Positions 1 to 64,000 of a stretch of 64,000 nt of DNA are shown here, one piece after another (position 1 is the first letter of the stretch; each line of letters starts with the position of its first letter). The notes beneath the pieces are model-generated. The model did not search any database. It was not told the origin of the DNA and saw nothing but the letters and a program-made list of their open reading frames with translations. Both the position numbers and the translations under genes were made by a program. The stretch lies in contig NZ_CP095848.1 in NCBI RefSeq assembly GCF_023101345.1, positions 495,501 to 559,500 on the forward strand, in the 5' to 3' direction. The stretch comes from Hymenobacter sublimis. GTDB lineage: Bacteria; Bacteroidota; Bacteroidia; Cytophagales; Hymenobacteraceae.

Positions 1-3000
1 GAGCGAGTAAGCCACTTCCTTCTTGGCCAACGTAACGGGCTGAATCACGCCGCCGGTCTGGATGATATTGTAGGTGTCGGTTTCGCGCTTGCGTACGCGG
101 GCTTGCAGGTAGCGAAGCACCCGGTCGAGGACGTTCTTGTTTACATCGAAGCCAGCTTGCTGGGCTTCCAGCAGGAAGTGGGCGGCGTAGGCGGTGGACC
201 ACCAGTTGTCGTAGTCGCCGCCGGGCCAGTAGCTGAGGGAGCCGTTGTACATCTGCTGGGCTTCCACCTTCCGGATGGCTTCCTGCACATGGTAGTTGGG
301 ATTAAACAGGCCTGACTTACCGGGCTTACCGGTTTTCTGGCCTAGCGTGGCGGCTAAATCACCGTAGTACAGCTGCGGGAAAGCGGCCGACACGGTTTGC
401 TCCAGGCAGCCATAAGGGTATTGCAGCAGGTAGCGCAGGTCCTTGGCAAACTCCGTCATTGGGGAGCGGCTCACCACCAGCTGGCTCCGCAGCGACGAAG
501 GCAGGAAGTCGGTCCGCAGGTTCAACTGCTGGGCAGCGCCACCCGCCACCACGCCCGCTCCCGTGCGCTTCTGCAGCGGCGAAGCAGGACGGATGGGAAG
601 CTCAATGGTTTCGGTGAAGGTTTCTGTGGTTTTTCTCTCCGATTTACCATCCATGCCAGAAAGCCATTTCGCAACTATTTTAACTTTACTATTGCCTATC
701 CCTTTTGTAGTAAATCCGAATGTCTCTCGAATCTCCGTATGGGCTGCAATCTTTCTAACTCGCTCTATTGTCCCCAAAATAGGTGCAGAGGCATTAGAGT
801 ATGACGGTTTAGGGACAGGTTGGTCAGTAGATTTATCTTGACCTGTTAGGCGCGGCGGTGGTGGACTTTGTTCCGTAGATCTAATAGGGCCTTCCGTCAC
901 TTGGCTTACGGCAACGTAAATAATCTTATCTGTCGTGTTCGTTAGCGTTACGGGCACGTCAATCGTGTCGCCGGGGCTGAGGAAGCGGGGGAGGGCGGTG
1001 CTGATTACTATTGGGTCGGCGACGCGCATGGTGTGCTCGGCGGAACCGAAGGCGTCGTTCTTGTAGGCCACTGCCATGATGCGCACGGCTCCGCTGAACT
1101 GGGGCACTTGCAGCTTGTAGCGCACCTTGCCGCTGGCATCGGCGGTGAGCACGCCGCTCCATTTGGCGAGCAGCTTTACGCGGCGGTTGGGCACGGGCGT
1201 GGTGCGGCGCGAGAGGTCGTAGCCGTCGCCGCCGGTGGAGCTGGTCCCGAGTTCGGGCAGCAGGAAGGGGTACACGTCGTAGGCCTGCACTTCCAGGGCG
1301 CGCTTCTGGTAGAAGTAGCCGTAGGGGTCGGGCGTGCGGTAGTCCTTCATCTGCAGAATGCCCTCGTCCACCATGGCCAGCGTCACCTGGGCGCCGGGGG
1401 CGGTGGTGACTTCAATGGTTTGGGCAGTTTGGGAGCGGCTTTGCGCAGGCGCTTTGATGGCTACCTGCAGCTTGGCGCCGGGCTTTTCTACCGTCAGTGG
1501 CACGAAGCCTCGGGCCACCGTGAGGGGTAGGCGGTTGTCCTTGATTTCGCGGATGGCGGTGGCCGTTACGTACACGTTGGGCACGTGGCCGGTGCGGATG
1601 GGAATGCTCACGCGGGCCGATTTCTCGTCGGTGTTCACGTAGAAGTGGTCCAGCACCCGGTCCCGCTCCACCGTCACGAGCACGCGGCCGGGGAAGGGCG
1701 TTTTTAGCAGGAGGTTGGCGGTTTCGCCGGGCTGGTATTTGGGCTTGTCGGCCTCAATGGTCACTTCGCCCTCGTTGTTCACCTCGAACGAGTTGCTCTG
1801 GGTGTCGCCGTAGCCGTAGGCATACACGCGCTGGGCCACGTAGGTCACGGCCCCGGGCCTGGAAACCCGTATTTCATACTCGCCGGAATAAGTAGGCGTG
1901 AAGCCCAGGCCGGCATCGGAGCCACCGCTGGCTACCGTCACGGTGCGGCTTAGGACTACCTGCTCCCGCTTCTGCGAGTTGTAGATGTAGCGGCCGCCCT
2001 GGCGCTCAATCACGGTTTCCCAGAGCAGGCGCACCACGCGCACCGTGGCCTGGGCCGAGGTGGGTGTACCGGCAGGCGTGAGGGCCACCAGCCGCACCGG
2101 CAGGGCTTGGCGGGTTTGCACCAGCTCATCCATATTCTTCACCCCAAACAGCACCGGCTGGGTCTGCACCTCGAAGGTAGCCAGGCGGTTCACCAGGCGG
2201 CCAGTTTCGTCGAATACCGTCGTAAAGGCTGCGCCTTCCAGAATGCCCAGGTCACTGTAATCGGGTACCTCGTAGGTGGCAGTGCCGCGGCCGGCGGCGT
2301 CGGTGGTGCCTTCGCGGGTGGTCTTCTCGAAACGGTCGGAAATAGGCGTGGAAACCTGGTCGCCGTAGGTGCCGCGCTGCTTGTCGCCGCTGTTGATGGC
2401 GAAAGTGTAATCGGCGTAGTTTTTTGGGGTGAAGGGTTTTTCCTTGAGCGAAAACTCGACCTCAAACTTACGATCAGCAGCGGGCGGACCGAATAGGTTT
2501 TGGGCCGTAATCTGCGCCGAAATAGTCTGGCCGGGCTTCACGACTGGCCTAGAGGCTTTCACGGTCACCTTCATGCGGTCCGGAATGAATTCCTCCACCG
2601 AAATCTGGCGTGAGGTCAGTAGTACATCATTGCCGGTGAGTACTTCCATCGTGTAGAGGCCGGTCATCACGGCGGGGGGTAGGAGGAAGCGCGCCTCGAA
2701 AGAGCCGGCCGCATTCAGGGTTTTTTGCAGGCTGGCGTACTCCTTACCGGTGGGCAGCAGCAGCCTGATTTTCACCGGCAAGCCCTTGGGCGGCGCCTGC
2801 CAGTCCTCGGTCCGGATGACGGTATTGGTCTGGATGGTGTCGCCGGGGCGGTACAGGTCCCGGTCGCCGTAGAGGAAGGCTTGGTAGCGGGCGGCGTTGC
2901 TTTGGAGGCCGCCCACCTCGAAGCGGGAGGTTTCTACGCGGCTGCGGCTCAGGTCGAGGAAAGTGAAATCGTTGCCCTGCTGGGCCATCACCATGCCCAG

Positions 3001-4626
3001 GCGGAAGCGGCCGTTTTGGGCGGTGCTATCGAATTTTGCTACCCCATCCCCGTTGGTCAGGCCGGTCCCCATCACCTGATTATTGGTGCTGATAAAGCGC
3101 ATTTCCACGCCGCTCAGGGCCTTGGCGTTGCGAATGGAGTTGGCAAACACCAACGTGCTGCCGGCCTTGCCCTGCTTCACAATTAGCCCGATATCCGACA
3201 CGGCCACCAGCTTGCTCACCTGCAGCCACTGGCGCTCCGTGTCCTGCACTTTCACGATGTACAGCCCCTTCAACCCACCCGCAAATTCCAGGTCCTTTAG
3301 GTTCAGATTCAGCAGCCGCAGCCCCTGCGCCTTCGGTAGCCCCGACACGGTGTAGGTGCGCTCCGTGAGCACGTTGCCCAGGTTTTCTACGTCGTAATAT
3401 TGGTAGGAGCGGTCCACGTATTCGCCGTTTTCGTCCTGCTCTTCCTCGCCGGAATCTTCGCCGTCGTAGCTGGGGTAGTCGTACTGGGTGCCGCTGCGCA
3501 GAAGTTGCTGGATGTTGTTGGCGTAGACTTTGGCAATGGTCACTTTCACCTGGCCTACCTCGTTGATGCGCACGCCCAGGTTGCGGGAACCCAGCGCATC
3601 AAGGTACATGGCCTTCTCGGCGCTGGCAAAGCTGATGGTCGGCCGCTCATCGGAGAAGCTCACCGTCTGGGTGAAGTTCTCGTTTAAGTGCCCACCTAAG
3701 CTGCCGCGCAGCCCCTGGCGCAGACTCACCTGGTAGCTCTTGCCTACCTCGAAACCACCCTTGAGCCGGAAGCCGCTTTCCAACTCCTCCACCTCGTAGG
3801 CTACCTGCGGCGACATCGACAAGGCGCTCTGCAAATCAGTAGTGGTGACCGGTTGGTTGGTTAGGATGGTGATGACAGGGTCGGCCGATTGCAGGGTGCC
3901 TGTGATGGAGCGCACATCCAGGGCCTCCGGGTCGGGAACCTGCACTTGCTTTTCGTAGTCGGAAGTGGAGGCTTGGTCGCTGCCCTGGGCGCGCAGGCCC
4001 TGGGCTAGCGCCACCGTCAGGGGGGAGCCGGGGCGTACCTGCTGGTTGAGGCTCACGCGCACCACCTGGCCCGGCTCCCCGCTCACCTCGAAGGCTACGG
4101 GCTGCCCATCTTGCGTCACGCGCAGCAGGGGCTTTACGTCAGCGGGCTTTACGGGGTAGTTGAAGGGTAACTCCACGCGCATTTCGGCCGTGCCTGCCGC
4201 ACGCTCTGAGCGGCCCCAAAAAGCCTGCGGTTCCTGTAGCTGCAAGTAAGGCGTGTGGAATTTCTGGCGGTTCTCGGGCAGCTCCACGTTGCGTTTGCCT
4301 TCCGGTAGCGCCTCTTTATGTAGCGTGGCCTTGAAAGCAGTGCTAGGCTTAAAGGGCGTGCTGGGCGAGAAAATCAACTCCCGATCCGAAGTCCATTTGA
4401 ACTTGCCGCGCACGGCCGGCTCGAACTTCACCACTTGCACCGTATCCCAGCGGTCCTGCTGGTCCTTGTCGGCCACGGCATCTGCAAACTGAAACACCAG
4501 ATTCTGGTAGGGGTCAATTTCCTCGCCGTTGGGGTCCTGGCCGGCATCAGAGCCCGACTTAGAACAAGCGCATAGCAAGGCCAGCAACACCAGCAACGGC
4601 AGGCGGGAAAGAGTGCGGAGTAACAT
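1..4626 (-). CDS. Alpha-2-macroglobulin family lipoprotein (partial, C-terminus outside window)
   Basis: A reading frame of at least 1542 codons runs from an ATG at 4626 to the left edge without a stop. It starts with a lipoprotein signal peptide (hydrophobic stretch then LLCAC, lipid Cys about 21). Repeated beta-rich macroglobulin-like domains follow. Near codon 1400 is YPYGCLEQT, a CxEQ thioester motif of the type in E. coli YfhM, after which an alpha-helical TED-like domain begins. Bacterial alpha-2-macroglobulins are envelope-anchored protease traps that bind covalently through the thioester. About 85 codons just before the thioester domain (positions 640-900) are clearly richer in A+T and look like an insertion or fast-evolving segment. 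The family call is strong; target proteases are unknown. The partner gene pbpC, found beside yfhM in E. coli, is not in view. Confidence 0.93.
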   Translation of the reverse strand, partial: MLLRTLSRLPLLVLLALLCACSKSGSDAGQDPNGEEIDPYQNLVFQFADAVADKDQQDRWDTVQVVKFEPAVRGKFKWTSDRELIFSPSTPFKPSTAFKATLHKEALPEGKRNVELPENRQKFHTPYLQLQEPQAFWGRSERAAGTAEMRVELPFNYPVKPADVKPLLRVTQDGQPVAFEVSGEPGQVVRVSLNQQVRPGSPLTVALAQGLRAQGSDQASTSDYEKQVQVPDPEALDVRSITGTLQSADPVITILTNQPVTTTDLQSALSMSPQVAYEVEELESGFRLKGGFEVGKSYQVSLRQGLRGSLGGHLNENFTQTVSFSDERPTISFASAEKAMYLDALGSRNLGVRINEVGQVKVTIAKVYANNIQQLLRSGTQYDYPSYDGEDSGEEEQDENGEYVDRSYQYYDVENLGNVLTERTYTVSGLPKAQGLRLLNLNLKDLEFAGGLKGLYIVKVQDTERQWLQVSKLVAVSDIGLIVKQGKAGSTLVFANSIRNAKALSGVEMRFISTNNQVMGTGLTNGDGVAKFDSTAQNGRFRLGMVMAQQGNDFTFLDLSRSRVETSRFEVGGLQSNAARYQAFLYGDRDLYRPGDTIQTNTVIRTEDWQAPPKGLPVKIRLLLPTGKEYASLQKTLNAAGSFEARFLLPPAVMTGLYTMEVLTGNDVLLTSRQISVEEFIPDRMKVTVKASRPVVKPGQTISAQITAQNLFGPPAADRKFEVEFSLKEKPFTPKNYADYTFAINSGDKQRGTYGDQVSTPISDRFEKTTREGTTDAAGRGTATYEVPDYSDLGILEGAAFTTVFDETGRLVNRLATFEVQTQPVLFGVKNMDELVQTRQALPVRLVALTPAGTPTSAQATVRVVRLLWETVIERQGGRYIYNSQKREQVVLSRTVTVASGGSDAGLGFTPTYSGEYEIRVSRPGAVTYVAQRVYAYGYGDTQSNSFEVNNEGEVTIEADKPKYQPGETANLLLKTPFPGRVLVTVERDRVLDHFYVNTDEKSARVSIPIRTGHVPNVYVTATAIREIKDNRLPLTVARGFVPLTVEKPGAKLQVAIKAPAQSRSQTAQTIEVTTAPGAQVTLAMVDEGILQMKDYRTPDPYGYFYQKRALEVQAYDVYPFLLPELGTSSTGGDGYDLSRRTTPVPNRRVKLLAKWSGVLTADASGKVRYKLQVPQFSGAVRIMAVAYKNDAFGSAEHTMRVADPIVISTALPRFLSPGDTIDVPVTLTNTTDKIIYVAVSQVTEGPIRSTEQSPPPPRLTGQDKSTDQPVPKPSYSNASAPILGTIERVRKIAAHTEIRETFGFTTKGIGNSKVKIVAKWLSGMDGKSERKTTETFTETIELPIRPASPLQKRTGAGVVAGGAAQQLNLRTDFLPSSLRSQLVVSRSPMTEFAKDLRYLLQYPYGCLEQTVSAAFPQLYYGDLAATLGQKTGKPGKSGLFNPNYHVQEAIRKVEAQQMYNGSLSYWPGGDYDNWWSTAYAAHFLLEAQQAGFDVNKNVLDRVLRYLQARVRKRETDTYNIIQTGGVIQPVTLAKKEVAYSL

Positions 4627-4739
4627 GGATAGGGAGGAGCTAAAAGGGACGCCGGAAGGTATAGAAAAACGGCGTTTCTGCTATGTTATGTATAGGTTTG
4701 GGGAGAGGAGATATTTAATTATTGGAAATGCTCTTTAAT

Positions 4740-5381
4740 ATGAAAATGATCCGCCGGTATCTACCGCTACTATCAATCATTTTGCTACCACTACTCACCG
4801 AATGCCGCCCTGATTTTACATTGGAGCGTAATTACGCCTTCTCTATTAAAGTGTCATTATCATATATGATGGGTAGTGACAATTTCGAGGTGGTGCCTGT
4901 TTCAAGAAGAAATAGGAGGTTTATGAAACAACCTGCCCGGCCGGATGCTGCAATGTATGCGTACTATATAACAAGCGGATTTAGAAAGGGGAATAGCTCC
5001 GGGTACTCACATGATACTGTAGAGGTGGTAGTTTCAAAGCATCAAGCTGATAGCTTGTTCAATTTGGCAAAAGCAATGTTCGAATCTGTAGTAGTTTCGA
5101 ATATTGATACTGTTTATGCAGAGCCCAAGCCGGGGAATCTTTGGCCAGAAGATGCATATGGTTATGGAAGAATGGCCATGCAAACCAGATACAGTCATGT
5201 TGAAATAACAGTAGGGACTCTGAACCCTTCAAATAGATACACGAAATCCTTTGATGCTTTGTGCAAAGGATTTGAGGCGTTGTTTAGGAAAAATAACAGC
5301 CTCTACACCCCCTCAAACACTTCCGCCCACTTAATGCCAAATTCCGGTAACGTGTGCACCGGGATGAGGCCGGGCGTGTAG
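4740..5381 (+). CDS. Hypothetical lipoprotein-like orphan, C-terminus probably chimeric
   Basis: A 213-residue frame starts with MKMIRRYLPLL, has a hydrophobic segment and a Cys near residue 22. The residue before the Cys is Glu, which is a poor lipobox. The ATG at 4740 is preferred over an upstream ATG at 4722 because the signal-peptide charge pattern begins there. Base composition is much lower in G+C than the flanking genes. I recognise no domain. The last 26 codons, from about 5303, are read antisense to an Uma2-like remnant, so the native C-terminus seems to have been replaced at a deletion or insertion junction near 5295-5303. Real coding is likely for the first 190 residues; the tail is doubtful. 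Confidence 0.6.
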   Translation: MKMIRRYLPLLSIILLPLLTECRPDFTLERNYAFSIKVSLSYMMGSDNFEVVPVSRRNRRFMKQPARPDAAMYAYYITSGFRKGNSSGYSHDTVEVVVSKHQADSLFNLAKAMFESVVVSNIDTVYAEPKPGNLWPEDAYGYGRMAMQTRYSHVEITVGTLNPSNRYTKSFDALCKGFEALFRKNNSLYTPSNTSAHLMPNSGNVCTGMRPGV

Positions 5382-5491
5382 AACTCGCCGCGCACTTGGT
5401 AGCGGCCGTCCTGCAGCACGTACACCGTCACGCTCTTCTCGCAGTAGTAAAGACACGTGCCGGTGCTACTTTCGCCGGATAACCATTTGCT
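5303..5491 (-). pseudogene. Remnant of an Uma2/DUF820-type endonuclease-like gene (C-terminal piece)
   Basis: On the minus strand 62 codons are open between a TAG at 5492-5494 and a TAG at 5303-5305, with no start codon. The peptide includes YVLQDGRYQVRGEFY, then a hydrophobic LPEF segment, and ends WAEVFEGV. This resembles the C-terminal strands of Uma2 (DUF820) proteins, which are multicopy in Hymenobacter-like genomes. The N-terminal two thirds, with the PD-(D/E)XK-like core, are missing, so it is a decayed fragment. The family assignment comes from memory of the C-terminal pattern only. Confidence 0.5.
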
Positions 5492-5493
5492 CT

Positions 5494-6018
5494 ATGCCTC
5501 CTACCATCCTCACCGTGCCCGGCCTAGGCGGTTCCGGCCCGGAGCACTGGCAAACCCGCTGGGAACAGCAGTACGGCTACCGGCGCGTAGAGCAGCGCAA
5601 CTGGCATAATCCGGTGTGCTCGGAGTGGGTAGCAGCACTTGAAGCGGCCGTGGCTGCGGCGGTTCCGGAGGTGGTACTGGTAGGGCATAGTTTGGCTTGC
5701 GCCACCATTGCTCACTGGGCCAGCGTTACGCAGCACCCTATCAAAGGGGCCTTGCTGGTAGCGCCCGCCGACGTGGACCGGCCCGACCTTCCGCCCGAAG
5801 TGACGGGCTTTGCGCCCATGCCGCTGGCGCGCCTGCCGTTTCCGAGCATCGTGGTAGCGAGTACCGATGATGCGTACGTGACCTTGGCGCGGGCCCAGCA
5901 ATTTGCCCACGCCTGGGGTAGCCGGCTGGTGAATATGGGGCCGCGGGGGCATATCAACTCGGCCTCTGGGCTGGGGCAGTGGCCACAGGGGCAAGAACTG
6001 TTGCGGGAGCTGATCTAG
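5494..6018 (+). CDS. RBBP9/YdeN-family serine hydrolase
   Basis: 174 residues, the usual length of this small alpha/beta hydrolase family. It opens with a strand and the oxyanion loop VPGLGGSGPEHW. The nucleophile elbow GHSLAC puts the catalytic Ser at about 66. STDDAYV supplies the acid (Asp 125 or 126), and GHINSASGLGQWP supplies the His at about 153; that last motif is characteristic of the family. The protein is cytoplasmic with no signal peptide, and natural substrates of bacterial members are mostly unknown. A TACTTTCG at 5467-5474 resembles the Bacteroidota -7 element and lies in the remnant gene upstream. Confidence 0.92.
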   Translation: MPPTILTVPGLGGSGPEHWQTRWEQQYGYRRVEQRNWHNPVCSEWVAALEAAVAAAVPEVVLVGHSLACATIAHWASVTQHPIKGALLVAPADVDRPDLPPEVTGFAPMPLARLPFPSIVVASTDDAYVTLARAQQFAHAWGSRLVNMGPRGHINSASGLGQWPQGQELLRELI

Positions 6019-6110
6019 AGGGCTGAGCTGGCACCGGAACGGCTCGTAGAGTGATGGAAAGAAAGTCAGTATCCGATGACCCTCCGGGGCGCGGAGCCGT
6101 TTAGGAAGCT

Positions 6111-7091
6111 ATGTCTCTGTTCCGAAGCAGTACAAGGTGGATGCTGTTGAGCCTGCTAAGCCTGGGGGCCTGCGATACCCGCCGCGCTACGCCGCCGGCT
6201 GCTTCCCCTTCTAACGCTACTGCTCCCATGGGTGCCGACCAAAACCGCCTCTACGCCGACGTAAAGTTTCTGACCTCGCTGCAGCCCGCGCGCCACTACC
6301 GCAACCTGAAGTCGTTGAACGAAGCGGCGGACTATATCAAAACCGAATTTGAGAAGCTGGATGACGGCCGGGTGGAAGAACAGCCCTTCCGCGCCGATGG
6401 CCGGCAGTACCGCAACATTATCGTATCCTTCGGCTCCGTTGATGCGCCCCGGCTAATTGTGGGCGCGCATTATGACGTGTGCGGCGATACGCCCGGGGCC
6501 GATGATAACGCCAGCGCCGTGGCGGGGCTGCTGGAAACCGCGCGCCTGTTGCAGCAGCTCGGCTCCAACCTCAAGTACCGGGTGGAGCTGGTGGCCTATC
6601 CCAACGAGGAGCCGCCGTACTTCGCCACCGAGTACATGGGTAGCGCCGTGCACGCCAAGTCGTTGTATGAAGCCAAGGTGCCGGTGCGGGCCATGCTCTG
6701 CTACGAAATGATTGGCTACTTCCGCGACGAGCCAGGCTCGCAACGCTTCCCTAATGAGCAGCTGGCGGCGCGCTACCCCAACACCGGCAACTTTATTACG
6801 GTAGTAGGCCGCACTGGTCAGGAAGCCTTCACCCAGCAGGTGCAAGCGCTTATGCAAACCAAGGCCGACGTAGATGTGCAGCGCATCAATCTGCCCGCGG
6901 AAATGGGCCTGGCCGGTCTTTCGGACCACCGCAGCTACTGGAAATACGGCTACGAAGCCCTGATGATCAACGACACGGCCTTCCTGCGCAACCCCAACTA
7001 CCACCTACCCTCCGACACCATCGACACCCTGGACTTCCGGCGCATGGCTGAGGTAGTGAACGGGGTGTACGCCGTGCTGCTAGGATTGTAG
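6111..7091 (+). CDS. M28-family zinc aminopeptidase, lipoprotein
   Basis: 326 residues with a lipoprotein signal ending LLSLGAC (lipid Cys 21), so it is likely exported and lipid anchored. M28 peptidases use two zinc ions. The ligand motifs are visible: GAHYDVCG (His about 120), GADDNASAVAGLLE (Asp about 131), NEEPPYF (Glu-Glu about 166, one the general base), and NPNYHLPSDT near the end (His about 298). The order and spacing match the family, which includes aminopeptidases and glutaminyl cyclases. The exact substrate cannot be told. It stands alone, followed by a long hairpin at 7120-7182. Confidence 0.92.
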   Translation: MSLFRSSTRWMLLSLLSLGACDTRRATPPAASPSNATAPMGADQNRLYADVKFLTSLQPARHYRNLKSLNEAADYIKTEFEKLDDGRVEEQPFRADGRQYRNIIVSFGSVDAPRLIVGAHYDVCGDTPGADDNASAVAGLLETARLLQQLGSNLKYRVELVAYPNEEPPYFATEYMGSAVHAKSLYEAKVPVRAMLCYEMIGYFRDEPGSQRFPNEQLAARYPNTGNFITVVGRTGQEAFTQQVQALMQTKADVDVQRINLPAEMGLAGLSDHRSYWKYGYEALMINDTAFLRNPNYHLPSDTIDTLDFRRMAEVVNGVYAVLLGL

Positions 7092-7119
7092 CGCGGCCAG
7101 GGTGCGCCATCGGGAAACT

Positions 7120-7182
7120 ACTAGCGCCCCGTGCTACCTCGTGCCCCCGATTGGGAACAGTGAAGTAGCGCAGGGCGCTAGT
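7120..7182. repeat. Imperfect 21-bp inverted repeat
   Basis: Arms at 7120-7140 and 7162-7182 pair over 21 bases with four transition mismatches, three or four of which can be G-U in RNA; the outer ten bases (ACTAGCGCCC / GGGCGCTAGT) are perfect. It lies between the M28 peptidase and the convergent small membrane protein gene and lacks a clear T run, so it is more likely a REP-like palindrome than a simple terminator. Confidence 0.7.
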
Positions 7183-7211
7183 GGGCTGAAAGAGGAGCGG
7201 AGAAGGAGACG

Positions 7212-7571
7212 TTAGCTCAGGCGGTAATATTGGTAGATGCCCTTCAGTAGCTGAAAACCACCAAAAATGATGGCGCCCCAGGTCATGATGTACCCACCTC
7301 CTCCGGCGGAGGCCAGGGCGAAGGTAATTCCCGTGACAGCGCAGCCGCCTAGCAACCAGAGCCCGCCGTGGAGCATGTTCTTCTTAGCTTCCTCCCGGTG
7401 CAGGTGCTGGAACTGGTCGCGGAGGTTTTGCGTGACGATAGTTGCACTTTCCGAATCAAGGCCCTGGTCGATAAGCTCCGCCTGAATAACCTCGTCGGTT
7501 TTTCCCTGCGCCATAAGTTTAGCCGCATATTCGTACACCTGTTCAACAGAGTGCTGTTCGGTAACTTCCAT
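7212..7571 (-). CDS. Hypothetical small membrane protein with two transmembrane segments
   Basis: From the ATG at 7571 the product has 119 residues (MEVTEQHSVEQ...). An upstream in-frame start at 7637 would add 22 residues without features and is less likely. The N-terminal 70 residues are charged and helical and include a repeated acidic/amphipathic pattern. Two hydrophobic helices follow (MLHGGLWLLGGCAVTGITF and a glycine-rich YIMTWGAIIFGGFQLLKGI). The tail is short and cytoplasmic. I do not recognise the family and the neighbours give no functional hint. Confidence 0.65.
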   Translation of the reverse strand: MEVTEQHSVEQVYEYAAKLMAQGKTDEVIQAELIDQGLDSESATIVTQNLRDQFQHLHREEAKKNMLHGGLWLLGGCAVTGITFALASAGGGGYIMTWGAIIFGGFQLLKGIYQYYRLS

Positions 7572-7841
7572 AAATCGTGAAGAATATAGATTGTGGCTAA
7601 GATAAGCAGGTTCCGAAAAGTTGCCGCATGTTTGCACTTTTCGGGGTGAGAAAAATTAAGCGAGTATACCCACACCCGTTGGGGCCCACCGTAAGTAAGC
7701 TGCCAAAATGAACTCCGCACGACGTTGTTCTGCCATACTGGGTGCGCATCGTGAACAAAAGGTTGAACCCAGCCAGCACACCGGGGGCAGAAAAGCAAGC
7801 TGCTTTTCCGCCCCCGGCTACTACTGTGGTAACGGCCCGCG

Positions 7842-10800
7842 CTAAGTCAGTGAATCCGCTATGTTCTCTTCTGAGGCCGTGGGTTCCGGCTCCTCCTCAT
7901 CGGGAGGCAAGGGTGCGAAGCGGCTTTTAAAGCGCGCATACAGGGCATTCATGCCCAGCAGTAGCACCCCCATCAGAATGAAAACAATGGCCCGGGTGAT
8001 GGTGCCGTGCTGCTTTAAATCAACCAGTAGCAGGCGGCCGAAGCATAGCGCCGTGCCCGCCAGAGCCGCATAGCGTAAATCTTGGCGCCGTAGCAGCAGA
8101 CTACTGATAAAGGCGGCCACCACTTCCAGCATCAGCAGCACGGTAAGCACCGACCGGTCGAAGGATTGTAGCAGCAGCAGGGTCAGCAGGGTGAAGGACG
8201 GGTACAGCAGCACAGGGATAAGTACTCGAGCCGGTAGGCGGCCCAGGGCGGCTAGTGGGGCCAGCAGGCGCGGCCAGGTAGCGGCTTGGTTGCTAGGGAA
8301 GTGCTGCAGGGCTACCGCTGAGTACGCAAAAAGTCCAATGGTTGTGGCCATTGTTGTGAGGCCCGCTAGCGTGAGCAGTTGTCCTTCCGCGAGGCGGGTG
8401 AGGGCTACGTAGCTTCCCGCCACCACGGCCGCCCCGAAAAACAGCAGCCCGTACACCCGCAGCCGTCGTAGGCGCAACGGCAGTGTTCGGCCCGCCAGTG
8501 TGAGCGTGAAAGCCGCCGCAATCCAGAGCAGGGAGTGCCACTCCAGCTGCACCTCATCCCACACCGTGAAGCTGCCAAAAAGCAGGGTAACTTCCGGCAG
8601 CAGCGGGTGCAGGTAACGCCAAGAAGTGTACACGGGAGCCGTAGCGGGCGGGCGGAATGCGGCCCAGCCAGCCAGCACTAGCAGCAGCGCCCCCGCCGTG
8701 AACCGGCGCGCCGGGATGCCCGCCAGCAGGTCAACGGAATCAGTCGCCAACAGCGTGAAGTGCCCCAGCAAAGCCAGAGAAAGCAACCCGTAGGTCAGGT
8801 GAAGCAGGAATCGGTCGGGCGAGCCGGCCCGGATGAGGGCTTCGGCGCTGGCAAAACGACCTCGCACTACCTGCGCCGCCCAGGCTAGCCCGGCGGCTAG
8901 CAGCGTCCAGGCCAGCATGGGGAGGGCTTCGGAGCGCGGGGCCAGTGCTGCCCAAGCGGCCACCAGCAACTGGGCGCCGCCTAAATACAGCCACGGCCAG
9001 CGCACGTGTTGCTGCCGCCCTTCCCACCAGGAGCAGAACAGGCCTACCATCGGCAACGCCAGCAAGGGTAGCAAGTATACAAGCACCGAGCCTGGCCGGA
9101 ACGCACTGCCCGCTGGTAGCACCTGGCTCCACTGCAACCCCTGATACCCCACGGCGGCCACCACCACTCCTAACCACAGGCCCGGAACTTTCAGCGTCCG
9201 CCGCGCCAGCAGCAGGGCGCCGCCTAAGCCGGCCGCCAGCCACCCAGCCCAGGTATGCTCATACACCAGCCCACCCGCGGCCAGCATCTGCACGCCTACC
9301 AGCAAACTCAGCAAGCGCACCCGGTAAATGGCAACGTAGGAAAGGGGAAGAACATCGTGGGCCGGAGCCTGGCGCCAGCTCAGGAGCAGTTGAGTTCCAA
9401 GGGAGGCTAGTGCGGCTCCTACGAGCAGCGCTGCCCGCCACGAATCTGGCAGGTAGCCAGTCTGGTACACAACTGCCGGCAAGGCGGCCCCCAGCGCCAG
9501 GGCGAAGTACACCAGCCCCCGGTACAGCCCCGATTCGGACTGCCACGCTAGCCACAAGGCAAATGCCAGCACTTCCGCGTATAGCAGCGTGCTAACTGCG
9601 GGCCATGATACGCCCGCTTCGTGCAGCCCGAGTATGGCGACCAGCAGCAGCAGTTGGCTCAGTGGAAGATGAGCCGCCCTAAACCAGCCGGCCCTACCCA
9701 GCAGCCCCGTTGCTAGGCTGCCCAGCGCGGCTGCCGTTCCCACAGCGCCAGCAAGTAAGAGGCCCACCGGCGGCTGCGCCAGCCCAAACAAAGCCTGAGC
9801 AAGCAGCCCGGTCCCGGTCAGGTATACCAGCACCGTGAATAGCTGCAAAGCGGTATGCAAACCCCGCTGGGAAGTTGTAGCCAGCAGCGCAGTGAAGCGG
9901 GCCAGTCGCGCCGGTAGGCTCAGCAGGCCGCTACTACTTACGCCCAGCACTACCAGTAGCAGTAGCCGCCCGTGTAGCTCCGGCGCCGGCAGTAGGCGAA
10001 ATGCGTGGGTAGTGATGAGCAGAAACCAGCCTCCTCCCACCAGAGAAACGCTGACCAGCACCCGGTAAAGCAGTAGCTCGCCAAGCCAGCCCAGTGCCCC
10101 GGCCAGCAGCAGGGTTTCTAGGTACAGCAGGGCCGTGGTAGCGGGCCAGCCCAAACCGGCCTTGTGTAACCCTACGATGGTAACCATGAGCAGCGCTTGC
10201 CCGCTAAGAAAGTGCAGACTGCGAAACCAGCCCGGAGAGCGGCGCAGCCACCAGGCTGCCCCGAATAAGGCGCCCGATGCCGCCAGCGTGCCACTTAGCA
10301 GCGCCGCTACCGGCGGATTCAGAACCCCAAATAAGGCCCGCAACAGCAGCAGCGCCGCCCCAGCATACAGGCCCCCCACCATACCGCCAAAGCCCTGGTG
10401 CAACTCTCGGCCAGCGAAGCTACCCTCCTCATCGGGGCGAAGCTGCTGCCCCACCAGGTAGAAATAGCCCGCGCCCAGCAAACCGGAAAGCAGCAGCAGA
10501 AAGGCGTTACGGTGCAGCTCAGCGGGCGAATACACCGTGATTTGACCAATATTGAGGGCTAACAGGCACCCCGCCGCCACTAGCGCCCCAACCATAGCCA
10601 CCTGCGACACAATTTTTTCCTGCTCCCGCGTCATGATAAAGGCCACGAGTAGGGTTTCCAGTAGCATAAAGAGCAGAATCAGGCTGCCCGAAGCGTGCCA
10701 GCCTTGCAAGGAGAAGGTTGCAAACAGCGCCAGAGCCAAGGAAATGATACTATCGGTGCGGAAAAGCCACGGAATACCAAGCTGCCGGGCCCGGCGGGCC

Positions 10801-12350
10801 ACCCCGAACGTTAGTAGGGCTCCTAGCCCCAGCGGTACGGTTTTCCAAGGCGAGCCAGTGCTGTACTGGTAGAGGTTGATGCCCAGGCAGGTCCAGTTCA
10901 ACACGTGCGCCGAGAACAGTAGCCCGTCAAAACGAGTAGTGGCGTACACCTTGCGGTACTGCACCACGGCGGCGGCTACTCCTGTCAGCAATACCAGGGC
11001 CATAGCGCTCAGCCGCAGACTGTTGCCGAGCGGACCTGTAGCCGCCAGGGAGTAGTGCCAGTACTGGTGAAAAACGAAAAAGCTGAGAATGCTCAACAGC
11101 AGCTGATACTTCCAGCGCTGCCGGTAGGTAATGCCGATGCTGAACGCAGTTACGCCCGCCGCCGCTGCCAGGGGGAGTAGGGTAGGCGGCAGTACCGCCA
11201 GGGCTACCAAGCTCAGCACCCCGTGCAAGGTCGCCACCGATTCGCGGCTGGCGTCCCAGGCCAGCCACAGGTTGGCCGCCACGCCGGCCAGCAACAGCAG
11301 GTAGCTGAGCGGCGCTTCGGCCCACTGCAGGCCCGGCACGCTCACGGAGCCCACGCAAGCAAACAGAAAAACCGCCGCCGCGCTGCTTTGCAGCCACACG
11401 TGCAACCGGGCCGCAAAAGGCTTAGGCCGCAGGTAATAATGCAGCCCCAGCAACAGCCCCGCAAAGGACGTTATCATGCCGAAGCGAAGCGGCGCGCTTA
11501 CCCGCAAAGCGGCATAAACGCCCAGAAAACCAATACCCGTTACGAGCACCACTGCCCCCAGAATACCGGTCCAGTTGTCCAGAATCATTTGTTCGGCTCG
11601 GTCCCACCAGGTAGGGCCGCTGGGCTCCGTCTCTTGGGGCAACGGCGGCCGCCGCGGAGGCACGGGCGGGCTAACTGGCCCTACCTTCGGTTCAGCAGGC
11701 GTAGTGAAAGCAGCTACCGGTGAGGAACCTACCGGTGCTGCCTCCGCCGGCACCGAAGTGGCCCGGACCGGAGCTTGGCTTGCAGGCTGAGAATGGGTAG
11801 TTGAAGTCGCTGAGGTTGTGGGCGGTGCAACTAGCCTTGGCTCTGGCGCTATCGGGGCTTGGAATGGCTGCGGGACTGGCGCTGTTTCCGGCGTTGTTGG
11901 GGTTGCCTCCGGGGTAGCAGTGGGAGCGGCCACGGGCGGTAGGGGTGACGCCGGTGTAGGTAAAGCCGCCTCGGTCTGGGCCGGAGGAGCGGCCGGCGCT
12001 GGGGCCGGTGGAATTACCGCCGGCGGGGCACTAGCTGGGGCCATTGGCGGTACGGCCGCCGCAGCCGGGGGGGCAGCCGGGGCCGATGCCCGGTACCACT
12101 CTCGTGGCGTAGGTGGTGCTGCCGGTACCGGCGCGGCTACCGGAGGTGGGGCAGGAGCAGCGGCTGCAGGCGGTGAGTCAGGATGTGGTAGCTGCAGTTC
12201 CTGCCGCAGGCGTTCCACGGTAGCCTGAAGTGCTTGGTGCTCGTCCTCGCGCTGCTGCAGGCGCTGGCTAAGCTCCCGCACGCGCTTGGTAAGGTCCTGG
12301 TACAGCATGGCCACCACAACGACGACCAGCACCAACAGGGAAGTACCCAT
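7842..12350 (-). CDS. Giant DUF2339 polytopic membrane protein
   Basis: 1502 residues from an ATG at 12350. Order of parts: an N-terminal hydrophobic helix, a coiled coil (LTKRVRELSQRLQQRE to about residue 55), and a roughly 190-residue low-complexity linker very rich in Pro and Ala. Then comes WWDRAEQMILDNWTGILG, the entry to the DUF2339 domain, and some 35-40 hydrophobic helices to the end. DUF2339 proteins usually have about 800-1000 residues, so this one is long. Internal segments look mutually similar (repeated AGLGWPATTALLYLETLLLA-like and GVSWPAVSTLLYAEVLAFA-like units), suggesting growth by duplication. Function is unknown in the family. The C-terminus is acidic. Confidence 0.9.
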   Translation of the reverse strand: MGTSLLVLVVVVVAMLYQDLTKRVRELSQRLQQREDEHQALQATVERLRQELQLPHPDSPPAAAAPAPPPVAAPVPAAPPTPREWYRASAPAAPPAAAAVPPMAPASAPPAVIPPAPAPAAPPAQTEAALPTPASPLPPVAAPTATPEATPTTPETAPVPQPFQAPIAPEPRLVAPPTTSATSTTHSQPASQAPVRATSVPAEAAPVGSSPVAAFTTPAEPKVGPVSPPVPPRRPPLPQETEPSGPTWWDRAEQMILDNWTGILGAVVLVTGIGFLGVYAALRVSAPLRFGMITSFAGLLLGLHYYLRPKPFAARLHVWLQSSAAAVFLFACVGSVSVPGLQWAEAPLSYLLLLAGVAANLWLAWDASRESVATLHGVLSLVALAVLPPTLLPLAAAAGVTAFSIGITYRQRWKYQLLLSILSFFVFHQYWHYSLAATGPLGNSLRLSAMALVLLTGVAAAVVQYRKVYATTRFDGLLFSAHVLNWTCLGINLYQYSTGSPWKTVPLGLGALLTFGVARRARQLGIPWLFRTDSIISLALALFATFSLQGWHASGSLILLFMLLETLLVAFIMTREQEKIVSQVAMVGALVAAGCLLALNIGQITVYSPAELHRNAFLLLLSGLLGAGYFYLVGQQLRPDEEGSFAGRELHQGFGGMVGGLYAGAALLLLRALFGVLNPPVAALLSGTLAASGALFGAAWWLRRSPGWFRSLHFLSGQALLMVTIVGLHKAGLGWPATTALLYLETLLLAGALGWLGELLLYRVLVSVSLVGGGWFLLITTHAFRLLPAPELHGRLLLLVVLGVSSSGLLSLPARLARFTALLATTSQRGLHTALQLFTVLVYLTGTGLLAQALFGLAQPPVGLLLAGAVGTAAALGSLATGLLGRAGWFRAAHLPLSQLLLLVAILGLHEAGVSWPAVSTLLYAEVLAFALWLAWQSESGLYRGLVYFALALGAALPAVVYQTGYLPDSWRAALLVGAALASLGTQLLLSWRQAPAHDVLPLSYVAIYRVRLLSLLVGVQMLAAGGLVYEHTWAGWLAAGLGGALLLARRTLKVPGLWLGVVVAAVGYQGLQWSQVLPAGSAFRPGSVLVYLLPLLALPMVGLFCSWWEGRQQHVRWPWLYLGGAQLLVAAWAALAPRSEALPMLAWTLLAAGLAWAAQVVRGRFASAEALIRAGSPDRFLLHLTYGLLSLALLGHFTLLATDSVDLLAGIPARRFTAGALLLVLAGWAAFRPPATAPVYTSWRYLHPLLPEVTLLFGSFTVWDEVQLEWHSLLWIAAAFTLTLAGRTLPLRLRRLRVYGLLFFGAAVVAGSYVALTRLAEGQLLTLAGLTTMATTIGLFAYSAVALQHFPSNQAATWPRLLAPLAALGRLPARVLIPVLLYPSFTLLTLLLLQSFDRSVLTVLLMLEVVAAFISSLLLRRQDLRYAALAGTALCFGRLLLVDLKQHGTITRAIVFILMGVLLLGMNALYARFKSRFAPLPPDEEEPEPTASEENIADSLT

Positions 12351-12610
12351 AGAGATGATTGATTAAGTGATAAAACACAACCGGCCGCCGGCAAGCGACC
12401 CATAATGGCGTGGGCGGGGCGCGGCGGATAACCTACAGGCCGCTGCCCCTAGCCCACAGTAGCATAGGGACCGAAACATACAGATTGCTCGGCGGATAAC
12501 TACCAAATGAATGACAAAATTTTACACATATTTTTATTATTGGCGTTTTTCAGGCCTTGCAAGCCGTTTTGCCTGCTTGCCCTAACCGCCTACCTCGTTA
12601 CCTTGTCGGC
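12351..12610. other. Divergent intergenic region between DUF2339 and lysR genes
   Basis: 260 bases separate two divergent genes. A 10-base direct repeat GGCGGATAAC lies at 12423-12432 and 12491-12500, and an A+T-rich block follows at 12503-12545. A short frame starting at 12507 has no family features and is taken as chance. Promoters for both flanking genes should be here, but no exact TAnnTTTG element is visible. Confidence 0.5.
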
Positions 12611-13516
12611 ATGCTTTCCCACCCGCACGAAGTATTTCTGGAAGTTGCCCGGCAGCTTAGCTTCACCAAGGCTGCCCACACGCTGTTTCTGAGCCAATCG
12701 GCGGTGAGCAAGCAGGTGAAGGCCTTAGAGGAGCACTACAAAACGGGCTTGTTTGAGCGCCTGGGCAACAGCATTCAGCTCACGCCGGCCGGGGAACTGC
12801 TCTATCAGAAGCTGCTCGTGGCCCGCCAGCTCCAGCACGAGCTGCACCAGGAATTCACGGCCCTCAGCCCCGATTTCTCGCCCCAGGTGCGCATGGTTAT
12901 TGGGGCCAGCACTACCATTTCGCTTTATGTTATTCCGCCGGTGCTTTCCGCCTACCTCGGCCAGTACCCGCATACCCAACTGACGCTCAAAAACCGTAAC
13001 AGTGAGAACATCCTCAAAGCCTTGCTGGAGCACGAAATTGACTTGGGCATCATTGAGGGAATTCACAAAGTCAGCAACGTTACCTACACGCCCCTCCTGA
13101 CCGACGAGGTAGTGGCCGTCTGCTCCGGGCGCAACCCCCTGCACCGGCAGGAGCTGACAGCCCAGGACCTGCGCCGGATTCCGGTGGCTTTGCGCGAAGC
13201 TGGCTCCGGCACACTGGCCGTGCTGGAAGAAGCCCTGGCCGCGAAAGGAATTCGCCTCGCTGATCTGCCCGTAAAAGTGCGACTGGGCGGCACCGAAGCC
13301 CTCAAAAACTTCGTGCGAGTAGATACCTGCCTGGCCTTCCTACCACGACAGTCCGTAATGAAAGAGCTGGCGGCTGGCGAGCTGGTAGAAGTGCCCGTAC
13401 ACGGCCTAAACCTGGTCCGCCACTTCGATTTTGTGCAGCGCAAAGGCACCGAAAACAACATGCCTTATAAGAGTTTTGTGCAGTTTGCCCGGCGCCATTA
13501 TTCCAAAACGGAATAG
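12611..13516 (+). CDS. LysR-family transcriptional regulator
   Basis: 301 residues from the ATG at 12611 (MLSHPHEVFLEVARQLSF). The upstream in-frame start at 12557 adds a Pro/Leu tail untypical of LysR proteins. The winged helix-turn-helix spans residues 1-60 with the signature SFTKAAHTLFLSQSAVSKQV, followed by the linker helix and a periplasmic-binding-protein-like effector domain from about residue 85. Such regulators act as tetramers and need a small-molecule coinducer. The gene ends inside a cluster of ATTCC/GGAAT dyads lying just before the threonine synthase gene on the same strand. Control of that gene is therefore a reasonable inference. The effector is unknown. Confidence 0.93.
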   Translation: MLSHPHEVFLEVARQLSFTKAAHTLFLSQSAVSKQVKALEEHYKTGLFERLGNSIQLTPAGELLYQKLLVARQLQHELHQEFTALSPDFSPQVRMVIGASTTISLYVIPPVLSAYLGQYPHTQLTLKNRNSENILKALLEHEIDLGIIEGIHKVSNVTYTPLLTDEVVAVCSGRNPLHRQELTAQDLRRIPVALREAGSGTLAVLEEALAAKGIRLADLPVKVRLGGTEALKNFVRVDTCLAFLPRQSVMKELAAGELVEVPVHGLNLVRHFDFVQRKGTENNMPYKSFVQFARRHYSKTE

Positions 13517-13549
13517 CCTATTCCAAATGGCCGTTTGGGTTTGGAATAG
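13499..13549. promoter_or_regulatory. Cluster of ATTCC/GGAAT dyads, candidate LysR operator
   Basis: Three overlapping dyads occupy 51 bases across the lysR stop codon. TATTCC-N5-GGAATA is at 13499-13515; its inner part is a 15-bp T-N11-A box of the LysR type. GGAATAG-C-CTATTCC is at 13510-13524. CTATTCCAAA (13518-13527) faces TTTGGAATAG (13540-13549). They lie 33-83 bases before the thrC start codon, a normal place for activator or repressor sites. A role as a 3' hairpin of lysR mRNA is the alternative. Confidence 0.6.
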
Positions 13550-13581
13550 CTGACGGGGAGTTTTGCGTTGAACTCCGCACT

Positions 13582-14778
13582 ATGTCAACCCTCCTCGCTA
13601 CCGCCTCCCGTCTTCAGCAGCTGCATTGTGCCGCTTGCCACGCCCCGTACTCGGCCTTCTCGCTGCAACGGGTTTCTAGCTGCTGCGCCCAGCCCCTCGT
13701 AGCCGACTACGACCTACGTGAGCCGCTCACCCGTGCCGCCGGCATTCAAACCACGGAAAACTCCATGTGGCGCTACGCCTCCTTGCTACCCCTGCTCGAC
13801 GAGACTAACCGCGTCAGTCTGGGCGAGGGCTGGACCCCGATGCTGGCTCTGCCCCGACTGGCGGCCCATTACGGTTTCCAGGACCTGCGCCTCAAGGATG
13901 AAGGTCAGAACCCAACGGGCTCGTTTAAGGCCCGTGGGCTGAGCATGGCCATTTCTAAGGCCAAGGAACTGGGCGTTACGGGCTGTATTATTCCCACCGC
14001 CGGCAATGCTGGGGTAGCTATGGCTGCCTACTGCGCGCGGGCCGGGTTGCGGGCAGTAGTAGTTATGCCGCGCCACACGCCCCAGGCCTTCCGGGAGGAA
14101 TGCTACTGGTACGGGGCCGAGGTGCACCTCGTGGATGGCCTTATCAACGACTGCGCCGCCCGGGTGCGGGAGCTGAATGCGGCCGGAGAGCTGCTCGATG
14201 TTTCTACCCTAAAGGAGCCCTACCGCCTCGAAGGCAAGAAAACCATGGGCTACGAACTGGCCGAACAGCTCAACTGGCGCCTGCCCGACGTGCTGCTGTA
14301 TCCGGCCGGCGGCGGCACCGGCCTCATCGGCATCTGGAAAGCCCTGCGCGAAATGCAGGCCTTGGGGTGGCTGCCCGCTACGGCCCAGCTTCCGCGCATG
14401 GTGGCTGTGCAAGCTGCCAACTGCTGCCCCTTGGTTGAAACGCGGGAAGGCCGCCAGCTTAACTGCCAGGCCTACCTAGGCAAGCCCACCATTGCCAACG
14501 GCTTGGCTGTGCCCCGCCCCCTCGGCGAGCCATTAATGCTGGACGTGCTGGATGAATCGGAAGGGTTAGCCCTGGCAATTACCGATGAGCAGATGCTGGA
14601 AGGGCTCCGGGAGCTGGGTAAGGAAGAAGGGCTATTCGTGGCCCCGGAAGGTGCCGCCGTTTGGATGGCCGCCCGTCAACTGCTACGCACCGGCTGGATT
14701 CGCCCTGAGGAGCAGGTGCTCCTGCTGAATACCGGCTCCGCCCAGAAGTACCTCGAAAACATTGTTGGCCTAGCCTAA
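13582..14778 (+). CDS. thrC: Threonine synthase (PLP-dependent)
   Basis: 398 residues. The N-terminus has a zinc-ribbon-like CAAC at 16-19 and CC at 34-35, seen in many threonine synthases. The PLP-binding Lys lies in TGSFKARGL (about 116), and the glycine-rich cofactor phosphate loop is AGGGTGLIG. Fold type II PLP enzymes of this branch convert O-phosphohomoserine to threonine and phosphate in the cytoplasm. It follows lysR by 65 bases, which hold the dyad cluster, so the two may form one transcript or a regulator-target pair. No other threonine biosynthesis gene is near. Another fold II lyase function is possible but less likely. Confidence 0.85.
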   Translation: MSTLLATASRLQQLHCAACHAPYSAFSLQRVSSCCAQPLVADYDLREPLTRAAGIQTTENSMWRYASLLPLLDETNRVSLGEGWTPMLALPRLAAHYGFQDLRLKDEGQNPTGSFKARGLSMAISKAKELGVTGCIIPTAGNAGVAMAAYCARAGLRAVVVMPRHTPQAFREECYWYGAEVHLVDGLINDCAARVRELNAAGELLDVSTLKEPYRLEGKKTMGYELAEQLNWRLPDVLLYPAGGGTGLIGIWKALREMQALGWLPATAQLPRMVAVQAANCCPLVETREGRQLNCQAYLGKPTIANGLAVPRPLGEPLMLDVLDESEGLALAITDEQMLEGLRELGKEEGLFVAPEGAAVWMAARQLLRTGWIRPEEQVLLLNTGSAQKYLENIVGLA

Positions 14779-14784
14779 ACAGCG

Positions 14785-14818
14785 AGGCGCTTGCGCCTGC
14801 TACGCATGCCAGCGTAGC
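14785..14818 (+). terminator. Two tandem short hairpins after thrC
   Basis: AGGCGC-TT-GCGCCT at 14785-14798 and GCTACGC-N6-GCGTAGC at 14799-14818 stand back to back just after the thrC stop. There is no immediate T run (an A tract follows at 14838-14843), so this is at best a weak or factor-aided terminator. Confidence 0.45.
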
Positions 14819-14860
14819 TAACCGGCTAAGCTGCCTCAAAAAAACAATTAAGAAACAGCT

Positions 14861-14936
14861 GTCATTCCGAGCGAAGCGAGGAATCTAGGTTACTCACGAG
14901 AGGCTAACCCAGATTCCTCGCTTCGCTCGGAATGAC
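14861..14936. repeat. REP-like element with perfect 26-bp inverted arms
   Basis: Arms at 14861-14886 and 14911-14936 are exact reverse complements over 26 bases, with a 24-base loop. Each arm begins GTCATTCCGAGCG and ends GAGGAATCT and has its own internal CGAGCG/CGAAGCGAG symmetry. Palindromes starting GTCATTCCGAGC and ending in AATCT are common dispersed intergenic repeats in Bacteroidota genomes (recalled). No open frame inside. Confidence 0.9.
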
Positions 14937-15161
14937 GGCTTAATAGTCACTGCCCCGCAGTTGCCCAACGTCGATCCGCATTGGTGCTTGTCTTATGCTC
15001 TTCGATTTCTCCCACCGATAGTGAAGGAAATCGAAGGGTTTATTATGCAGTAAACTGATGTTATGCTAGACTGTAGTTTTGGATGTCATTTCATGATAAA
15101 ACATGTTTGTAAACCAAAAAAGACTATTCGTGTGAAGGTGTGATTTGAAAATAAGTACACG

Positions 15162-15205
15162 TTTTCAGTATATTCACCCTAGAAATAACAGTGGTATACT
15201 GAAAA
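15162..15205. promoter_or_regulatory. Perfect 11-bp inverted repeat before amt, candidate operator
   Basis: TTTTCAGTATA (15162-15172) and TATACTGAAAA (15195-15205) are exact reverse complements separated by 22 bases. The right half ends seven bases before the amt ATG at 15213. A regulator site or a start-occluding RNA hairpin would both fit a nitrogen-responsive gene. The bound factor is unknown. Confidence 0.6.
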
Positions 15206-15212
15206 AGACAAT

Positions 15213-16595
15213 ATGACTTCTAAAGTAGCTCCCTTTCATCCTGGTTTCAGCCTGTTCACGCTAGGTGTCCTACTGGTGCTGGCCCTTGTTGCCGCTTTTG
15301 TGGACGTGCCACACCCCGCCGCCACTCCCGGCTCGCTCAACGGCGCCGATGTAGCCTGGATGCTCACGGCCACGGCCTTCGTGCTGATTATGACCCCAGG
15401 CTTGTCGTTTTTTTACGGGGGTATGGTGCGGCCCAAAAACGTTATCAGTACCATGCTGCAAAGCTTTGTGGCCCTGGGCGTTATTTCCGTACTGTTCTAT
15501 TTCGTAGGTTTCTCGCTCTGCTACGGCGACTCCTGGTACGGACTGATTGGTAACCCGTTCACGTTTGCCCTCCTGCGCAACGTAGGCACGGCGCCCAACC
15601 CAGCTTTTGCTGCCACCATTCCTTTCATCCTCTACTTCGCCTTTCAGCTCAAGTTTGCCATTATCACCCCGGCCCTAATTACCGGCTCCTTCGCCGAGCG
15701 GGTCCGCTTTAAGGGGTATCTGGCGTTCATGGTGCTGTTCAGCCTGTTCATCTACTGCCCCCTGGCCCACTGGACCTGGCACCCCGAAGGCTTCCTGCGC
15801 AAATGGGGCGTGCTTGATTTTGCGGGCGGCACCGTGGTGCATATTTCGGCGGGCGTGGCCGCCCTGGCCGGGGCCATGGTGCTGGGGCGCCGCTCGGCCA
15901 ATCTGCGTACCTCCTCCTTTTCAACCCCGAACGTGCCTTACGTACTACTCGGTACGGGCTTGCTGTGGTTTGGCTGGTTTGGCTTCAACGCGGGTTCGGC
16001 CCTGGGAGCCAACGAGCTGGCAGCCTTGTCCTTCGTGAACACCAACCTAGCCTCGGCAGCGGCTCTTATTGCCTGGGTCCTCATTGAGGTAGCCCGGGGT
16101 GGCAAGCCCACAGCCGTGGGTGCCTGCACCGGTGCTGTGGTGGGCCTAGTGGCCATTACCCCGGCCGCCGGCTACATCGGGTACGGGCAAAGCATCCTGT
16201 TCGGGGTGCTGGCCGCCCTAATCAGCCACGCCGCCGTGCACTGGCAAAACTCCCGCACCACCATCGACGATACCCTGGATGTATTTCCCTGCCACGGCCT
16301 GGGCGGCATTGTGGGCATGCTCCTGACGGGCGTGTTTGCTGATAAAGTTGGGCTAATCCACGGCACTTTCACCACCTTCGGCTACCACCTGCTGGGCCTG
16401 CTGATTGTTATTACCTATTCTTTCGTGGGCGCCTGGATTCTGCTGAAAATTACCGACCGCATCTTCGGCTTGCGCGTAAAAATTCAAGAAGAAGAGTTGG
16501 GGCTCGATTTAAGCCAGCACGAGGAATCAACCTACCACATCGACGAGGAATTTGAACGCACGTATCGGCGGGAGTTTGCCCCGGAAAATGCGTAG
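15213..16595 (+). CDS. amt: Ammonium transporter
   Basis: 460 residues with about 11-12 hydrophobic helices, the size of AmtB-type channels. Family motifs are GADVAWMLTATAFVLIMTPG at the start of the channel, DFAGGTVVHISAG, and the two pore histidines in DFAGGTVVH...GI-type context and FPCHGLGGIVGMLLTGVFA. The C-terminal tail is about 45 residues, hydrophilic and acidic, and is the part PII proteins (GlnK) usually contact. No glnK gene lies beside it, which is unusual because amt and glnK are often paired. It is preceded by a palindromic site and followed by a strong hairpin at 16689-16718. Confidence 0.96.
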   Translation: MTSKVAPFHPGFSLFTLGVLLVLALVAAFVDVPHPAATPGSLNGADVAWMLTATAFVLIMTPGLSFFYGGMVRPKNVISTMLQSFVALGVISVLFYFVGFSLCYGDSWYGLIGNPFTFALLRNVGTAPNPAFAATIPFILYFAFQLKFAIITPALITGSFAERVRFKGYLAFMVLFSLFIYCPLAHWTWHPEGFLRKWGVLDFAGGTVVHISAGVAALAGAMVLGRRSANLRTSSFSTPNVPYVLLGTGLLWFGWFGFNAGSALGANELAALSFVNTNLASAAALIAWVLIEVARGGKPTAVGACTGAVVGLVAITPAAGYIGYGQSILFGVLAALISHAAVHWQNSRTTIDDTLDVFPCHGLGGIVGMLLTGVFADKVGLIHGTFTTFGYHLLGLLIVITYSFVGAWILLKITDRIFGLRVKIQEEELGLDLSQHEESTYHIDEEFERTYRREFAPENA

Positions 16596-16638
16596 AGCAA
16601 CACCTGCTATTCGTGCTTCGGGCCTGAAAACCCCGGGG

Positions 16639-16680
16639 TGCCTCTCAAGTAGCAGGTGAGTTTAGAAGGAATGAGAGGCA
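16639..16680. repeat. 9-bp inverted repeat in the amt 3' region
   Basis: TGCCTCTCA (16639-16647) and TGAGAGGCA (16672-16680) are exact reverse complements with 24 bases between. The pair precedes the terminator hairpin and may be part of the amt transcript tail. Confidence 0.5.
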
Positions 16681-16688
16681 ACTACGTG

Positions 16689-16721
16689 AAGGCCACCGGC
16701 GGGGAATCCGGTGGCCTTTTT
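16689..16721. terminator. Intrinsic terminator between amt and the TPR operon
   Basis: AAGGCCACCGG (16689-16699) pairs with CCGGTGGCCTT (16708-16718) and is followed by a T run on the plus strand. It ends amt; on the minus strand it lies beyond the last gene of the TPR operon. Confidence 0.85.
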
Positions 16722-16739
16722 GCTTTTCGGCGGTAAGTT

Positions 16740-17948
16740 TTACAGCAAGGCTGTAGACCAGAGGTAGGCTAGCCAGGTAACGAACAGCGCCCCCACAATT
16801 CCCTTTTGCAGGTTTTCTTCCGGAAAAAACAACCCCGCCACCAATCCGGCCAGCCCTAGCCCTACTAGCACCACGGTGGCTGCCACGGCCCACCCACGGG
16901 CTTTGCGGGTGCTGTAGGGCCGCAGGGCTACCGTAACCGGAAATAAGGCCGCCAGCAAGCTGCCGCCTAACACGCCTACCCCCGCCAGGTGAGCGAAAGT
17001 TGCCGCAGTCAGCAGGAGGGTAGCGGCTAGCAGAACGCCGGCAAAAACCAGGGCCTGCCGCCGCTGGGCTGCTGAAAGAGCATGCCGACCGTAGGGGTTC
17101 AGCAGCAGCAAGCCGTTGAACATGGGGTCAGAAAACCAGCTCATAAACACCAGAGGCAGGTAAATGGGTAATAGCACGGGTACGAACCGCACCAGCACGT
17201 ACAGCCCAATGAAGAGCAGGCGCCGGGTGGCCCCGCCCAGCTTTTCCGTCCAGACGGTAAAGCGCAGAAAGGCGCGGTACAGCCAGTACTGAGCCTTCAA
17301 TGATTCTACCAGTCCTTCGCGAGCGTAGTTGGAGGTAGGCTGTCGGCGCAGGGCGTCGCGGAAGTGGTGGAGGGCCTGCTGGTGCCGGCCGGCTTCCAGG
17401 GCCACCCAGCCGGCGTCGGCGTGGGTGCCGGCATCGTCGGGGTCGTGGCGCAGGGCGGTTTCCAGCGAATCGGCCGCATCCTGGGCGCGCCCGAGGCGAG
17501 CCAGGCAACGGCCCCGCAGCCCCAGGCAATCAACATGCTCGGGGTCGTAGGCCAGGCCTAGCTCGGCGGAGCGCAGGGCGCCTTCCCACTGGCCGCGCTG
17601 AAACCGGATCAGGCCCAGGGTGTGGTGGTAATTTGGGTCGGTTGGGTCGAGGGCCAGGGCTTGCTCAATGGCCGTCAGCGCTTCCGGTAGGCGCTGCTGG
17701 CGCTGGTGAGCCAAACTCAGCAGGTAGTAGGCAAAGTCGAACTCGGGAGCCAGGCCAATGGCTGTTTCAATGTGTTCTTGCCCCTCCGGCAGTCGTCCCA
17801 AATCCAGCAAGGCCATGCCGAGCCAAGCGTGGGCCAGGGCATCATTGGGCTCCTGGTGCAGAATGCGGCGCAGCTCCTGCTCAGCCTGGGCCGCCCGGCC
17901 CTGGCGCAGTAGCAGTAAAATCCGGTCGGGCCAGTTGGCTTGTTCCAT
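16740..17948 (-). CDS. TPR protein with C-terminal multi-span membrane domain (third gene of TPR/AAA+ operon)
   Basis: 402 residues from an ATG at 17948. Residues 5-180 form about five tetratricopeptide repeats (for example HAWLGMALLDLGRLPEG and NYHHTLGLIRFQRGQWEGAL). Then comes a linker KAQYWLYRAFLRFTVWTEKL, after which some five or six hydrophobic helices run to the C-terminus. TPRs are protein-binding scaffolds, here presumably on the cytoplasmic face. The linker resembles KESFWLKRQLLRLDAWSE in the preceding gene, so the two are diverged paralogues. It starts 42 bases after that gene's stop. Function is unknown; the context suggests a membrane platform for the AAA+ ATPase encoded upstream. 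Confidence 0.88.
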   Translation of the reverse strand: MEQANWPDRILLLLRQGRAAQAEQELRRILHQEPNDALAHAWLGMALLDLGRLPEGQEHIETAIGLAPEFDFAYYLLSLAHQRQQRLPEALTAIEQALALDPTDPNYHHTLGLIRFQRGQWEGALRSAELGLAYDPEHVDCLGLRGRCLARLGRAQDAADSLETALRHDPDDAGTHADAGWVALEAGRHQQALHHFRDALRRQPTSNYAREGLVESLKAQYWLYRAFLRFTVWTEKLGGATRRLLFIGLYVLVRFVPVLLPIYLPLVFMSWFSDPMFNGLLLLNPYGRHALSAAQRRQALVFAGVLLAATLLLTAATFAHLAGVGVLGGSLLAALFPVTVALRPYSTRKARGWAVAATVVLVGLGLAGLVAGLFFPEENLQKGIVGALFVTWLAYLWSTALL

Positions 17949-17990
17949 GGAAAGAGTAGGGAGCGTCGGGAGTAATAAAAATGAGAAACG

Positions 17991-19196
17991 TTATTTGGGT
18001 AGAGAGGAAGAAGCTTTTCTCCGCTGGCGGAGCACGTTGACGCCTACGCTAACGGCCAGCAGTCCCAGCAGAACCAGGATAACCTCATCCGATACGGTAT
18101 TAAGCCACAGCCGTAATGCCACAATCAGCCCTAGCCCAAGTAGTCCTACTCCCACCTCCACAGCCACCCGGCCAATAGTTGCCTGGCGCGAGTGCTGCCG
18201 CAGCCGCTGTACGTCAGGATGCAGACGCCACTGCAGGGTGGCATAAAGCATAACCAGGAGCAAGGGCAGGCAAAACAGGGCCATCAGCGGTACCATGACC
18301 AGATACAGCTGCAGAAACGCGCGCAGCTGGCCCTTTTTCAGATCCTGCTGCACCGCTTCCGACCACGCATCAAGGCGCAGCAGCTGCCGTTTCAGCCAAA
18401 AGCTTTCCTTCGCCAGTTGCTCCAAGCCGTGGTGGGCAGCTGGCTCATGGGGCGCAAGCCGCCATAACTCCAGAAAATACCGGCGCGCTTCATCCGGCTT
18501 CCGCTGCCGCTGAGCTTCCTGGCCTAGTTGTGCTAGTAGCGGCAGTAGCTTCCGCTGAGTGCGTTCATTGGTAGGATTCAAGCGAATGGCTTCGCGAAAA
18601 TGGCCCTCTGCTACCTTTAATTGGTGGGTCCGAAGCGCTTCCTCGCCGAGCTGTGCGTGAGCTACTGCTAGGTTAGGATGCCAGCGCACTAGCTGCTGTA
18701 ACGTAACAACGGCTAATTCATAACGACCCAGGTCTTTGAGCGCCCGGATGCGTTGGTAGAGGCATTCAACGTGGCCCGGATCTAGGAATAAGCCTTGGGC
18801 AGTTGTTTCAAGCGCCGCTTCTGGGTGCTGCCTTGCATTCAGAATAACTGCCTTGTACCCTAAATAGGTGGCATTGCGGGCATTAAGTCGCAGTGCTTCC
18901 TCAATAGCCCGCAAGGCTTCGAATGGTTGCTCGTTACGCAGCAACCAGACGCTGTGGAAGTAATGCGCGTCGGGTTGTTGCGGGTCAAGCGCAATAGCCT
19001 CCCGAATAGCGGCCAGGGCCTCCGCGTTGCGGTTACGCTGGTTGAGTAGCACTAGGCCCAACAACTCATGCGCGGCAGCTTCCTGGGGGTTGATGGCCAG
19101 CCGGTGCCGCAAGAGTTGCTCCGCTTGCTCCGGCCGGCGCACGGCTAGTAGGTGCTGTACGGTTTCCTGCCACCGGGTATGCTCGGCGTGCTTCAT
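17991..19196 (-). CDS. TPR protein with three C-terminal transmembrane helices (second gene of TPR/AAA+ operon)
   Basis: 401 residues from an ATG at 19196. Residues 10-270 hold roughly seven TPR units, for example EAAAHELLGLVLLNQRNRN and AHAQLGEEALRTHQLKVAEG. The linker motif KESFWLKRQLLRLDAWSEAV follows at about 280. Three hydrophobic helices lie between about 300 and 390 (VMVPLMALFCLPLLLVML; VGVGLLGLGLIVALRLWL; VILVLLGLLAVSVGVNVL), and the tail is basic. It begins 18 bases after the AAA+ gene stop, so they are almost certainly co-transcribed. No enzyme motif is present. I do not know a named family for this architecture. Confidence 0.88.
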   Translation of the reverse strand: MKHAEHTRWQETVQHLLAVRRPEQAEQLLRHRLAINPQEAAAHELLGLVLLNQRNRNAEALAAIREAIALDPQQPDAHYFHSVWLLRNEQPFEALRAIEEALRLNARNATYLGYKAVILNARQHPEAALETTAQGLFLDPGHVECLYQRIRALKDLGRYELAVVTLQQLVRWHPNLAVAHAQLGEEALRTHQLKVAEGHFREAIRLNPTNERTQRKLLPLLAQLGQEAQRQRKPDEARRYFLELWRLAPHEPAAHHGLEQLAKESFWLKRQLLRLDAWSEAVQQDLKKGQLRAFLQLYLVMVPLMALFCLPLLLVMLYATLQWRLHPDVQRLRQHSRQATIGRVAVEVGVGLLGLGLIVALRLWLNTVSDEVILVLLGLLAVSVGVNVLRQRRKASSSLPK

Positions 19197-19214
19197 GGCT
19201 TTCTGGTCCTGCAG

Positions 19215-20615
19215 CTATGCCGAGGGCTTTTTGATGCCCAAATACACCAGAATGTCGTCATAGATGCCACCTTCGTTGGAGTACAGCGCGTAGTTTTTGG
19301 CCGTGGCAAACCACTCGCGGGTGCTGGGCTTCACTTTGCCGGCTGCCTCAGCTAAGGTTGCGTGCTCGAGGGGTAGGGGCTTGCCGGCCTTCATCGATTC
19401 GCGCAGGCGGGTTTCAATGGCTACGTCTACTACGGCCTGCAAGTCGGCGCCGGAAAAGCCAGCGGTTTGGCCGGCCAGCTTGCGCAGGTTTACGGATGGC
19501 GCTACCGGCTTACCCTGCAACAATACGCCCAGCACAGCCTCGCGGGCCGCCTCATCGGGGGGCGTAACCAGCAGAATCCGGTCGAAGCGGCCGGGGCGGC
19601 GGAAGGCAGAATCGAGGTGCCAGGGGGCGTTGGTAGCGGCCAGAATCAGGACGCCCTCATTGGAGCGGGTAGCCCCGTCCAGCTCCGAAAGAAACTGGTT
19701 GATGACGGTGCGGCCCGCACTCTGGCGCAAATCGTGGCGGTTGGCGGCTAGGGCGTCCACTTCGTCGAAAAACAGCACGCACGGCGCTTGCAAGCGGGCC
19801 TGCTCGAATAGCTGGTGCAGGTTTCGCTCACTATTGCCCAGCCACATATCCAGAATGTCGTTGATACCGACGTGGATAAAGCTGGCCTGCACCTCGCCGG
19901 CCGTGGCCCTTGCCAGGTAGGTTTTGCCGCAGCCGGGCGGGCCGTACAGGAGCATGCCGCCACCGGCCGCCTTGCCGTAGGCTTTGTACAGTTCGGGAAA
20001 CTGCAGCGGATGAATGATTTTCAGCCGGATTTCCTCCTTGATGCTTTCCATACCGCCCACGTCGGCAAACGTAATTTTGGGCCGCTCCAGTCCGCTGAAC
20101 AGGGTGTGCTCAATGGCACTGAAGTCGTCGTCTTCAGGGGTAGTACTGCCCAGGCCGCCCGGAAAAGTAGCGGGTGCACCGCCGTGGGCCGGCTGCGCCG
20201 TTTGGCCCCCCCGCAAGCGGCTGGCTAGCTCGGCGTCTTCCAGGGTGGGGTTGTAGGTAAGGGCGGTAGCGTAGGCCTCGCGGGCAGCCGGCAGCTGGTC
20301 GGCGGCTAGTAGCAGGCGGGCGTGGAGTAGGTGGGCTCGGGCGTGCTCCGGGTGGGTGCCCAACAGCTCCTCTACTACCACAAAGGCGGCCGAGGATTTG
20401 CCTAGCTCGGCGTATGCTTCGGCCAAACCCAACTGCAACTCGGCGTCGTTGGGGGCTTGGCGCAGGCCGGTGCGGTATAGTTCTTCGGCCTCGGCAAAGC
20501 GCCCGGCCTGGGTGAGCAGGCTGGCCACGTGCTTGCGCAAGGGGAGGTTATCGGGCGAGAAGGATAGGGCTTCCAGTAGCGGTTGAATAGCGGACGAGTT
20601 GGGGGTAGCGGACAT
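19215..20615 (-). CDS. TPR-AAA+ ATPase (first gene of operon), Vps4/Msp1-like pore loop
   Basis: 466 residues from the ATG at 20615; an in-frame TTG six bases upstream is less likely. Residues 1-130 are TPR-like helices. A Gly/Ala/Pro linker leads to one classical AAA domain. Walker A is GPPGCGKT at about 225-232. The pore loop is NDILDMWLGNSE (Trp about 258). Walker B is VLFFDEVDAL at about 280, sensor 1 is AATNAPW, and paired arginine fingers lie in FRRPGRFDR at about 339-346. The Trp-hydrophobic-Gly pore loop is the form used by Vps4, spastin, Msp1 and the p97 D2 ring to pull polypeptides. There is no protease domain. Downstream genes encode two membrane-anchored TPR proteins, suggesting membrane-linked remodelling or extraction; the substrate is unknown. 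Confidence 0.92.
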   Translation of the reverse strand: MSATPNSSAIQPLLEALSFSPDNLPLRKHVASLLTQAGRFAEAEELYRTGLRQAPNDAELQLGLAEAYAELGKSSAAFVVVEELLGTHPEHARAHLLHARLLLAADQLPAAREAYATALTYNPTLEDAELASRLRGGQTAQPAHGGAPATFPGGLGSTTPEDDDFSAIEHTLFSGLERPKITFADVGGMESIKEEIRLKIIHPLQFPELYKAYGKAAGGGMLLYGPPGCGKTYLARATAGEVQASFIHVGINDILDMWLGNSERNLHQLFEQARLQAPCVLFFDEVDALAANRHDLRQSAGRTVINQFLSELDGATRSNEGVLILAATNAPWHLDSAFRRPGRFDRILLVTPPDEAAREAVLGVLLQGKPVAPSVNLRKLAGQTAGFSGADLQAVVDVAIETRLRESMKAGKPLPLEHATLAEAAGKVKPSTREWFATAKNYALYSNEGGIYDDILVYLGIKKPSA

Positions 20616-20707
20616 ATGCAAGCGAAGTAGACGGTAGCTGCAAGCTACGCAGATTTACCGCGCGTAGCAGACGTATAGGCCTTGATTCTTGCCGAAAATC
20701 CGCAGTG

Positions 20708-21508
20708 TTACCCACCCATTTTGCTTAGTACAAACGATACCAAAAAGCCGAGTACGGTGATAAGGCCCGTGAAATTGTGGGCTACCTCAAACGCTTCCGG
20801 AATCATGGTGTCGGCAATCATGGCCAGTACTGCCCCCGCCGACACGGCCGTGGTAGCGGCCACTACCTCCGCCGAAAAACCGCTGAACAGGGAGTAGCCC
20901 GCCAGGGAAGCCAGGCCCGAAATAAGGGCAATGCTGGCCCAAAGGCCCAGCACGTAGGTGGGCGTGCGGCCGGCCTTACGCATGCCGGCGGCGCTGCTCA
21001 GGCCCTCAGGTAAGTTGCTCATAAAAATGGCTACCACCGCCGCCACACTCACGCCGCCTCCGGCCAGCATGCTCAGGCCAATGACAATGCTTTCCGGTAT
21101 GCCATCGAGCAGGGCCCCGATGGCTAGGGCCATGCCGTTATCGTCGCCGGCGCTGCTGGCTTCCTTTTGGCCCTGTTGCACGGCGGCCCGCTCCTGACTC
21201 TGGTGCTCACCGGAGCGCTTGCGGTGTTTGGCTCCGTGGCGGGCCAGCAGCCAATTGGCCAGCGTGTACACCGCTGCGCCGCCCACAAAGCCGATGGCCG
21301 TGGAGTCGAAGCCGCCTTTTTCGTACGCCTCCGCCATCAACTCGAAGGAGAGCGTAGAAATCAGGACGCCGCTGCCAAAGGCCATAACGGCGGCAATCAG
21401 GCGTTGCGGAACGTGGGCAAAGTAGCCTACGGCGGCACCCAGCAGCAGGGCGGAGCCCGATACCAGCCCCCAAAAGCCAGCTACGGCCCAGGTAGGAAAA
21501 TGCATCAT
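20708..21508 (-). CDS. ZIP-family metal transporter
   Basis: 266 residues with about eight hydrophobic helices and a variable charged loop around residues 90-120 (His/Lys/Glu rich), the ZIP layout. Metal-site motifs are DGIPESIVIGLSML and FMSNLPEGLSSAAGM, matching the family's TM4/TM5 signatures. ZIP proteins carry zinc or other divalent ions into the cytoplasm; specificity cannot be told here. Two ATG codons at 21508 and 21505 are both usable. No metal-responsive regulator gene lies nearby. Confidence 0.9.
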   Translation of the reverse strand: MMHFPTWAVAGFWGLVSGSALLLGAAVGYFAHVPQRLIAAVMAFGSGVLISTLSFELMAEAYEKGGFDSTAIGFVGGAAVYTLANWLLARHGAKHRKRSGEHQSQERAAVQQGQKEASSAGDDNGMALAIGALLDGIPESIVIGLSMLAGGGVSVAAVVAIFMSNLPEGLSSAAGMRKAGRTPTYVLGLWASIALISGLASLAGYSLFSGFSAEVVAATTAVSAGAVLAMIADTMIPEAFEVAHNFTGLITVLGFLVSFVLSKMGG

Positions 21509-21614
21509 ATTGAAGTAAAGAAAAGAGCTGAAGCAGTCGGCGCTAATGCAACGCTAGGGCTAAACTGCCCAACGCAACCTCCCTGTTGAAGGATGTGCTT
21601 GCTACCTCTCCGGG

Positions 21615-21893
21615 CTACTCCTTCGTAACCCGAAACCGCTCCAGCACCATGTGGAATGCCTGGGGTGAAAGGCCACCTACGTCTACTTTTTTGAAAGGCG
21701 CCGCGTGCCCATTCAGCAGCGTTAGGCTGGATTTTGCTACCCCAAACACCTCGGCCAGGTAGCTGAGCAGGTAAGCATTGGCCTTGCCATCTTGGGCGGG
21801 CGCGTTCAGCCGGACCGTTACGCTGCCGTCGGGGGCTAGTTCCAGCTGATTGCGTCGGCCACTGGGCTTGGCTTTCAGGTGAAGAACGGGCAC
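21615..21893 (-). CDS. DUF167 / YggU-family protein
   Basis: 92 residues with the family pattern: VTVRLNAPAQDGKANAYLLSYLAEVFGV followed by SSLTLLNGHAAPFKKVDV. The start is a GTG at 21893, three bases after the stop of the next upstream gene on this strand, so translation is probably coupled. YggU-type proteins are small cytoplasmic alpha/beta proteins of unknown role. Confidence 0.9.
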   Translation of the reverse strand: MPVLHLKAKPSGRRNQLELAPDGSVTVRLNAPAQDGKANAYLLSYLAEVFGVAKSSLTLLNGHAAPFKKVDVGGLSPQAFHMVLERFRVTKE

Positions 21894-21896
21894 GGC

Positions 21897-22097
21897 TTAG
21901 GCGGGGTCGTTGTAGGCATCGTACACATTCCAGGCCCAGAGGGCTACGGGCACAATAATCGTCCAGCCTAGTAAAAAGCCAATGGCTCCGCCCACAATCC
22001 AAATCACAATGGCTTTCAGAATTTGGCCTTTCACTAATTGGCCCAGGCCGGGAAAGAAGGCGGAAAGCAAAGCGGGCAAACCGTACGTCATTTTCAT
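21897..22097 (-). CDS. Small TM2-like membrane protein
   Basis: 66 residues from the ATG at 22097 (MKMTYGLPALLSAFFPGLGQLVKGQ). There are two hydrophobic stretches, AIVIWIVGGAIGFLLGW and IIVPVALWAWNVYDAYND. FFPGLGQ-KGQ followed by a two-helix hairpin and a WNVYDAY end resembles the TM2 / DUF5683-type small membrane proteins common in Bacteroidota. A longer frame extends upstream but has no coding features. It immediately precedes the DUF167 gene. Confidence 0.75.
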   Translation of the reverse strand: MKMTYGLPALLSAFFPGLGQLVKGQILKAIVIWIVGGAIGFLLGWTIIVPVALWAWNVYDAYNDPA

Positions 22098-22192
22098 AGC
22101 AAAGCAATAAGGGTAGGCCGGTAAGATGGCAAAAAAGCAGCTAGCAGAGCGGCTACCTTCAGCCCTGCCAAAACGGTTATTCAGCCCCTGTG

Positions 22193-22933
22193 TTACTCCG
22201 CTACTTTTCCCACGCGGGCTTGCCCGAAGGGGCACCGCGCCAGTACCACGCACCGCCCGCAGGCTGGGGTGTGAAAGTAGCAGCACTTCTGCCCGTGAAA
22301 CATCAGGGCCTCGTGGTGGTCGTATACCTGCTGGGCATCCCAGCCAAGCGGCAATAAATCCTCCAGCAAGGCATGGGCGGCAGCCTCGCCTACCTTTGGA
22401 CCAATCAACCCCAAACGCTGAGCTACCCGGTGGTGGTGGCTGTCGACGGGCATGGCGGGGCGGCGTAGGGTGCTGAACAGCAGCACAGCGGCGCTGGTTT
22501 TGCGGCCGACCCCCGGCAACTGCTCCAGCCAGGCCCGGGCTTCCGGAATTGGCATTTCAGCCAGGAACTGCAGGTCGCAGGGGCCACCGCAGCGCTGGCT
22601 TACCTCCTGCAACACTTGTTGCAGGCGCGGGGCCTTCTGCTCGGGCCAGGTACACGGGCTGATGGCAGCTTCCACCTCGGCGGTAGGGGCCTCGCGCACT
22701 TGGTCCCACGTCGGGAAGCGGGCCCGCAGCTGCTGGTAGGCGCGGTGCGAGTCTTGGTTACGGGTGCGGTGGGAAAGCATGGAGCTAATAAGCTCACTGA
22801 GCGGATCTTTGGAGCTGAAGAACGGGAAAGGAGCCCCGTATTCAGCGCAGAGGCGTTCGTGCGCCCACAACGCCAGCTCCCGGCGGGCAGCCAGGCTAGG
22901 GTCGGGAGCGGGAGGTAGGAGGGAAGCAGTCAC
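22193..22933 (-). CDS. nth: Endonuclease III-like DNA glycosylase/AP lyase
   Basis: The proposed GTG start at 22933 gives 246 residues. A longer frame from a TTG at 23032 would run through the terminator of the upstream gene and is rejected. The helix-hairpin-helix LPGVGRKTSAAVLL carries the catalytic Lys, and the Asp is in VDSHHHRVAQRLGL. The C-terminus has the full [4Fe-4S] pattern C-X6-C-X2-C-X5-C (CYFHTPACGRCVVLARC). The enzyme removes oxidised pyrimidines and nicks abasic sites. His replaces the usual Thr or Val around VDTHVxR, and the N-terminus is slightly extended; otherwise it is a standard member. Confidence 0.9.
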   Translation of the reverse strand: MTASLLPPAPDPSLAARRELALWAHERLCAEYGAPFPFFSSKDPLSELISSMLSHRTRNQDSHRAYQQLRARFPTWDQVREAPTAEVEAAISPCTWPEQKAPRLQQVLQEVSQRCGGPCDLQFLAEMPIPEARAWLEQLPGVGRKTSAAVLLFSTLRRPAMPVDSHHHRVAQRLGLIGPKVGEAAAHALLEDLLPLGWDAQQVYDHHEALMFHGQKCCYFHTPACGRCVVLARCPFGQARVGKVAE

Positions 22934-22982
22934 GCTTACGCCTACGCAACTTGCCGCTGCCGAGGTTAAGTTGGCCCACAAA

Positions 22983-23011
22983 AAAGCCCCGACCAGACCG
23001 GTCAGGGCTTT
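22983..23011 (-). terminator. Intrinsic terminator after the 23.0-24.0 kb gene
   Basis: On the minus strand AAAGCCC-T-GACC pairs with GGTC-G-GGGCTTT (one opposed base each side) and is followed by TTTTTTG. It lies just beyond the stop codon at 23036. Confidence 0.85.
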
Positions 23012-23035
23012 GTATAAGAGCAGCCAAGCCAATGG

Positions 23036-23989
23036 CTATTGCCCGCGGTTGTAGAGCAGAATGGCCTGCTTGATGTTGTTCTGCTGCTTACCGCCAATAA
23101 CCAGCGGCACAATGGCCAGGGGAATAGCGGCGTACATCAGGGGCGAGACGGAAAAGCTATTGTTACCACTGAAGCTGGACAGCACCCCGGCCAGCAGCAG
23201 GCCTCCGGCACCCACGTAGCTCAGGGTAGTAAAGGTTTGGTAGCGGCGGGCATTAGCCAGGAGCTGCTGGGCCCCGGGGCTGTCCGTGGTGGCCAGTTGC
23301 AAGTTACGGATGCTCAGGTCCTCGATGGGGCCATTGTCCTTGCTGAAATACTCCTGGCGCACCGTGCGGTAGCCGCCATACCCCCCGTAGCCCCCGTACG
23401 GATTGCCGTACCCATACCGGCCGTAGCCGAAGGGGCTGTAGCCGTAGGGGTTGTTCACGTACTGCTGATTGGTGATGGAGTACAGGCTGATGCGGCCTAC
23501 CCGGTCGCGGCGCAGGGTACTTTCGCGCTTGGAGCGGCCCGGCAGGGTAGTGCGCACATAAAAGCCGGTTTCGTCTTCGTAGTACCGCACGTCGTTTAGC
23601 TCGAAGCGCTGCTGCCCATCTACCAGCACAAAGGTGCGGCCCAGCAGGGGCTGCTTCAGCTCCACATCGTAGCCGCGCACTACCTGGCCGCTTTTCAGGC
23701 CCACGGCATAACGGGTGGTGTTGGCGGGTGGCAGCTGGGCTTGCGCCGGCCGCCGTCGGGCTGAGTCAGGGACGGTAGGCGGGGCGGCCAGGGCCCGGGG
23801 CGCGCGCCGGGTAGTATCGGCAGGGCTGGCAGGTACTACCGCGGCCGGGGCGGGGGGTGCAGTAGGAGCGGGCGCCGGTGTGGGAGCAGGTGCGCCGGGC
23901 AGGGTGTTTAGCTCCCGCGGCGTTTGTTGGGCCAGACTGGGAGCGGCTACCGCGCAAAGTAGGAAGAGGGAGAGAGAACGAATCAGCAT
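23036..23989 (-). CDS. Hypothetical exported protein with Pro/Ala and Tyr/Gly-rich segments
   Basis: 317 residues. Signal peptide at 1-20 (LFLLCAVAAPSLA). A Pro/Ala/Thr-rich stretch covers about 25-80. A beta-rich region follows (TRYAVGLKSGQVVRGYDVELKQ) that looks like a small surface-binding or SH3-like domain. A Tyr/Gly-rich segment (YGYSPFGYGRYGYGNPY and onwards) lies near 190-215. Two hydrophobic stretches lie in the last 70 residues. No family is recognised. The Tyr/Gly segment resembles low-complexity adhesive or flexible linkers, but that is only a resemblance. Probably envelope located. Confidence 0.75.
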   Translation of the reverse strand: MLIRSLSLFLLCAVAAPSLAQQTPRELNTLPGAPAPTPAPAPTAPPAPAAVVPASPADTTRRAPRALAAPPTVPDSARRRPAQAQLPPANTTRYAVGLKSGQVVRGYDVELKQPLLGRTFVLVDGQQRFELNDVRYYEDETGFYVRTTLPGRSKRESTLRRDRVGRISLYSITNQQYVNNPYGYSPFGYGRYGYGNPYGGYGGYGGYRTVRQEYFSKDNGPIEDLSIRNLQLATTDSPGAQQLLANARRYQTFTTLSYVGAGGLLLAGVLSSFSGNNSFSVSPLMYAAIPLAIVPLVIGGKQQNNIKQAILLYNRGQ

Positions 23990-24250
23990 ATAAGCTAGTA
24001 AAGCAGAGTGGTCGGGAAGAGCAGTTTTTGGGCGTGAGCAGGCCGTGAAAGGTCCTTCTCGCGCCGGCTAGTGCCCGGATTTGCCAACAGGGGAAACCCC
24101 CTGAAGGTGCCCGGCCTGCTAAGCAAACGAAATAATCCGTTTCGCCCGTATGTTCGGCTCTGGGCTGCCACAGGAGGGAGAAATTCTTGCGCTACTACTG
24201 TTGATTCCGCCCGCTTATTTTTGGTTGCACGCCCCCAAGCAACCACTACG

Positions 24251-24652
24251 CTACCGCGCCTTAAGCAACCAGGCGCGGGCCGTTTCCAGGTTGCCGAAAT
24301 ATTCCACCGTTAGGGTGTTTTCCTCGGCCAGTGGGGCCAGGATGTTCTGCACGGAAATCTGGTTAAACATGTCCGCGGAAAGCACTACGGCCACCAGCCG
24401 ATACCCCAGCGCCCGGGCCCGTGGCAGAAAGCTGTCGGCAATCCAGCGCTGGTCGGCGGGCGGAATGACGCGCATGAGCCGGGTATCGGCCAGCACCTTC
24501 CCGACCCCGTGCTGCTGGAGTAGCCGGAGCGTGGCCTCGTGCGCTTCCCGCAGGGGCTCCCCCGCCACAAAGCCCTTCCAGGTCTGGACCAGCATGGGAC
24601 CGGCCGGATCAAAATAGATGTGGCAGTAAGGATTCTCAAAAGCCAGTTCCAT
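24251..24652 (-). CDS. STAS/SpoIIAA-like domain protein
   Basis: 133 residues from the ATG at 24652 (MELAFENPYCHIYFDP). The strand/helix pattern, with WKGFVAGEPLREAHEATLRLLQQHG, VGKVLADTRLMRVI and YRLVAVVLSADMFNQISVQNIL, matches the SpoIIAA-like STAS proteins that are multicopy in Hymenobacter-type genomes. These lack a clear phosphorylatable Ser; their roles are unknown, though regulatory protein binding is presumed. It lies 29 bases downstream of the response regulator on the same strand, so it may be part of that signalling unit. Confidence 0.8.
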   Translation of the reverse strand: MELAFENPYCHIYFDPAGPMLVQTWKGFVAGEPLREAHEATLRLLQQHGVGKVLADTRLMRVIPPADQRWIADSFLPRARALGYRLVAVVLSADMFNQISVQNILAPLAEENTLTVEYFGNLETARAWLLKAR

Positions 24653-24681
24653 GCGCAAGCTCAGGGGGTAGTAAAAGAAAG

Positions 24682-25092
24682 CTAACGCAAAAGCTTCTCC
24701 AGCAGATTCATGCTGTCTACCATATCCGGGCTGGTTTCAAAGTCCAGGGGCTTGAGAATGTAGCCGCGCACGCCCAAATGCTGGACATTCAGCCGGTCGA
24801 CGTCCATGCCCGAGGTGGTTGTGACGAACACGGGAATTGCGCGTAGCTCGGGGAAATTCTGGATTTCGGCCAGAAACTCGTGGCCGTTCATCTTAGGCAT
24901 GTTCAAATCCAGCAGAATCACTTCGGGCAGCGGCCGAATGGGCTCCACACCATTCGTGCCCAGCAGCAAATCCAGCGCCTCTAGCCCATTAAAGGCCGTG
25001 TAGAGCTTGTGCGGCACACTGAATTTCTCGAAGGCCTTCTGGGCCGTCATGGTATCGAAAAAGTCGTCTTCAACGAGCAGTACAGAACGCAT
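24682..25092 (-). CDS. Single-domain response regulator
   Basis: 136 residues from the ATG at 25092 (MRSVLLVEDDFFDTMTAQKAFE). It is a receiver domain only, of the Rcp1 type. The acidic pocket is EDD at 8-10; the phosphorylated Asp is in EVILLDLNMPKMNGHEFL (about 63). The switch Thr is in VFVTTTSGMD, and the Lys is in GYILKPLDFE. There is no output domain, so it acts by protein contact. The upstream gene on the same strand is a histidine kinase, its likely partner, but an extended palindromic repeat sits between them. Confidence 0.92.
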   Translation of the reverse strand: MRSVLLVEDDFFDTMTAQKAFEKFSVPHKLYTAFNGLEALDLLLGTNGVEPIRPLPEVILLDLNMPKMNGHEFLAEIQNFPELRAIPVFVTTTSGMDVDRLNVQHLGVRGYILKPLDFETSPDMVDSMNLLEKLLR

Positions 25093-25112
25093 AAGGAAGG
25101 TAATGGTAAGAC

Positions 25113-25342
25113 GGTGAACTAGTGAGCTGGTGGATGACGGATTGAGTGAATTGTCATAGTGAGGAGGCACGCCGCCATCCTTCCTGACCAACGTGCTGCC
25201 CTCTGGCATGTGACACGCCCTCATCGTCCGTGCTGGCGTAAGAGCGTGTTGGGTTAATGAGCGTTGAGGCAAAAGAAAAGAACCATGGCCTACACTTCAC
25301 CTCGCTATAACCCCTCATTCATTCACTCAATTACTCATTCAC
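25113..25342. repeat. Composite palindromic element A1 (octamer arms, shared core)
   Basis: The left arm is five degenerate octamers from 25113 (GGTGAACT, AGTGAGCT, GGTGGATG, ACGGATTG, AGTGAATT). ATTGAGTGAAT (25141-25151) has an exact complement ATTCACTCAAT at 25321-25331. The inner pair GTCATAGTGAGG (25153-25164) faces CCTCGCTATAAC (25300-25311). The core holds CGTCCGTGCTGG at 25225-25236, also found in the element at 48.8 kb. The right arm ends one base before the histidine kinase stop codon at 25343. Confidence 0.85.
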
Positions 25343-26827
25343 TTACTTGGGCCAGGTGAAGATGAAGGCGGCTCCTTTGCCTTCCTCAGACTCGATGTGA
25401 ATAGTGCCTTTCTTTTCTTCGACGATGCGCTTTACGATGCTGAGCCCAATACCGGTGCTCTCGGCCGAGTTTCGGTCGCGCAAGGTCTGGAACATCAGAA
25501 ACACCTTTTGGTGAAACTGGGGCGCAATGCCCGGGCCATCGTCCTGCACCCGAAACTCGTAGCATTCACCCAAGTCGCGGCAACTGATGCGCAGCAGGCC
25601 GTCGGGGCGGTGGTGGTACTTGGTGGCATTGCCCATCAGGTTCGTGAATACCTGCTGCAGGCTCAGGCGGTCGGTAACAAAGGTGGGCAGTGGGGTAGGC
25701 GTTTCTACCCGGAAGGTAGGCGGCACAACCAGCTCCGTGATGTCCTGCACCAGCTGACCGACGGACACTTCTTCCAGCTTTTGCTCTGTGCGACCGGCGC
25801 GGGCGTAGGCCAGCAGGCCATTAATCAGGTCCTCGAGTCGGTTCAGCCGGCCCTTAATCATTTCCAAGTACTGGCGCATCTGGGGGCTGAGCTCCTGGCT
25901 GAGCTCGTCCTCAATCCATTTAACCACCGTAACAACCCCGCGCAGGGGCGCTTTCAAATCGTGGGAGGCCACGTAAGCAAACTGGTCAAGCTCCCGGTTA
26001 CGGTTTTCCAGGGCCGTGAAGCTGGTGTCCAGGGTTTGGGTCATGTGGTTGAGCGCCGTGGCCAGGTTGCCCAGGCTGTCCTGCTCTTGGTCTGATATTT
26101 TCACCGTGTAGTCGCCCTGCACTACCTTATTAGCCAACGACTCAATGATGCGGATGCGGTGCGCGACCTGCTCGTTGTTGTAGGCCAGTTCGCGCTGCAA
26201 CTCCTCGTTGGCCCGCACTTCCCGCGTTATTTTGGTGAACAGCCACAGCACAATAATAGCCGCTAGCACCGCCGATACCACAATGGCGGCCGGGGTAGTG
26301 GTTTCAAAGAAATCCTGGCGGCGGCGCCGTTCCAGCAGCAGCGTTTCTTCCTCCTGGCGCACCCGCTCTAGCAGGGCCCGTACTTGCAACTGCCGGTCCC
26401 GGTCGCCGAGAACCAACTCCCGCACCGCCGCCGTGCCGGGCAGGCGCTTCGTCCAGGTAGTGAGGTAGGCAATTTCGTTTTCCGTAGCCAGCTCCAGCGT
26501 ATCGAGGCGACTTTGCTGGTTGAGGTTGTCGAGGGTAAGCTGCCGCAGCAACTCGAAGTTGGTATGAATTTCGGGCAACGTCTTGCGGAAGCTGGTTAGG
26601 GCGGCCGTATCGTTAAGCAGCAGGTAGCTGCGGATGTGGCTCTGCGCGTCGCGGATGTTAGAGCGCATGTTGGCCGTGCCCTGCAGCACCTGGTAGGTAT
26701 GCTCTACGCGCTGGGTGTAGTAAGCCAGCTGCTGGATACAGTACCAGGAGGCAGCGGAGGTAAGCAGCAGCACGCCCACGGCAATGATAAAGCCCAGAAC
26801 AATTTTGGTGTTTAGCTTAAGCCTCAT
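25343..26827 (-). CDS. CHASE3-type sensor histidine kinase
   Basis: 494 residues from the ATG at 26827 (MRLKLNTKIVLGFIIAVGV). First TM at 8-30, then an about 150-residue helical CHASE3-like sensor, a second TM near 190 (VSAVLAAIIVLWLF), HAMP-like coiled coil, and the phosphoacceptor helix DQFAYVASHDLKAPLRGV (His about 294). The ATP-binding lid comprises N (MGNATKYHH), G1 (VQDDGPGIA) and G2 (STGIGLSIVKRIVEE). It autophosphorylates and should pass phosphate to the single-domain regulator just downstream. The ligand is unknown. An upstream extension of the frame to 27106 lacks start features. Confidence 0.93.
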   Translation of the reverse strand: MRLKLNTKIVLGFIIAVGVLLLTSAASWYCIQQLAYYTQRVEHTYQVLQGTANMRSNIRDAQSHIRSYLLLNDTAALTSFRKTLPEIHTNFELLRQLTLDNLNQQSRLDTLELATENEIAYLTTWTKRLPGTAAVRELVLGDRDRQLQVRALLERVRQEEETLLLERRRRQDFFETTTPAAIVVSAVLAAIIVLWLFTKITREVRANEELQRELAYNNEQVAHRIRIIESLANKVVQGDYTVKISDQEQDSLGNLATALNHMTQTLDTSFTALENRNRELDQFAYVASHDLKAPLRGVVTVVKWIEDELSQELSPQMRQYLEMIKGRLNRLEDLINGLLAYARAGRTEQKLEEVSVGQLVQDITELVVPPTFRVETPTPLPTFVTDRLSLQQVFTNLMGNATKYHHRPDGLLRISCRDLGECYEFRVQDDGPGIAPQFHQKVFLMFQTLRDRNSAESTGIGLSIVKRIVEEKKGTIHIESEEGKGAAFIFTWPK

Positions 26828-26974
26828 AAAGACTGATTCGGCAGGGAAGGGTAGGGGCTTGCAAGGTACGGGCTCTGCCGGTACGCAGCCCGCGGTGGGT
26901 TCGGTGCGTATCTTCGCGGCGAAAGACCGGTTCCCCGGGGGGCCCGGCTTTCCGCTCGTCCTTACCCTGCACTC

Positions 26975-27781
26975 ATGCCCGACCTGATAACCAGCCCCCA
27001 GAATCCGCGCATCAAAAACCTGCTTAAGCTCCAGCAAAAATCCTCGGAGCGGCGCGCGCAGGGGCTGACCATTATTGAGGGCCTGCGGGAGCTGACCATT
27101 GCCCACGGTGCGGGGGTAGCCGTGCCGGCGCTGTTTGTGTGCCCCGAGCTGGCCGGCGCCGGGCGGCAGCAGGAGCTACGCACCTTGTTTGGGGGCGGGG
27201 CTACGGAGTGGTTTGAGGTATCGAAGGCCGTGTTCGAGAAGGTTGCTTACCGCGAAGGTTCCGACGGAGTATTGGCCTTGGCCGTGCCCCCGCGCCTGAC
27301 CCTGGAAGAGCTACCCCTGCCCGCCGCTCCCCTTTTGCTGGTACTGGAGGCCGTGGAGAAACCTGGCAACCTGGGCGCCATTCTACGCACCGCCGACGCG
27401 GCCCAGGCTACGGCCGTTATCGTCTGCGACCCGCGTACGGACCTGTTCAACCCCAATGCCATTCGCAGCAGTATTGGCTGCTCGTTCACGGTACCCACCA
27501 TTGCCACCACCCGCGACGAGTTGCTGGGCTGGTGCCGCCGCCACGGTATCCGGACCTACGCCGCGGCTCTGACTGAGCGGGCCGTGGCCTACACCACCTG
27601 CGACTTCCGGGGGCCTACCGCGCTGGTGATGGGCACCGAGGCCGATGGGCTGACTCCCGCCCTGCTGCAGGCCTGCGACCAAACCATCATTATTCCCATG
27701 CGCGGGGCCATTGACTCACTGAACGTAAGCACGGCCACAGCCATTCTTACTTTTGAGGCGGTACGGCAACGGGAGGCGTAA
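26975..27781 (+). CDS. TrmH/SpoU-family RNA 2'-O-methyltransferase
   Basis: 268 residues. The N-terminal substrate-binding domain has the typical ITSPQNPRIKNLLKLQQKSSERRAQGL-type opening, here beginning LITSPQNPRIKN. The SPOUT domain has EAVEKPGNLGAILRTADAA, IVCDPRTDLFNPNAIRSSIG, LVMGTEADGLTPAL and IPMRGAIDSLNVSTATAI, which form the trefoil knot that binds S-adenosylmethionine. The family methylates ribose in 23S rRNA or tRNA; the site cannot be assigned. It overlaps the convergent downstream gene by 35 bases. Confidence 0.93.
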   Translation: MPDLITSPQNPRIKNLLKLQQKSSERRAQGLTIIEGLRELTIAHGAGVAVPALFVCPELAGAGRQQELRTLFGGGATEWFEVSKAVFEKVAYREGSDGVLALAVPPRLTLEELPLPAAPLLLVLEAVEKPGNLGAILRTADAAQATAVIVCDPRTDLFNPNAIRSSIGCSFTVPTIATTRDELLGWCRRHGIRTYAAALTERAVAYTTCDFRGPTALVMGTEADGLTPALLQACDQTIIIPMRGAIDSLNVSTATAILTFEAVRQREA

Positions 27782-28313
27782 GGCGGCGGTTATCTTCCTC
27801 AGCTACGGCCCGTAGGTAGGGCGCGAGCAAAGCGGGCGTCACCTGCGAGGGTAGCTGCCGGCTGGCCCGGTACTGGCGAATGGTGTGGTAGAGTTGCTTG
27901 CGGTTCCAGACGGTAGCCTTCACCAGCCCAAAAGCCGATACGCCCAACAGGCTGTACGCTACCGGCGCTACCCAGGGGTCGTAGTAGTAGGAGCTGTAGT
28001 TGGGAGCCACGCCGCCCGTGCGCGGATCGGGGTTGTAGTGCTTGCCCAGCACGCTTACAATGGGTATCGGCGCGCCAGCAAACTGCATAATCTGGCGGCC
28101 GGTTTTCCACTTGGCGTAGTAGAGTCGAATAACCGCCCGGGCCGTATCGTTGAAACCAAAGGTTTCCTCGAAACCCAGCTCCGAAAGCCGATATTCGTAC
28201 TGCCCAGGTTTGTCCGTCATGGCCGCGGCCGTAGCAGCGGCATCTTGGGCCTGGGCGGCCGTCAGGCTGATTAGAAAGCTAAGGGTAGCACTAGCGAGTA
28301 CACGTTGTAGCAC
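27747..28313 (-). CDS. Hypothetical exported protein
   Basis: About 188 residues from a GTG at 28313; a TTG at 28319 is the alternative, and there is no ATG. Signal peptide LASATLSFLISLTAAQAQ. The mature part has conserved-looking RLSELGFEETFGFNDTARAVIRLYYAKWKTGR, a hydrophobic stretch APVAYSLLGVSAFGLVKA, and a helical, charged C-terminus. I do not recognise a family. Its 3' end overlaps the methyltransferase gene on the other strand. Confidence 0.7.
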   Translation of the reverse strand: MLQRVLASATLSFLISLTAAQAQDAAATAAAMTDKPGQYEYRLSELGFEETFGFNDTARAVIRLYYAKWKTGRQIMQFAGAPIPIVSVLGKHYNPDPRTGGVAPNYSSYYYDPWVAPVAYSLLGVSAFGLVKATVWNRKQLYHTIRQYRASRQLPSQVTPALLAPYLRAVAEEDNRRLTPPVAVPPQK

Positions 28314-28561
28314 CGGCAATTCAGCAGTAGGTATATAAAGTGAGTTCAGCCAGCTTCCTCCTGGACTGCTGAACCGAACTCTTCCTTCAAAAGTACCAGA
28401 CTACTTGTTGTTGTGCAATATGGTCGTCAACTCAGCATGTCACCAACTGGCCAAGAAGCTGAAGTTGGGGTAGGGCCACTCTGCAAACCGTAAAAATTGG
28501 GTAGTAGGTAAGAGTAGGAAGCATGTGGATGCTGGGCTGAACCTGAGGAGGCTGCCAATAA
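28314..28561. other. Intergenic region upstream of the exported protein, downstream of nagA
   Basis: About 250 bases without a gene. A 9-bp inverted repeat TTCAGCAGT (28320-28328) / ACTGCTGAA (28365-28373) lies at the left end. Nothing else is visible. Confidence 0.5.
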
Positions 28562-29692
28562 TTATTGGCCTTCCAGGTGCCAAACTAGTTCCCCGGCCCG
28601 GGCCGTAGCCATTGAGGTCAGGTGGTCATCAAACAGCCAGAAATCAGCCGTGTAGCCGGCTTCCAAGTACCCCAGTTGGTCGTCAAGGCCTAGCACGCGG
28701 GCGGGGTAGAGGGAGGCCATGCGCAGGGCCTCGGCTAGGGGGATTCCCACCTGCTCCACGCAGTTACGCACGGCCAGGGGTAGGGTAAGGGCCGAGCCCG
28801 CCAACGTGCCCTGCTCGTCCACGAAATGGTTGTCTTGCCGTCGGAACCGGTAGGCGCCCTGCTGGCTTTCAGTTACGGCATCCGTAATCAGAAACAGCCG
28901 TTCCGCCAGCAGCTTTTTGCTGATGCGCACGGCGGCAAAACTGCAGTGCACGCCATCGGTAATAATGCTGGCCTGGGCCGCTGAATCGTCGTAAATGGCG
29001 CCTACTAGGCCTGGCTCGCGCCCATGCAGCGCCGACATAGCGTTAAACAAATGGGTTGCCGCCGCGAAGCCGCCGCGGAAACCTTCGGCTGCCTGCGAGT
29101 AGGTAGCGTTGGAGTGCCCCGCCGACAGCACCACGCCCGCCTCGCGCAGCCGCGCTACCACAGCGGGCGTGGCCACCTCGGGGGCCAGCGTCATCATTTT
29201 CAACACCCCATCGGCCATCTTGAGTAGCGTGTCAATCTCTGCTACCGAGGGCGCGTGAATAAACTCCTGCTGGTGCGCCCCTTTCTTGGCGGGGTTGATG
29301 TAGGGGCCTTCCAGGTGAATACCCAGCAGGCCCGGCCACTGCCGCTGAAACTCCCGGCCCGCCTCCAAAGCGGCCCGCATCATGCCGAGGGAGTTAGTTG
29401 GCATGGTGGCTAGTACGCCCGTGGTACCCTGCCGAAACGCGTGGTCCGTCAGGGCGTGCAGAGCTTCCAGGCTGGGCTCTACCGAAAAAAGCTTACCGGC
29501 GGCCCCATACACCTGCAGATCCAGCAGCCCCGGCGCCACGTTCAGTCCCTGCCCATCTACAACGGGTACATCGTCGGGAGCAACTACCTCAGGAACAACG
29601 GCTTCAATACGACCATCGGCCACGAGTAGTGCATGATGACGCAACAAGGTAAGACCGGTGTGGATAATGCAATTGCGGAGCAAATAACGCAC
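28562..29692 (-). CDS. nagA: N-acetylglucosamine-6-phosphate deacetylase
   Basis: 376 residues from a GTG at 29692; no ATG is near. Amidohydrolase fold. GLLDLQVYGAAG stands where metal-binding enzymes have HxHG and fits the NagA form (D-x-Q-x-N/Y-G). LGIHLEGPYINPAKKGAHQ carries the Glu metal ligand. The histidines lie in LSAGHSNATYSQA and THLFNAMSALHGREPG, and the catalytic Asp is in LITDAVTES. It deacetylates GlcNAc-6-phosphate in amino-sugar recycling or chitin/peptidoglycan use. No nagB or sugar transporter is adjacent. Confidence 0.93.
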   Translation of the reverse strand: MRYLLRNCIIHTGLTLLRHHALLVADGRIEAVVPEVVAPDDVPVVDGQGLNVAPGLLDLQVYGAAGKLFSVEPSLEALHALTDHAFRQGTTGVLATMPTNSLGMMRAALEAGREFQRQWPGLLGIHLEGPYINPAKKGAHQQEFIHAPSVAEIDTLLKMADGVLKMMTLAPEVATPAVVARLREAGVVLSAGHSNATYSQAAEGFRGGFAAATHLFNAMSALHGREPGLVGAIYDDSAAQASIITDGVHCSFAAVRISKKLLAERLFLITDAVTESQQGAYRFRRQDNHFVDEQGTLAGSALTLPLAVRNCVEQVGIPLAEALRMASLYPARVLGLDDQLGYLEAGYTADFWLFDDHLTSMATARAGELVWHLEGQ

Positions 29693-30057
29693 GAAGCAGG
29701 GGAGTAATGAGGCGTGAAAGGACGCTAAGGTACGGCAGCTGGCCTGCTCAGGGTACGCACACTGACTTCTGTTGTCGTAAGCACCTGCAGAAGCGGCTTA
29801 GACCCTGCCTGCTGGTACAAGTTGCCCCGGCGGCCACCTGCGAGGCAGTTTTGTTTGTAGTGCTACCCCATTTTGTTGCCCTGACCTGGGCAATGATGAG
29901 TAGGGCAAAGTGCCGCCGTTATCCTCTCGCTTATAGGGCCTAACCAGCCATTAGCAGCAACGCCTACCAAAGGCGGGCGTATGCAGGAGGGGCCTGATAA
30001 AACTGCCCGGCGTGGGACATTGAAATCTGCTGCCAAACTCTACAACCGTACTCTTCT
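29693..30057. other. Non-coding stretch between nagA and acyP
   Basis: 365 bases between divergent genes. A 78-codon frame at 29707-29943 has no family features and an odd composition and is not accepted. TTGCCC-N6-GGGCAA at 29875-29892 is a short dyad. Promoters for both genes must be here but no exact TAnnTTTG is seen. Confidence 0.5.
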
Positions 30058-30339
30058 ATGTCAGCTAGTAAACACCGAACTTTTCAAGTTTCTGGAGTAG
30101 TACAGGGCGTTTTTTACCGGCAAAGTACTTACACGGAAGCCTGCCGGCTAGGACTGACGGGCTACGTCCGTAACAACAAGGACGGCACCGTAACCATCGA
30201 AGCCGAAGGACCAGCCGCCGCCTTAGATGCGCTGGAAGTGTGGTGCCGACAGGGGCCGCCAGCAGCGCGGGTGGAGCAGGTAGTAGTCAGCACCGGCTCG
30301 GTGCAGGGCTATAAGGAATTTGCTATTCAACGCGGCTAG
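30058..30339 (+). CDS. acyP: Acylphosphatase
   Basis: 93 residues, the standard length. The family signature is complete: FQVSGVVQGVFYRQSTYTEA has the phosphate-cradle loop and catalytic Arg, and GLTGYVRNNKDGTVTIEAEG has the catalytic Asn. It hydrolyses acyl phosphates such as acetyl phosphate or carbamoyl phosphate in the cytoplasm. It ends two bases before the start of the SMR transporter gene, so the pair is co-transcribed, though no functional link is obvious. Confidence 0.96.
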   Translation: MSASKHRTFQVSGVVQGVFYRQSTYTEACRLGLTGYVRNNKDGTVTIEAEGPAAALDALEVWCRQGPPAARVEQVVVSTGSVQGYKEFAIQRG

Positions 30340-30341
30340 CC

Positions 30342-30674
30342 ATGAAATACTGGGGTTTTCTGTTGTTGGCTATCTTGGCTGAAACGGCAGCTACTACGGC
30401 GCTTAAGGCCTCGGCCCAATTCACGAGGTTTTGGCCGAGCGTAGTGGTTGTGGTAGGGTATGGGGTAGCATTCTACTTTCTGAGCCTGACGTTGAAAAGC
30501 ATTCCGGTGGGCGTTGCTTACGCCGTGTGGTCAGGTATCGGTATCGTGCTGATTACTTTAGCCGGGGTAGTATTTTATAAGCAGATTCCGGATGCCCCCG
30601 CCCTGTTAGGGCTCGGGCTGATTTTAGCTGGCGTTATTATAATCAACCTCTTCTCCAAAACCTCGGCGCACTAG
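30342..30674 (+). CDS. Small multidrug resistance (SMR) family transporter
   Basis: 110 residues with four transmembrane helices, the SMR size. The essential membrane Glu is at 14 in LLAILAETAATTALKAS. TM3 has PVGVAYAVWSGIGIVLITLAG, the dimer and substrate helix motif. The family exchanges protons for quaternary cations, guanidinium or polyamines. It is closer in pattern to EmrE/QacE than to Gdx because of the ETAATTALKAS and YAVWSGIG segments. The two-base gap after acyP implies one transcript. Confidence 0.94.
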   Translation: MKYWGFLLLAILAETAATTALKASAQFTRFWPSVVVVVGYGVAFYFLSLTLKSIPVGVAYAVWSGIGIVLITLAGVVFYKQIPDAPALLGLGLILAGVIIINLFSKTSAH

Positions 30675-30798
30675 TTGTACTACCCCCTACCACATCGGGC
30701 GCCTGGCAATTTAGCGTTACTTGTCATCCGATACTGTCCAAAAGCACAAAGGCGCAGCTTGCACCGCGCCCTGCTCATTGAATTCGGTAATTGTTCCT

Positions 30799-31179
30799 CT
30801 AGCTAGCTTTGTTGTATACCACCTTTTCCAGGTTTTCTAACCGCTGCCGCAACTCCCGTACCTCGGCCTCTTGGGTGCCCTGCGTGGTCTGCACTTTGTC
30901 GTAACGGTCGGTCTGTCGGTTCATGGCATCCAGCACGGCCGTCGTCATGTTGTTGAAGGCACTCTCCATGCGCGTGAAGCCGTGGTTCATCTCTTGGCGC
31001 AGGCCACCCACTTCCTGGCGCAAGCCGCCTACTTCCTGGCGCAGACCGCCCACTTCTTGGCGCAGGCCGCCTAGTTCTTGTTCCATTCTATCCTGACGCA
31101 CGGAAATCTTGTCCAACGTAATCAGGATGTCGGCTACTACTTCGGGTATGTCGCGCTTATTGCGGTTTTCAGAATCCAT
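30799..31179 (-). CDS. Heptad-repeat coiled-coil protein
   Basis: 126 residues. After a charged N-terminus and IPEVVADILITLDKISVRQDRMEQEL comes the unit GGLRQEV three times then GGLRQEM, seven residues each, which match near-identical 21-base DNA repeats at about 30990-31080. A long helix follows (FTRMESAFNNMTTAVLDAMN) and a second coiled coil (VRELRQRLENLEKVVYNK). It is probably a soluble helical oligomer. I do not recognise a named family. The DNA repeats make copy number prone to change by slippage. Confidence 0.8.
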   Translation of the reverse strand: MDSENRNKRDIPEVVADILITLDKISVRQDRMEQELGGLRQEVGGLRQEVGGLRQEVGGLRQEMNHGFTRMESAFNNMTTAVLDAMNRQTDRYDKVQTTQGTQEAEVRELRQRLENLEKVVYNKAS

Positions 31180-31247
31180 AGGGAGTAGATAGATAGTCAG
31201 TTAGCGAAGATACGGAACCGGCTTAGCATTCGATGAGGCCCATAAGC

Positions 31248-31279
31248 AAAAAGGCGCGACCCTGGGGCCGCGCCTTTTT
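31248..31279 (-). terminator. Intrinsic terminator after typA
   Basis: AAAAAGGCGCG (31248-31258) and CGCGCCTTTTT (31269-31279) are exact complements with a ten-base loop, just beyond the typA stop at 31344 on the minus strand. Confidence 0.85.
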
Positions 31280-31343
31280 CCGTACGTGATTCGACAAATG
31301 GCTCCCATTTTAAGCGGCGAGCCACCCGTTAGCATCCGCGAGT

Positions 31344-33152
31344 TTAGTCGACTTTCTTGGCTGAGCGCAGACGCTCGTTTTCGTCGAGTAGGATCTTGCG
31401 CATCCGCACCGATTTCGGGGTTACTTCCAGGTACTCATCCTTCTGGATGTATTCCATGGCTTCCTCCAGCGAGAACTGACGCTTGGGCACAATCTTCACG
31501 TTCTCATCCGAGCCCGAAGCGCGCATGTTTGTCAGTTTCTTGCCCTTCTGGATGTTGATGGTCAGGTCATTAGGACGGGTGTGCTCGCCGATAACCTGGC
31601 CAGCGTACACTTCCTCGCCCGGATCCACGAAGAACTCGCCGCGGTCCTGCATCTTGTCGATGGTGTAGGCGGTACCGGCACCGGTGTCCATCGAAATCAG
31701 CGAACCAGAGATACGGCCCGGAATCACGCCTTTGTAGGGCTCGTAGGCCGAGAAGCGGTGGTTCATGATGGCCTCACCAGCGGTGGCGGTCAGCACGTTG
31801 TTGCGCAGGCCGATCAGGCCGCGGGCCGGGATGTTGAACTCCAGGTGCTGCAGGTCGCCCTTGGGCTCCATGATGGTCAGCTCACCCTTGCGCATGGTCA
31901 CCAGCTCGATAACCTTACCAGCCGTTTCCTCCGGCACGTCAACTACCAAGTGCTCAATGGGCTCCAGACGGTTGCCGTTCTCGTCTTCGCGGAACAGAAC
32001 CTGGGGTTGGCCTACCTGCAACTCGAACCCTTCGCGACGCATGGTCTCGATGAGTACCGACAAGTGCAGAATGCCGCGGCCGTACACCAGGAAGGTGTCT
32101 TCACGGTCAGTTTCCTTTACGCGCAGGGCTAGGTTTTTCTCAGTTTCCTTGAACAGACGGTCGCGCAGGTGGCGCGAGGTCACGAACTTGCCTTCCTTAC
32201 CGAAGAAAGGCGAGTTGTTGATGGTGAACAGCATGTTCATCGTCGGCTCGTCGATGCTGATAGTAGCCAGCGCCTCGGGGTTTTCGGCGTCGGCGAGGGT
32301 GTCGCCAATATCGAAGCCTTCAATGCCGGTTACGGCGCAGATTTCGCCGGAGCTAACCTCCGAAACCTTGTTTTTACCGAGGCCTTCGAACACCTGCAGC
32401 TCCTTGATCTTCACCTTCTTGATGGTGCCGTCGCGCTTAATCAGGCTCATGTTGGCGCCTTCCTTCAGCGTACCGCGGTGCACACGGCCAATGGCGATAC
32501 GACCTACGAACGAGGAGTAGTCCAGGGAGGTAACCTGCATTTGCGGGGTGCCTTCCAGCTGGGGAGCGGGCGGAATGGAAGCCACTACGGCGTCGAGCAG
32601 CGGAATAATGCTGTCGGTTTTTTCCTTCCAGTCGGTGCTCATCCAGCCCTGCTTCGAGGAGCCGTACAGGGTCACAAAGTCCAGCTGGTCTTCGTTAGCG
32701 CCCAGGTTGAACATGAGGTCGAACACCTGCTCGTGCACCTCGTCGGGGCGGCAGTTTTCCTTGTCTACCTTGTTGACTACCACGATGGGCTTCAGGCCCA
32801 GGTCAATGGCTTTGCCCAGTACGAAGCGGGTCTGGGGCATGGCACCTTCGAAGGCGTCAACGAGCAGCAATACGCCGTCGGCCATCTTCAGTACCCGCTC
32901 CACCTCACCGCCGAAGTCGGCGTGACCAGGCGTGTCGATGATGTTGATTTTTACGTCCTTGTAACGTACGGATACGTTCTTGGAAACGATAGTAATGCCC
33001 CGCTCACGCTCCAGATCATTGTTGTCGAGGATCAGGTCGTCGAACTGCTGGTGCTCGTCGAAAAGCTTCGAGGCGTGAATGATCTTGTCCACGAGCGTAG
33101 TCTTGCCGTGGTCAACGTGCGCAATGATGGCGATATTCCGAATGTTCTGCAT
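31344..33152 (-). CDS. typA: Translational GTPase BipA/TypA
   Basis: 602 residues, the normal length. G1 is IAHVDHGKTTLVDK at 9-22, G2 is ERGITIVSKN, G3 is DTPGHADFGGEVER, and G4 is NKVDKENCRP. Then follow an EF-Tu-like domain 2, EF-G-like domains III and V, and the BipA-specific C-terminal domain that ends in GSDENVKIVPKRQFSLEEAMEYI. It binds the ribosome and aids 50S assembly or stress and cold adaptation. A Bacteroidota-type TACCTTTG lies about 20 bases before the start. Confidence 0.97.
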   Translation of the reverse strand: MQNIRNIAIIAHVDHGKTTLVDKIIHASKLFDEHQQFDDLILDNNDLERERGITIVSKNVSVRYKDVKINIIDTPGHADFGGEVERVLKMADGVLLLVDAFEGAMPQTRFVLGKAIDLGLKPIVVVNKVDKENCRPDEVHEQVFDLMFNLGANEDQLDFVTLYGSSKQGWMSTDWKEKTDSIIPLLDAVVASIPPAPQLEGTPQMQVTSLDYSSFVGRIAIGRVHRGTLKEGANMSLIKRDGTIKKVKIKELQVFEGLGKNKVSEVSSGEICAVTGIEGFDIGDTLADAENPEALATISIDEPTMNMLFTINNSPFFGKEGKFVTSRHLRDRLFKETEKNLALRVKETDREDTFLVYGRGILHLSVLIETMRREGFELQVGQPQVLFREDENGNRLEPIEHLVVDVPEETAGKVIELVTMRKGELTIMEPKGDLQHLEFNIPARGLIGLRNNVLTATAGEAIMNHRFSAYEPYKGVIPGRISGSLISMDTGAGTAYTIDKMQDRGEFFVDPGEEVYAGQVIGEHTRPNDLTINIQKGKKLTNMRASGSDENVKIVPKRQFSLEEAMEYIQKDEYLEVTPKSVRMRKILLDENERLRSAKKVD

Positions 33153-33171
33153 ACAAAGGTTTTTCCGGGCG

Positions 33172-33197
33172 CAAAGGTACGGAATGTTTAGCGCAAA
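33172..33197 (-). promoter_or_regulatory. Putative Bacteroidota promoter of typA
   Basis: On the minus strand TACCTTTG (33172-33179) matches TAnnTTTG. The nearest TTTG (33194-33197) is only 14 bases upstream, shorter than the usual 19-20, so the -33 element is uncertain. Confidence 0.65.
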
Positions 33198-33404
33198 AAA
33201 CTGACAGTAATTAATTGTTACTGAGAGGGGAAGAAACAGGTGGTGAGAAGACAGACAACTCCTTGGGCTGCTGAGGTTCCGCCCCGGCTTATTTCATCCG
33301 CTTGCCCCGGCCGTAAGACCGAACCGTAGGCTAGCTGCGTATGTTGTGTTGTCAGCCTGCCCACGGGGGTAGGCGGCTTGCTTACACCTCACTTTGTTTT
33401 GCTA

Positions 33405-33977
33405 ATGCGCTCCTCCCTTTTAATTGTGCTGTTGTCCTTCCTGACGCTGAACTCGGCTTGTTCCCAGAAAAAAAGCCGCGACGCGAAAATGGACTTAGCC
33501 GAATCTTCTCGGCCCGTTACCACGGCCTCCGCAGCCGGTAAAGCCTACCCCAAGCCTCGGCTCGTAACCGGCAAGCCCGATGAGTTTCCCATTCGGAAAA
33601 CCGATGCACAGTGGAAGGCCCAACTCACGCCGGCCCAATACTTTATTCTGCGCCAGCAGGGTACGGAGCGGCCGTTCGTGAATAAGTATGCCAACAACCA
33701 CGAGAAGGGCAACTACTACTGCGCCGCCGACCACAACCTGCTGTTCTCGTCAGAAACCAAGTTCGAATCGGGCACGGGCTGGCCGAGCTTCTGGGCCCCC
33801 GCCACCGAAAATAGCCTGAAAGTAACCGCCGATAACACCCTGGGCATGAGCCGCGACGAGCTGGTATGCGCCAAGTGCGGTGGCCACCTAGGCCACGTGT
33901 TCGACGACGGCCCTAAGCCCACCGGCCAGCGCTACTGCATGGACTCCGATGGCATGGTGTTCGAAAAGACGAAGTAA
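33405..33977 (+). CDS. msrB: Peptide-methionine (R)-S-oxide reductase, exported lipoprotein form
   Basis: 190 residues from the ATG at 33405. A signal peptide ends LNSAC, so it is likely lipid anchored outside the cytoplasm. The MsrB domain starts near residue 60: [46 protein letters not shown], and the active-site Cys in QRYCMDS. MsrB enzymes reduce methionine-R-sulfoxide. One zinc Cys is replaced: the first site reads CAAD rather than CxxC, while the second (CAKC) is intact, so normal four-Cys zinc binding is unlikely. Confidence 0.93.
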
Positions 33978-34058
33978 AAAATGAACCCGGGCTGGCAGTC
34001 GGCAAGACTGCAAAACGGCCGACTACCCATCCTTATACCCCAAGGCTGCCGCTTCCGG

Positions 34059-34066
34059 TACTTTTG
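34059..34066 (+). promoter_or_regulatory. Putative -7 promoter element (TACTTTTG)
   Basis: TACTTTTG matches TAnnTTTG and lies 85 bases before the DUF3050 gene start. A clear TTTG -33 element is not seen. Confidence 0.5.
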
Positions 34067-34151
34067 TAGTGGCCCGTTGGCAATCCAAGCCAGCGGGCCA
34101 TTTCGTTTGTTTGGGCGCCAAGGCGGCAGCTCCGCCCAATTTCTTCTACGC

Positions 34152-34946
34152 ATGTCAACTCAACTTTCCTCTGATTCTATTGCTGATTTGCAGCAGACTT
34201 TGGCCCCGGCCCGCGCGCAGCTTGTTGCACACGGCGTCTACCAGTCGCTGCATTCCCTAAGCGACTTGCGCGTGTTTATGCAGCACCACGTGTTTGCCGT
34301 ATGGGATTTCATGTCGTTACTGAAGGCCTTGCAGCGGGAGCTGACCTGCGTGAACGTGCCGTGGGTACCGCGCGGCAACCCCGCTACCCGTCGGCTGATC
34401 AACGACATTGTATTGGAGGAAGAAACTGACGTGGACCCCGAGGGCAACCCGACCAGCCACTTTGAGCTGTACTTGCGCTCCATGCGTGAATGTGGCGCCG
34501 ATACGGCCCCAATTGAACGGCTGCTGGCGGCGTTGGCCCAGGGAGCTTCCGTGGCGGCGGCCCTAGAGCAGGCTCAGGCGCCCTCTTCGGTCCGGGAGTT
34601 TGTGCTGGACACTTTCCGCATTATCAGTTCGGGCCAGCCCCACGCGGTGGCAGCCGCCTTTACGTTTGGCCGCGAGGATGTAATTCCGGATATGTTCCGT
34701 CATCTCGTGCACGATTTGCGCCAGCGCTTCCCCGGTCAGCTCGATACCTTCACCTACTACCTCGACCGTCATATTCAGCTTGACGAGGAAGTGCACACTC
34801 CACTGGCCCAACAGATGGTGCGCGAGCTGTGCGGTGATGATGCCCAACGCTGGCAGGAAGCTGCCACGGTGGCTACGCGCTGTATGCAGGCCCGCGTGGC
34901 CCTCTGGAACGGAATTCAGGCCGACTTAGCGGCAACTCAGGGGTAG
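34152..34946 (+). CDS. DUF3050 protein (heme-oxygenase-like fold)
   Basis: 264 residues from the ATG at 34152. A frame extension to 33981 is non-coding in character and upstream of the promoter-like TACTTTTG. Helical throughout. DUF3050 hallmarks are LRVFMQHHVFAVWDFMSLLKALQR, NDIVLEEETDVD, SHFELYLRSM, FTFGREDVIPDMF and YYLDRHIQLDEEVH. The His/Glu pairs (HH, EEE, H-x6-EE) resemble a di-metal or heme-oxygenase-like centre. Biochemical function is not established in the family. It stands alone after msrB. Confidence 0.9.
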   Translation: MSTQLSSDSIADLQQTLAPARAQLVAHGVYQSLHSLSDLRVFMQHHVFAVWDFMSLLKALQRELTCVNVPWVPRGNPATRRLINDIVLEEETDVDPEGNPTSHFELYLRSMRECGADTAPIERLLAALAQGASVAAALEQAQAPSSVREFVLDTFRIISSGQPHAVAAAFTFGREDVIPDMFRHLVHDLRQRFPGQLDTFTYYLDRHIQLDEEVHTPLAQQMVRELCGDDAQRWQEAATVATRCMQARVALWNGIQADLAATQG

Positions 34947-35021
34947 CGGGTCAACTTCCCGGCCGCTAGTTCGTTAGCAAAGAAGTCCACCTATGCCAGG
35001 CGGGCTTCTTTGCTTTTTGTT

Positions 35022-35372
35022 ATGAACCTGTCTGCCTCCAGCCGCTATTTACTACCCCTGCTAACCCTGCTGATGGCTTGCACTGCCTCCCAGGAAACTA
35101 CCGGCGAGGAAAGCGCCGTGCAACGGCCACCTACCCGCATTGTAACCGATGCCGACCGCCAGGCTGCCTACAACAGCAATGCCGGTTACGGTGGCTCCGT
35201 CCCCGATGCCACTCCCGGCCGCGTAGCCATTCGGGAGCAGGCCAGTGGCATCAATTCGCGCAAGCGCCCCGAAAGCCTGAATACCAACGACAACAACACA
35301 ACCCCGCCGGAAACCCGTCTGCGCCGCCTCAACGGCGCCCCAGCCGACACCCTGCGCCTGCCCCGGCAGTGA
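35022..35372 (+). CDS. Hypothetical small lipoprotein
   Basis: 116 residues from the ATG at 35022. Lipobox LLTLLMAC, lipid Cys about 20. The mature region is polar, low in hydrophobics and rich in Asn, Thr, Arg and Pro, so probably largely disordered. No family recognised. It is followed by a perfect 18-bp hairpin terminator. Confidence 0.7.
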   Translation: MNLSASSRYLLPLLTLLMACTASQETTGEESAVQRPPTRIVTDADRQAAYNSNAGYGGSVPDATPGRVAIREQASGINSRKRPESLNTNDNNTTPPETRLRRLNGAPADTLRLPRQ

Positions 35373-35404
35373 GCCGGAAAAAGGCTACTACACGCCAGTA
35401 CACC

Positions 35405-35452
35405 CACCGAAAAGGCCCTGCACTTCAGTTTAGTTGCAGGGCCTTTTCGGTG
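35405..35452. terminator. Bidirectional terminator with perfect 18-bp stem
   Basis: Arms 35405-35422 and 35435-35452 are exact complements (core AAAAGGCCCTGCA / TGCAGGGCCTTTT) with a 12-base loop. It lies between convergent genes and can serve both. Confidence 0.9.
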
Positions 35453-35466
35453 TAGAAATCAGATTT

Positions 35467-36114
35467 TTACAGGCTTACTCCATCAGAATTCGTGTCGGAG
35501 TCTGGAGCGGGGGTAGCGTTAGGTGCGTTTTTTTTCACGGCAGGGCGCGAGCGGGTCGGCGCTGGTCGTACGGCCGCTACTTTAGTGTTAGGTCGGGCCG
35601 CAGCGGCTTGGGTAGTTGAGCCGTTAGCTGCTACCGCTCCGTTAGGCCGGGGGGCGCGTGGTGCGGTGGGGCGGGCCCCAACCCCTGATGAAGGGGTAGC
35701 AGCAGGGGCGGACTCCGACGTGAGTGAATCCGAGAAAGTAGAAACGCTGTCGGAAGCGGCGAGCGTACCGCCCTCATGATGACGAACGATGGTGTGCAAG
35801 GCTTGCTCAAATAGCTGCTCCATGTCTACATCCAGCCGGCGGGTAGCATCCTGAACTACCTCCTTAAGCTTGGCTTTCGTTTCCTTGCGAATCCGTTTTA
35901 CTACCTCGTCAATGCGGCTGTCAAGCTGCTTCTGAAGTTGCTTGGCGGCAATTTTGAGTGCTTTCTTCTGAGTCGCCTTTTTACTGGGGCGCGCATCAGT
36001 AATAACCGAAGTGGCCGACTTAGCAGCTTTGGCCGCCTTGCGTTGCGCTTTTTCAGTGGGGTCTTTTTCCTTTTTAGCCTTTTTGGCGGGCTGTTCCTGA
36101 TCGGAGTTTTTCAT
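35467..36114 (-). CDS. Lys/Ala-rich basic protein, histone-H1-like character
   Basis: 215 residues with three parts. Residues 1-50 are Lys/Ala rich (QPAKKAKKEKDPTEKAQRKA). Residues 50-115 form a long amphipathic helical core (LQKQLDSRIDEVVKRIRKE, then VQDATRRLDVDMEQLFEQAL). Residues 130-205 are disordered and rich in Ala, Pro, Arg, Ser and Thr. The tail is acidic. The two basic disordered arms recall bacterial histone-H1-like nucleoid proteins, but the central helix has no known DNA-binding fold, so the role is inferred only from composition. Confidence 0.75.
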   Translation of the reverse strand: MKNSDQEQPAKKAKKEKDPTEKAQRKAAKAAKSATSVITDARPSKKATQKKALKIAAKQLQKQLDSRIDEVVKRIRKETKAKLKEVVQDATRRLDVDMEQLFEQALHTIVRHHEGGTLAASDSVSTFSDSLTSESAPAATPSSGVGARPTAPRAPRPNGAVAANGSTTQAAAARPNTKVAAVRPAPTRSRPAVKKNAPNATPAPDSDTNSDGVSL

Positions 36115-36415
36115 GACTGCAGAAATGAGGAGAGAAGTGCTAGCTCAAATACGGTGGAACGCTACAGTAGGTAGCCTAAATATAGAAGGATTTATAGCCT
36201 GACTTGTTTGTTGAAAAGAGAAGCTCGTAGCTATTTCCGTAGAGGACCCCGAATTTTGCGGCTACATAAGCCGCTCACCTGATGTAAACGGCCGCATTCT
36301 GACGTCCACGGAATCACGCTGCCGCAGCATCTTTCCTCATTTTACTTGTTCCTTTGCACTCCCCTTGTCCGGTAGGTACTACCGGGCGCTTCCTGAAAAA
36401 TAGTTTTTACTCGAT
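36115..36415. other. Intergenic region upstream of metG
   Basis: 301 bases between divergent genes with no supportable gene. A TTCCTTTG at 36349-36356, 60 bases before metG, is a near match to TAnnTTTG. Nothing else stands out. Confidence 0.5.
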
Positions 36416-38461
36416 ATGCCCTCTGCTCCCCAACGCTACACCGTTACGGCCGCGCTGCCCTACGCCAATGGTCCGGTACACATCGGCCACCTGGCTGGCG
36501 TGTACATTCCGGCCGACATTTATGCCCGCTACCTACGCGCCCAGCAGCGCGACGTAAAATTCATTTGCGGCTCTGATGAGCACGGCGTACCGATTACTAT
36601 TCGGGCCCAGAAGGAAGGCGTCACGCCCCAGCAGGTAGTGGATAAGTACCACGCCATCATCCGCGACTCGTTCCGGGACTTTGGTATTTCCTTCGATATC
36701 TACTCCCGCACTTCCTCCCAAACGCACGCCGAGGTAGCCAGCGGTTTTTTCAAGAAGCTCTACGAGGAAGGCAAGTTCATTGAGCAGACCTCGCAGCAGT
36801 ACTATGATGAAAAGGCCGACCAGTTCCTGGCCGACCGCTACATCGTGGGCACCTGCCCGAACTGCGGCAACGACAACGCCTATGGTGACCAGTGCGAGAA
36901 GTGCGGCACCTCGCTCAGTCCCACCGAGCTGATCAACCCGCGCTCCATGCTCTCGGGCAACCAGCCCGTGCTGCGCGAAACCAAACACTGGTACCTACCC
37001 CTGGATCAGTACGAGCCCTGGCTGCGCGAGTGGATTGTGGAAGGTCACAAGCAGGACTGGAAAACCAATGTGTACGGCCAGTGCAAGAGCTGGATCGACC
37101 AGGGTCTGCAGCCCCGCGCCGTTACCCGCGACCTGGACTGGGGCGTACCCGTGCCGGTGGAAGGGGCGGAAGGCAAGGTGCTTTACGTGTGGTTTGATGC
37201 GCCCATCGGCTACATTTCCGCCACCAAAGACCTACTACCCGACACCTGGGAAACCTACTGGAAAGACCAAGGCACGCAGCTAGTGCACTTTATCGGTAAG
37301 GATAACATCGTATTCCACTGCATCATCTTCCCGGCGATGCTCAAGGCCCACGGCGACTATATTCTGCCGACCAACGTGCCCGCCAATGAGTTTCTGAATC
37401 TGGAAGGCGACAAAATCAGCACGAGCCGCAACTGGGCCGTGTGGCTGCACGAGTACCTGCAGGATTTCCCCGGCCAGGCCGATGTGCTGCGCTACGTGCT
37501 CTGCGCCAACGCTCCCGAAAACAAGGACAACGACTTCACCTGGAAGGACTTTCAGGCCCGCAACAACAACGAACTGGTGGCTAACCTGGGCAACTTCGTG
37601 AACCGGGCCGTGGTGCTGACGCACAAGTTCTTTGAGGGAAAAGTGCCCGCCGCCGTGGGCTTTACTACCGAAGATGAGGACGTGCTGCGCCAGCTCCAGG
37701 AGTTTCCGCAACGCATCGGGGAGCTGATCGACAACTACCGCTTCCGCGACGCCCTAAACGAGCTGATGAACCTGACGCGCCTGGGCAATAAGTACCTCGC
37801 CGATATGGAGCCCTGGAAGCTAATTAAGTCAGATGAGGCGCGCACGGGTACGGTGCTGCATGTCGCTCTGCAATTGGCCGCTAGCCTCGTAACATTGCTA
37901 GAGCCCTTCCTACCCACAGCCGCCAGCCGCCTCGGTACCATGCTCAACATCGAAAAAGGTACTTGGCAGCAAGCTGGCCGCCTCGAGAACCTAGCTGCTG
38001 GTCATCAGCTAGCGGAGGCTGCTTTGCTGTTCACCAAAATCGAAGACGCTACTGTAGAAGCCCAGGTGCAAAAGCTGCTAGATACCAAGAAAGCCAACGA
38101 GCTAGCCGCTGCCGTTTCGGCCCCGGCCAAGGACGACATCAGCTTCGAGCAGTTCCAGACCATGGACTTGCGCATCGGTACCATTGTGGCTGCGGAGAAA
38201 GTCGCTAAAACCAAGAAGCTGCTCAAACTCAGCGTTGATCTAGGCTTTGAAGAGCCCCGCACCATCGTGTCGGGCATTGCCGAGCATTTCCTGCCCGAAG
38301 CCCTGGTGGGCCAGCAGGTACAAGTGCTGCTCAACTTGGCTCCCCGCGAAATCAAGGGAATCCAAAGCCAAGGCATGCTCCTAATGGCCGAAAACGCCGA
38401 TGGCTCTTTAAGCCTGATGCAGCCGAGCAGCCACGTACGGCCGGGTTCGGGCGTGGCATAG
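36416..38461 (+). CDS. metG: Methionyl-tRNA synthetase with C-terminal tRNA-binding domain
   Basis: 681 residues. Class I signature [13 protein letters not shown] at 15-27. The zinc knuckle [18 protein letters not shown] lies near 145-162. The KMSKS loop appears as KISTSRN, a variant where Thr-Ser replaces Lys-Ser. The C-terminal 110 residues are an OB-fold EMAP/Trbp111-like domain ([20 protein letters not shown]) that binds tRNA and gives dimers. It charges tRNA-Met for initiation and elongation. It is followed by a perfect 16-bp terminator. Confidence 0.97.
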
Positions 38462-38480
38462 TTCTACCGTTTAAGCTTAT

Positions 38481-38526
38481 AAAAAAGCCGGTCGCCGAGG
38501 TATTCAACTTGGCGACCGGCTTTTTT
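38481..38526. terminator. Intrinsic terminator after metG
   Basis: AAAAAAGCCGGTCGCC (38481-38496) and GGCGACCGGCTTTTTT (38511-38526) are exact complements over 16 bases. Confidence 0.92.
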
Positions 38527-38607
38527 ATGAACGGATTGGGTTACGATACTTGACTATGTTCTATTAAAACAGATCAGTTAAACACCATCTTATTGTTACT
38601 GGCTACA

Positions 38608-38823
38608 ATGGAAGCAGGGTCGTTTTTGATTGCTGTGATCTTAGTAATCCTTTTATACTTGATTTTACCAATAGTGATAATATGGGGTGGTGTCAAACTA
38701 TTGCGTTCCAACGACGAACAAAGGCACCAATTGATAACCAGATTCCTTGGTGTTATGCTGTTATTATTACTGTCAGTCTACGTAGTGGTAGGGGTAGTGA
38801 AAGTGATTAATTTCCTGTCTTAA
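38608..38823 (+). CDS. Small two-helix membrane protein
   Basis: 71 residues from the ATG at 38608. Two hydrophobic helices (FLIAVILVILLYLILPIVII and LGVMLLLLLSVYVVVGVV) are joined by a charged loop RSNDEQRHQLI. Base composition is low in G+C relative to neighbours. No family recognised; it ends six bases before the stop of the convergent pth gene. Confidence 0.6.
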   Translation: MEAGSFLIAVILVILLYLILPIVIIWGGVKLLRSNDEQRHQLITRFLGVMLLLLLSVYVVVGVVKVINFLS

Positions 38824-38829
38824 GCCTGT

Positions 38830-39399
38830 TTATTTAACGTTCACCACATTCATGGCCCGCTCCAAGCCTACTGTACCGAACAGCAGCACTGCTTCGGCGG
38901 CTTTTTCCAGACGGCCTTCGAGGTCAATTTGCTCATCCGCGGAGAAAGGGCTGAGCACGTAATCTACCTGCCGGCCTTTGCTAAAGCTGGAGTCAATACC
39001 GAAGCGCAGGCGGGCGTACTCGTCGGTGCCTAGTGTTTCCTGAATGTGCTTGAGGCCGTTCTGCCCGCCCGCGGAGCCTTTGCCTTTCAACCGGAGCTTG
39101 CCGAAGGGTAGGGCCAGGTCGTCGGTTACTACCACCATCTGCTCCTTAGTCAGCTTGAGGGCACTAAGCCAGTGCGCGGCCGCTTTCCCGCTGAGGTTCA
39201 TGTAGGTAGTGGGCTTTACCAGCACGAAGGTGTGGCCCTTATGCTTGATTTCGGTGGTAAAGGCATGACGCCCCAACGCCCACGGCGCGGCCTCGTGCTT
39301 GCGGGCCAGGTAGTCGCCCACCATAAACCCTACGTTGTGGCGGGTGTCGGCGTATTCCGGCCCGATGTTGCCCAGGCACAGCACAAGAAACTTGCTCAC
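38830..39399 (-). CDS. pth: Peptidyl-tRNA hydrolase
   Basis: 189 residues from a GTG at 39399 (VSKFLVLCLGNIGPEY), which fits the family start; a GTG at 39429 would add ten residues. Motifs are GNIGPEYADTRHNVGF with the catalytic His about 22, VLVKPTTYMNLSG with the Asn, and DDLALPFGKLRLKGKGSAGGQNGLKHI. The enzyme frees tRNA from stalled peptidyl-tRNA. It lies downstream of rplY, as in many bacteria, but a strong hairpin separates them. Confidence 0.95.
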   Translation of the reverse strand: MSKFLVLCLGNIGPEYADTRHNVGFMVGDYLARKHEAAPWALGRHAFTTEIKHKGHTFVLVKPTTYMNLSGKAAAHWLSALKLTKEQMVVVTDDLALPFGKLRLKGKGSAGGQNGLKHIQETLGTDEYARLRFGIDSSFSKGRQVDYVLSPFSADEQIDLEGRLEKAAEAVLLFGTVGLERAMNVVNVK

Positions 39400-39502
39400 G
39401 GATTGTCGCGGATTAAAAGTCGAATTCACACAAATTCTGGGGCCGAAATATATTCAGCCCCGCTGCTCGAGCCGCACTAAACACGGTAGGTCGGCTCACA
39501 AA

Positions 39503-39532
39503 AAAAGCCGTCCTGCCAGCAGGACGGCTTTT
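39503..39532 (-). terminator. Terminator between rplY and pth
   Basis: AAAAGCCGTCCTGC (39503-39516) pairs exactly with GCAGGACGGCTTTT (39519-39532), a 14-bp stem with a two-base gap (loop formed by opening the top pairs). T runs flank it on both strands. It would uncouple pth from rplY transcription. Confidence 0.85.
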
Positions 39533-39595
39533 CAATGGACGGTATTACTCAGCACGAACTCCGTGTAATCCGAGAAATCCGTCTGAATCCGTGAT

Positions 39596-40168
39596 TTATT
39601 TGTCAGCCTGCAGGGTGCCTTTCAGAGCACGCGGGATGGTTACGGTAGCAATGGGAGCCAGCGGGTTGGTCAGGATGGAATAGCCCTTGGGCTCAACCTT
39701 GTTCACCTTGATGGATTTGCCCAGGCCCAGGTCTGAAATGTCAACCTCCACGTAGTCGGGCAGGTTTTCGGGCGAAGCCTTCACGCGGATTTTGCGCAGC
39801 TTGCTTACCAGCTTACCACCGGCCAGTACGCCCGGCGATACGCCAACGTACTTCACGGGAACGTCCATTTTCACTTCTTTGCCTTCCTGCAGCTCCAGGA
39901 AGTCAACGTGCAGCAGCATTTCGTTCACGGGGTGGAATTGCGAGTCCTGCACAATGGCGCGACGGATGTCACCTTCGATGTTCAGCTCTACGATGTGCAC
40001 CTCGGGGGTGTACAGCAGTTCGCGGAACAGGATGGCCGGGGCCGAAAAATGCACTTGGTCACCAGCGCCGTACAGTACGCACGGTACGTAGGACTCTAGG
40101 CGCAGGGCCTTGGCATCCTTCTTACCGAGATTCGCTCTTTTAAACCCTACAATCTCGAGGCTTTTCAT
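39596..40168 (-). CDS. rplY: 50S ribosomal protein L25 (CTC form)
   Basis: 190 residues, the long CTC type with the 5S-rRNA-binding N-terminal beta barrel (RANLGKKDAKALRLESYVPCVLYG) and a C-terminal beta domain (YVEVDISDLGLGKSIKVNKV). The KDAKALR segment corresponds to the general-stress-protein-like opening. The C-terminal extension is short. A TATCTTTG promoter element lies 53 bases before the start. Confidence 0.95.
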   Translation of the reverse strand: MKSLEIVGFKRANLGKKDAKALRLESYVPCVLYGAGDQVHFSAPAILFRELLYTPEVHIVELNIEGDIRRAIVQDSQFHPVNEMLLHVDFLELQEGKEVKMDVPVKYVGVSPGVLAGGKLVSKLRKIRVKASPENLPDYVEVDISDLGLGKSIKVNKVEPKGYSILTNPLAPIATVTIPRALKGTLQADK

Positions 40169-40220
40169 AAACGTGTTCTTTTGAAGAAAAAACGCTTACC
40201 CACAGCAGGTAAACGGGCCG

Positions 40221-40228
40221 CAAAGATA
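40221..40228 (-). promoter_or_regulatory. Putative -7 element of rplY promoter (TATCTTTG)
   Basis: TATCTTTG on the minus strand matches TAnnTTTG and lies 53 bases before the rplY ATG. An A+T-rich stretch lies upstream, but no exact TTTG -33 box is seen. Confidence 0.55.
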
Positions 40229-40301
40229 AGATGTTATCATAGATTTTCTACTTGCCTTACACCAATAAAAGTGAAAGAGCGGACCGGCAACTGTTGTTAA
40301 C

Positions 40302-40508
40302 TTACCAGTTAGACCATATCACCAAGCCGATTATTGACCAGTAGAAGGCGCCACAAATCGCGGCAAGAATAAGTAGCCGTCGGGCCAGTTCCCGCAGAGA
40401 AGTAACTGCACTCAGCCAACGCAAGGCCAGGAACCCGGCTACTGCCAGAATAGCCAGGATAAAGGGGTAGAAGAGGATAAGAGGCGACACACCATATAGT
40501 AATACCAT
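40302..40508 (-). CDS. Small hydrophobic membrane protein
   Basis: 68 residues with two strongly hydrophobic helices (LILFYPFILAILAVAGFLAL and LLILAAICGAFYWSIIGLVIW) joined by a short basic loop. It starts 32 bases after the prs stop on the same strand, so it may be the last gene of that transcript. No family recognised. Confidence 0.55.
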   Translation of the reverse strand: MVLLYGVSPLILFYPFILAILAVAGFLALRWLSAVTSLRELARRLLILAAICGAFYWSIIGLVIWSNW

Positions 40509-40540
40509 ATAATCAGGAATAACGAAACAGACTTTGGCTT

Positions 40541-41470
40541 TTACACAAACAGCGAACTGATGGATTCGTGAGTTACGACATTACGAATAGCTTGCGCAAA
40601 CAGACCCGCCACGGAAATCACCTTGATTTTAGGATTCTCTTCCTTTAGAGGCATCGTGTCGGTAATTACAAGCTCTTCCAAAACGGAATTGCGAATTCGC
40701 TCGTGGGCTGGGCCACTGAGTACGCCGTGGGTAATAACGGCGCGTACTGACTTGGCGCCCCGCTCCATGAGCAACTCGGCCGCCTTGCAGATGGTACCCG
40801 CCGTGTCCACGATGTCATCCACGAGCACTACGTTCATGCCAGCTACGTCGCCGATAACCTGCATGGAAGCAATTTCATTGGCTCGCAGGCGCATCTTGTC
40901 ACAGACGACAATTTCGGCCCCAAACTTCTTGGCAAAAGCCCGCGTGCGTACTACCCCGCCTACATCGGGCGAGGCAAAAATGAGGTTGTCAAGGTTCAGA
41001 GACTGGATATAGGGTGCCGTGACGGTAGCCCCATCCAGATGATCCACGGGAATATCAAAGAAGCCTTGAATCTGGCCGGCGTGCAGGTCGCAGGTCATCA
41101 TGCGGTCAGCGCCCACGCTCTGAATCATGTTAGCTACCACTTTCGCGCCAATGCTCACGCGCGGCTTGTCTTTGCGGTCCTGGCGGGCGTAGCCCATATA
41201 GGGCATCACGATGTTGACTTTATAGGCCGAAGCCCGCTTGGCCGCATCCACCATTAAGGCCAACTCCATCAGGTTTTCGGCGGGCGGGTTAGTGCTCTGA
41301 ATCAGGAATACGGCACAGCCCCGGATGCTTTCGTTGAAGCTGGGGCCCAGCTCCGTATCGGCGAAGCGCTGAATACTCAGGTCGCCGAGGGGAGTGCCGT
41401 AAGCGGCTGCAATCTGTTCGCCCAGTTCTCGGGAAGCATTACCCGCAAAAATCTTTACCTGCTGTGACAT
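40541..41470 (-). CDS. prs: Ribose-phosphate pyrophosphokinase
   Basis: 309 residues, the usual length. Motifs are KIFAGNASRELGEQIAAAYG at the N-terminus, YMGYARQDRKDKPRVSIGAK (ATP flexible loop), ASPDVGGVVRTRAFAKKFG, and the PRPP-binding VVLVDDIVDTAGTICKAAELL. It makes phosphoribosyl pyrophosphate from ribose 5-phosphate and ATP for nucleotide, His and Trp synthesis. It is downstream of tRNA-Gln, from which a strong hairpin separates it. Confidence 0.97.
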   Translation of the reverse strand: MSQQVKIFAGNASRELGEQIAAAYGTPLGDLSIQRFADTELGPSFNESIRGCAVFLIQSTNPPAENLMELALMVDAAKRASAYKVNIVMPYMGYARQDRKDKPRVSIGAKVVANMIQSVGADRMMTCDLHAGQIQGFFDIPVDHLDGATVTAPYIQSLNLDNLIFASPDVGGVVRTRAFAKKFGAEIVVCDKMRLRANEIASMQVIGDVAGMNVVLVDDIVDTAGTICKAAELLMERGAKSVRAVITHGVLSGPAHERIRNSVLEELVITDTMPLKEENPKIKVISVAGLFAQAIRNVVTHESISSLFV

Positions 41471-41502
41471 GACGGAAAGGGAAGAGGGAGGAAATGGAAA
41501 AA

Positions 41503-43408
<1,906 letters not shown>

Positions 43409-43409
<1 letters not shown>

Positions 43410-43506
43410 AATTATCAATTAAGAATTAAAAATGAAGAATGAAGAACGGATGGTCGAACGAGCTTTAACCGTCAATTCTTCATTCTTCATTTTTAATTTA
43501 TAATTC
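43409..43506. repeat. Palindromic element with heptamer arms between atpD and atpC
   Basis: The left arm is five 7-base units from 43410: AATTATC, AATTAAG, AATTAAA, AATGAAG, AATGAAG. The right arm (43478-43505, read on the minus strand) has four: AATTATA, AATTAAA, AATGAAG, AATGAAG. They pair except for one extra left unit. A 29-base unique loop (43447-43475) separates them. The left arm begins directly at the atpD stop codon. Confidence 0.9.
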
Positions 43507-43513
43507 CAAAAAG

Positions 43514-43753
43514 ATGCATCTGGAAATCATCACGCCGGACCGGAAAGTGTTTGAAGGCGAGGTTACGTCGGCCCGGTTTCCGGGTGCCGATGGCCTGTTT
43601 GAGGTTCTCAACAACCACGCCCCGCTTATTTCAGCCTTGCAGCCTGGCGACATCGTGCTGAACGGCGGCGCTACTACTTTTCGCATTGAAGGCGGGGTAG
43701 TCGAAGTGCTGCGCAACAACGTAATTGTGCTGGCTGAAGGCGCTTCGGCGTAA
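43514..43753 (+). CDS. atpC: ATP synthase F1 epsilon subunit, short form
   Basis: 79 residues: only the N-terminal beta-sandwich (MHLEIITPDRKVFEGEVTSARFPGADGLFEVLNNHAPLI). The C-terminal two-helix domain that inhibits rotation in E. coli is missing, as is usual in Bacteroidota. It links F1 to the c-ring. It follows atpD by 104 bases that are almost wholly filled by the heptamer palindrome, and ends at a strong terminator. Confidence 0.95.
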   Translation: MHLEIITPDRKVFEGEVTSARFPGADGLFEVLNNHAPLISALQPGDIVLNGGATTFRIEGGVVEVLRNNVIVLAEGASA

Positions 43754-43770
43754 CGCTGGCAAACTCCTCT

Positions 43771-43806
43771 AGAAAAAGCCTTTCCTTTGCGGGAAAGGCT
43801 TTTTCT
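43771..43806 (+). terminator. Terminator after atpC
   Basis: AGAAAAAGCCTTTCC (43771-43785) pairs with GGAAAGGCTTTTTCT (43792-43806), exact over 15 bases, followed by a T run. Confidence 0.9.
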
Positions 43807-43866
43807 TTTTCAAGTACATCCCTTCCCACCTCCTTTTCTCTACGGCCCACCCAGCCTGCTCCGTTC

Positions 43867-44988
43867 ATGCACATCCACCCCAAAATCACCCCGATTTACC
43901 AAACTTCCGTGTTCAAGTTCGAAGACCTGAACGAGCTGGAACAGTACTTTGGGGAGCCAGGCAGCCGGTACATGTACTCGCGCAACGGCAACCCCAACTC
44001 CGATGAGCTAGCGGAGGCGGTAAACCAGTGGGAGGGTGGAGCCGGGGCCATTGCTACTGGCTCCGGAATGGCTGCCATTTTCGCTGCCTTAGCTGCGTGC
44101 TGCCAGGCGGGCGACCATGTGCTGTGTGCCGCCGACATTTACGGGGGCTCCTCGTCGCTGCTGAATCAGGAACTGAGCCGCATGGGCATTACTGTGACGT
44201 ATGTGCCGTTTGAGCAGCTGTATGAGTTGGAGCAATTCGTGCAGCCTACTACGCGGGTGGTGTTGGCCGAAACCATCAGCAACCCGCTACTGCGAGTGGC
44301 AGACTTGCAGCGGCTTGCTACTGAGTGTCATCAGCACGGGCTGAAGCTGGTTGTTGACAACACCTTTGCCTCTCCGGTGCTGACTCGCCCCTTGGCCCTG
44401 GGCGCTGATTTAGTGATGCACAGCGTAACCAAATACATAGCTGGCCACTCCGACGTAACCGCTGGGGTAGTGGTAGCCACTGACCCCGAGTTGGCCGCGC
44501 GGCTAAAGCAGATCAGCATACTTTACGGCTTGACTCTAAGCCCAATGGAAAGCTGGCTGGCCGTACGGGGCCTGAAAACCCTACGCCTGCGTATGCGTGA
44601 GCACAGTCACAATGCCCTCGCCCTTGCTCAGTTCTTACAAGAGCAGCCAGTTGTGCGGGCCGTTTACTACCCCGGGCTACCCGACCATCCACAGCATGCC
44701 CTGGCCCTGGCCCAGGGTAGCGGATTATTTGGGGGCATGCTCTCCATCCTGCTAGCCGATGAGACTGAGGTAGTAAACCGCTTCATGCACCGGAGCCAGC
44801 GCTTCCCCTTCGCGCCTTCCCTGGCGGGAGTCGACTCATCCATGTCCTACCCCCTGGGTACCTCGCACCGCTACCTGACGCCGGAACAGCAGCAGCAACT
44901 AGGCATCAGCCCAGGGCTAGTACGGTTGTCAGTAGGTATAGAGCCGGTAGAGGAATTGCTGGCTGATCTGGAACAAGCCCTTCGGTAG
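43867..44988 (+). CDS. Cys/Met-metabolism PLP enzyme (cystathionine synthase/lyase family)
   Basis: 373 residues, fold type I. Motifs are YQTSVFKFEDLNEL, SRNGNPNSDELAEAV, the PLP-stacking ATGSGMAAIFAALAAC and AADIYGGSSSLL region, VVDNTFASPVL with the cofactor Asp, and the Schiff-base Lys in HSVTKYIAGHSDVTAG (about 196). The family covers cystathionine gamma-synthase, beta/gamma-lyases and methionine gamma-lyase; sequence alone does not separate them here. It stands alone, so pathway direction (transsulfuration or degradation) is not indicated. Confidence 0.9.
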   Translation: MHIHPKITPIYQTSVFKFEDLNELEQYFGEPGSRYMYSRNGNPNSDELAEAVNQWEGGAGAIATGSGMAAIFAALAACCQAGDHVLCAADIYGGSSSLLNQELSRMGITVTYVPFEQLYELEQFVQPTTRVVLAETISNPLLRVADLQRLATECHQHGLKLVVDNTFASPVLTRPLALGADLVMHSVTKYIAGHSDVTAGVVVATDPELAARLKQISILYGLTLSPMESWLAVRGLKTLRLRMREHSHNALALAQFLQEQPVVRAVYYPGLPDHPQHALALAQGSGLFGGMLSILLADETEVVNRFMHRSQRFPFAPSLAGVDSSMSYPLGTSHRYLTPEQQQQLGISPGLVRLSVGIEPVEELLADLEQALR

Positions 44989-45162
44989 GGTATAAATAGT
45001 TAAAAAGAAGGTAGCCTAGCAAGCTGCTAGAATCAAAATCTCTGGAAAAGGCCCGCGCAAGGCTAAGGCAGACGTTTTCCTGAGATTTTGTTTTATACTA
45101 CTCCACTCAGCTTTTGTGCGTTAAATACTGTGCATTGAACTTTATATACCATTTGGGCTGGT

Positions 45163-46311
45163 CTAACTAGCTTCGAAGAGGGCCCGAATAGCAGAACTTA
45201 CCCGTTGTAAATCGGCATCTATCATGGCCGTACCAGAGGGCAGGCACAGCCCCCGCGCAAAGAGGTCAGCGCTAATGCTTCCGCCGAAAACTGGGGTAGC
45301 CGCAAAAAGCGGCTGCTGGTGCAGGGGTTTCCAAAGCGGGCGGCTTTCGATGTTGTGCGTTTCCAGGTGCAGGCGCAGTTGTTCGGGCGTGACGCTGGTT
45401 TCTTCGGGGTCGAGTAGCAGGGTAGTAAGCCAGCGGTTGGAGCGGCCGCCAGCGGGTTCAGTCGGCCCGAAACGCAGGCCTGGGATGTTGGCTAAGTGCT
45501 TTTGATACCAGGCGAAAATCTCGCGGCGCTTTTTTACTCGGTCTTCCAGCAACTCCATTTGCCCCCGGCCGATGCCCGCGAGCAAGTTGCTAAGGCGGTA
45601 GTTATACCCGAGCTCCGAGTGCTGGTAATAGGGGGCTACATCTTTGGCTTGCGTGGCCCAAAAGCGGGTTTTGCGGGCCCAATCTGAGGTGTTCGTGACC
45701 AAGGCACCGCCACCACTGGTCGTCAGAATCTTATTGCCATTGAAGGAGAAAACGCCTACCTGCCCGAAAGTGCCCAAAGGCTGCCCCTCGTAGCGGGAGC
45801 CCAAGGCTTCGGCAGCATCCTCCAGAACGGGCACTTCAAATTCAGCGGCTATGGCCAGCACCTCGCGCAGCCGGGCCGGCATACCGTAGAGGTGCACCAG
45901 GATAAGGGCCTTGGGCCGACGGTTCTGGCGGCGTAGTTCTTCTAATGCTTCCCGCAGCCGCTGGGGGCAGATATTCCAGGTTTCGGCTTCGCTGTCGATG
46001 AAAACGGGCGTAGCACCCAGATACAGAATAGGGTTGGCCGTGGCCACGAATGTAAAGGACGGGCAGAGCACCTCGTCGCCAGGGCCTACGCCCAGCAGCC
46101 GCAAGCCCAGGTGGATAGCGGCCGTGCCGGAGGTGAGGGCTACGCAGTGCTGGGCCCCGGTAAACTCGCAGATGTCGCGCTCAAACCCATCTAGGTTGGG
46201 GCCCGCGGGAGCCACCCAATTATCCTCTATAGCCTTATGCAGGTAGTTAAGCTCATGACGGCCGAGGTGGGGAGGAGAGAGGAATAATCGGTCGTAATCC
46301 TGACTGCGCAT
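45163..46311 (-). CDS. pglE: DegT/DnrJ/EryC1/StrS sugar aminotransferase (PglE-like)
   Basis: 382 residues from the ATG at 46311 (MRSQDYDRLFLSPPHLGRHE). Motifs are LTSGTAAIHLGLRLLGVGPGDEVLCPSF, PVLEDAAEALGSRYEG with the PLP-binding Asp, and FSFNGNKILTTSGGGALVT with the Schiff-base Lys. The nearest functional picture is PglE, which aminates UDP-4-keto-6-deoxy-GlcNAc. It is the third gene after a PglC-like transferase and a PglD-like acetyltransferase, as in bacillosamine clusters. No 4,6-dehydratase (PglF) gene is in view. The symbol rests on context. Confidence 0.82.
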   Translation of the reverse strand: MRSQDYDRLFLSPPHLGRHELNYLHKAIEDNWVAPAGPNLDGFERDICEFTGAQHCVALTSGTAAIHLGLRLLGVGPGDEVLCPSFTFVATANPILYLGATPVFIDSEAETWNICPQRLREALEELRRQNRRPKALILVHLYGMPARLREVLAIAAEFEVPVLEDAAEALGSRYEGQPLGTFGQVGVFSFNGNKILTTSGGGALVTNTSDWARKTRFWATQAKDVAPYYQHSELGYNYRLSNLLAGIGRGQMELLEDRVKKRREIFAWYQKHLANIPGLRFGPTEPAGGRSNRWLTTLLLDPEETSVTPEQLRLHLETHNIESRPLWKPLHQQPLFAATPVFGGSISADLFARGLCLPSGTAMIDADLQRVSSAIRALFEAS

Positions 46312-46415
46312 AAGGAAAGAAGGAAAAGCGGCCGCTGGCAAAGCAGCCAGAACTCGCTAGCGCAAAAGAACGGTTAAAAAACCGGACCAGACATGATGCC
46401 GAGCATGAACGGCAA

Positions 46416-47111
46416 CTATTCATGCCACTTGATTACTTGGGCCGGCACCCCTACCGCCGTGCAATTCCCGGGAACATCGCGCACAGCCACTGCTCCGGCT
46501 CCTATAATGGCGTTAGCTCCCACTCGTACTTGGTTAATGACTGTAGCATTGGTGCCCAAGTACACGCCCGTTTCCAGGTACGCTTCTCCGCCCACATTGG
46601 CGTGGGGCATCAAGGAGCAGAAGTCTTCCAGCACGGCATCGTGCCCCACGGTGCAGCCCAGGTTGAGCAGCACGTGCCGGCCCAGCACAATGTCGCAGGT
46701 CAGGATGCAGCCCTGGCTAATAATGCTGCCGGCCCCGATCTGCACCCGTTGCTCCGGCTGCAGCGCCACACCAGGGTGGATGAGGATCGGAAATGTGAGT
46801 CTTGGTGAGGTGAGCCGGGCTACCACAGCGGCCCGGCTGCGGCTATTACCCACGGCCACGACTACGTGTAGGGGCTCGAGTTCTGCATTCAGGGCCGCAA
46901 TGGTTCCGAGGTAGGGTAGCCCGTGCACCGCAGGGGTAGCGGGGGCGCGGTCATCATAGAAACCAGTTAGCTGCCAGTGGGGGCGCACGGCGTTAATCTG
47001 CCGGGCCAGCACCACTACCTCCCGGCCCAGGCCGCCCGCGCCCACAATAGCTAAGCGCGGCAACTGGGTAGGCAACGAAGTAGGAGCGGAAGCAGCGGAA
47101 GCAGTACTCAT
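46416..47111 (-). CDS. pglD: PglD/NeuD-like sugar O/N-acetyltransferase
   Basis: 231 residues. The N-terminal Rossmann-like half is LAIVGAGGLGREVVVLARQIN at 18-38. The C-terminal half is a left-handed beta helix of hexapeptide repeats (IGAGSIISQGCILTCDIVLG; VLLNLGCTVGHDAVLEDF with the catalytic His). It ends in the common GAGAVAVRDVPGNCTAVGVPAQ. It would acetylate the 4-amino group made by the adjacent aminotransferase. It overlaps the sugar transferase gene by four bases (ATGA), so translation is coupled. Confidence 0.85.
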   Translation of the reverse strand: MSTASAASAPTSLPTQLPRLAIVGAGGLGREVVVLARQINAVRPHWQLTGFYDDRAPATPAVHGLPYLGTIAALNAELEPLHVVVAVGNSRSRAAVVARLTSPRLTFPILIHPGVALQPEQRVQIGAGSIISQGCILTCDIVLGRHVLLNLGCTVGHDAVLEDFCSLMPHANVGGEAYLETGVYLGTNATVINQVRVGANAIIGAGAVAVRDVPGNCTAVGVPAQVIKWHE

Positions 47112-47764
47112 GCGGCAGGCGGATGATCAGGAGAAACGGCAGTGCCCGTAAAAGCGGTGGTAGTGGCCTGGCCGGCCGCGGTAACGCCGTGGGCACTCAG
47201 CACCCGCCGAAAAGTACGCCACAGGATGCGCATGTCAAGGCGAAACGACAAATGGTCGACGTACCAGACATCATAGGCAAACTTCTGCTCCCAGCTGATG
47301 GCATTCCGGCCGTTCACTTGAGCCCATCCTGTAATGCCCGGCCGCACGGCGTGGCGGCGCGCCTGCTCTGGCGAATACAGCGGCAGGTACTGTTCCAGCA
47401 GCGGCCGCGGGCCCACCAGACTTAGGTCGCCGCGAAGCACGTTCCAGAGCTGGGGCAGCTCATCCAGAGAGGTGGCCCGCACCCAGCGGCCCAGGCGGGG
47501 TAGGCGCGCCTCATCGGGCAGCAGCTGGCCTTGAGCATCGCGCTGCCCAGTCATGGTTTGGAGCTTGTAGAACAGAAACACGCGGCCGTGCAGCCCCGGT
47601 CGGCGCTGCCGAAACAGCCAGGCTCCCCGGTTCTGTGCGGCCAGGGCGGCGGCCAGCGGCAAGAGCACGGGCACGGCCAACAGCAACAGCGGCGCGGCCA
47701 GCAGCACGTCGAGCAGGCGCTTGCCGCGGCGGGCGTACCAGGAGGAAGTTGCGGCGGCAGACAT
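47108..47764 (-). CDS. pglC: Undecaprenyl-phosphate sugar-1-phosphate transferase (PglC-like)
   Basis: 218 residues. One N-terminal hydrophobic re-entrant helix (LLDVLLAAPLLLLAVPVLLPL) precedes the catalytic domain: FYKLQTMTG, TSLDELPQLWNVLRGDLSLVGPRPLL, RPGITGWAQVNGR and YDVWYVDHLSF. This is the monotopic phosphoglycosyl transferase family that starts glycan assembly on the lipid carrier. The small size (no N-terminal multi-TM domain) matches PglC rather than WbaP. Its C-terminal 25 residues are Ala/Thr rich and family-atypical. First gene of the pglC-D-E set. Confidence 0.88.
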   Translation of the reverse strand: MSAAATSSWYARRGKRLLDVLLAAPLLLLAVPVLLPLAAALAAQNRGAWLFRQRRPGLHGRVFLFYKLQTMTGQRDAQGQLLPDEARLPRLGRWVRATSLDELPQLWNVLRGDLSLVGPRPLLEQYLPLYSPEQARRHAVRPGITGWAQVNGRNAISWEQKFAYDVWYVDHLSFRLDMRILWRTFRRVLSAHGVTAAGQATTTAFTGTAVSPDHPPAA

Positions 47765-47849
47765 AAGGACGAAAATACGGGGAATTGTAGTAGGCGTTTG
47801 ACTTCTCGCCGGCCAGGGCTTTAGCTTGCGCTATATTCCGCCTTCCCGT

Positions 47850-48662
47850 ATGCTCGTTTTCCCCAACGCCAAGCTCAACCTGGGCCTCTACATCACCAGC
47901 CAGCGCCCCGACGGGTTTCGCAACCTCGAATCGGTGTTTGTGCCCCTACCCTGGACCGACGCGCTGGAAGTGCTGCCCGCCCCCGAAACTACCCTGACGC
48001 TCACCGGAATTCCTATTCCCGGTGAGCCGGCAACCAATCTGTGTTTGCGGGCCTACGAGCTGCTCCGCGCCGATTTCAACCTGGCGCCGGTACACCTGCA
48101 TTTGCATAAAGTAGTGCCCATCGGGGCCGGATTGGGCGGCGGCTCTGCTGATGCCGCATTTGCGCTGCGGGCGTTAAGTGACCTGTTTCAGTTGGGCCTA
48201 CCCCCCGAGGCACTGGAAAGCTACGCCCGCCGCCTGGGCTCCGACTGTGCTTTTTTCGTTCGCAATAAGCCGGTTTTTGCCTACGAAAAGGGCGACGTGT
48301 TCGAGGAAATCAGCCTGAACCTGAGCGGTACGGCCTGTAAAGTCATCTACCCCGGCCTGCACATCAGCACTGCCGAAGCCTACGCCCGCGTACAAGCTCG
48401 CACCCCACGCCACGACCTACGTGCGACCCTGGCTCAGCCCCTGGAAACCTGGCGCGCTACCGTCAGTAATGATTTTGAAGAGGCCCTGACGCCACACTAC
48501 CCAGTGCTCGGTGAACTTAAGTCGGCGCTGTACGCGGCTGGCGCAGCCTACGCCAGCCTGTCGGGCTCTGGATCGGCGGTGTACGGGCTGTTTCCGGGCC
48601 TACAGGTGCCACCCACTATGCAGCTGCCAGCCGGGTACCAGGTCTGGGACGGGCAGTTGTAA
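47850..48662 (+). CDS. ispE: 4-diphosphocytidyl-2-C-methyl-D-erythritol kinase
   Basis: 270 residues from the ATG at 47850 (MLVFPNAKLNLGLYITSQRPDG). GHMP kinase fold: the substrate motif PNAKLNLGL, the ATP loop PIGAGLGGGSADAAFALRAL, and the third motif near the end SLSGSGSAVYGLF. It phosphorylates CDP-methylerythritol in the MEP isoprenoid pathway. An upstream in-frame start at 47826 is less likely. It stands apart from other MEP genes and is convergent to an EamA transporter. Confidence 0.96.
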   Translation: MLVFPNAKLNLGLYITSQRPDGFRNLESVFVPLPWTDALEVLPAPETTLTLTGIPIPGEPATNLCLRAYELLRADFNLAPVHLHLHKVVPIGAGLGGGSADAAFALRALSDLFQLGLPPEALESYARRLGSDCAFFVRNKPVFAYEKGDVFEEISLNLSGTACKVIYPGLHISTAEAYARVQARTPRHDLRATLAQPLETWRATVSNDFEEALTPHYPVLGELKSALYAAGAAYASLSGSGSAVYGLFPGLQVPPTMQLPAGYQVWDGQL

Positions 48663-48732
48663 CAGGCACAGCGTCTGCGTGAAGAAATTTGCTCTCGTGC
48701 TGCGTTCCGCTAGTCGCCTTACCCTCTGGAAA

Positions 48733-48948
48733 TAGTGAAGCGGTGAGTGAGTGAAGTGTCATGGCGAGGGGAACGAAGCCATCCTTTTTTCCTTTCTAGC
48801 CAACCTACCAACATGACAAGCCCTTACGTCCGTGCTGGGGGTAAGGACTTATTACGTTAGTAGGGGTAGTACACTTGCCAGGACGGATGGCGGCGTCGGG
48901 CTTCCTCGCCAGAACATTGCACCGCTGCACTCATTCACCAACTCACCG
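48733..48948. repeat. Composite palindromic element A2 (octamer arms, shared core)
   Basis: The left arm octamers AGTGAAGC, GGTGAGTG, AGTGAAGT lead into GTCATGGCGAGG (48758-48769). The facing arm has CCTCGCCAGAAC (48904-48915) and, on the minus strand, GGTGAGTT, GGTGAATG, AGTGCAGC. The outer pair CGGTGAGT (48741-48748) / ACTCACCG (48941-48948) is exact. The core contains CGTCCGTGCTGG (48827-48838) and GCCATCCTT, both shared with the element near 25.2 kb. It ends one base before the EamA stop codon at 48950. Confidence 0.85.
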
Positions 48949-48949
48949 C

Positions 48950-49885
48950 CTACCCTACCAGCACGTCGGCGGCTTCTTTGGGGCGAATGCGGCGGCGGTT
49001 CCACTGCTCGATGATGGGGTGAATAAGCACGCTCAGTAGAATAATGACAGTGCCCAGGTAGAATTTGGTGGAGAGCTTTTCCTGGCCGAAGCCGGGAATG
49101 CGCAGCGTGTACATGAGCACGGCCAGGATGATGCCGTACACCGGCTCCAGGTTAATGGTCAGGTTCACTACGAAGGCCGAAATGCGCTTCATCAACTCCA
49201 CGGAAGTAGAAAAGGCATACACCGTGCACACGCCGGCCAGCACCAGCAGCCACAGCCAGTCCAAGCCCGAAAGTGCCAACTGTACGCCGCGGCCCTCCGT
49301 GAAATAACGCCCGTACAGGGGCATAAACAGGGCAATGCTCAGGCAGGCTCCGGTCATTTCGTACAAGGTCAGGCGGAGCGGGGTGTGGCGCTTTACCAGC
49401 TTAGAGTTAAACACGCTGAACAATGCCGACAGTCCCGCGGAAACAATGGCCACCAGTAGGCCCGCCAACTGGTCCAGCTCGGCCTGCGACACGAGGTAGA
49501 GCCCCACCATGGTTAGCAGCCCCAGCCCTACCTCGTAAAACCGCACCCGCCGCCACAGCAGCAGGGGTTCCAGCAGGGAAGTCCAGAGGGCCAGCGTGGC
49601 CAAACCCGCCAGGCACACGCTCACCGACGACATGCGGGCCGCGAGGAAAAAAGTAATCCAGTGCGTGGCCACCAGCGCCCCTATACCCAGCAGGCGCAGG
49701 GCTTCGCCGGCCGGCATCCACAGGGACTGCCGCCGCGCCACAACCAATCCGGCCAGCCCCGCGGCCGCCAGCAATGTGCGCCAGAACACTAGCTCTACCG
49801 GCGGCAGGGAAATGAGCTTGCCCAGAATGGCCGTGAAGCCCCAGAGCAATACTATAAAATGCAGGCGGAGGTAGTCTTTGAGCAT
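48950..49885 (-). CDS. EamA/DMT-family transporter
   Basis: 311 residues with ten predicted hydrophobic helices in two EamA repeats. The first opens LRLHFIVLLWGFTAILGKLISLPPVELVFWR, and the second includes SAGLSALFSVFNSKLVKRH and ISAFVVNLTINLEPVYGIILAVL, the typical NL-PV segment. The family exports or imports amino acids and other small metabolites; the substrate is unknown. It is flanked on both sides by octamer palindromes, one ending at its stop and the other beginning three bases before its start. Confidence 0.9.
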   Translation of the reverse strand: MLKDYLRLHFIVLLWGFTAILGKLISLPPVELVFWRTLLAAAGLAGLVVARRQSLWMPAGEALRLLGIGALVATHWITFFLAARMSSVSVCLAGLATLALWTSLLEPLLLWRRVRFYEVGLGLLTMVGLYLVSQAELDQLAGLLVAIVSAGLSALFSVFNSKLVKRHTPLRLTLYEMTGACLSIALFMPLYGRYFTEGRGVQLALSGLDWLWLLVLAGVCTVYAFSTSVELMKRISAFVVNLTINLEPVYGIILAVLMYTLRIPGFGQEKLSTKFYLGTVIILLSVLIHPIIEQWNRRRIRPKEAADVLVG

Positions 49886-49887
49886 AT

Positions 49888-50007
49888 AGTGAGGTGGTGA
49901 ACTGGTGAGATAGTGAAAGGGTGAGTTTGACGTGCGGTTGGCGCTACCTGCGCCGATAGCGCCGACAAAACATCAAACTCACCAGTTCACCATCTCACCA
50001 GTTCACC
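49888..50007. repeat. Palindromic element with octamer arms between eamA-like and lptG genes
   Basis: The left arm is five 8-base units from 49888: AGTGAGGT, GGTGAACT, GGTGAGAT, AGTGAAAG, GGTGAGTT, then TGA. The right arm (49973-50007, minus strand) is GGTGAACT, GGTGAGAT, GGTGAACT, GGTGAGTT, TGA. The 35-base arms match at 32 positions. A second small stem GTTGGCGCTA / TAGCGCCGAC sits in the loop. It ends one base before the lptG stop codon. Confidence 0.9.
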
Positions 50008-50008
50008 G

Positions 50009-51085
50009 TTAGCGCGGAACTACCCGGTAGAGGAACAGCCCGATCAGGGTGAAAACTAAACTAGGCACCCAGGCCGCCAGCAATGGCGAGAGGGTACCTA
50101 CGGCGGCCAGGTTGCGGCTCAGAATCACAAAAATGATGAACACGAAGGCCAACACGAAACCCAACGCAATTTGCCCGCCCACGCCGGCCCGGCTCTTGCG
50201 CGCACTCATAATCACCCCAATCACCGTCAGGATGAACATGGCATAGGGGTAGGCGTACCGCTCGTATTTTTCGCTGAGGTACACCTGGGTATCGTCGGCG
50301 CCGCGGGCTATTTTCTGGTTGATGTAGCGGTTGAGCTCGGGTAGGGTCAAGGTTTCGGCCAGGCGGTAGGTGCTAGCAAAGTCCTTGGGGTAGAGGTTGA
50401 GGGTGGTGTCGCGGGCGGGCAGACTCTGCAGGGTTTCTTTGTCGCCGTTGAAAGTGCGGATTACCTGGGGCGTGAGCTTCCAGGCCCGTTTGGTGGAGTC
50501 CCAGGTGATGGCTTCGGCCGTCATGCGGCGCTTGAGCAGCGTGCCTTCAATGGTTTCCAGCGCAAACTTGTAGCCCACGTTGTTCACGTTGTCGTAGCTC
50601 TCCATGAAGGCGTAGCTCTTCGGCCCGATTTTGATGTGCACGTTGCGCGCATCAAAGCGGTAGGGATTTTTGATGTAGGCCTTCTCGAACTGCACCCGGG
50701 TTTTGTTGGCAATCGGAATTAGCCAGCCCGTCATGGCCATGGTCAGCACTCCCAAAATGGCGCTACCCATAATGTAGGGCAGCAAAAACCGCTTGAAGCT
50801 GATGCCCGAAGCCAGCATGGCCACTACCTCCGTGCGCGAGGCCAGTTGGGCCGTCACGAACACCACCGCAATAAACACCGTGATGGGGGAGAGCAAGTTG
50901 GCGAAGTACGGAAACAGGTTCACATAGTACTCCGATACAATCTGCCAGGCGCCCAGGTCGTGCTTCAGAAAATCGTCGTTTTTCTCCGTGAAGTCAATCA
51001 CGCAGATAACCGACACCAGCAGCACCACCGTGAAGAAAAACGCAGTGAGAAACTTCTTTATAATGTACTTATCGAGCAGCTTCAT
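50009..51085 (-). CDS. lptG: LptF/LptG-family (YjgP/YjgQ) lipopolysaccharide export permease
   Basis: 358 residues from the ATG at 51085 (MKLLDKYIIKKFLTAFFFTVV); an ATG three codons upstream is also possible. Layout: three N-terminal helices, an about 180-residue periplasmic beta-jellyroll domain (FDARNVHIKIGPKSYAFMESYD), three C-terminal helices ending in LLAAWVPSLVFTLIGLFLYRV. These permeases work with LptB to lift LPS from the inner membrane to the Lpt bridge. Bacteroidota often carry it next to tgt. Whether it is LptF or LptG cannot be decided from sequence alone. Confidence 0.9.
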   Translation of the reverse strand: MKLLDKYIIKKFLTAFFFTVVLLVSVICVIDFTEKNDDFLKHDLGAWQIVSEYYVNLFPYFANLLSPITVFIAVVFVTAQLASRTEVVAMLASGISFKRFLLPYIMGSAILGVLTMAMTGWLIPIANKTRVQFEKAYIKNPYRFDARNVHIKIGPKSYAFMESYDNVNNVGYKFALETIEGTLLKRRMTAEAITWDSTKRAWKLTPQVIRTFNGDKETLQSLPARDTTLNLYPKDFASTYRLAETLTLPELNRYINQKIARGADDTQVYLSEKYERYAYPYAMFILTVIGVIMSARKSRAGVGGQIALGFVLAFVFIIFVILSRNLAAVGTLSPLLAAWVPSLVFTLIGLFLYRVVPR

Positions 51086-51095
51086 GAGTGGCATA

Positions 51096-51791
51096 TTACT
51101 GCTGTTTCAACGGATGTCGCATACGTAACGTGCGCTGCCGTCGGAGCCACATCTGCCGGGCCGATAATACGGCCAATAAAGCACCCAGCTTTACACAGGC
51201 AGCCTCTGCTCCAGGCAACATAGGCATAATGCCTAATGGTGGATAAATAGTCCAGCCTTGTAAACTTGAATCCGGCACAGGCCACCCATAATAAGGCCAC
51301 CAATATTCAGGCTTAAAAGGCATTGACAGGCCTGAATGGTCTAGCGCCTGAAACACAGGGTAGGAGATAATGTGAACGATGCAGCCCAAAAAATAGGCTA
51401 CCAGCAAAACTTTGACTAACTCAACGGTTAGGTGTCTGAGAGATGATGCAGGTTTAAATAGAAAATTCTTTTCGGTCTGTCGCGCCACTACGGTCACTAA
51501 CAGCAATAACACACCTGCTACTACAAACGCAATCCACATTGGGTAGAGGCGTACAAGTAATGTGAAGGACACTGCTAAAAAAGACTGCCACGAGTTATAA
51601 TGAGCACCAGCTGCTTGTTCCTGAATATCCAATGGCTGACCGTCAATATATATGTCAAATGAATTGGATGAGGGCCACCCGAACGTATGGCCGAAGTCAC
51701 TTGCAATAAACAGCAAGCAATACATGATTGGGAAGCCTATTAACAACCACCACAGGCCAAGGCATCCTAGCCGATTAGCAAAACCTGACAT
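51096..51791 (-). CDS. Hypothetical four-helix membrane protein inserted between tgt and lptG
   Basis: 231 residues from the ATG at 51791, 11 bases after the tgt stop. A longer frame would overlap tgt. Hydrophobic helices are GLWWLLIGFPIMYCLLFIAS, a central LYPMWIAFVVAGVLLLLVTVV, VELVKVLLVAYFLGCIVHII and a weaker C-terminal one. The loops are Trp/Tyr/Pro rich (PEYWWPYYGWPVPD). G+C is lower than in tgt and lptG, which usually adjoin, suggesting an acquired gene. No family recognised. Confidence 0.7.
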   Translation of the reverse strand: MSGFANRLGCLGLWWLLIGFPIMYCLLFIASDFGHTFGWPSSNSFDIYIDGQPLDIQEQAAGAHYNSWQSFLAVSFTLLVRLYPMWIAFVVAGVLLLLVTVVARQTEKNFLFKPASSLRHLTVELVKVLLVAYFLGCIVHIISYPVFQALDHSGLSMPFKPEYWWPYYGWPVPDSSLQGWTIYPPLGIMPMLPGAEAACVKLGALLAVLSARQMWLRRQRTLRMRHPLKQQ

Positions 51792-51802
51792 TTTCTCGGG
51801 GC

Positions 51803-52933
51803 TTACAACCGCGTCATCACCTGCTTTACCATCCGGTCCTTCCACTCCCGGAAGGTGCCGGCCAGGATTTGCTGGCGGGCCTGCTTTACTAGCCAGAGGT
51901 AGAAGGTCAGGTTATGAATGGAAGCAATTTGAGGGCCCAGCATTTCCTTGCTGTGGAAGAGGTGGCGCACGTAGGAGCGGGAGTAAAACGTGCTGACGTA
52001 GCCGCCCAGCTCCTCGTCAATCGGCGTGAAGTCGTCGGCCCACTTCTTGTTGGCAATGTTCATAATGCCCTGGGTAGTGAACAACATACCGTTGCGGGCG
52101 TTGCGGGTGGGCATCACGCAGTCGAACATATCCACGCCCAAGGCAATGTTTTCCAGAATGTTGGCCGGCGTGCCGACCCCCATGAGGTAGCGCGGCTTGT
52201 CCTGGGGCAGAATGTCGCAGACTAGCTCGGTCATTTCGTACATGAGCTCGGCCGGTTCGCCTACGCTCAGGCCGCCAATGGCGTTGCCCTCGCGACCCTG
52301 CTCGGCAATAAACTCCGCCGATTTCACGCGCAGGTCCTTGAAAGTGCTACCCTGCACAATCGGAAAAAGGGTTTGGGAGTAGCCGTAGTGGCCCTCGGTG
52401 CTGTCGAAACGCTGGATGCAGCGCTGGAGCCAACGATGGGTCATGTCGAGGGAGCGGGCGGCGTAGTCGTACTCGCAGGGCCAGGGCGTGCACTCGTCGA
52501 AGGCCATGATGATGTCGGCCCCAATGGTGCGTTGAATGTCCATGACCCCTTCGGGCGAAAATAAGTGCTGCGAGCCATCAATGTGGGAGCGGAATTTCAC
52601 GCCCTCCTCTTTGATTTTGCGCGTACCCGACAGCGAGTACACCTGGTACCCACCTGAGTCGGTCAGAATTGGCCGGTCCCAGCCGTTGAACTTGTGCAAG
52701 CCGCCGGCTTTGCTAAGCACCTCCAGGCCCGGGCGCAGGTAGAGGTGGTAGGTGTTGCCGAGGATAATCTGGGCCTGAATATCGTCTTTCAGGTCGCGCT
52801 GCTGCACGGCTTTTACGGTGCCGGCCGTGCCCACAGGCATGAAAATAGGCGTTTCAATGGCGCCGTGGTCGGTGTGTACGACGCCGGCGCGGGCTTTACT
52901 ATGGGGGTCGTTGGCTATGAGGTCGAAGGTCAT
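51803..52933 (-). CDS. tgt: Queuine tRNA-ribosyltransferase
   Basis: 376 residues. (beta/alpha)8 barrel with DSGGYQVYSL (general acid Asp), FDECTPWPCEYDYAARSLDMTHRWL, GGLSVGEP, and the nucleophile Asp in GVDMFDCVMPTRNARNGMLFT. It exchanges guanine 34 for a queuine precursor in tRNAs with GUN anticodons. The C-terminal zinc site CxCxxC-X-H of E. coli Tgt is not there; the matching stretch reads DEELGGYVSTFYSRSYVRHLF with no Cys. I recall zinc-less forms in other Bacteroidota, so this may be a lineage trait. Confidence 0.95.
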   Translation of the reverse strand: MTFDLIANDPHSKARAGVVHTDHGAIETPIFMPVGTAGTVKAVQQRDLKDDIQAQIILGNTYHLYLRPGLEVLSKAGGLHKFNGWDRPILTDSGGYQVYSLSGTRKIKEEGVKFRSHIDGSQHLFSPEGVMDIQRTIGADIIMAFDECTPWPCEYDYAARSLDMTHRWLQRCIQRFDSTEGHYGYSQTLFPIVQGSTFKDLRVKSAEFIAEQGREGNAIGGLSVGEPAELMYEMTELVCDILPQDKPRYLMGVGTPANILENIALGVDMFDCVMPTRNARNGMLFTTQGIMNIANKKWADDFTPIDEELGGYVSTFYSRSYVRHLFHSKEMLGPQIASIHNLTFYLWLVKQARQQILAGTFREWKDRMVKQVMTRL

Positions 52934-52942
52934 TCTGCGGGA

Positions 52943-53079
52943 AGAAGCTAGGAGCTGGAAGCCAAGAAATAGGAGTTGGAATCTAGAAGCTAGGAGTAAA
53001 ATAGGTAGTCAGAACTGCGTCTGAGCTAACAACTCTATACTTCTACCTCCTGGCTTCTGGCTCCTACCTCCTGGCTTCT
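52943..53079. repeat. Palindromic element with heptamer arms between tgt and glycosyltransferase
   Basis: The left arm (52943-53005) divides into nine 7-base units: AGAAGCT, AGGAGCT, GGAAGCC, AAGAAAT, AGGAGTT, GGAATCT, AGAAGCT, AGGAGTA, AAATAGG. The right arm (53038-53079, minus strand) has six: AGAAGCC, AGGAGGT, AGGAGCC, AGAAGCC, AGGAGGT, AGAAGTA. A 32-base loop lies between. It fills the divergent promoter region. Confidence 0.88.
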
Positions 53080-53107
53080 CTTTACAAAGGTACTCGCCCC
53101 ACCCCGA

Positions 53108-54265
53108 ATGCCTACTTTTGCAACTCGATTCACGACCTGCGCCTTGCCTTTCCATCTTTCTCCGGCTCTGTGGCTGCTGCTGGCCTGCGGGCTGATACAG
53201 CTTTTCTACGCGGCCTACTACTTTCTGCCCTTCGCCCGCCGTCCCCCGGAGCCATCCAACGGCCCCGACGCGGAGCCCGTGTCCGTGCTGGTGTGCGCCC
53301 ACAACGAACTGGAAAATCTGCGTCGTTTGCTACCTCTGCTGTTGCAGCAAGACTACCCCGCTGGCTTCGAGCTACTGCTCATTGATGACCGCTCCGAGGA
53401 CGATACGTACCTGTTCGTGCAGCAGCTCACCCAGTACTACCCCCACGTGCGGCTGGTTACCGTCAATAAGACACCTGACGGATTGGCACCCAAAAAATAC
53501 GCTCTTACGCTCGGTATTAAAGTAGCCCGCTACGAGCGCATGGTGTTTACCGATGCAGATTGCATTCCGGCCACTAACCAGTGGCTCAGGTACATGCAAC
53601 GCGGCTTCGATAAACCGGCCGATGTGGTGCTGGGGTATTCGGCCTACGCGGAGGAAAACGGCTTTTTGAATAAGTTGATTCGGTTTGAAACCTTCCTGAC
53701 GGGGGCACAGTATTTGTCGTTCGCGTGGCGCGGCCAACCTTACATGGGGGTGGGGCGCAACCTTGGGTATACCCGGCAGGTCTTTCAACTGACTAAAGGT
53801 TTCGCTTCCCACATCCGCAGCCTTTCCGGCGACGACGACCTGCTGGTGCAGGACGCCGTGGCCCGCGGGGCCCGGGTAGCCGTAATAGCCGACCCGGGAG
53901 CCCATACTCTTAGTGAACCAGCCCAGACATGGGGCGAGTGGTGGCGCCAAAAGCGCCGGCACCTTTCCGCGGGCCGGCAATACCGGTTCGTAGATCGTCT
54001 TCGGATTGGAACATTTATTGGCGTAAATTTGCTATTCTACAGCACGGCAATCGGCCTGCTGTTTTCCCGCCCCGACTGGGTACCTTTGGCCGCAGTGTGG
54101 CTCGTGCGCACCGTGGCGATGATGGCCGTGTACTACCAGCTCGGTCGTCGGCTCGAGGATCGGCTGCCGCTGGCGTGGCTACCCGTCCTCGACGCTGTGT
54201 ATTTTTTTTATTATCTCGCTCTGGGAATGTCGCTGTTCCTCTACCGTACCCTCCGATGGAAGTAA
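53108..54265 (+). CDS. Family 2 glycosyltransferase, membrane associated
   Basis: 385 residues as drawn from the ATG at 53108. An N-terminal TM (LWLLLACGLIQLFYAAYYF) precedes the GT-A domain: VSVLVCAHNELENLRRLLPLLLQQDYP, LLIDDRSEDDTY, VFTDADCIPATNQW (DxD), GDDDLLVQDAV and WGEWWRQKRRHLSAG (QxxRW-like). Two or three C-terminal helices follow. It probably extends an envelope glycan. A promoter-like TACTTTTG at 53113-53120 lies within the first codons, so translation may really begin at a TTG at 53144. Its last ten bases overlap the sigma factor gene. Confidence 0.88.
   Translation: MPTFATRFTTCALPFHLSPALWLLLACGLIQLFYAAYYFLPFARRPPEPSNGPDAEPVSVLVCAHNELENLRRLLPLLLQQDYPAGFELLLIDDRSEDDTYLFVQQLTQYYPHVRLVTVNKTPDGLAPKKYALTLGIKVARYERMVFTDADCIPATNQWLRYMQRGFDKPADVVLGYSAYAEENGFLNKLIRFETFLTGAQYLSFAWRGQPYMGVGRNLGYTRQVFQLTKGFASHIRSLSGDDDLLVQDAVARGARVAVIADPGAHTLSEPAQTWGEWWRQKRRHLSAGRQYRFVDRLRIGTFIGVNLLFYSTAIGLLFSRPDWVPLAAVWLVRTVAMMAVYYQLGRRLEDRLPLAWLPVLDAVYFFYYLALGMSLFLYRTLRWK
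53113..53120 (+). promoter_or_regulatory. TACTTTTG promoter-like element overlapping the annotated glycosyltransferase start
   Basis: An exact TAnnTTTG element begins five bases after the A of the apparent ATG at 53108. If used, transcription would start near 53127 and the ATG would not be in the mRNA. Confidence 0.4.
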
Positions 54266-54873
54266 ACAATCAGGAAAAACAGTTCTCCGCCAAAGCCAAG
54301 CACGACTTCAAGCTGATTCGGGCCGCCGTTGAGCAGAGCGACGAAAAAGCCTACGCCGAACTGATGCAGATCTACAAGAAGCCGGTGTACCACGTCGTGC
54401 TGAAGATGGTGCGCAACCCCGACGACGCGGAGGACCTCACCATTGAGGCTTTTGCCAAAGCCTTCCGCAACCTGCACAAGTTCAACCCGGAGTTTGCCTT
54501 CAGCACCTGGCTGTTCCGCATTGCCACCAACAACTGCATTGACTTTATTCGCAAGAATAAAATCAAGACGATGTCGATTGACTCGGCCATCAAGATTGAC
54601 AACGGCGACGAAATCACCATTGACTTCCGCGACCAGAACCTGAACCCGCAGGAGTCAGCCATCAAGAATCAGAAAATCGAGATTATGCAGCACGTGGTGT
54701 CGCGGCTGCCCGAGAAATACCAGCGCCTCGTAACCCTGCGCTACTTCGATGAACTGAGCTACGAGGAAATTGCCCAGGAGCTAAAAGCCCCACTCGGTAC
54801 CGTGAAAGCTCAGCTGCACCGCGCCCGGGAGCTGCTCTATGACATGGTGAAGAACAAAAAGGAAATCATCTAG
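54256..54873 (+). CDS. ECF-type sigma-70 factor
   Basis: 205 residues from the ATG at 54256. Region 2 is AYAELMQIYKKPVYHVVLKMVRNPDDAEDLTIEAFAKAF, then KFNPEFAFSTWLFRIATNNCIDFIRKNK. Region 4 is RLPEKYQRLVTLRYFDELSYEEIAQEL with the HTH KAPLGTVKAQLHRARELL. No anti-sigma gene follows; a terminator lies directly after. The start overlaps the glycosyltransferase end by ten bases, so the two are translationally linked. In other Bacteroidota a similar sigma factor (SigW/RpoE-like) is a standalone envelope or growth regulator; targets here are unknown. Confidence 0.93.
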   Translation: MEVNNQEKQFSAKAKHDFKLIRAAVEQSDEKAYAELMQIYKKPVYHVVLKMVRNPDDAEDLTIEAFAKAFRNLHKFNPEFAFSTWLFRIATNNCIDFIRKNKIKTMSIDSAIKIDNGDEITIDFRDQNLNPQESAIKNQKIEIMQHVVSRLPEKYQRLVTLRYFDELSYEEIAQELKAPLGTVKAQLHRARELLYDMVKNKKEII

Positions 54874-54876
54874 TGA

Positions 54877-54900
54877 AAGCCCCGCCGCCAGGCGGGCTTT
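54877..54900 (+). terminator. Terminator after the ECF sigma gene
   Basis: AAAGCCC-C-GCC (54877-54887) pairs with GGCGGGCTTT (54891-54900) with one bulged base, followed by TTTATTT. Confidence 0.8.
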
Positions 54901-54901
54901 T

Positions 54902-55108
54902 TTATTTAAGACTTTCTATGAAGTAGGTAGTGCTACCGTCCCAATGGCATTTCGTACATCTGCCGTTTTCAAAAATGTGCTGACAGTTTGGGTACCCATA
55001 CAAATGATGAGCGCACTCAGTACATAGCCCACGCATCACGGAGGAGCCAGCGAAAAACAGGCTCGTGCATTCGTCACACTGATTAATCTCTTTGCTAGTT
55101 ATTAGCAC
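54902..55108 (-). CDS. Small zinc-ribbon-like protein
   Basis: 68 residues from a GTG at 55108. Cys pairs are CDEC (11-14), CTEC (29-32) and CTKC (51-54), with a further Cys 42 and His 44 before the last pair. Two zinc sites are likely: C11/C14 with C29/C32, and C42(H44) with C51/C54. The C-terminal unit NGRCTKCHWDGS is a common zinc-ribbon ending. Low G+C. No family name is offered; nucleic-acid or protein binding would be a guess. Confidence 0.6.
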   Translation of the reverse strand: MLITSKEINQCDECTSLFFAGSSVMRGLCTECAHHLYGYPNCQHIFENGRCTKCHWDGSTTYFIESLK

Positions 55109-55191
55109 TTAGCGTTTACTGAAGCTGATCAATAATAAATTCTTTCTGTCCCAAAAGGTAATAAGTATTCATGGGCTGAACGTAGTGCCGC

Positions 55192-55199
55192 TACCTTTG
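55192..55199 (+). promoter_or_regulatory. Putative -7 promoter element of rsmG (TACCTTTG)
   Basis: TACCTTTG matches TAnnTTTG and ends only seven bases before the rsmG ATG at 55207. A clear -33 TTTG is not seen. Transcription from it would give an mRNA with almost no leader. Confidence 0.55.
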
Positions 55200-55206
55200 C
55201 GCTACC

Positions 55207-55842
55207 ATGGATATTATCACCCACTACTTTCCTAATCTTACCGACCACCAGCGCCAGCAGTTTCAGCAGCTCGAAACCGAGTTCCGGAGCTGGAATGAGC
55301 GCCTCAACCTAGTGGCCCGTACGGATGTCGACAACCTTGCGGAGCGGCATTTTCTGCATTCGCTGGGTATTGCCAAGGTAGTGGAGTTTGCGCCCGGCTC
55401 GTCGGTGTTGGATGTGGGCACGGGAGGTGGCTTGCCGGGGCTGCCACTGGCCATTCTGTTTCCGGAGGTAAAGTTTCACTTGGTTGACAGCATCGGCAAG
55501 AAAATCAGGGCCGTGCAGGAAATGGCCCACGCCCTGCACCTACCCAACGTAACCGCCGAACAAACCCGGGCCGAACAACTTCGCCCGAAATACGACTACG
55601 TAGTAAGTCGCGCTGTGGCCCGCCTGGCTACCTTCCACACCTGGATTGCCCACCGGTTTAAGCCCCGCAACGAAGCCGCTCCCAACAGCGGCCTTTACTA
55701 CCTCAAAGGAGGCGACTTAGCCGAAGAGATAGAAGAATCGGGCCTGCAGGCAACCGTGCTTGATTTACATGATTTCTACACAGAAGAGTTTTTCGAAACG
55801 AAAAAAGTAGTGGTAGTGCCGGCTACTTATAGCGGCCGCTGA
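55207..55842 (+). CDS. rsmG: 16S rRNA (guanine-527 N7) methyltransferase
   Basis: 211 residues, the family length. The opening helix pattern is LTDHQRQQFQQLETEFRSWNERLNLVART and RHFLHSLGIAK. The SAM-binding motif is VLDVGTGGGLPGLPLAILFP at about 65-84, followed by HLVDSIGKKIRAVQEMAHAL and VVSRAVARLATFHTW. The enzyme methylates G527 of 16S rRNA; loss gives low-level streptomycin resistance in other bacteria. It ends at a perfect 18-bp terminator. Confidence 0.96.
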   Translation: MDIITHYFPNLTDHQRQQFQQLETEFRSWNERLNLVARTDVDNLAERHFLHSLGIAKVVEFAPGSSVLDVGTGGGLPGLPLAILFPEVKFHLVDSIGKKIRAVQEMAHALHLPNVTAEQTRAEQLRPKYDYVVSRAVARLATFHTWIAHRFKPRNEAAPNSGLYYLKGGDLAEEIEESGLQATVLDLHDFYTEEFFETKKVVVVPATYSGR

Positions 55843-55862
55843 ACAAACAGGTAGTTGCTTTA

Positions 55863-55908
55863 AAAACGAGTGCCCTGCTTATTGTTCGGTAAGCAGGGCA
55901 CTCGTTTT
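55863..55908. terminator. Bidirectional terminator with perfect 18-bp stem
   Basis: AAAACGAGTGCCCTGCTT (55863-55880) and AAGCAGGGCACTCGTTTT (55891-55908) are exact complements with a ten-base loop, between convergent rsmG and the hydrolase gene. Confidence 0.92.
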
Positions 55909-55922
55909 AGTAACAGTTAGGG

Positions 55923-56909
55923 CTAGGCGGGCACCTCTGCCGTCAGGAACTCCACGGCTCGGCGCTCCGAATAGTAGGCGCCATCGGGGCTGCCCTCTCC
56001 AAAACCCACGTGACCACCATCGGCCGGCGTTTCTAGGTACACGAAGGCACTGCGGGTTGCTACCTCCCGCGGGAAGCAGGAGGGAGGCAGAAAGGGGTCG
56101 TTTAGGGCGTTAACCAGTAAGGTAGGAATTTGAATACCAGCCAGGTAGCGACCAGAGCTGGCATGCTCATAATACTCATCCGCCGACGTGAACCCGTGCA
56201 TGGGAGCCGTGAACCGGTCATCGAACTGCGGGAAATCTTGCAAGGCGTCGATGTTTGTGAGATCAACCTGCCCGGGGAGAAGGTCTGCTTTCTGGCGCAT
56301 CTTAGCCCGCAGGGTTTTCATGAACCGTTTGAGGTAGATGCGGTTTTCTGGGCGGGCAATGTGGTAGGAGCTGGACTTTAAGTCAGTGGGTACCGAGAAA
56401 ACAGCGGCCCGCTGCACCTGCCGCGGCACTCGGTCTGGATTTTCGCCCAGGTACTTCAAGGTAACATTCCCTCCAGCTGAAAAGCCCGTGAGGAAGACTC
56501 GACGGTAGCGGGTAGTGCCCAAGGCGTAGCGCACCACAAAGTCCAGGTCGTCGGTGTCGCCGAGGTGGTAGGAGCGAAGCAGGCGGTTCATTTCGCCGCT
56601 GCAGCTGCGGTAGTTCCAAGCCAGGGCATCCATGCCGGCCTGGTTGAGTGCGCGCACCATACCGCGCACGTAGGGTCGGCTGGCATCTCCTTCCAGACCA
56701 TGCGAAACGATGGCTAAGGTATCAGTCGGTAACTCGGCAGGCGGGCGGGACCAGTCTAGGTCTAGGAAATCACCGTCTTCCGTTTCAACTCGCTCCCGTT
56801 GGTAGCGCACCTCCGGCACGGAGCGCCATAAACTAGGTACGATTGTCTGCAGGTGGCCATTAAAGAGGTAGAACGGCGGCTGATAAGAAGAGTGCGAAAC
56901 AAGAGGCAT
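55923..56909 (-). CDS. YheT-family alpha/beta hydrolase
   Basis: 328 residues from the ATG at 56909 (MPLVSHSSYQPPFYLFNGHLQT). The frame extends upstream to 57011 but without family features. The family opening YLFNGHLQTIVPSLWR is present, then DGDFLDLDW, IVSHGLEGDASRPYVRGMVRALNQ, WNYRSCSGEMN, the nucleophile elbow TGFSAGGNVTLKYLG (Ser about 150) and the His in ADGGHVGF. YheT proteins hydrolyse esters of uncertain physiological identity. No operon partner. Confidence 0.92.
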   Translation of the reverse strand: MPLVSHSSYQPPFYLFNGHLQTIVPSLWRSVPEVRYQRERVETEDGDFLDLDWSRPPAELPTDTLAIVSHGLEGDASRPYVRGMVRALNQAGMDALAWNYRSCSGEMNRLLRSYHLGDTDDLDFVVRYALGTTRYRRVFLTGFSAGGNVTLKYLGENPDRVPRQVQRAAVFSVPTDLKSSSYHIARPENRIYLKRFMKTLRAKMRQKADLLPGQVDLTNIDALQDFPQFDDRFTAPMHGFTSADEYYEHASSGRYLAGIQIPTLLVNALNDPFLPPSCFPREVATRSAFVYLETPADGGHVGFGEGSPDGAYYSERRAVEFLTAEVPA

Positions 56910-57188
56910 AGGGCAACAAGCAAAAAGGAGGACGCTTGTTTTGGTAATTAAATATACGCCAAAACAAGTAGGCATGCATACGTTCGTCTCATTCTCCTTC
57001 TCTAGAAACACGAGCTCATATGCCTAGCACTATTGGGCGTAATTGGTGTGTGAACGAGGGTGAATGCTGTGCTAATTGATTGGCTGTCAATAGTTGAGCT
57101 TGGAATTAAACATCCGCTAAAAGACAAAAAAAGTAAAACGATTTGCCTGAGCTGCGTATAAAAGTGACTCCATCCCACATTTACTACT
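56910..57188. other. A+T-rich divergent intergenic region
   Basis: About 280 bases between the divergent hydrolase and DUF4142 genes, notably richer in A+T than the surroundings. Presumed promoters for both lie here; no exact TAnnTTTG is visible. Confidence 0.45.
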
Positions 57189-57944
57189 ATGAAAACGACA
57201 AAAGCACTTTTTAGCCTTTTTGCCGCTGGCTCTTTGCTGGCCGCTACCGCTTGTAGCAGCACCAACACAGGTACCTCCGCCGGCGGTACTACCTCCGGTA
57301 GCAGTATGGGTAGCAATTCAGGCATGGATGCTACCGGGAGCAGTGGCAGCATGGGTACTAGCTCTAGCGCCGGAATGTCGTCTGGTAGCGCTGGGGCTAC
57401 TGGCTCGGCTGGTACTAGCAGCACGGCCACCATTAGCGGTACGGGCGGTAGCAATGCCACGGCCGGTACCGGTGGAGCTGCTGATATGACTGCCTTTATG
57501 GCCACCTTCTCTACCATGCAAGACCCCGTATTCCTGATGACGGCGGCTAGCAGCAATCTGCTAGAGATACAAATGGGGCAAATGGCAACCCAAAAAGCAT
57601 CAAATGCCGACGTGAAAAAGTTTGGTCAGATGATGGTAGACCACCACACCCGCGCCACGCAGGAGCTGAAAACAGTGGCTACTCCGCTGGGCGTAACGCT
57701 ACCTCAAACCATGATGCCCGTCCATCAGGCTATGGCCGACCGATTAATGGCGAAATCCGGTAAAGCTTTCGACGAGGACTATATGGATGCCATGGAAACG
57801 GCGCATAAGATGGACATTGCCATGTTCGAAGTAAAAAGCAACGCTGCCGAAACCCCCACGGTAAAAGCCTTTGCTACGAAAACGCTACCCATGCTTCGCT
57901 CCCACGAAAAGATGGCTAGCGAAGTGGAGAAGAAGGTCGATTAA
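57189..57944 (+). CDS. DUF4142 lipoprotein with Ser/Gly/Thr-rich linker
   Basis: 251 residues. Lipobox SLLAATAC with lipid Cys 22. Residues 23-100 are almost only Ser, Gly, Thr, Ala and Met (GSSMGSNSGMDATGSSGSMG), a flexible linker. The DUF4142 helical domain follows: DPVFLMTAASSNLLEIQMGQMATQKA, VKKFGQMMVDHHTRATQELKTVA, and an ALETAHKMDIAMFEVKSNA-like second hairpin. DUF4142 resembles ferritin-like helical bundles and is common in Bacteroidota envelopes; function is unknown. A long antisense frame over the linker is a composition artefact. Confidence 0.92.
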   Translation: MKTTKALFSLFAAGSLLAATACSSTNTGTSAGGTTSGSSMGSNSGMDATGSSGSMGTSSSAGMSSGSAGATGSAGTSSTATISGTGGSNATAGTGGAADMTAFMATFSTMQDPVFLMTAASSNLLEIQMGQMATQKASNADVKKFGQMMVDHHTRATQELKTVATPLGVTLPQTMMPVHQAMADRLMAKSGKAFDEDYMDAMETAHKMDIAMFEVKSNAAETPTVKAFATKTLPMLRSHEKMASEVEKKVD

Positions 57945-57984
57945 CCTTCTGGCTTGGCAACGAAATAACGTTGCAATCCAAAAC

Positions 57985-58015
57985 AAGGCCCCTCGTAATT
58001 ACGAGGGGCCTTTTT
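57985..58015 (+). terminator. Terminator after the DUF4142 gene
   Basis: A 28-base perfect palindrome at 57985-58012 (half AAGGCCCCTCGTAA) is followed by a T run. Confidence 0.88.
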
Positions 58016-58077
58016 GCTGAGTACAGGCGAGAAGGGCGCTGCCAGGCTGTTAATGCGCTGCTACCTTTTACACACTA

Positions 58078-58108
58078 TTTGCTATTTCAAAGCAAAGCTT
58101 TACCTTTG
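58078..58108 (+). promoter_or_regulatory. Bacteroidota-type promoter of rpsT
   Basis: TTTG (58078-58081), a 19-base spacer and TACCTTTG (58101-58108) match the phylum consensus. The rpsT ATG is 48 bases downstream. Confidence 0.82.
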
Positions 58109-58156
58109 CACTCCCCAATTGAACTGAATTCGAGCAGAAGACCATTTTCATACCCC

Positions 58157-58414
58157 ATGGCAAATCATAAGTCGGCCCTCAAGCGCATCCGTTCCAACGA
58201 AGCTAAGCGCGTGCTGAACCGTTACCAGGCTAAATCTACCCGCACGGCTATCAAGAAGCTGCGTGGCACCACCGACGCTACGGCTGCTCAGGAGCTGCTG
58301 AAGAAAGTATCGTCGATGCTGGACCGTCTGGCCAAGAAGAACATCATTCACAAGAACAAAGCCGCTAACAATAAGTCGAAGCTGGCTAAGTTCGTGAAGT
58401 CGCTGGCTGCTTAA
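58157..58414 (+). CDS. rpsT: 30S ribosomal protein S20
   Basis: 85 residues from the ATG at 58157 (MANHKSALKRIRSNEAKRVLN), the standard S20 start. A frame extension to 57971 crosses both the terminator and the promoter and is rejected. Basic, three-helix pattern with KSTRTAIKKL and HKNKAANNKSKLAKFVKSL at the C-terminus. S20 binds 16S rRNA early in 30S assembly. Confidence 0.97.
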   Translation: MANHKSALKRIRSNEAKRVLNRYQAKSTRTAIKKLRGTTDATAAQELLKKVSSMLDRLAKKNIIHKNKAANNKSKLAKFVKSLAA

Positions 58415-58442
58415 GTAGTCAACCGGCACTCTGCTCTATAGT

Positions 58443-58478
58443 AACTAAGGCCCTGAGCTTATGCTTGGGGCCTTAGTT
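58443..58478 (+). terminator. Hairpin after rpsT
   Basis: AACTAAGGCCC (58443-58453) and GGGCCTTAGTT (58468-58478) are exact complements with a 14-base loop. No T run follows, so it may protect the mRNA end rather than terminate strongly. Confidence 0.6.
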
Positions 58479-58560
58479 CGTTGAATAAATGGGTACTTTA
58501 CTTATGGCTGCGCACAGTTCTTGCTCAGCTGTAAAGTCCCAGCTTAACCTGATGGTGCAT

Positions 58561-58595
58561 AAAAGGGCCCGTGCAGCAACTGCACGGGCCTTTTT
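58561..58595 (-). terminator. Terminator between rpsT and pyk
   Basis: AAAAGG-G-CCCGTGCAG (58561-58576) pairs with CTGCACGGGCCTTTT with one bulge. T runs occur on both strands; on the minus strand it ends pyk. Confidence 0.8.
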
Positions 58596-58623
58596 AGTGG
58601 TAGAGCAAGGAGTTAGGTAGCAG

Positions 58624-60063
58624 TTATGCCACGCTTACTTTCACCATGTTGGTTTTGCCTTTCTCGTTGATGGGCATGGAGGCCGTGTTGATGAACACGT
58701 CGCCTTTTTGCAAATGGCCTGTGGTGGTCAGGGCGTATTTAATATCCGATACGGTGCTATCAGTGCTGACCATCCGGTCGTAGTAGAAGCCACGCACCCC
58801 CCAGATCAGGCTTAGGGTAGTAAGCAGGGCACGGTTATCGGTGAAGATGAAGATGTTGGCTTTGGGCCGATACTTCGCCATCTGAAAGGCCGTGTAGCCC
58901 CGGTGCGTCATGCCGGTAATGGCTTTAGCCCCCGTGTTCTTGGCCAAGTGGCAGGCCGCCGACAGTACGCTGTCAACCATGAAGGTAGGCGAGTCAGGCG
59001 TGATGGGGTACCAGTGGTGGTACAGGCTAGGCATGCGGCTCTCCACGCTCGTGATAGTGCCTACCATGGAGCGAATTACTTCGGCGGGGTAGGCGCCCAC
59101 GGCCGTTTCGGCGGAAAGCATGACGGCATCTGCGCCGTCGATTACTGCGTTGGCTACGTCGCTGGTTTCGGCGCGGGTGGGGCGGGGGGCCGTAATCATG
59201 CTCTCCATCATCTGGGTAGCTACGATAACGGGCTTGCCAGCCTTATTGCACTTCTCCACAATCATTTTCTGGGCCATTGGCACCTCTTCCATCTTCACTT
59301 CCACCCCTAGGTCGCCGCGGGCAACCATTACGGCGTCGGTGAGGGCAATGATTTCATCGAGGTTGCGGAGGCCTTCCGGGGTTTCAATCTTAGCAATCAC
59401 GCGGGCCGACTTGCCGCTTTCCGCAATCAGGCTCTTGATGAAACGGATATCCTCGGCCCGGCGGGCAAACGACAGAGCAATCCAGTCTACCTCGTTTTCC
59501 AACCCAAACTTTAAATCCTCAATGTCCTTCTCCGTCATGGACGGGGCCGACACCTCGGAGTCAGGAAGATTGATGCCTTTACGGGGCTTTACCAAGCCGC
59601 CATAAATTACTTCTACATCTACTTCCTTGTCGCGGTCCGTAGCCAGCACGCGCAGCTCAATTTTGCCGTCATCGATGAGGATCATGTCGCCGGCTTTCAC
59701 GTCGCGGGCCAACCCTAGGTAAATCGTGCTCAGGCGGGTAGCAGTGGTAATCTCCTTCTCACCGCAAACCAGCTTGATTTTATCGCCGGCCTTGATTTCT
59801 ACTCCGCCGCCTTCTACCTCACCCAACCGAATTTTAGGGCCCTGCAAATCTTGCAGCAGCCCCACGTTCATACGCATGTCCTTGTTGAGGCGGCGCACGG
59901 TGTTGATTACTGATAGGTGGTCCTCATGGCTGCCGTGGGAGAAGTTAAGCCGGAACACGTCGACACCTTCTCGCATGAGCATGCCCAGCTTTTCGTAGGT
60001 GTTGGAGGCGGGCCCCACGGTGGCAATGATCTTGGTTCTATTAAAGTGCGGTCGAGATTCCAT
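58624..60063 (-). CDS. pyk: Pyruvate kinase
   Basis: 479 residues. N-terminal NRTKIIATVGPASNTYEKLGMLMREGVDVFRLNFSHG with the nucleotide-binding Arg and Asn. Active site IAKIETPEGLRNLDEI (Lys and Glu), VMVARGDLGVEVKMEEVPMAQK, and ATQMMESMITAPRPTRAETSDVANAVIDGADAVMLSAETA. The C-terminal allosteric domain is present. It makes ATP and pyruvate from phosphoenolpyruvate. The IPExxxVDY gene lies upstream on the same strand, the usual Bacteroidota neighbour, but a REP-like palindrome intervenes. Confidence 0.97.
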   Translation of the reverse strand: MESRPHFNRTKIIATVGPASNTYEKLGMLMREGVDVFRLNFSHGSHEDHLSVINTVRRLNKDMRMNVGLLQDLQGPKIRLGEVEGGGVEIKAGDKIKLVCGEKEITTATRLSTIYLGLARDVKAGDMILIDDGKIELRVLATDRDKEVDVEVIYGGLVKPRKGINLPDSEVSAPSMTEKDIEDLKFGLENEVDWIALSFARRAEDIRFIKSLIAESGKSARVIAKIETPEGLRNLDEIIALTDAVMVARGDLGVEVKMEEVPMAQKMIVEKCNKAGKPVIVATQMMESMITAPRPTRAETSDVANAVIDGADAVMLSAETAVGAYPAEVIRSMVGTITSVESRMPSLYHHWYPITPDSPTFMVDSVLSAACHLAKNTGAKAITGMTHRGYTAFQMAKYRPKANIFIFTDNRALLTTLSLIWGVRGFYYDRMVSTDSTVSDIKYALTTTGHLQKGDVFINTASMPINEKGKTNMVKVSVA

Positions 60064-60110
60064 AGGACGATTTTGGTTCGGAAATTCTTAGTTACAAGCG
60101 TAAACAGCAG

Positions 60111-60207
60111 TCATCCTGAGCGGGCGCATGAGCCTCCGGCGAGCGAGCAGCAAACGTGTTACCACGTGCCTTGGCTTTGGGAAGATTCTTCGCGCTACTC
60201 AGGATGA
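60111..60207. repeat. REP-like palindrome (TCATCCTGAG / CTCAGGATGA)
   Basis: TCATCCTGAG (60111-60120) and CTCAGGATGA (60198-60207) are exact complements. The right side also has GAAGATTCTTCGCGCTA, a sequence type seen in dispersed TCATCCTGAGC elements of many bacteria (recalled). It sits between the IPExxxVDY gene and pyk. Confidence 0.75.
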
Positions 60208-60223
60208 AAGCGAGTTCGTAGCC

Positions 60224-60652
60224 TCAAAAGAGCAGATTTTCTTTGAATTTAAGGTCATTAGGGTCGAATTGACTAACCAACTGAACTTCCGGCAGGGCCG
60301 TTAGCTGCACCAGCAGCTCCTCCGGCGTGAGGGCTCCCGTGCCGTTGCTGACCTGTAGCAAATAATCGTACTCCTTGATATCAGGGGCCAGGAAGGGCTT
60401 TTTCAGGGGCGAGGGGTCCACGGACCGGTTGCGCAGCAAACGAAGCGTGAAGTGCTCGGTGGCGTAGAGGTAGTTGCTAATGACGAGCCGGCCTTTGTTG
60501 AACAGGTCGTAAATTAGGTCCTGCTGTTTCACCAGCCGCAGGTTAAGCGTGCGGTTCAGAATCCAGGCCAGCGTGTGCTCCCGCGTCGACGAAACGAGAC
60601 CGAACAGGTCGAACTCGCAGTCGTATTCCACATCGAGCGTAAGGGTTTTCAT
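60224..60652 (-). CDS. IPExxxVDY family protein
   Basis: 142 residues from the ATG at 60652 (MKTLTLDVEYDCEFDLFGLVSS). Family features are the opening beta strand, the LAWILNRTLNLRLVKQQDL segment, and the namesake motif, here APDIKEYDYLLQVSN instead of IPExxxVDY. This small family is restricted to Bacteroidota and regularly neighbours pyk and acpP, as here. Its function is unknown. A 5' extension of the frame to 60721 is not supported. Confidence 0.88.
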   Translation of the reverse strand: MKTLTLDVEYDCEFDLFGLVSSTREHTLAWILNRTLNLRLVKQQDLIYDLFNKGRLVISNYLYATEHFTLRLLRNRSVDPSPLKKPFLAPDIKEYDYLLQVSNGTGALTPEELLVQLTALPEVQLVSQFDPNDLKFKENLLF

Positions 60653-60814
60653 GGGCGGCGGCAAAGGAAAGGAAACGCAAAAATAGGCACCGCAGTACCC
60701 CCACGGAACTTCCGGGGCCATAATCTTACACTGGGAAGAATCGGGGGAGGAAGTTTGACAATGTTAGCGAAGATGGTGTTATTTGTGCCGAGTTTTCCTT
60801 AAACCCCCACGGAA

Positions 60815-61051
60815 ATGTCTGAAATTGCAGAAAAAGTAAAGGCCATCATCATTGATAAACTCGGCGTAGAAGCTTCGGAAGTTACTCCGGAGGCTAGCTT
60901 CACCAACGACCTGGGCGCTGACTCGCTGGATACCGTTGAGCTCATCATGGAGTTCGAAAAAGAATTCAACGTGTCTATCCCCGACGACCAGGCCGAGAAT
61001 ATCGGTACCGTGGGCCAGGCCATCAGCTACCTCGAAGAGCACGCTAAGTAG
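60815..61051 (+). CDS. acpP: Acyl carrier protein
   Basis: 78 residues, strongly acidic. The phosphopantetheine Ser is at 37 in [18 protein letters not shown]. It carries growing fatty acyl chains in the cytoplasm. It begins the acpP-fabF-rnc cluster, but the 185 bases before fabF hold a heptamer palindrome and a terminator-like hairpin. The three genes therefore need not share one transcript. Confidence 0.97.
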
Positions 61052-61145
61052 TAGTAGGTATCGAGTATTTAGTATTGAGTAGTTAGCCGCCGCAGGAAAT
61101 ACCCGCTACCTCATTACTCAATACTATCTACTCTGTACTCGCTAC
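61051..61145. repeat. Palindromic element with heptamer arms between acpP and fabF
   Basis: The left arm (61051-61085) is five 7-base units: GTAGTAG, GTATCGA, GTATTTA, GTATTGA, GTAGTTA. The right arm (61111-61145, minus strand) is five: GTAGCGA, GTACAGA, GTAGATA, GTATTGA, GTAATGA. A 25-base loop separates them. The left arm shares the last base of the acpP stop codon. Confidence 0.88.
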
Positions 61146-61168
61146 TGAGCGCCTTACTTTTTGCTTAC

Positions 61169-61194
61169 CGGCCGGCCTGCCGCCGGCCGTTTTG
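61169..61194 (+). terminator. GC hairpin before fabF, possible terminator or attenuator
   Basis: CGGCCGGC (61169-61176) pairs with GCCGGCCG (61182-61189), followed by TTTTG and, after two bases, six Ts. It lies 43 bases upstream of fabF. Confidence 0.7.
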
Positions 61195-61236
61195 CTTTTT
61201 TACTGATTCCTTTCTTTCGCTTCTCTGAGCCAGCCT

Positions 61237-62490
61237 ATGTCTCTTCGGAGAGTTGTCGTGACCGGCCTGGGTGCCATTACCCCGCTGGGCAACACCGCCC
61301 CTACCTATTGGGAAGGCCTGCAAGCCGGCGTGAGTGGGGCCGCCCCCATCACCCGATTCGATGCCAGCAAGTTCAAGACCCGCTTCGCCTGCGAAGTAAA
61401 GAACTACAACCCGGACACGTACTTCCCCACCAAGGAAGGCCGGAAAATGGACATCTTCACCCAGTTCGCTCTGATTGCGGCCGATGAGGCCATCAAAGAT
61501 GCCCGTCTGGATGAAGAAGGTGTTGACAAAGACCGGGTCGGCGTTATTTGGGGTTCCGGTATTGGGGGGCTGACCTCCTTGCAGGCGGAGTGCATTGCCT
61601 TCGCCAACGGCGACGGTACGCCCCGTTTCAATCCGTTCTTTATCCCGAAGATGATTGCCGACAGCGCGTCGGGCAACATCTCCATTCGTCACAAGTTCCG
61701 CGGGCCCAACTTCGTTACTACCTCAGCCTGCGCCTCATCTTCTGACTCTATTATCTCGGCCTTCAACTATATCCGCCTGAACATGGCCGATGTGGTCGTG
61801 ACCGGGGGCTCGGAAGCAGCTATCACCGAGTCGGGGGTAGGCGGCTTCAACGCCCTCAAGGCCATGAGCGAGCGGAACGACGCGCCCGAGCTGGCTTCCC
61901 GCCCCTACGACAAGGAGCGTGACGGTTTTGTGCTGGGTGAAGGCGCGGCCTCGCTAATTCTGGAAGAGTACGAGCACGCTAAAGCCCGTGGTGCCAAAAT
62001 CTACGCCGAGCTGATTGGCGGCGGCATGTCAGCGGATGCCTACCATATCACGGCTCCTGACCCGGAAGGCAATGGGGTAGTGCTGGTGATGCAAAACGCC
62101 CTGCGCGACGCCGGTATTTCGCCCGCCGACGTGGATTACATCAATACCCACGGCACCAGCACCCCGCTGGGCGACGGAGCCGAGGTGAAAGCCATCCAGA
62201 AAGTGTTCGGCGAAGACGCCTACAACCTCAACATCAGCTCTACCAAGAGCATGACGGGGCACTTGCTGGGTGGGGCCGGTGCTATTGAAGCAGTGGCCTG
62301 CATTCTGGCTATGCAGCACAACATCGTGCCGCCTACCATCAACCACTTCACCGACGACCCCGAGCTGGACCCCAAGCTAAACTTCACCTTCAACAAGGCC
62401 CAGGCCCGCGAGGTGAACGTAGCCATGAGCAACACCTTCGGGTTTGGGGGCCACAACACGTCGGTCATCTTCCGTAAACTCCGCGACTAA
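61237..62490 (+). CDS. fabF: 3-oxoacyl-ACP synthase II
   Basis: 417 residues, thiolase fold. RRVVVTGLGAITPLGNT at the start. The active-site Cys is in VTTSACASSSDSI (about 166). His residues lie in NTHGTSTPLGDG and SMTGHLLGGAGAIEA, and the glycine-rich end is NTFGFGGHN. It elongates fatty acyl-ACP with malonyl-ACP. Its stop codon overlaps the rnc start (TAATG), so these two are coupled. Confidence 0.97.
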   Translation: MSLRRVVVTGLGAITPLGNTAPTYWEGLQAGVSGAAPITRFDASKFKTRFACEVKNYNPDTYFPTKEGRKMDIFTQFALIAADEAIKDARLDEEGVDKDRVGVIWGSGIGGLTSLQAECIAFANGDGTPRFNPFFIPKMIADSASGNISIRHKFRGPNFVTTSACASSSDSIISAFNYIRLNMADVVVTGGSEAAITESGVGGFNALKAMSERNDAPELASRPYDKERDGFVLGEGAASLILEEYEHAKARGAKIYAELIGGGMSADAYHITAPDPEGNGVVLVMQNALRDAGISPADVDYINTHGTSTPLGDGAEVKAIQKVFGEDAYNLNISSTKSMTGHLLGGAGAIEAVACILAMQHNIVPPTINHFTDDPELDPKLNFTFNKAQAREVNVAMSNTFGFGGHNTSVIFRKLRD

Positions 62491-63239
62491 TGCCCAGGCC
62501 CGGTCAGCCCCTGCCGTTGTTCGGCTTTTTCCGCCGACTGCTGGGTCGTGACCGGGCCTTCCGGCAAGCCATTGCCACGCTTACCGGCCACACGCCCGAT
62601 AACGTGCGGCTCTACCAGCTAGCGTTTACCCACTCCTCCGTGGTGCGCCAGCAGGGCGAGCAGGCCCGTCACCAAAGTAATGAGCGGTTGGAGTTTCTCG
62701 GCGACGCCGTGCTAGGCACGGTGGTAGCGGAATACCTATTCCGTAAGTTTCCGTACGAGCAGGAGGGTTTCCTGACGGAGATGCGCAGCCGCATCGTGAA
62801 CCGGGAAAGCCTTAACGCCATTGCCCTGAAAATCGGCCTCGATAAGCTGGTGCAGCTGGATGCCGGCCAGGGCCGTGCCGCCCGGTCCCGCTCCGTGAAC
62901 GGCAACGCCCTGGAGGCCCTGGTGGGCGCCGTGTACCTGGACCAAGGCTACAAAACGGCCCGCAAGTTTGTGCTTCACCGCCTGATCAAGCCCTACGTGG
63001 ATGTGAAGGCCATGACCCAAACGACTACCAACTTCAAGAGCAAGTTGATCGAATGGGCTCAGCGTAACGGCAAAATCATGCGCTACGACCTGACCGGGGA
63101 GCCTCGGCCGGGCGGCGTCATGGAGTTTTCGGCCACGGTCATCGTCGATGAAAGTCCGGTGGCTACGGGTATGGGCCTCTCCAAAAAACAAGCGGAGCAG
63201 CTCGCTGCTGAGCGGGCACTAGAAGTGCTGGGAGTATAG
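62490..63239 (+). CDS. rnc: Ribonuclease III
   Basis: 249 residues starting in the TAATG overlap with fabF. The endonuclease signature NERLEFLGDAVLGTVVAEYLF is near 62-82, with the second metal ligand region GNALEALVGAVYLDQG. The C-terminal double-stranded-RNA-binding domain (TNFKSKLIEWAQRNGK ... GLSKKQAEQLAAERAL) is complete. It processes rRNA precursors and cuts structured RNA. The many long intergenic hairpins in this window are potential substrates. Confidence 0.96.
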   Translation: MPRPGQPLPLFGFFRRLLGRDRAFRQAIATLTGHTPDNVRLYQLAFTHSSVVRQQGEQARHQSNERLEFLGDAVLGTVVAEYLFRKFPYEQEGFLTEMRSRIVNRESLNAIALKIGLDKLVQLDAGQGRAARSRSVNGNALEALVGAVYLDQGYKTARKFVLHRLIKPYVDVKAMTQTTTNFKSKLIEWAQRNGKIMRYDLTGEPRPGGVMEFSATVIVDESPVATGMGLSKKQAEQLAAERALEVLGV

Positions 63240-63429
63240 GCCGCCGCTTACCTAAGTTAATGTAGTTGTCAAGCTCCTGATGCCCATTCTGGTGTTAGGA
63301 GCTTATGGCGTTGTCGGGCACAGGCTACTCCTGTGAAAGGGGATGGGACTTCAGTAATAGCTACAACAAAAGGGCAACCTGAACCAGAGAAATGGAGTTG
63401 ATTTGCGAAACAAACTTCCTTCCTGACTC
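63240..63429. other. Intergenic region between rnc and nadE
   Basis: 190 bases with no recognisable gene, hairpin or promoter consensus. Confidence 0.4.
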
Positions 63430-64000
63430 ATGCGAATAGCCGGCGCCGCCCTCAACCAAATACCCATTGACTGGACCCATAATCTGCGCACCATCCGCGA
63501 GGCCATTGAACAGGCCAAAGCAGCCGGCGTGGAGCTGCTCTGCCTGCCCGAGCTCTGCCTCACGGGCTACGGCTGCGAAGATTTGTTTTTAAGTGACTGG
63601 ATGCCCGAGTCGGCGCTGGCCCATTTGCAGCAAATTCGGCCCTGGACCGAGGGAATCTGCGTGGCCGTGGGCCTGCCAGTACGGCTGAATCACAGCACTT
63701 ACAACACCGCCGCTGTGCTCCGCGACGGGCAGATTCTGGGTTTCGCGGCCAAGCAGTTTCTAGCCAATGACGGTGTGCACTACGAGCCGCGCTTCTTTAC
63801 GCCTTGGCCTGCGGGCAAAATTATTACCGTGCAGTGGGAAGGGGAGGAGTGGCCCCTGGGCGACATGATTTTTGAGCATAAGGGTGTAAAGTTCGGCTTT
63901 GAAATCTGTGAGGATGCTTGGCGGCCCGATGACCTGCGGCCCGCGGCCCGGCTGGCCGGTCGGGTAGATTTAATTGTGAATCCTTCGGCCAGCCACTTTG
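63430..64000 (+). CDS. nadE: Glutamine-dependent NAD+ synthetase (partial, N-terminal glutaminase domain)
   Basis: 190 codons to the right edge. The nitrilase-fold glutaminase triad is visible: Glu in LLCLPELCLTGYGC, Lys in FAAKQFLANDGVHYEPR, Cys in FGFEICEDAW. The opening is MRIAGAALNQIPIDWTHN, and CEDLFLSDWM and ICVAVGLPVRLN match the NadE type rather than a free nitrilase. The full enzyme channels ammonia from glutamine to deamido-NAD. The synthetase domain lies beyond the window. Confidence 0.92.
   Translation, partial: MRIAGAALNQIPIDWTHNLRTIREAIEQAKAAGVELLCLPELCLTGYGCEDLFLSDWMPESALAHLQQIRPWTEGICVAVGLPVRLNHSTYNTAAVLRDGQILGFAAKQFLANDGVHYEPRFFTPWPAGKIITVQWEGEEWPLGDMIFEHKGVKFGFEICEDAWRPDDLRPAARLAGRVDLIVNPSASHF

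Follow-up and report, generated by a model that had tools for sequence, protein, structure and literature searches.

A conserved bacterial gene pair encoding a p97-D2-like TPR-AAA ATPase and a TPR-membrane protein: a candidate membrane-associated extraction or remodelling machine

The window analysed here is a stretch of 64,000 nucleotides from Hymenobacter sublimis (contig NZ_CP095848.1, positions 495,501 to 559,500). Three genes lie head to tail on its minus strand at 16740–20615, in the order ATPase, TPR protein 2, TPR protein 3, with 18 bases between the first two and 42 bases between the second and third, as given by the original prediction. The features of the locus are as follows.

19215–20615, minus strand: TPR-AAA ATPase, 466 aa
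17991–19196, minus strand: TPR protein 2, with three predicted C-terminal transmembrane (TM) segments, 401 aa
16740–17948, minus strand: TPR protein 3, the TPR-membrane protein of the conserved pair, 402 aa
16688–16719, plus strand: terminator-like hairpin, a pattern match only
15213–16595, plus strand: flanking gene, ammonium-transporter-like as judged by eye
20708–21508, minus strand: flanking gene, matching the model of the zinc transporter ZupT below its cut-off

The hairpin lies 3′ of the convergent neighbour gene, between it and the operon. A promoter scan gave no sigma-70-type match, a result that is uninformative in this phylum. The top match of the ATPase among those listed was from H. 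glacieicola, with 94% identity.

Pfam searches of the ATPase (E 1e-3) returned AAA, AAA_lid_3 and TPR models, with 137.5 bits for PF00004 (cut-off 21.2) and 37.1 bits for AAA_lid_3 (cut-off 27.2), and by these matches the protein belongs to the classical AAA superfamily. The N-terminal TPRs span approximately residues 6–125 and the p97-D2-like AAA module approximately residues 176–412; the linker at 138–172 is of low confidence in the AlphaFold model (pLDDT < 50), which as a whole is of moderate confidence (pLDDT 82, pTM 0.59). The best structural match was the D2 module of p97 (Z 28.6, rmsd 2.1 Å over 266 residues, 40% identity), and Vps4 was among the close structural neighbours (Z 26.1). 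Hydropathy analysis gave no TM window anywhere in the chain. Each of the motor residues, namely Walker A Lys231 and Thr232, Walker B Asp284 and Glu285, sensor 1 Asn329 and the Arg fingers Arg340 and Arg343, is identical in all 44 aligned ATPases, their roles being those that we take from established knowledge of AAA proteins. The pore-loop aromatic residue, Trp258 in the window, is Trp in 37 and Tyr in seven of the 44, and Gly260 is invariant. The N-terminal TPRs, the complete motor with two Arg fingers and the Trp pore loop first read from the sequence all stand. In addition, the C-terminal tail (residues 413–466) is conserved on a par with the lid (0.613 versus 0.605), with Trp435, Asn441, Asn447, Gly450, Tyr452 and Asp453 identical in 44 of 44 aligned members.

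Both TPR proteins matched TPR or TPR-like models in Pfam (E 1e-3) and nothing else. Hydropathy gave three TM windows for protein 2 and five for protein 3, and in protein 3 as modelled by AlphaFold (pLDDT 93) the C-terminal part comprises five long helices and a sixth, at residues 322–341, that is broken, in agreement with the three and about five to six TM helices originally counted. Protein 3 is laid out as a TPR superhelix (1–204), a conserved juxtamembrane linker (205–238) and five to six TM helices (239–401). The two proteins are 31% identical across 317 columns of their alignment (E 4e-30), a comparison that covers the common linker from which they had been called paralogues, and on this evidence paralogues they are. 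The lists of Foldseek and VIA matches for the TPR-membrane protein were taken up by TPR structures; its TPR fold is of a generic kind and gives no hint of a ligand. Conservation of the partner is highest in the last TPRs and the juxtamembrane linker (0.56–0.59) and lowest in TM3–6 (0.385), and the number of TM windows changes from one or two in the smallest forms, through two to four in the Actinomycetota, to five to six in the window. This variable number, together with the poor conservation of the distal TM helices, favours an anchor over a channel or transporter.

GTDB species genomes were scanned with the ATPase alone, and the analysis was based on the best 80 of at least 451 related places (E 1e-3), a total that probably takes in other AAA families; because the best 80 were used, the sample leans to close relatives. 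It covers the Bacteroidota, Cyanobacteriota, Verrucomicrobiota, Planctomycetota, Chloroflexota and Calditrichota. A downstream TPR-membrane gene on the same strand, taken as one encoding a TPR protein with at least two TM windows and a resemblance to protein 3, was found in 75 of the 80, and in this sample the ATPase is thus not widespread without TPR-membrane genes, a pattern that the original prediction had named as counting against it. Four of the other five loci (L065, L069, L070 and L082) are cut by a contig end; the start of the partner is visible in two of them, and a partner sequence is present elsewhere in all four genomes. The fifth, in a cyanobacterial MAG (L034), showed no TPR-membrane ORF within 2 kb downstream, and its genome no partner at E 1e-25. 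With start codons chosen by script, 28 of the 75 loci have an overlap of 1 or 4 bases between the ATPase and partner genes, and in 67 the two lie no more than 102 bases apart, the eight other gaps being 141 to 1693 bases.

The three-gene system first proposed did not survive this comparison. A single TPR-membrane gene is present in 47 of the 53 evaluable loci outside Hymenobacter, which makes the second such gene in the window an extra paralogue; extra copies occur in 18 of 22 Hymenobacter loci versus six of the 53 others. The conserved unit is therefore the ATPase plus one TPR-membrane protein, the extra paralogue being mainly a Hymenobacter expansion, and what recurs across phyla is the association of the ATPase with a TPR-membrane gene, as a pair rather than a trio. 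We also clustered the 786 flanking ORFs, and among the 25 largest clusters no other reached more than 10 of the 58 non-Hymenobacter loci. The cluster with 10 loci consists of reverse-strand shadow ORFs, judged by their coordinates, and the next, a PLP-enzyme, was found in six of the 58. A third conserved partner gene was rejected, since no family besides the ATPase and its partner recurs across phyla.

Further samples, from the Bacteroidota, Hymenobacter, the cyanobacterial phylum and the planctomycete phylum, were scored with 8 or 14 first-look candidates per genome, and altogether the pair recurs in at least seven phyla. The ATPase was matched in 14 of 194 genomes of the cyanobacterial phylum, the centre genome counted, with an adjoining partner match at 13 of these 14 loci, in one of the 13 cut by a contig end; in the fourteenth genome (G415) no partner was seen within approximately 9 kb, and a full-length copy (565 bits) lies 3.8 Mb away. 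In the planctomycete phylum 43 of 199 genomes, again counting the centre, contain an ATPase match; loci were available for 30 of the 44 matches of this sample, and at 29 of these 30 the partner match adjoins the ATPase, the remaining locus being cut by the contig. At five planctomycete loci the TPR gene lies upstream of the ATPase only, within the stretch seen, and several of the weakest matches of this sample have no C-tail and probably belong to other AAA families. The evidence from the Actinomycetota comes from four actinobacterial loci examined among matches to a plasmid collection: on three plasmids, two from Streptomyces and one from Actinomyces, the ATPase and TPR genes overlap by 4 bases, and an overlap of the same length joins a full TPR-AAA gene to a TPR-TM gene in Nonomuraea. 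A tblastn search of the plasmids with protein 3 gave no match at 1e-15; the actinobacterial partners match the profile more weakly (55–217 bits), and outside the core phyla the partner is recognized by profile only. In a control with 80 AAA loci on viral contigs, which by profile are mostly other AAA families, none had a match to the partner profile beside it at E 1e-15.

A reduced form of the ATPase, without TPRs, accounts for five of the 14 cyanobacterial-phylum matches and occurs in small genomes. All five retain the C-tail and an adjoining TPR protein, which has two TM windows in four of them, the fifth (L171) being cut off by a contig end. The partner is thus kept where the ATPase has no TPRs of its own, so it is not through these TPRs that the pair holds together. 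All five carry His at the position of the pore-loop aromatic residue, which weakens a strict threading reading for this branch. By eye, a UvrD-like helicase gene lies near the pair at all five loci, in genomes that look closely related, and no cluster of this kind came up among the flanking clusters examined in the other phyla; some of the reduced-form loci also lie near toxin- or restriction-like genes.

Among 120 Hymenobacter genomes, the ATPase profile and the partner profile each matched 52, and comparison of the two lists by eye showed the same 52, leaving 68 with no match. In the Bacteroidota sample the system was found in four of 198 genomes, its own genome counted, and it is dispensable. 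Within Hymenobacter, partner copies also lie apart from the ATPase in three genomes (G274, G253 and G286, in the last on another contig), and in one (G210) the match covers the AAA half of the ATPase only. Gene trees of 75 pairs have 42 of 72 splits in common, compared with a mean of 0.19 and a maximum of two in 1000 shuffles, and outside Hymenobacter the ATPase and partner distances correlate with r = 0.80 (53 pairs, none of 1000 permutations), although part of this agreement comes from the history that the species have in common. The ATPase tree, calculated for 60 rows with 15 Hymenobacter rows left out and with many of its deep forks weakly supported, needs five changes in all among six phylum groups versus a shuffled mean of 32; counted by phylum, the changes are one each for the Bacteroidota and Cyanobacteriota, two for the Verrucomicrobiota and three for the Planctomycetota, two of the last three being forced by supported branches. 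Clustering by phylum combined with sparse occurrence suggests that the pair is old and has descended mostly vertically, with frequent losses.

The site of the operon was studied by searching for both flanking genes in 20 Hymenobacter genomes, 15 without the operon and five with it. Four of the 15 (G166, G217, G218 and G219) have an empty site, with the flanking genes adjacent at 108 to 240 bases, measured between match ends; in another (G203) the flanking genes are far apart, and the other ten have no match to at least one of them. The operon lies between both flanking genes in three of the five carriers (G209, G226 and G265); in a fourth (G199) it adjoins the transporter gene, and the second flanking gene gave no match. 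In the fifth (G211) the flanking genes are adjacent and the operon lies approximately 2 kb outside them, and the site is therefore not fixed.

On balance, we believe it probable that the pair is a membrane-associated extraction or remodelling machine, in which a threading unfoldase is served by a TPR anchor or adaptor acting in trans. The ATPase would form a single hexameric ring resembling that of p97 D2, and would use ATP to thread polypeptides via its aromatic pore loops. Protein 3 (16740–17948) would be the dedicated partner in trans: its TPRs would form a scaffold in the cytosol, a helical hairpin or bundle would hold it at the membrane, and it may bring the ring there, present membrane-bound clients to it, or both. 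A membrane-docked unfoldase is suggested by two considerations: threading of polypeptides is what classical AAA rings with an aromatic pore loop do, and the partner gives the ATPase the membrane link that it lacks. The tandem paralogues in Hymenobacter, such as that at 17991–19196, probably add client specificity. Intact motor residues, predicted membrane helices and a long-lasting linkage are what the sequences themselves establish; the hexamer, the cytosolic side of the TPRs, direct binding, threading, the clients and the direction of pulling are what we infer. The fuller proposal, that this is an unnamed ancient bacterial machine in which an anchorless p97-D2-like ring is docked by a TPR-membrane partner and extracts or remodels membrane proteins, is one that we advance tentatively, at rather less than even confidence. 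On that proposal, since loss of the TPRs from the ATPase has not cost it the partner, the ring would dock via its AAA core or the conserved C-tail, and this tail is possibly bound in the TPR groove of the partner.

The main alternative is that the TPR-membrane protein is the client, forming membrane assemblies that the ATPase takes apart for recycling, much as Vps4 takes apart ESCRT-III assemblies. The pair is dedicated, with no third gene conserved in the different phyla, its trees are congruent and tandem membrane-protein paralogues stand beside one ATPase gene, all of which fits an enzyme and its client as well as an enzyme and its adaptor; Vps4 is, moreover, structurally close to the ATPase. 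Against this, neither MIT nor Vps4_C is found in the ATPase by Pfam at E 1e-3, the CdvC model scores 172 bits versus a cut-off of 650, and the TPR-membrane proteins carry TPR-type Pfam models alone; we consider a client role unlikely, if well short of negligible. That the ATPase instead helps to assemble a membrane complex or switches its state, in the way of MoxR-, NSF- or EccA-type ATPases and with no processive threading, seems to us improbable. EccA of type VII secretion has the same TPR-then-AAA order as the window ATPase, with a weak match to its model (36 bits versus a cut-off of 467), and the His found at the pore loop of all five reduced forms would suit such a role, but the AAA module is classical and p97-D2-like, the pore loop is aromatic in every one of the 44 aligned members, and the pair is joined by no other gene family that recurs in several phyla.

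The best PADLOC matches of the ATPase are the models of IetA, an anti-phage ATPase to which it bears a distant AAA similarity (119.7 bits), and this, with the toxin- and restriction-like genes near some reduced forms, could point to an IetA-related defence or conflict module. However, the NCBIfam IteA/IetA model gives 117 bits versus a cut-off of 510, and the partner of IetA is a protease, whereas the neighbour of the window ATPase is a membrane TPR protein. The tree clustered by phylum, suggesting mostly vertical descent with losses, and the viral-contig control further make a defence role very unlikely. TPR proteins are abundant (13–59 matches to the profile at 1e-12 in each of six genomes), and common TPR and AAA genes that have nothing to do with each other might be neighbours by chance, but this reading is refuted by the adjacency in 75 of 80 loci, the occurrence in the same 52 of 120 genomes, the congruent trees and the joint absence, as well as by the viral contigs, and has virtually no probability left.

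Among the AAA machines of bacteria, FtsH is the one best known to dislocate membrane proteins, and it degrades them as well. A conserved p97-like ring with a dedicated membrane partner and no protease domain would represent a branch of membrane quality control or complex remodelling in bacteria that has yet to be explored. The pair is small, with two core genes, and is found in seven phyla or more, with cyanobacteria, planctomycetes and Streptomyces among its carriers; some members of the groups that carry it are genetically tractable, and sister species offer its natural presence and absence. We found no published study of the pair in the open-access literature, a search that does not itself establish absence from print. 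The pair combines an AAA motor of the p97 kind with a membrane partner, in a make-up for which we found no description. The conflict-system survey PMC7159879 covers MoxR- and FtsH-containing systems and, in the part of its text available, does not describe the pair.

Compared with the known AAA systems, the ATPase scores far below the cut-offs of the curated AAA family models, in keeping with the original statement that no characterized system was known with this make-up, and each narrower AAA family considered fails in at least one tested feature. FtsH is a classical AAA protein like the window ATPase, and the FtsH model ranks second among the family models (212 bits versus a cut-off of 600), but the ATPase has no M41 zinc-protease domain by Pfam and no TM window in its chain. 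The PAN/proteasome ATPase model gives 207 bits versus a cut-off of 500, and the HbYX motif, a C-terminal feature of PAN/proteasome ATPases, is absent from the C-terminus, which reads IKKPSA. The likeness to Cdc48/p97, in which p97 threads polypeptides, lies in the AAA module (approximately 40% identity to D2), the aromatic pore loop and both Arg fingers. The window ATPase differs in having one AAA module and no N-domain in Pfam at E 1e-3, together with N-terminal TPRs, a conserved C-tail of its own and a dedicated membrane partner, and the NCBIfam CDC48 model gives 222 bits versus a cut-off of 803. The actinobacterial Cpa, as far as the available part of its description goes, is a tandem-AAA protein with an N-domain and two AAA modules (PMC6017811). 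Msp1, in the corresponding part of another report (PMC7018516), is a classical AAA ring with aromatic pore loops that threads polypeptides and acts at the membrane. With the membrane-protein extractase Msp1/ATAD1 the window ATPase shares the single classical AAA ring, the aromatic pore loop and, as we infer for the present pair, action at the membrane, but it lacks the N-terminal TM helix of that family, having no TM window and carrying TPRs in place of the N-terminal part of Msp1, and the membrane anchor is on a separate TPR protein. The pair would thus act like Msp1/ATAD1 with its anchor moved to another chain, or like Cdc48 with a membrane adaptor, and by this analogy would be their bacterial counterpart.

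In genome G211 (C1:2364948-2373387; distinct from locus L211), the two genes that flank the operon in the window, one of them ammonium-transporter-like by eye and the other with a sub-cut-off match to a ZupT model, are adjacent to each other, and the operon lies about 2 kb outside the pair rather than between them; its place near these genes has therefore shifted at least once. Elsewhere in the window there is one large open reading frame:

7842-12350, minus strand: 1502-amino-acid open reading frame, N-terminal part rich in proline and alanine, hydrophobic segments

It gave no match to Pfam at 1e-6, and its NCBIfam matches were all below cut-off.

At four loci of ATPase relatives (L023-L025 and L084), a single ATPase gene is followed by TPR-membrane paralogues, three to four in tandem and diverged, and it is possible that these arrays constitute a specificity repertoire. 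Locus L065, from a record titled as a Klebsiella pneumoniae metagenome-assembled genome, encodes an ATPase with 58% identity to that of the window and, behind it, the beginning of a TPR partner; this record is probably a mislabelled bin.

The neighbourhoods of the reduced form, in which the ATPase lacks TPRs and the partner is kept (L202-L206), were inspected by eye. At all five loci the reduced pair has a UvrD-like helicase gene no more than about 5 kb away and, at four of them, a short YGYNANGDYVPT-type repeat protein is encoded between the two; toxin- or restriction-like genes occur at some of the loci. The five genomes appear to be related to one another.

Two AAA genes of viral contigs are also recorded here. 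That at L230 (IMGVR_UViG_3300035102_000171, 4001-4780) encodes a classical-type AAA ATPase, which scores 320 bits against the ATPase profile and whose helical N-terminal part is MIT/Vps4-like in appearance, as judged by eye; that at L231 (IMGVR_UViG_3300000571_000007, 38-1639) encodes a tandem-AAA protein with two AAA matches (400 bits), which to the eye resembles Cdc48.
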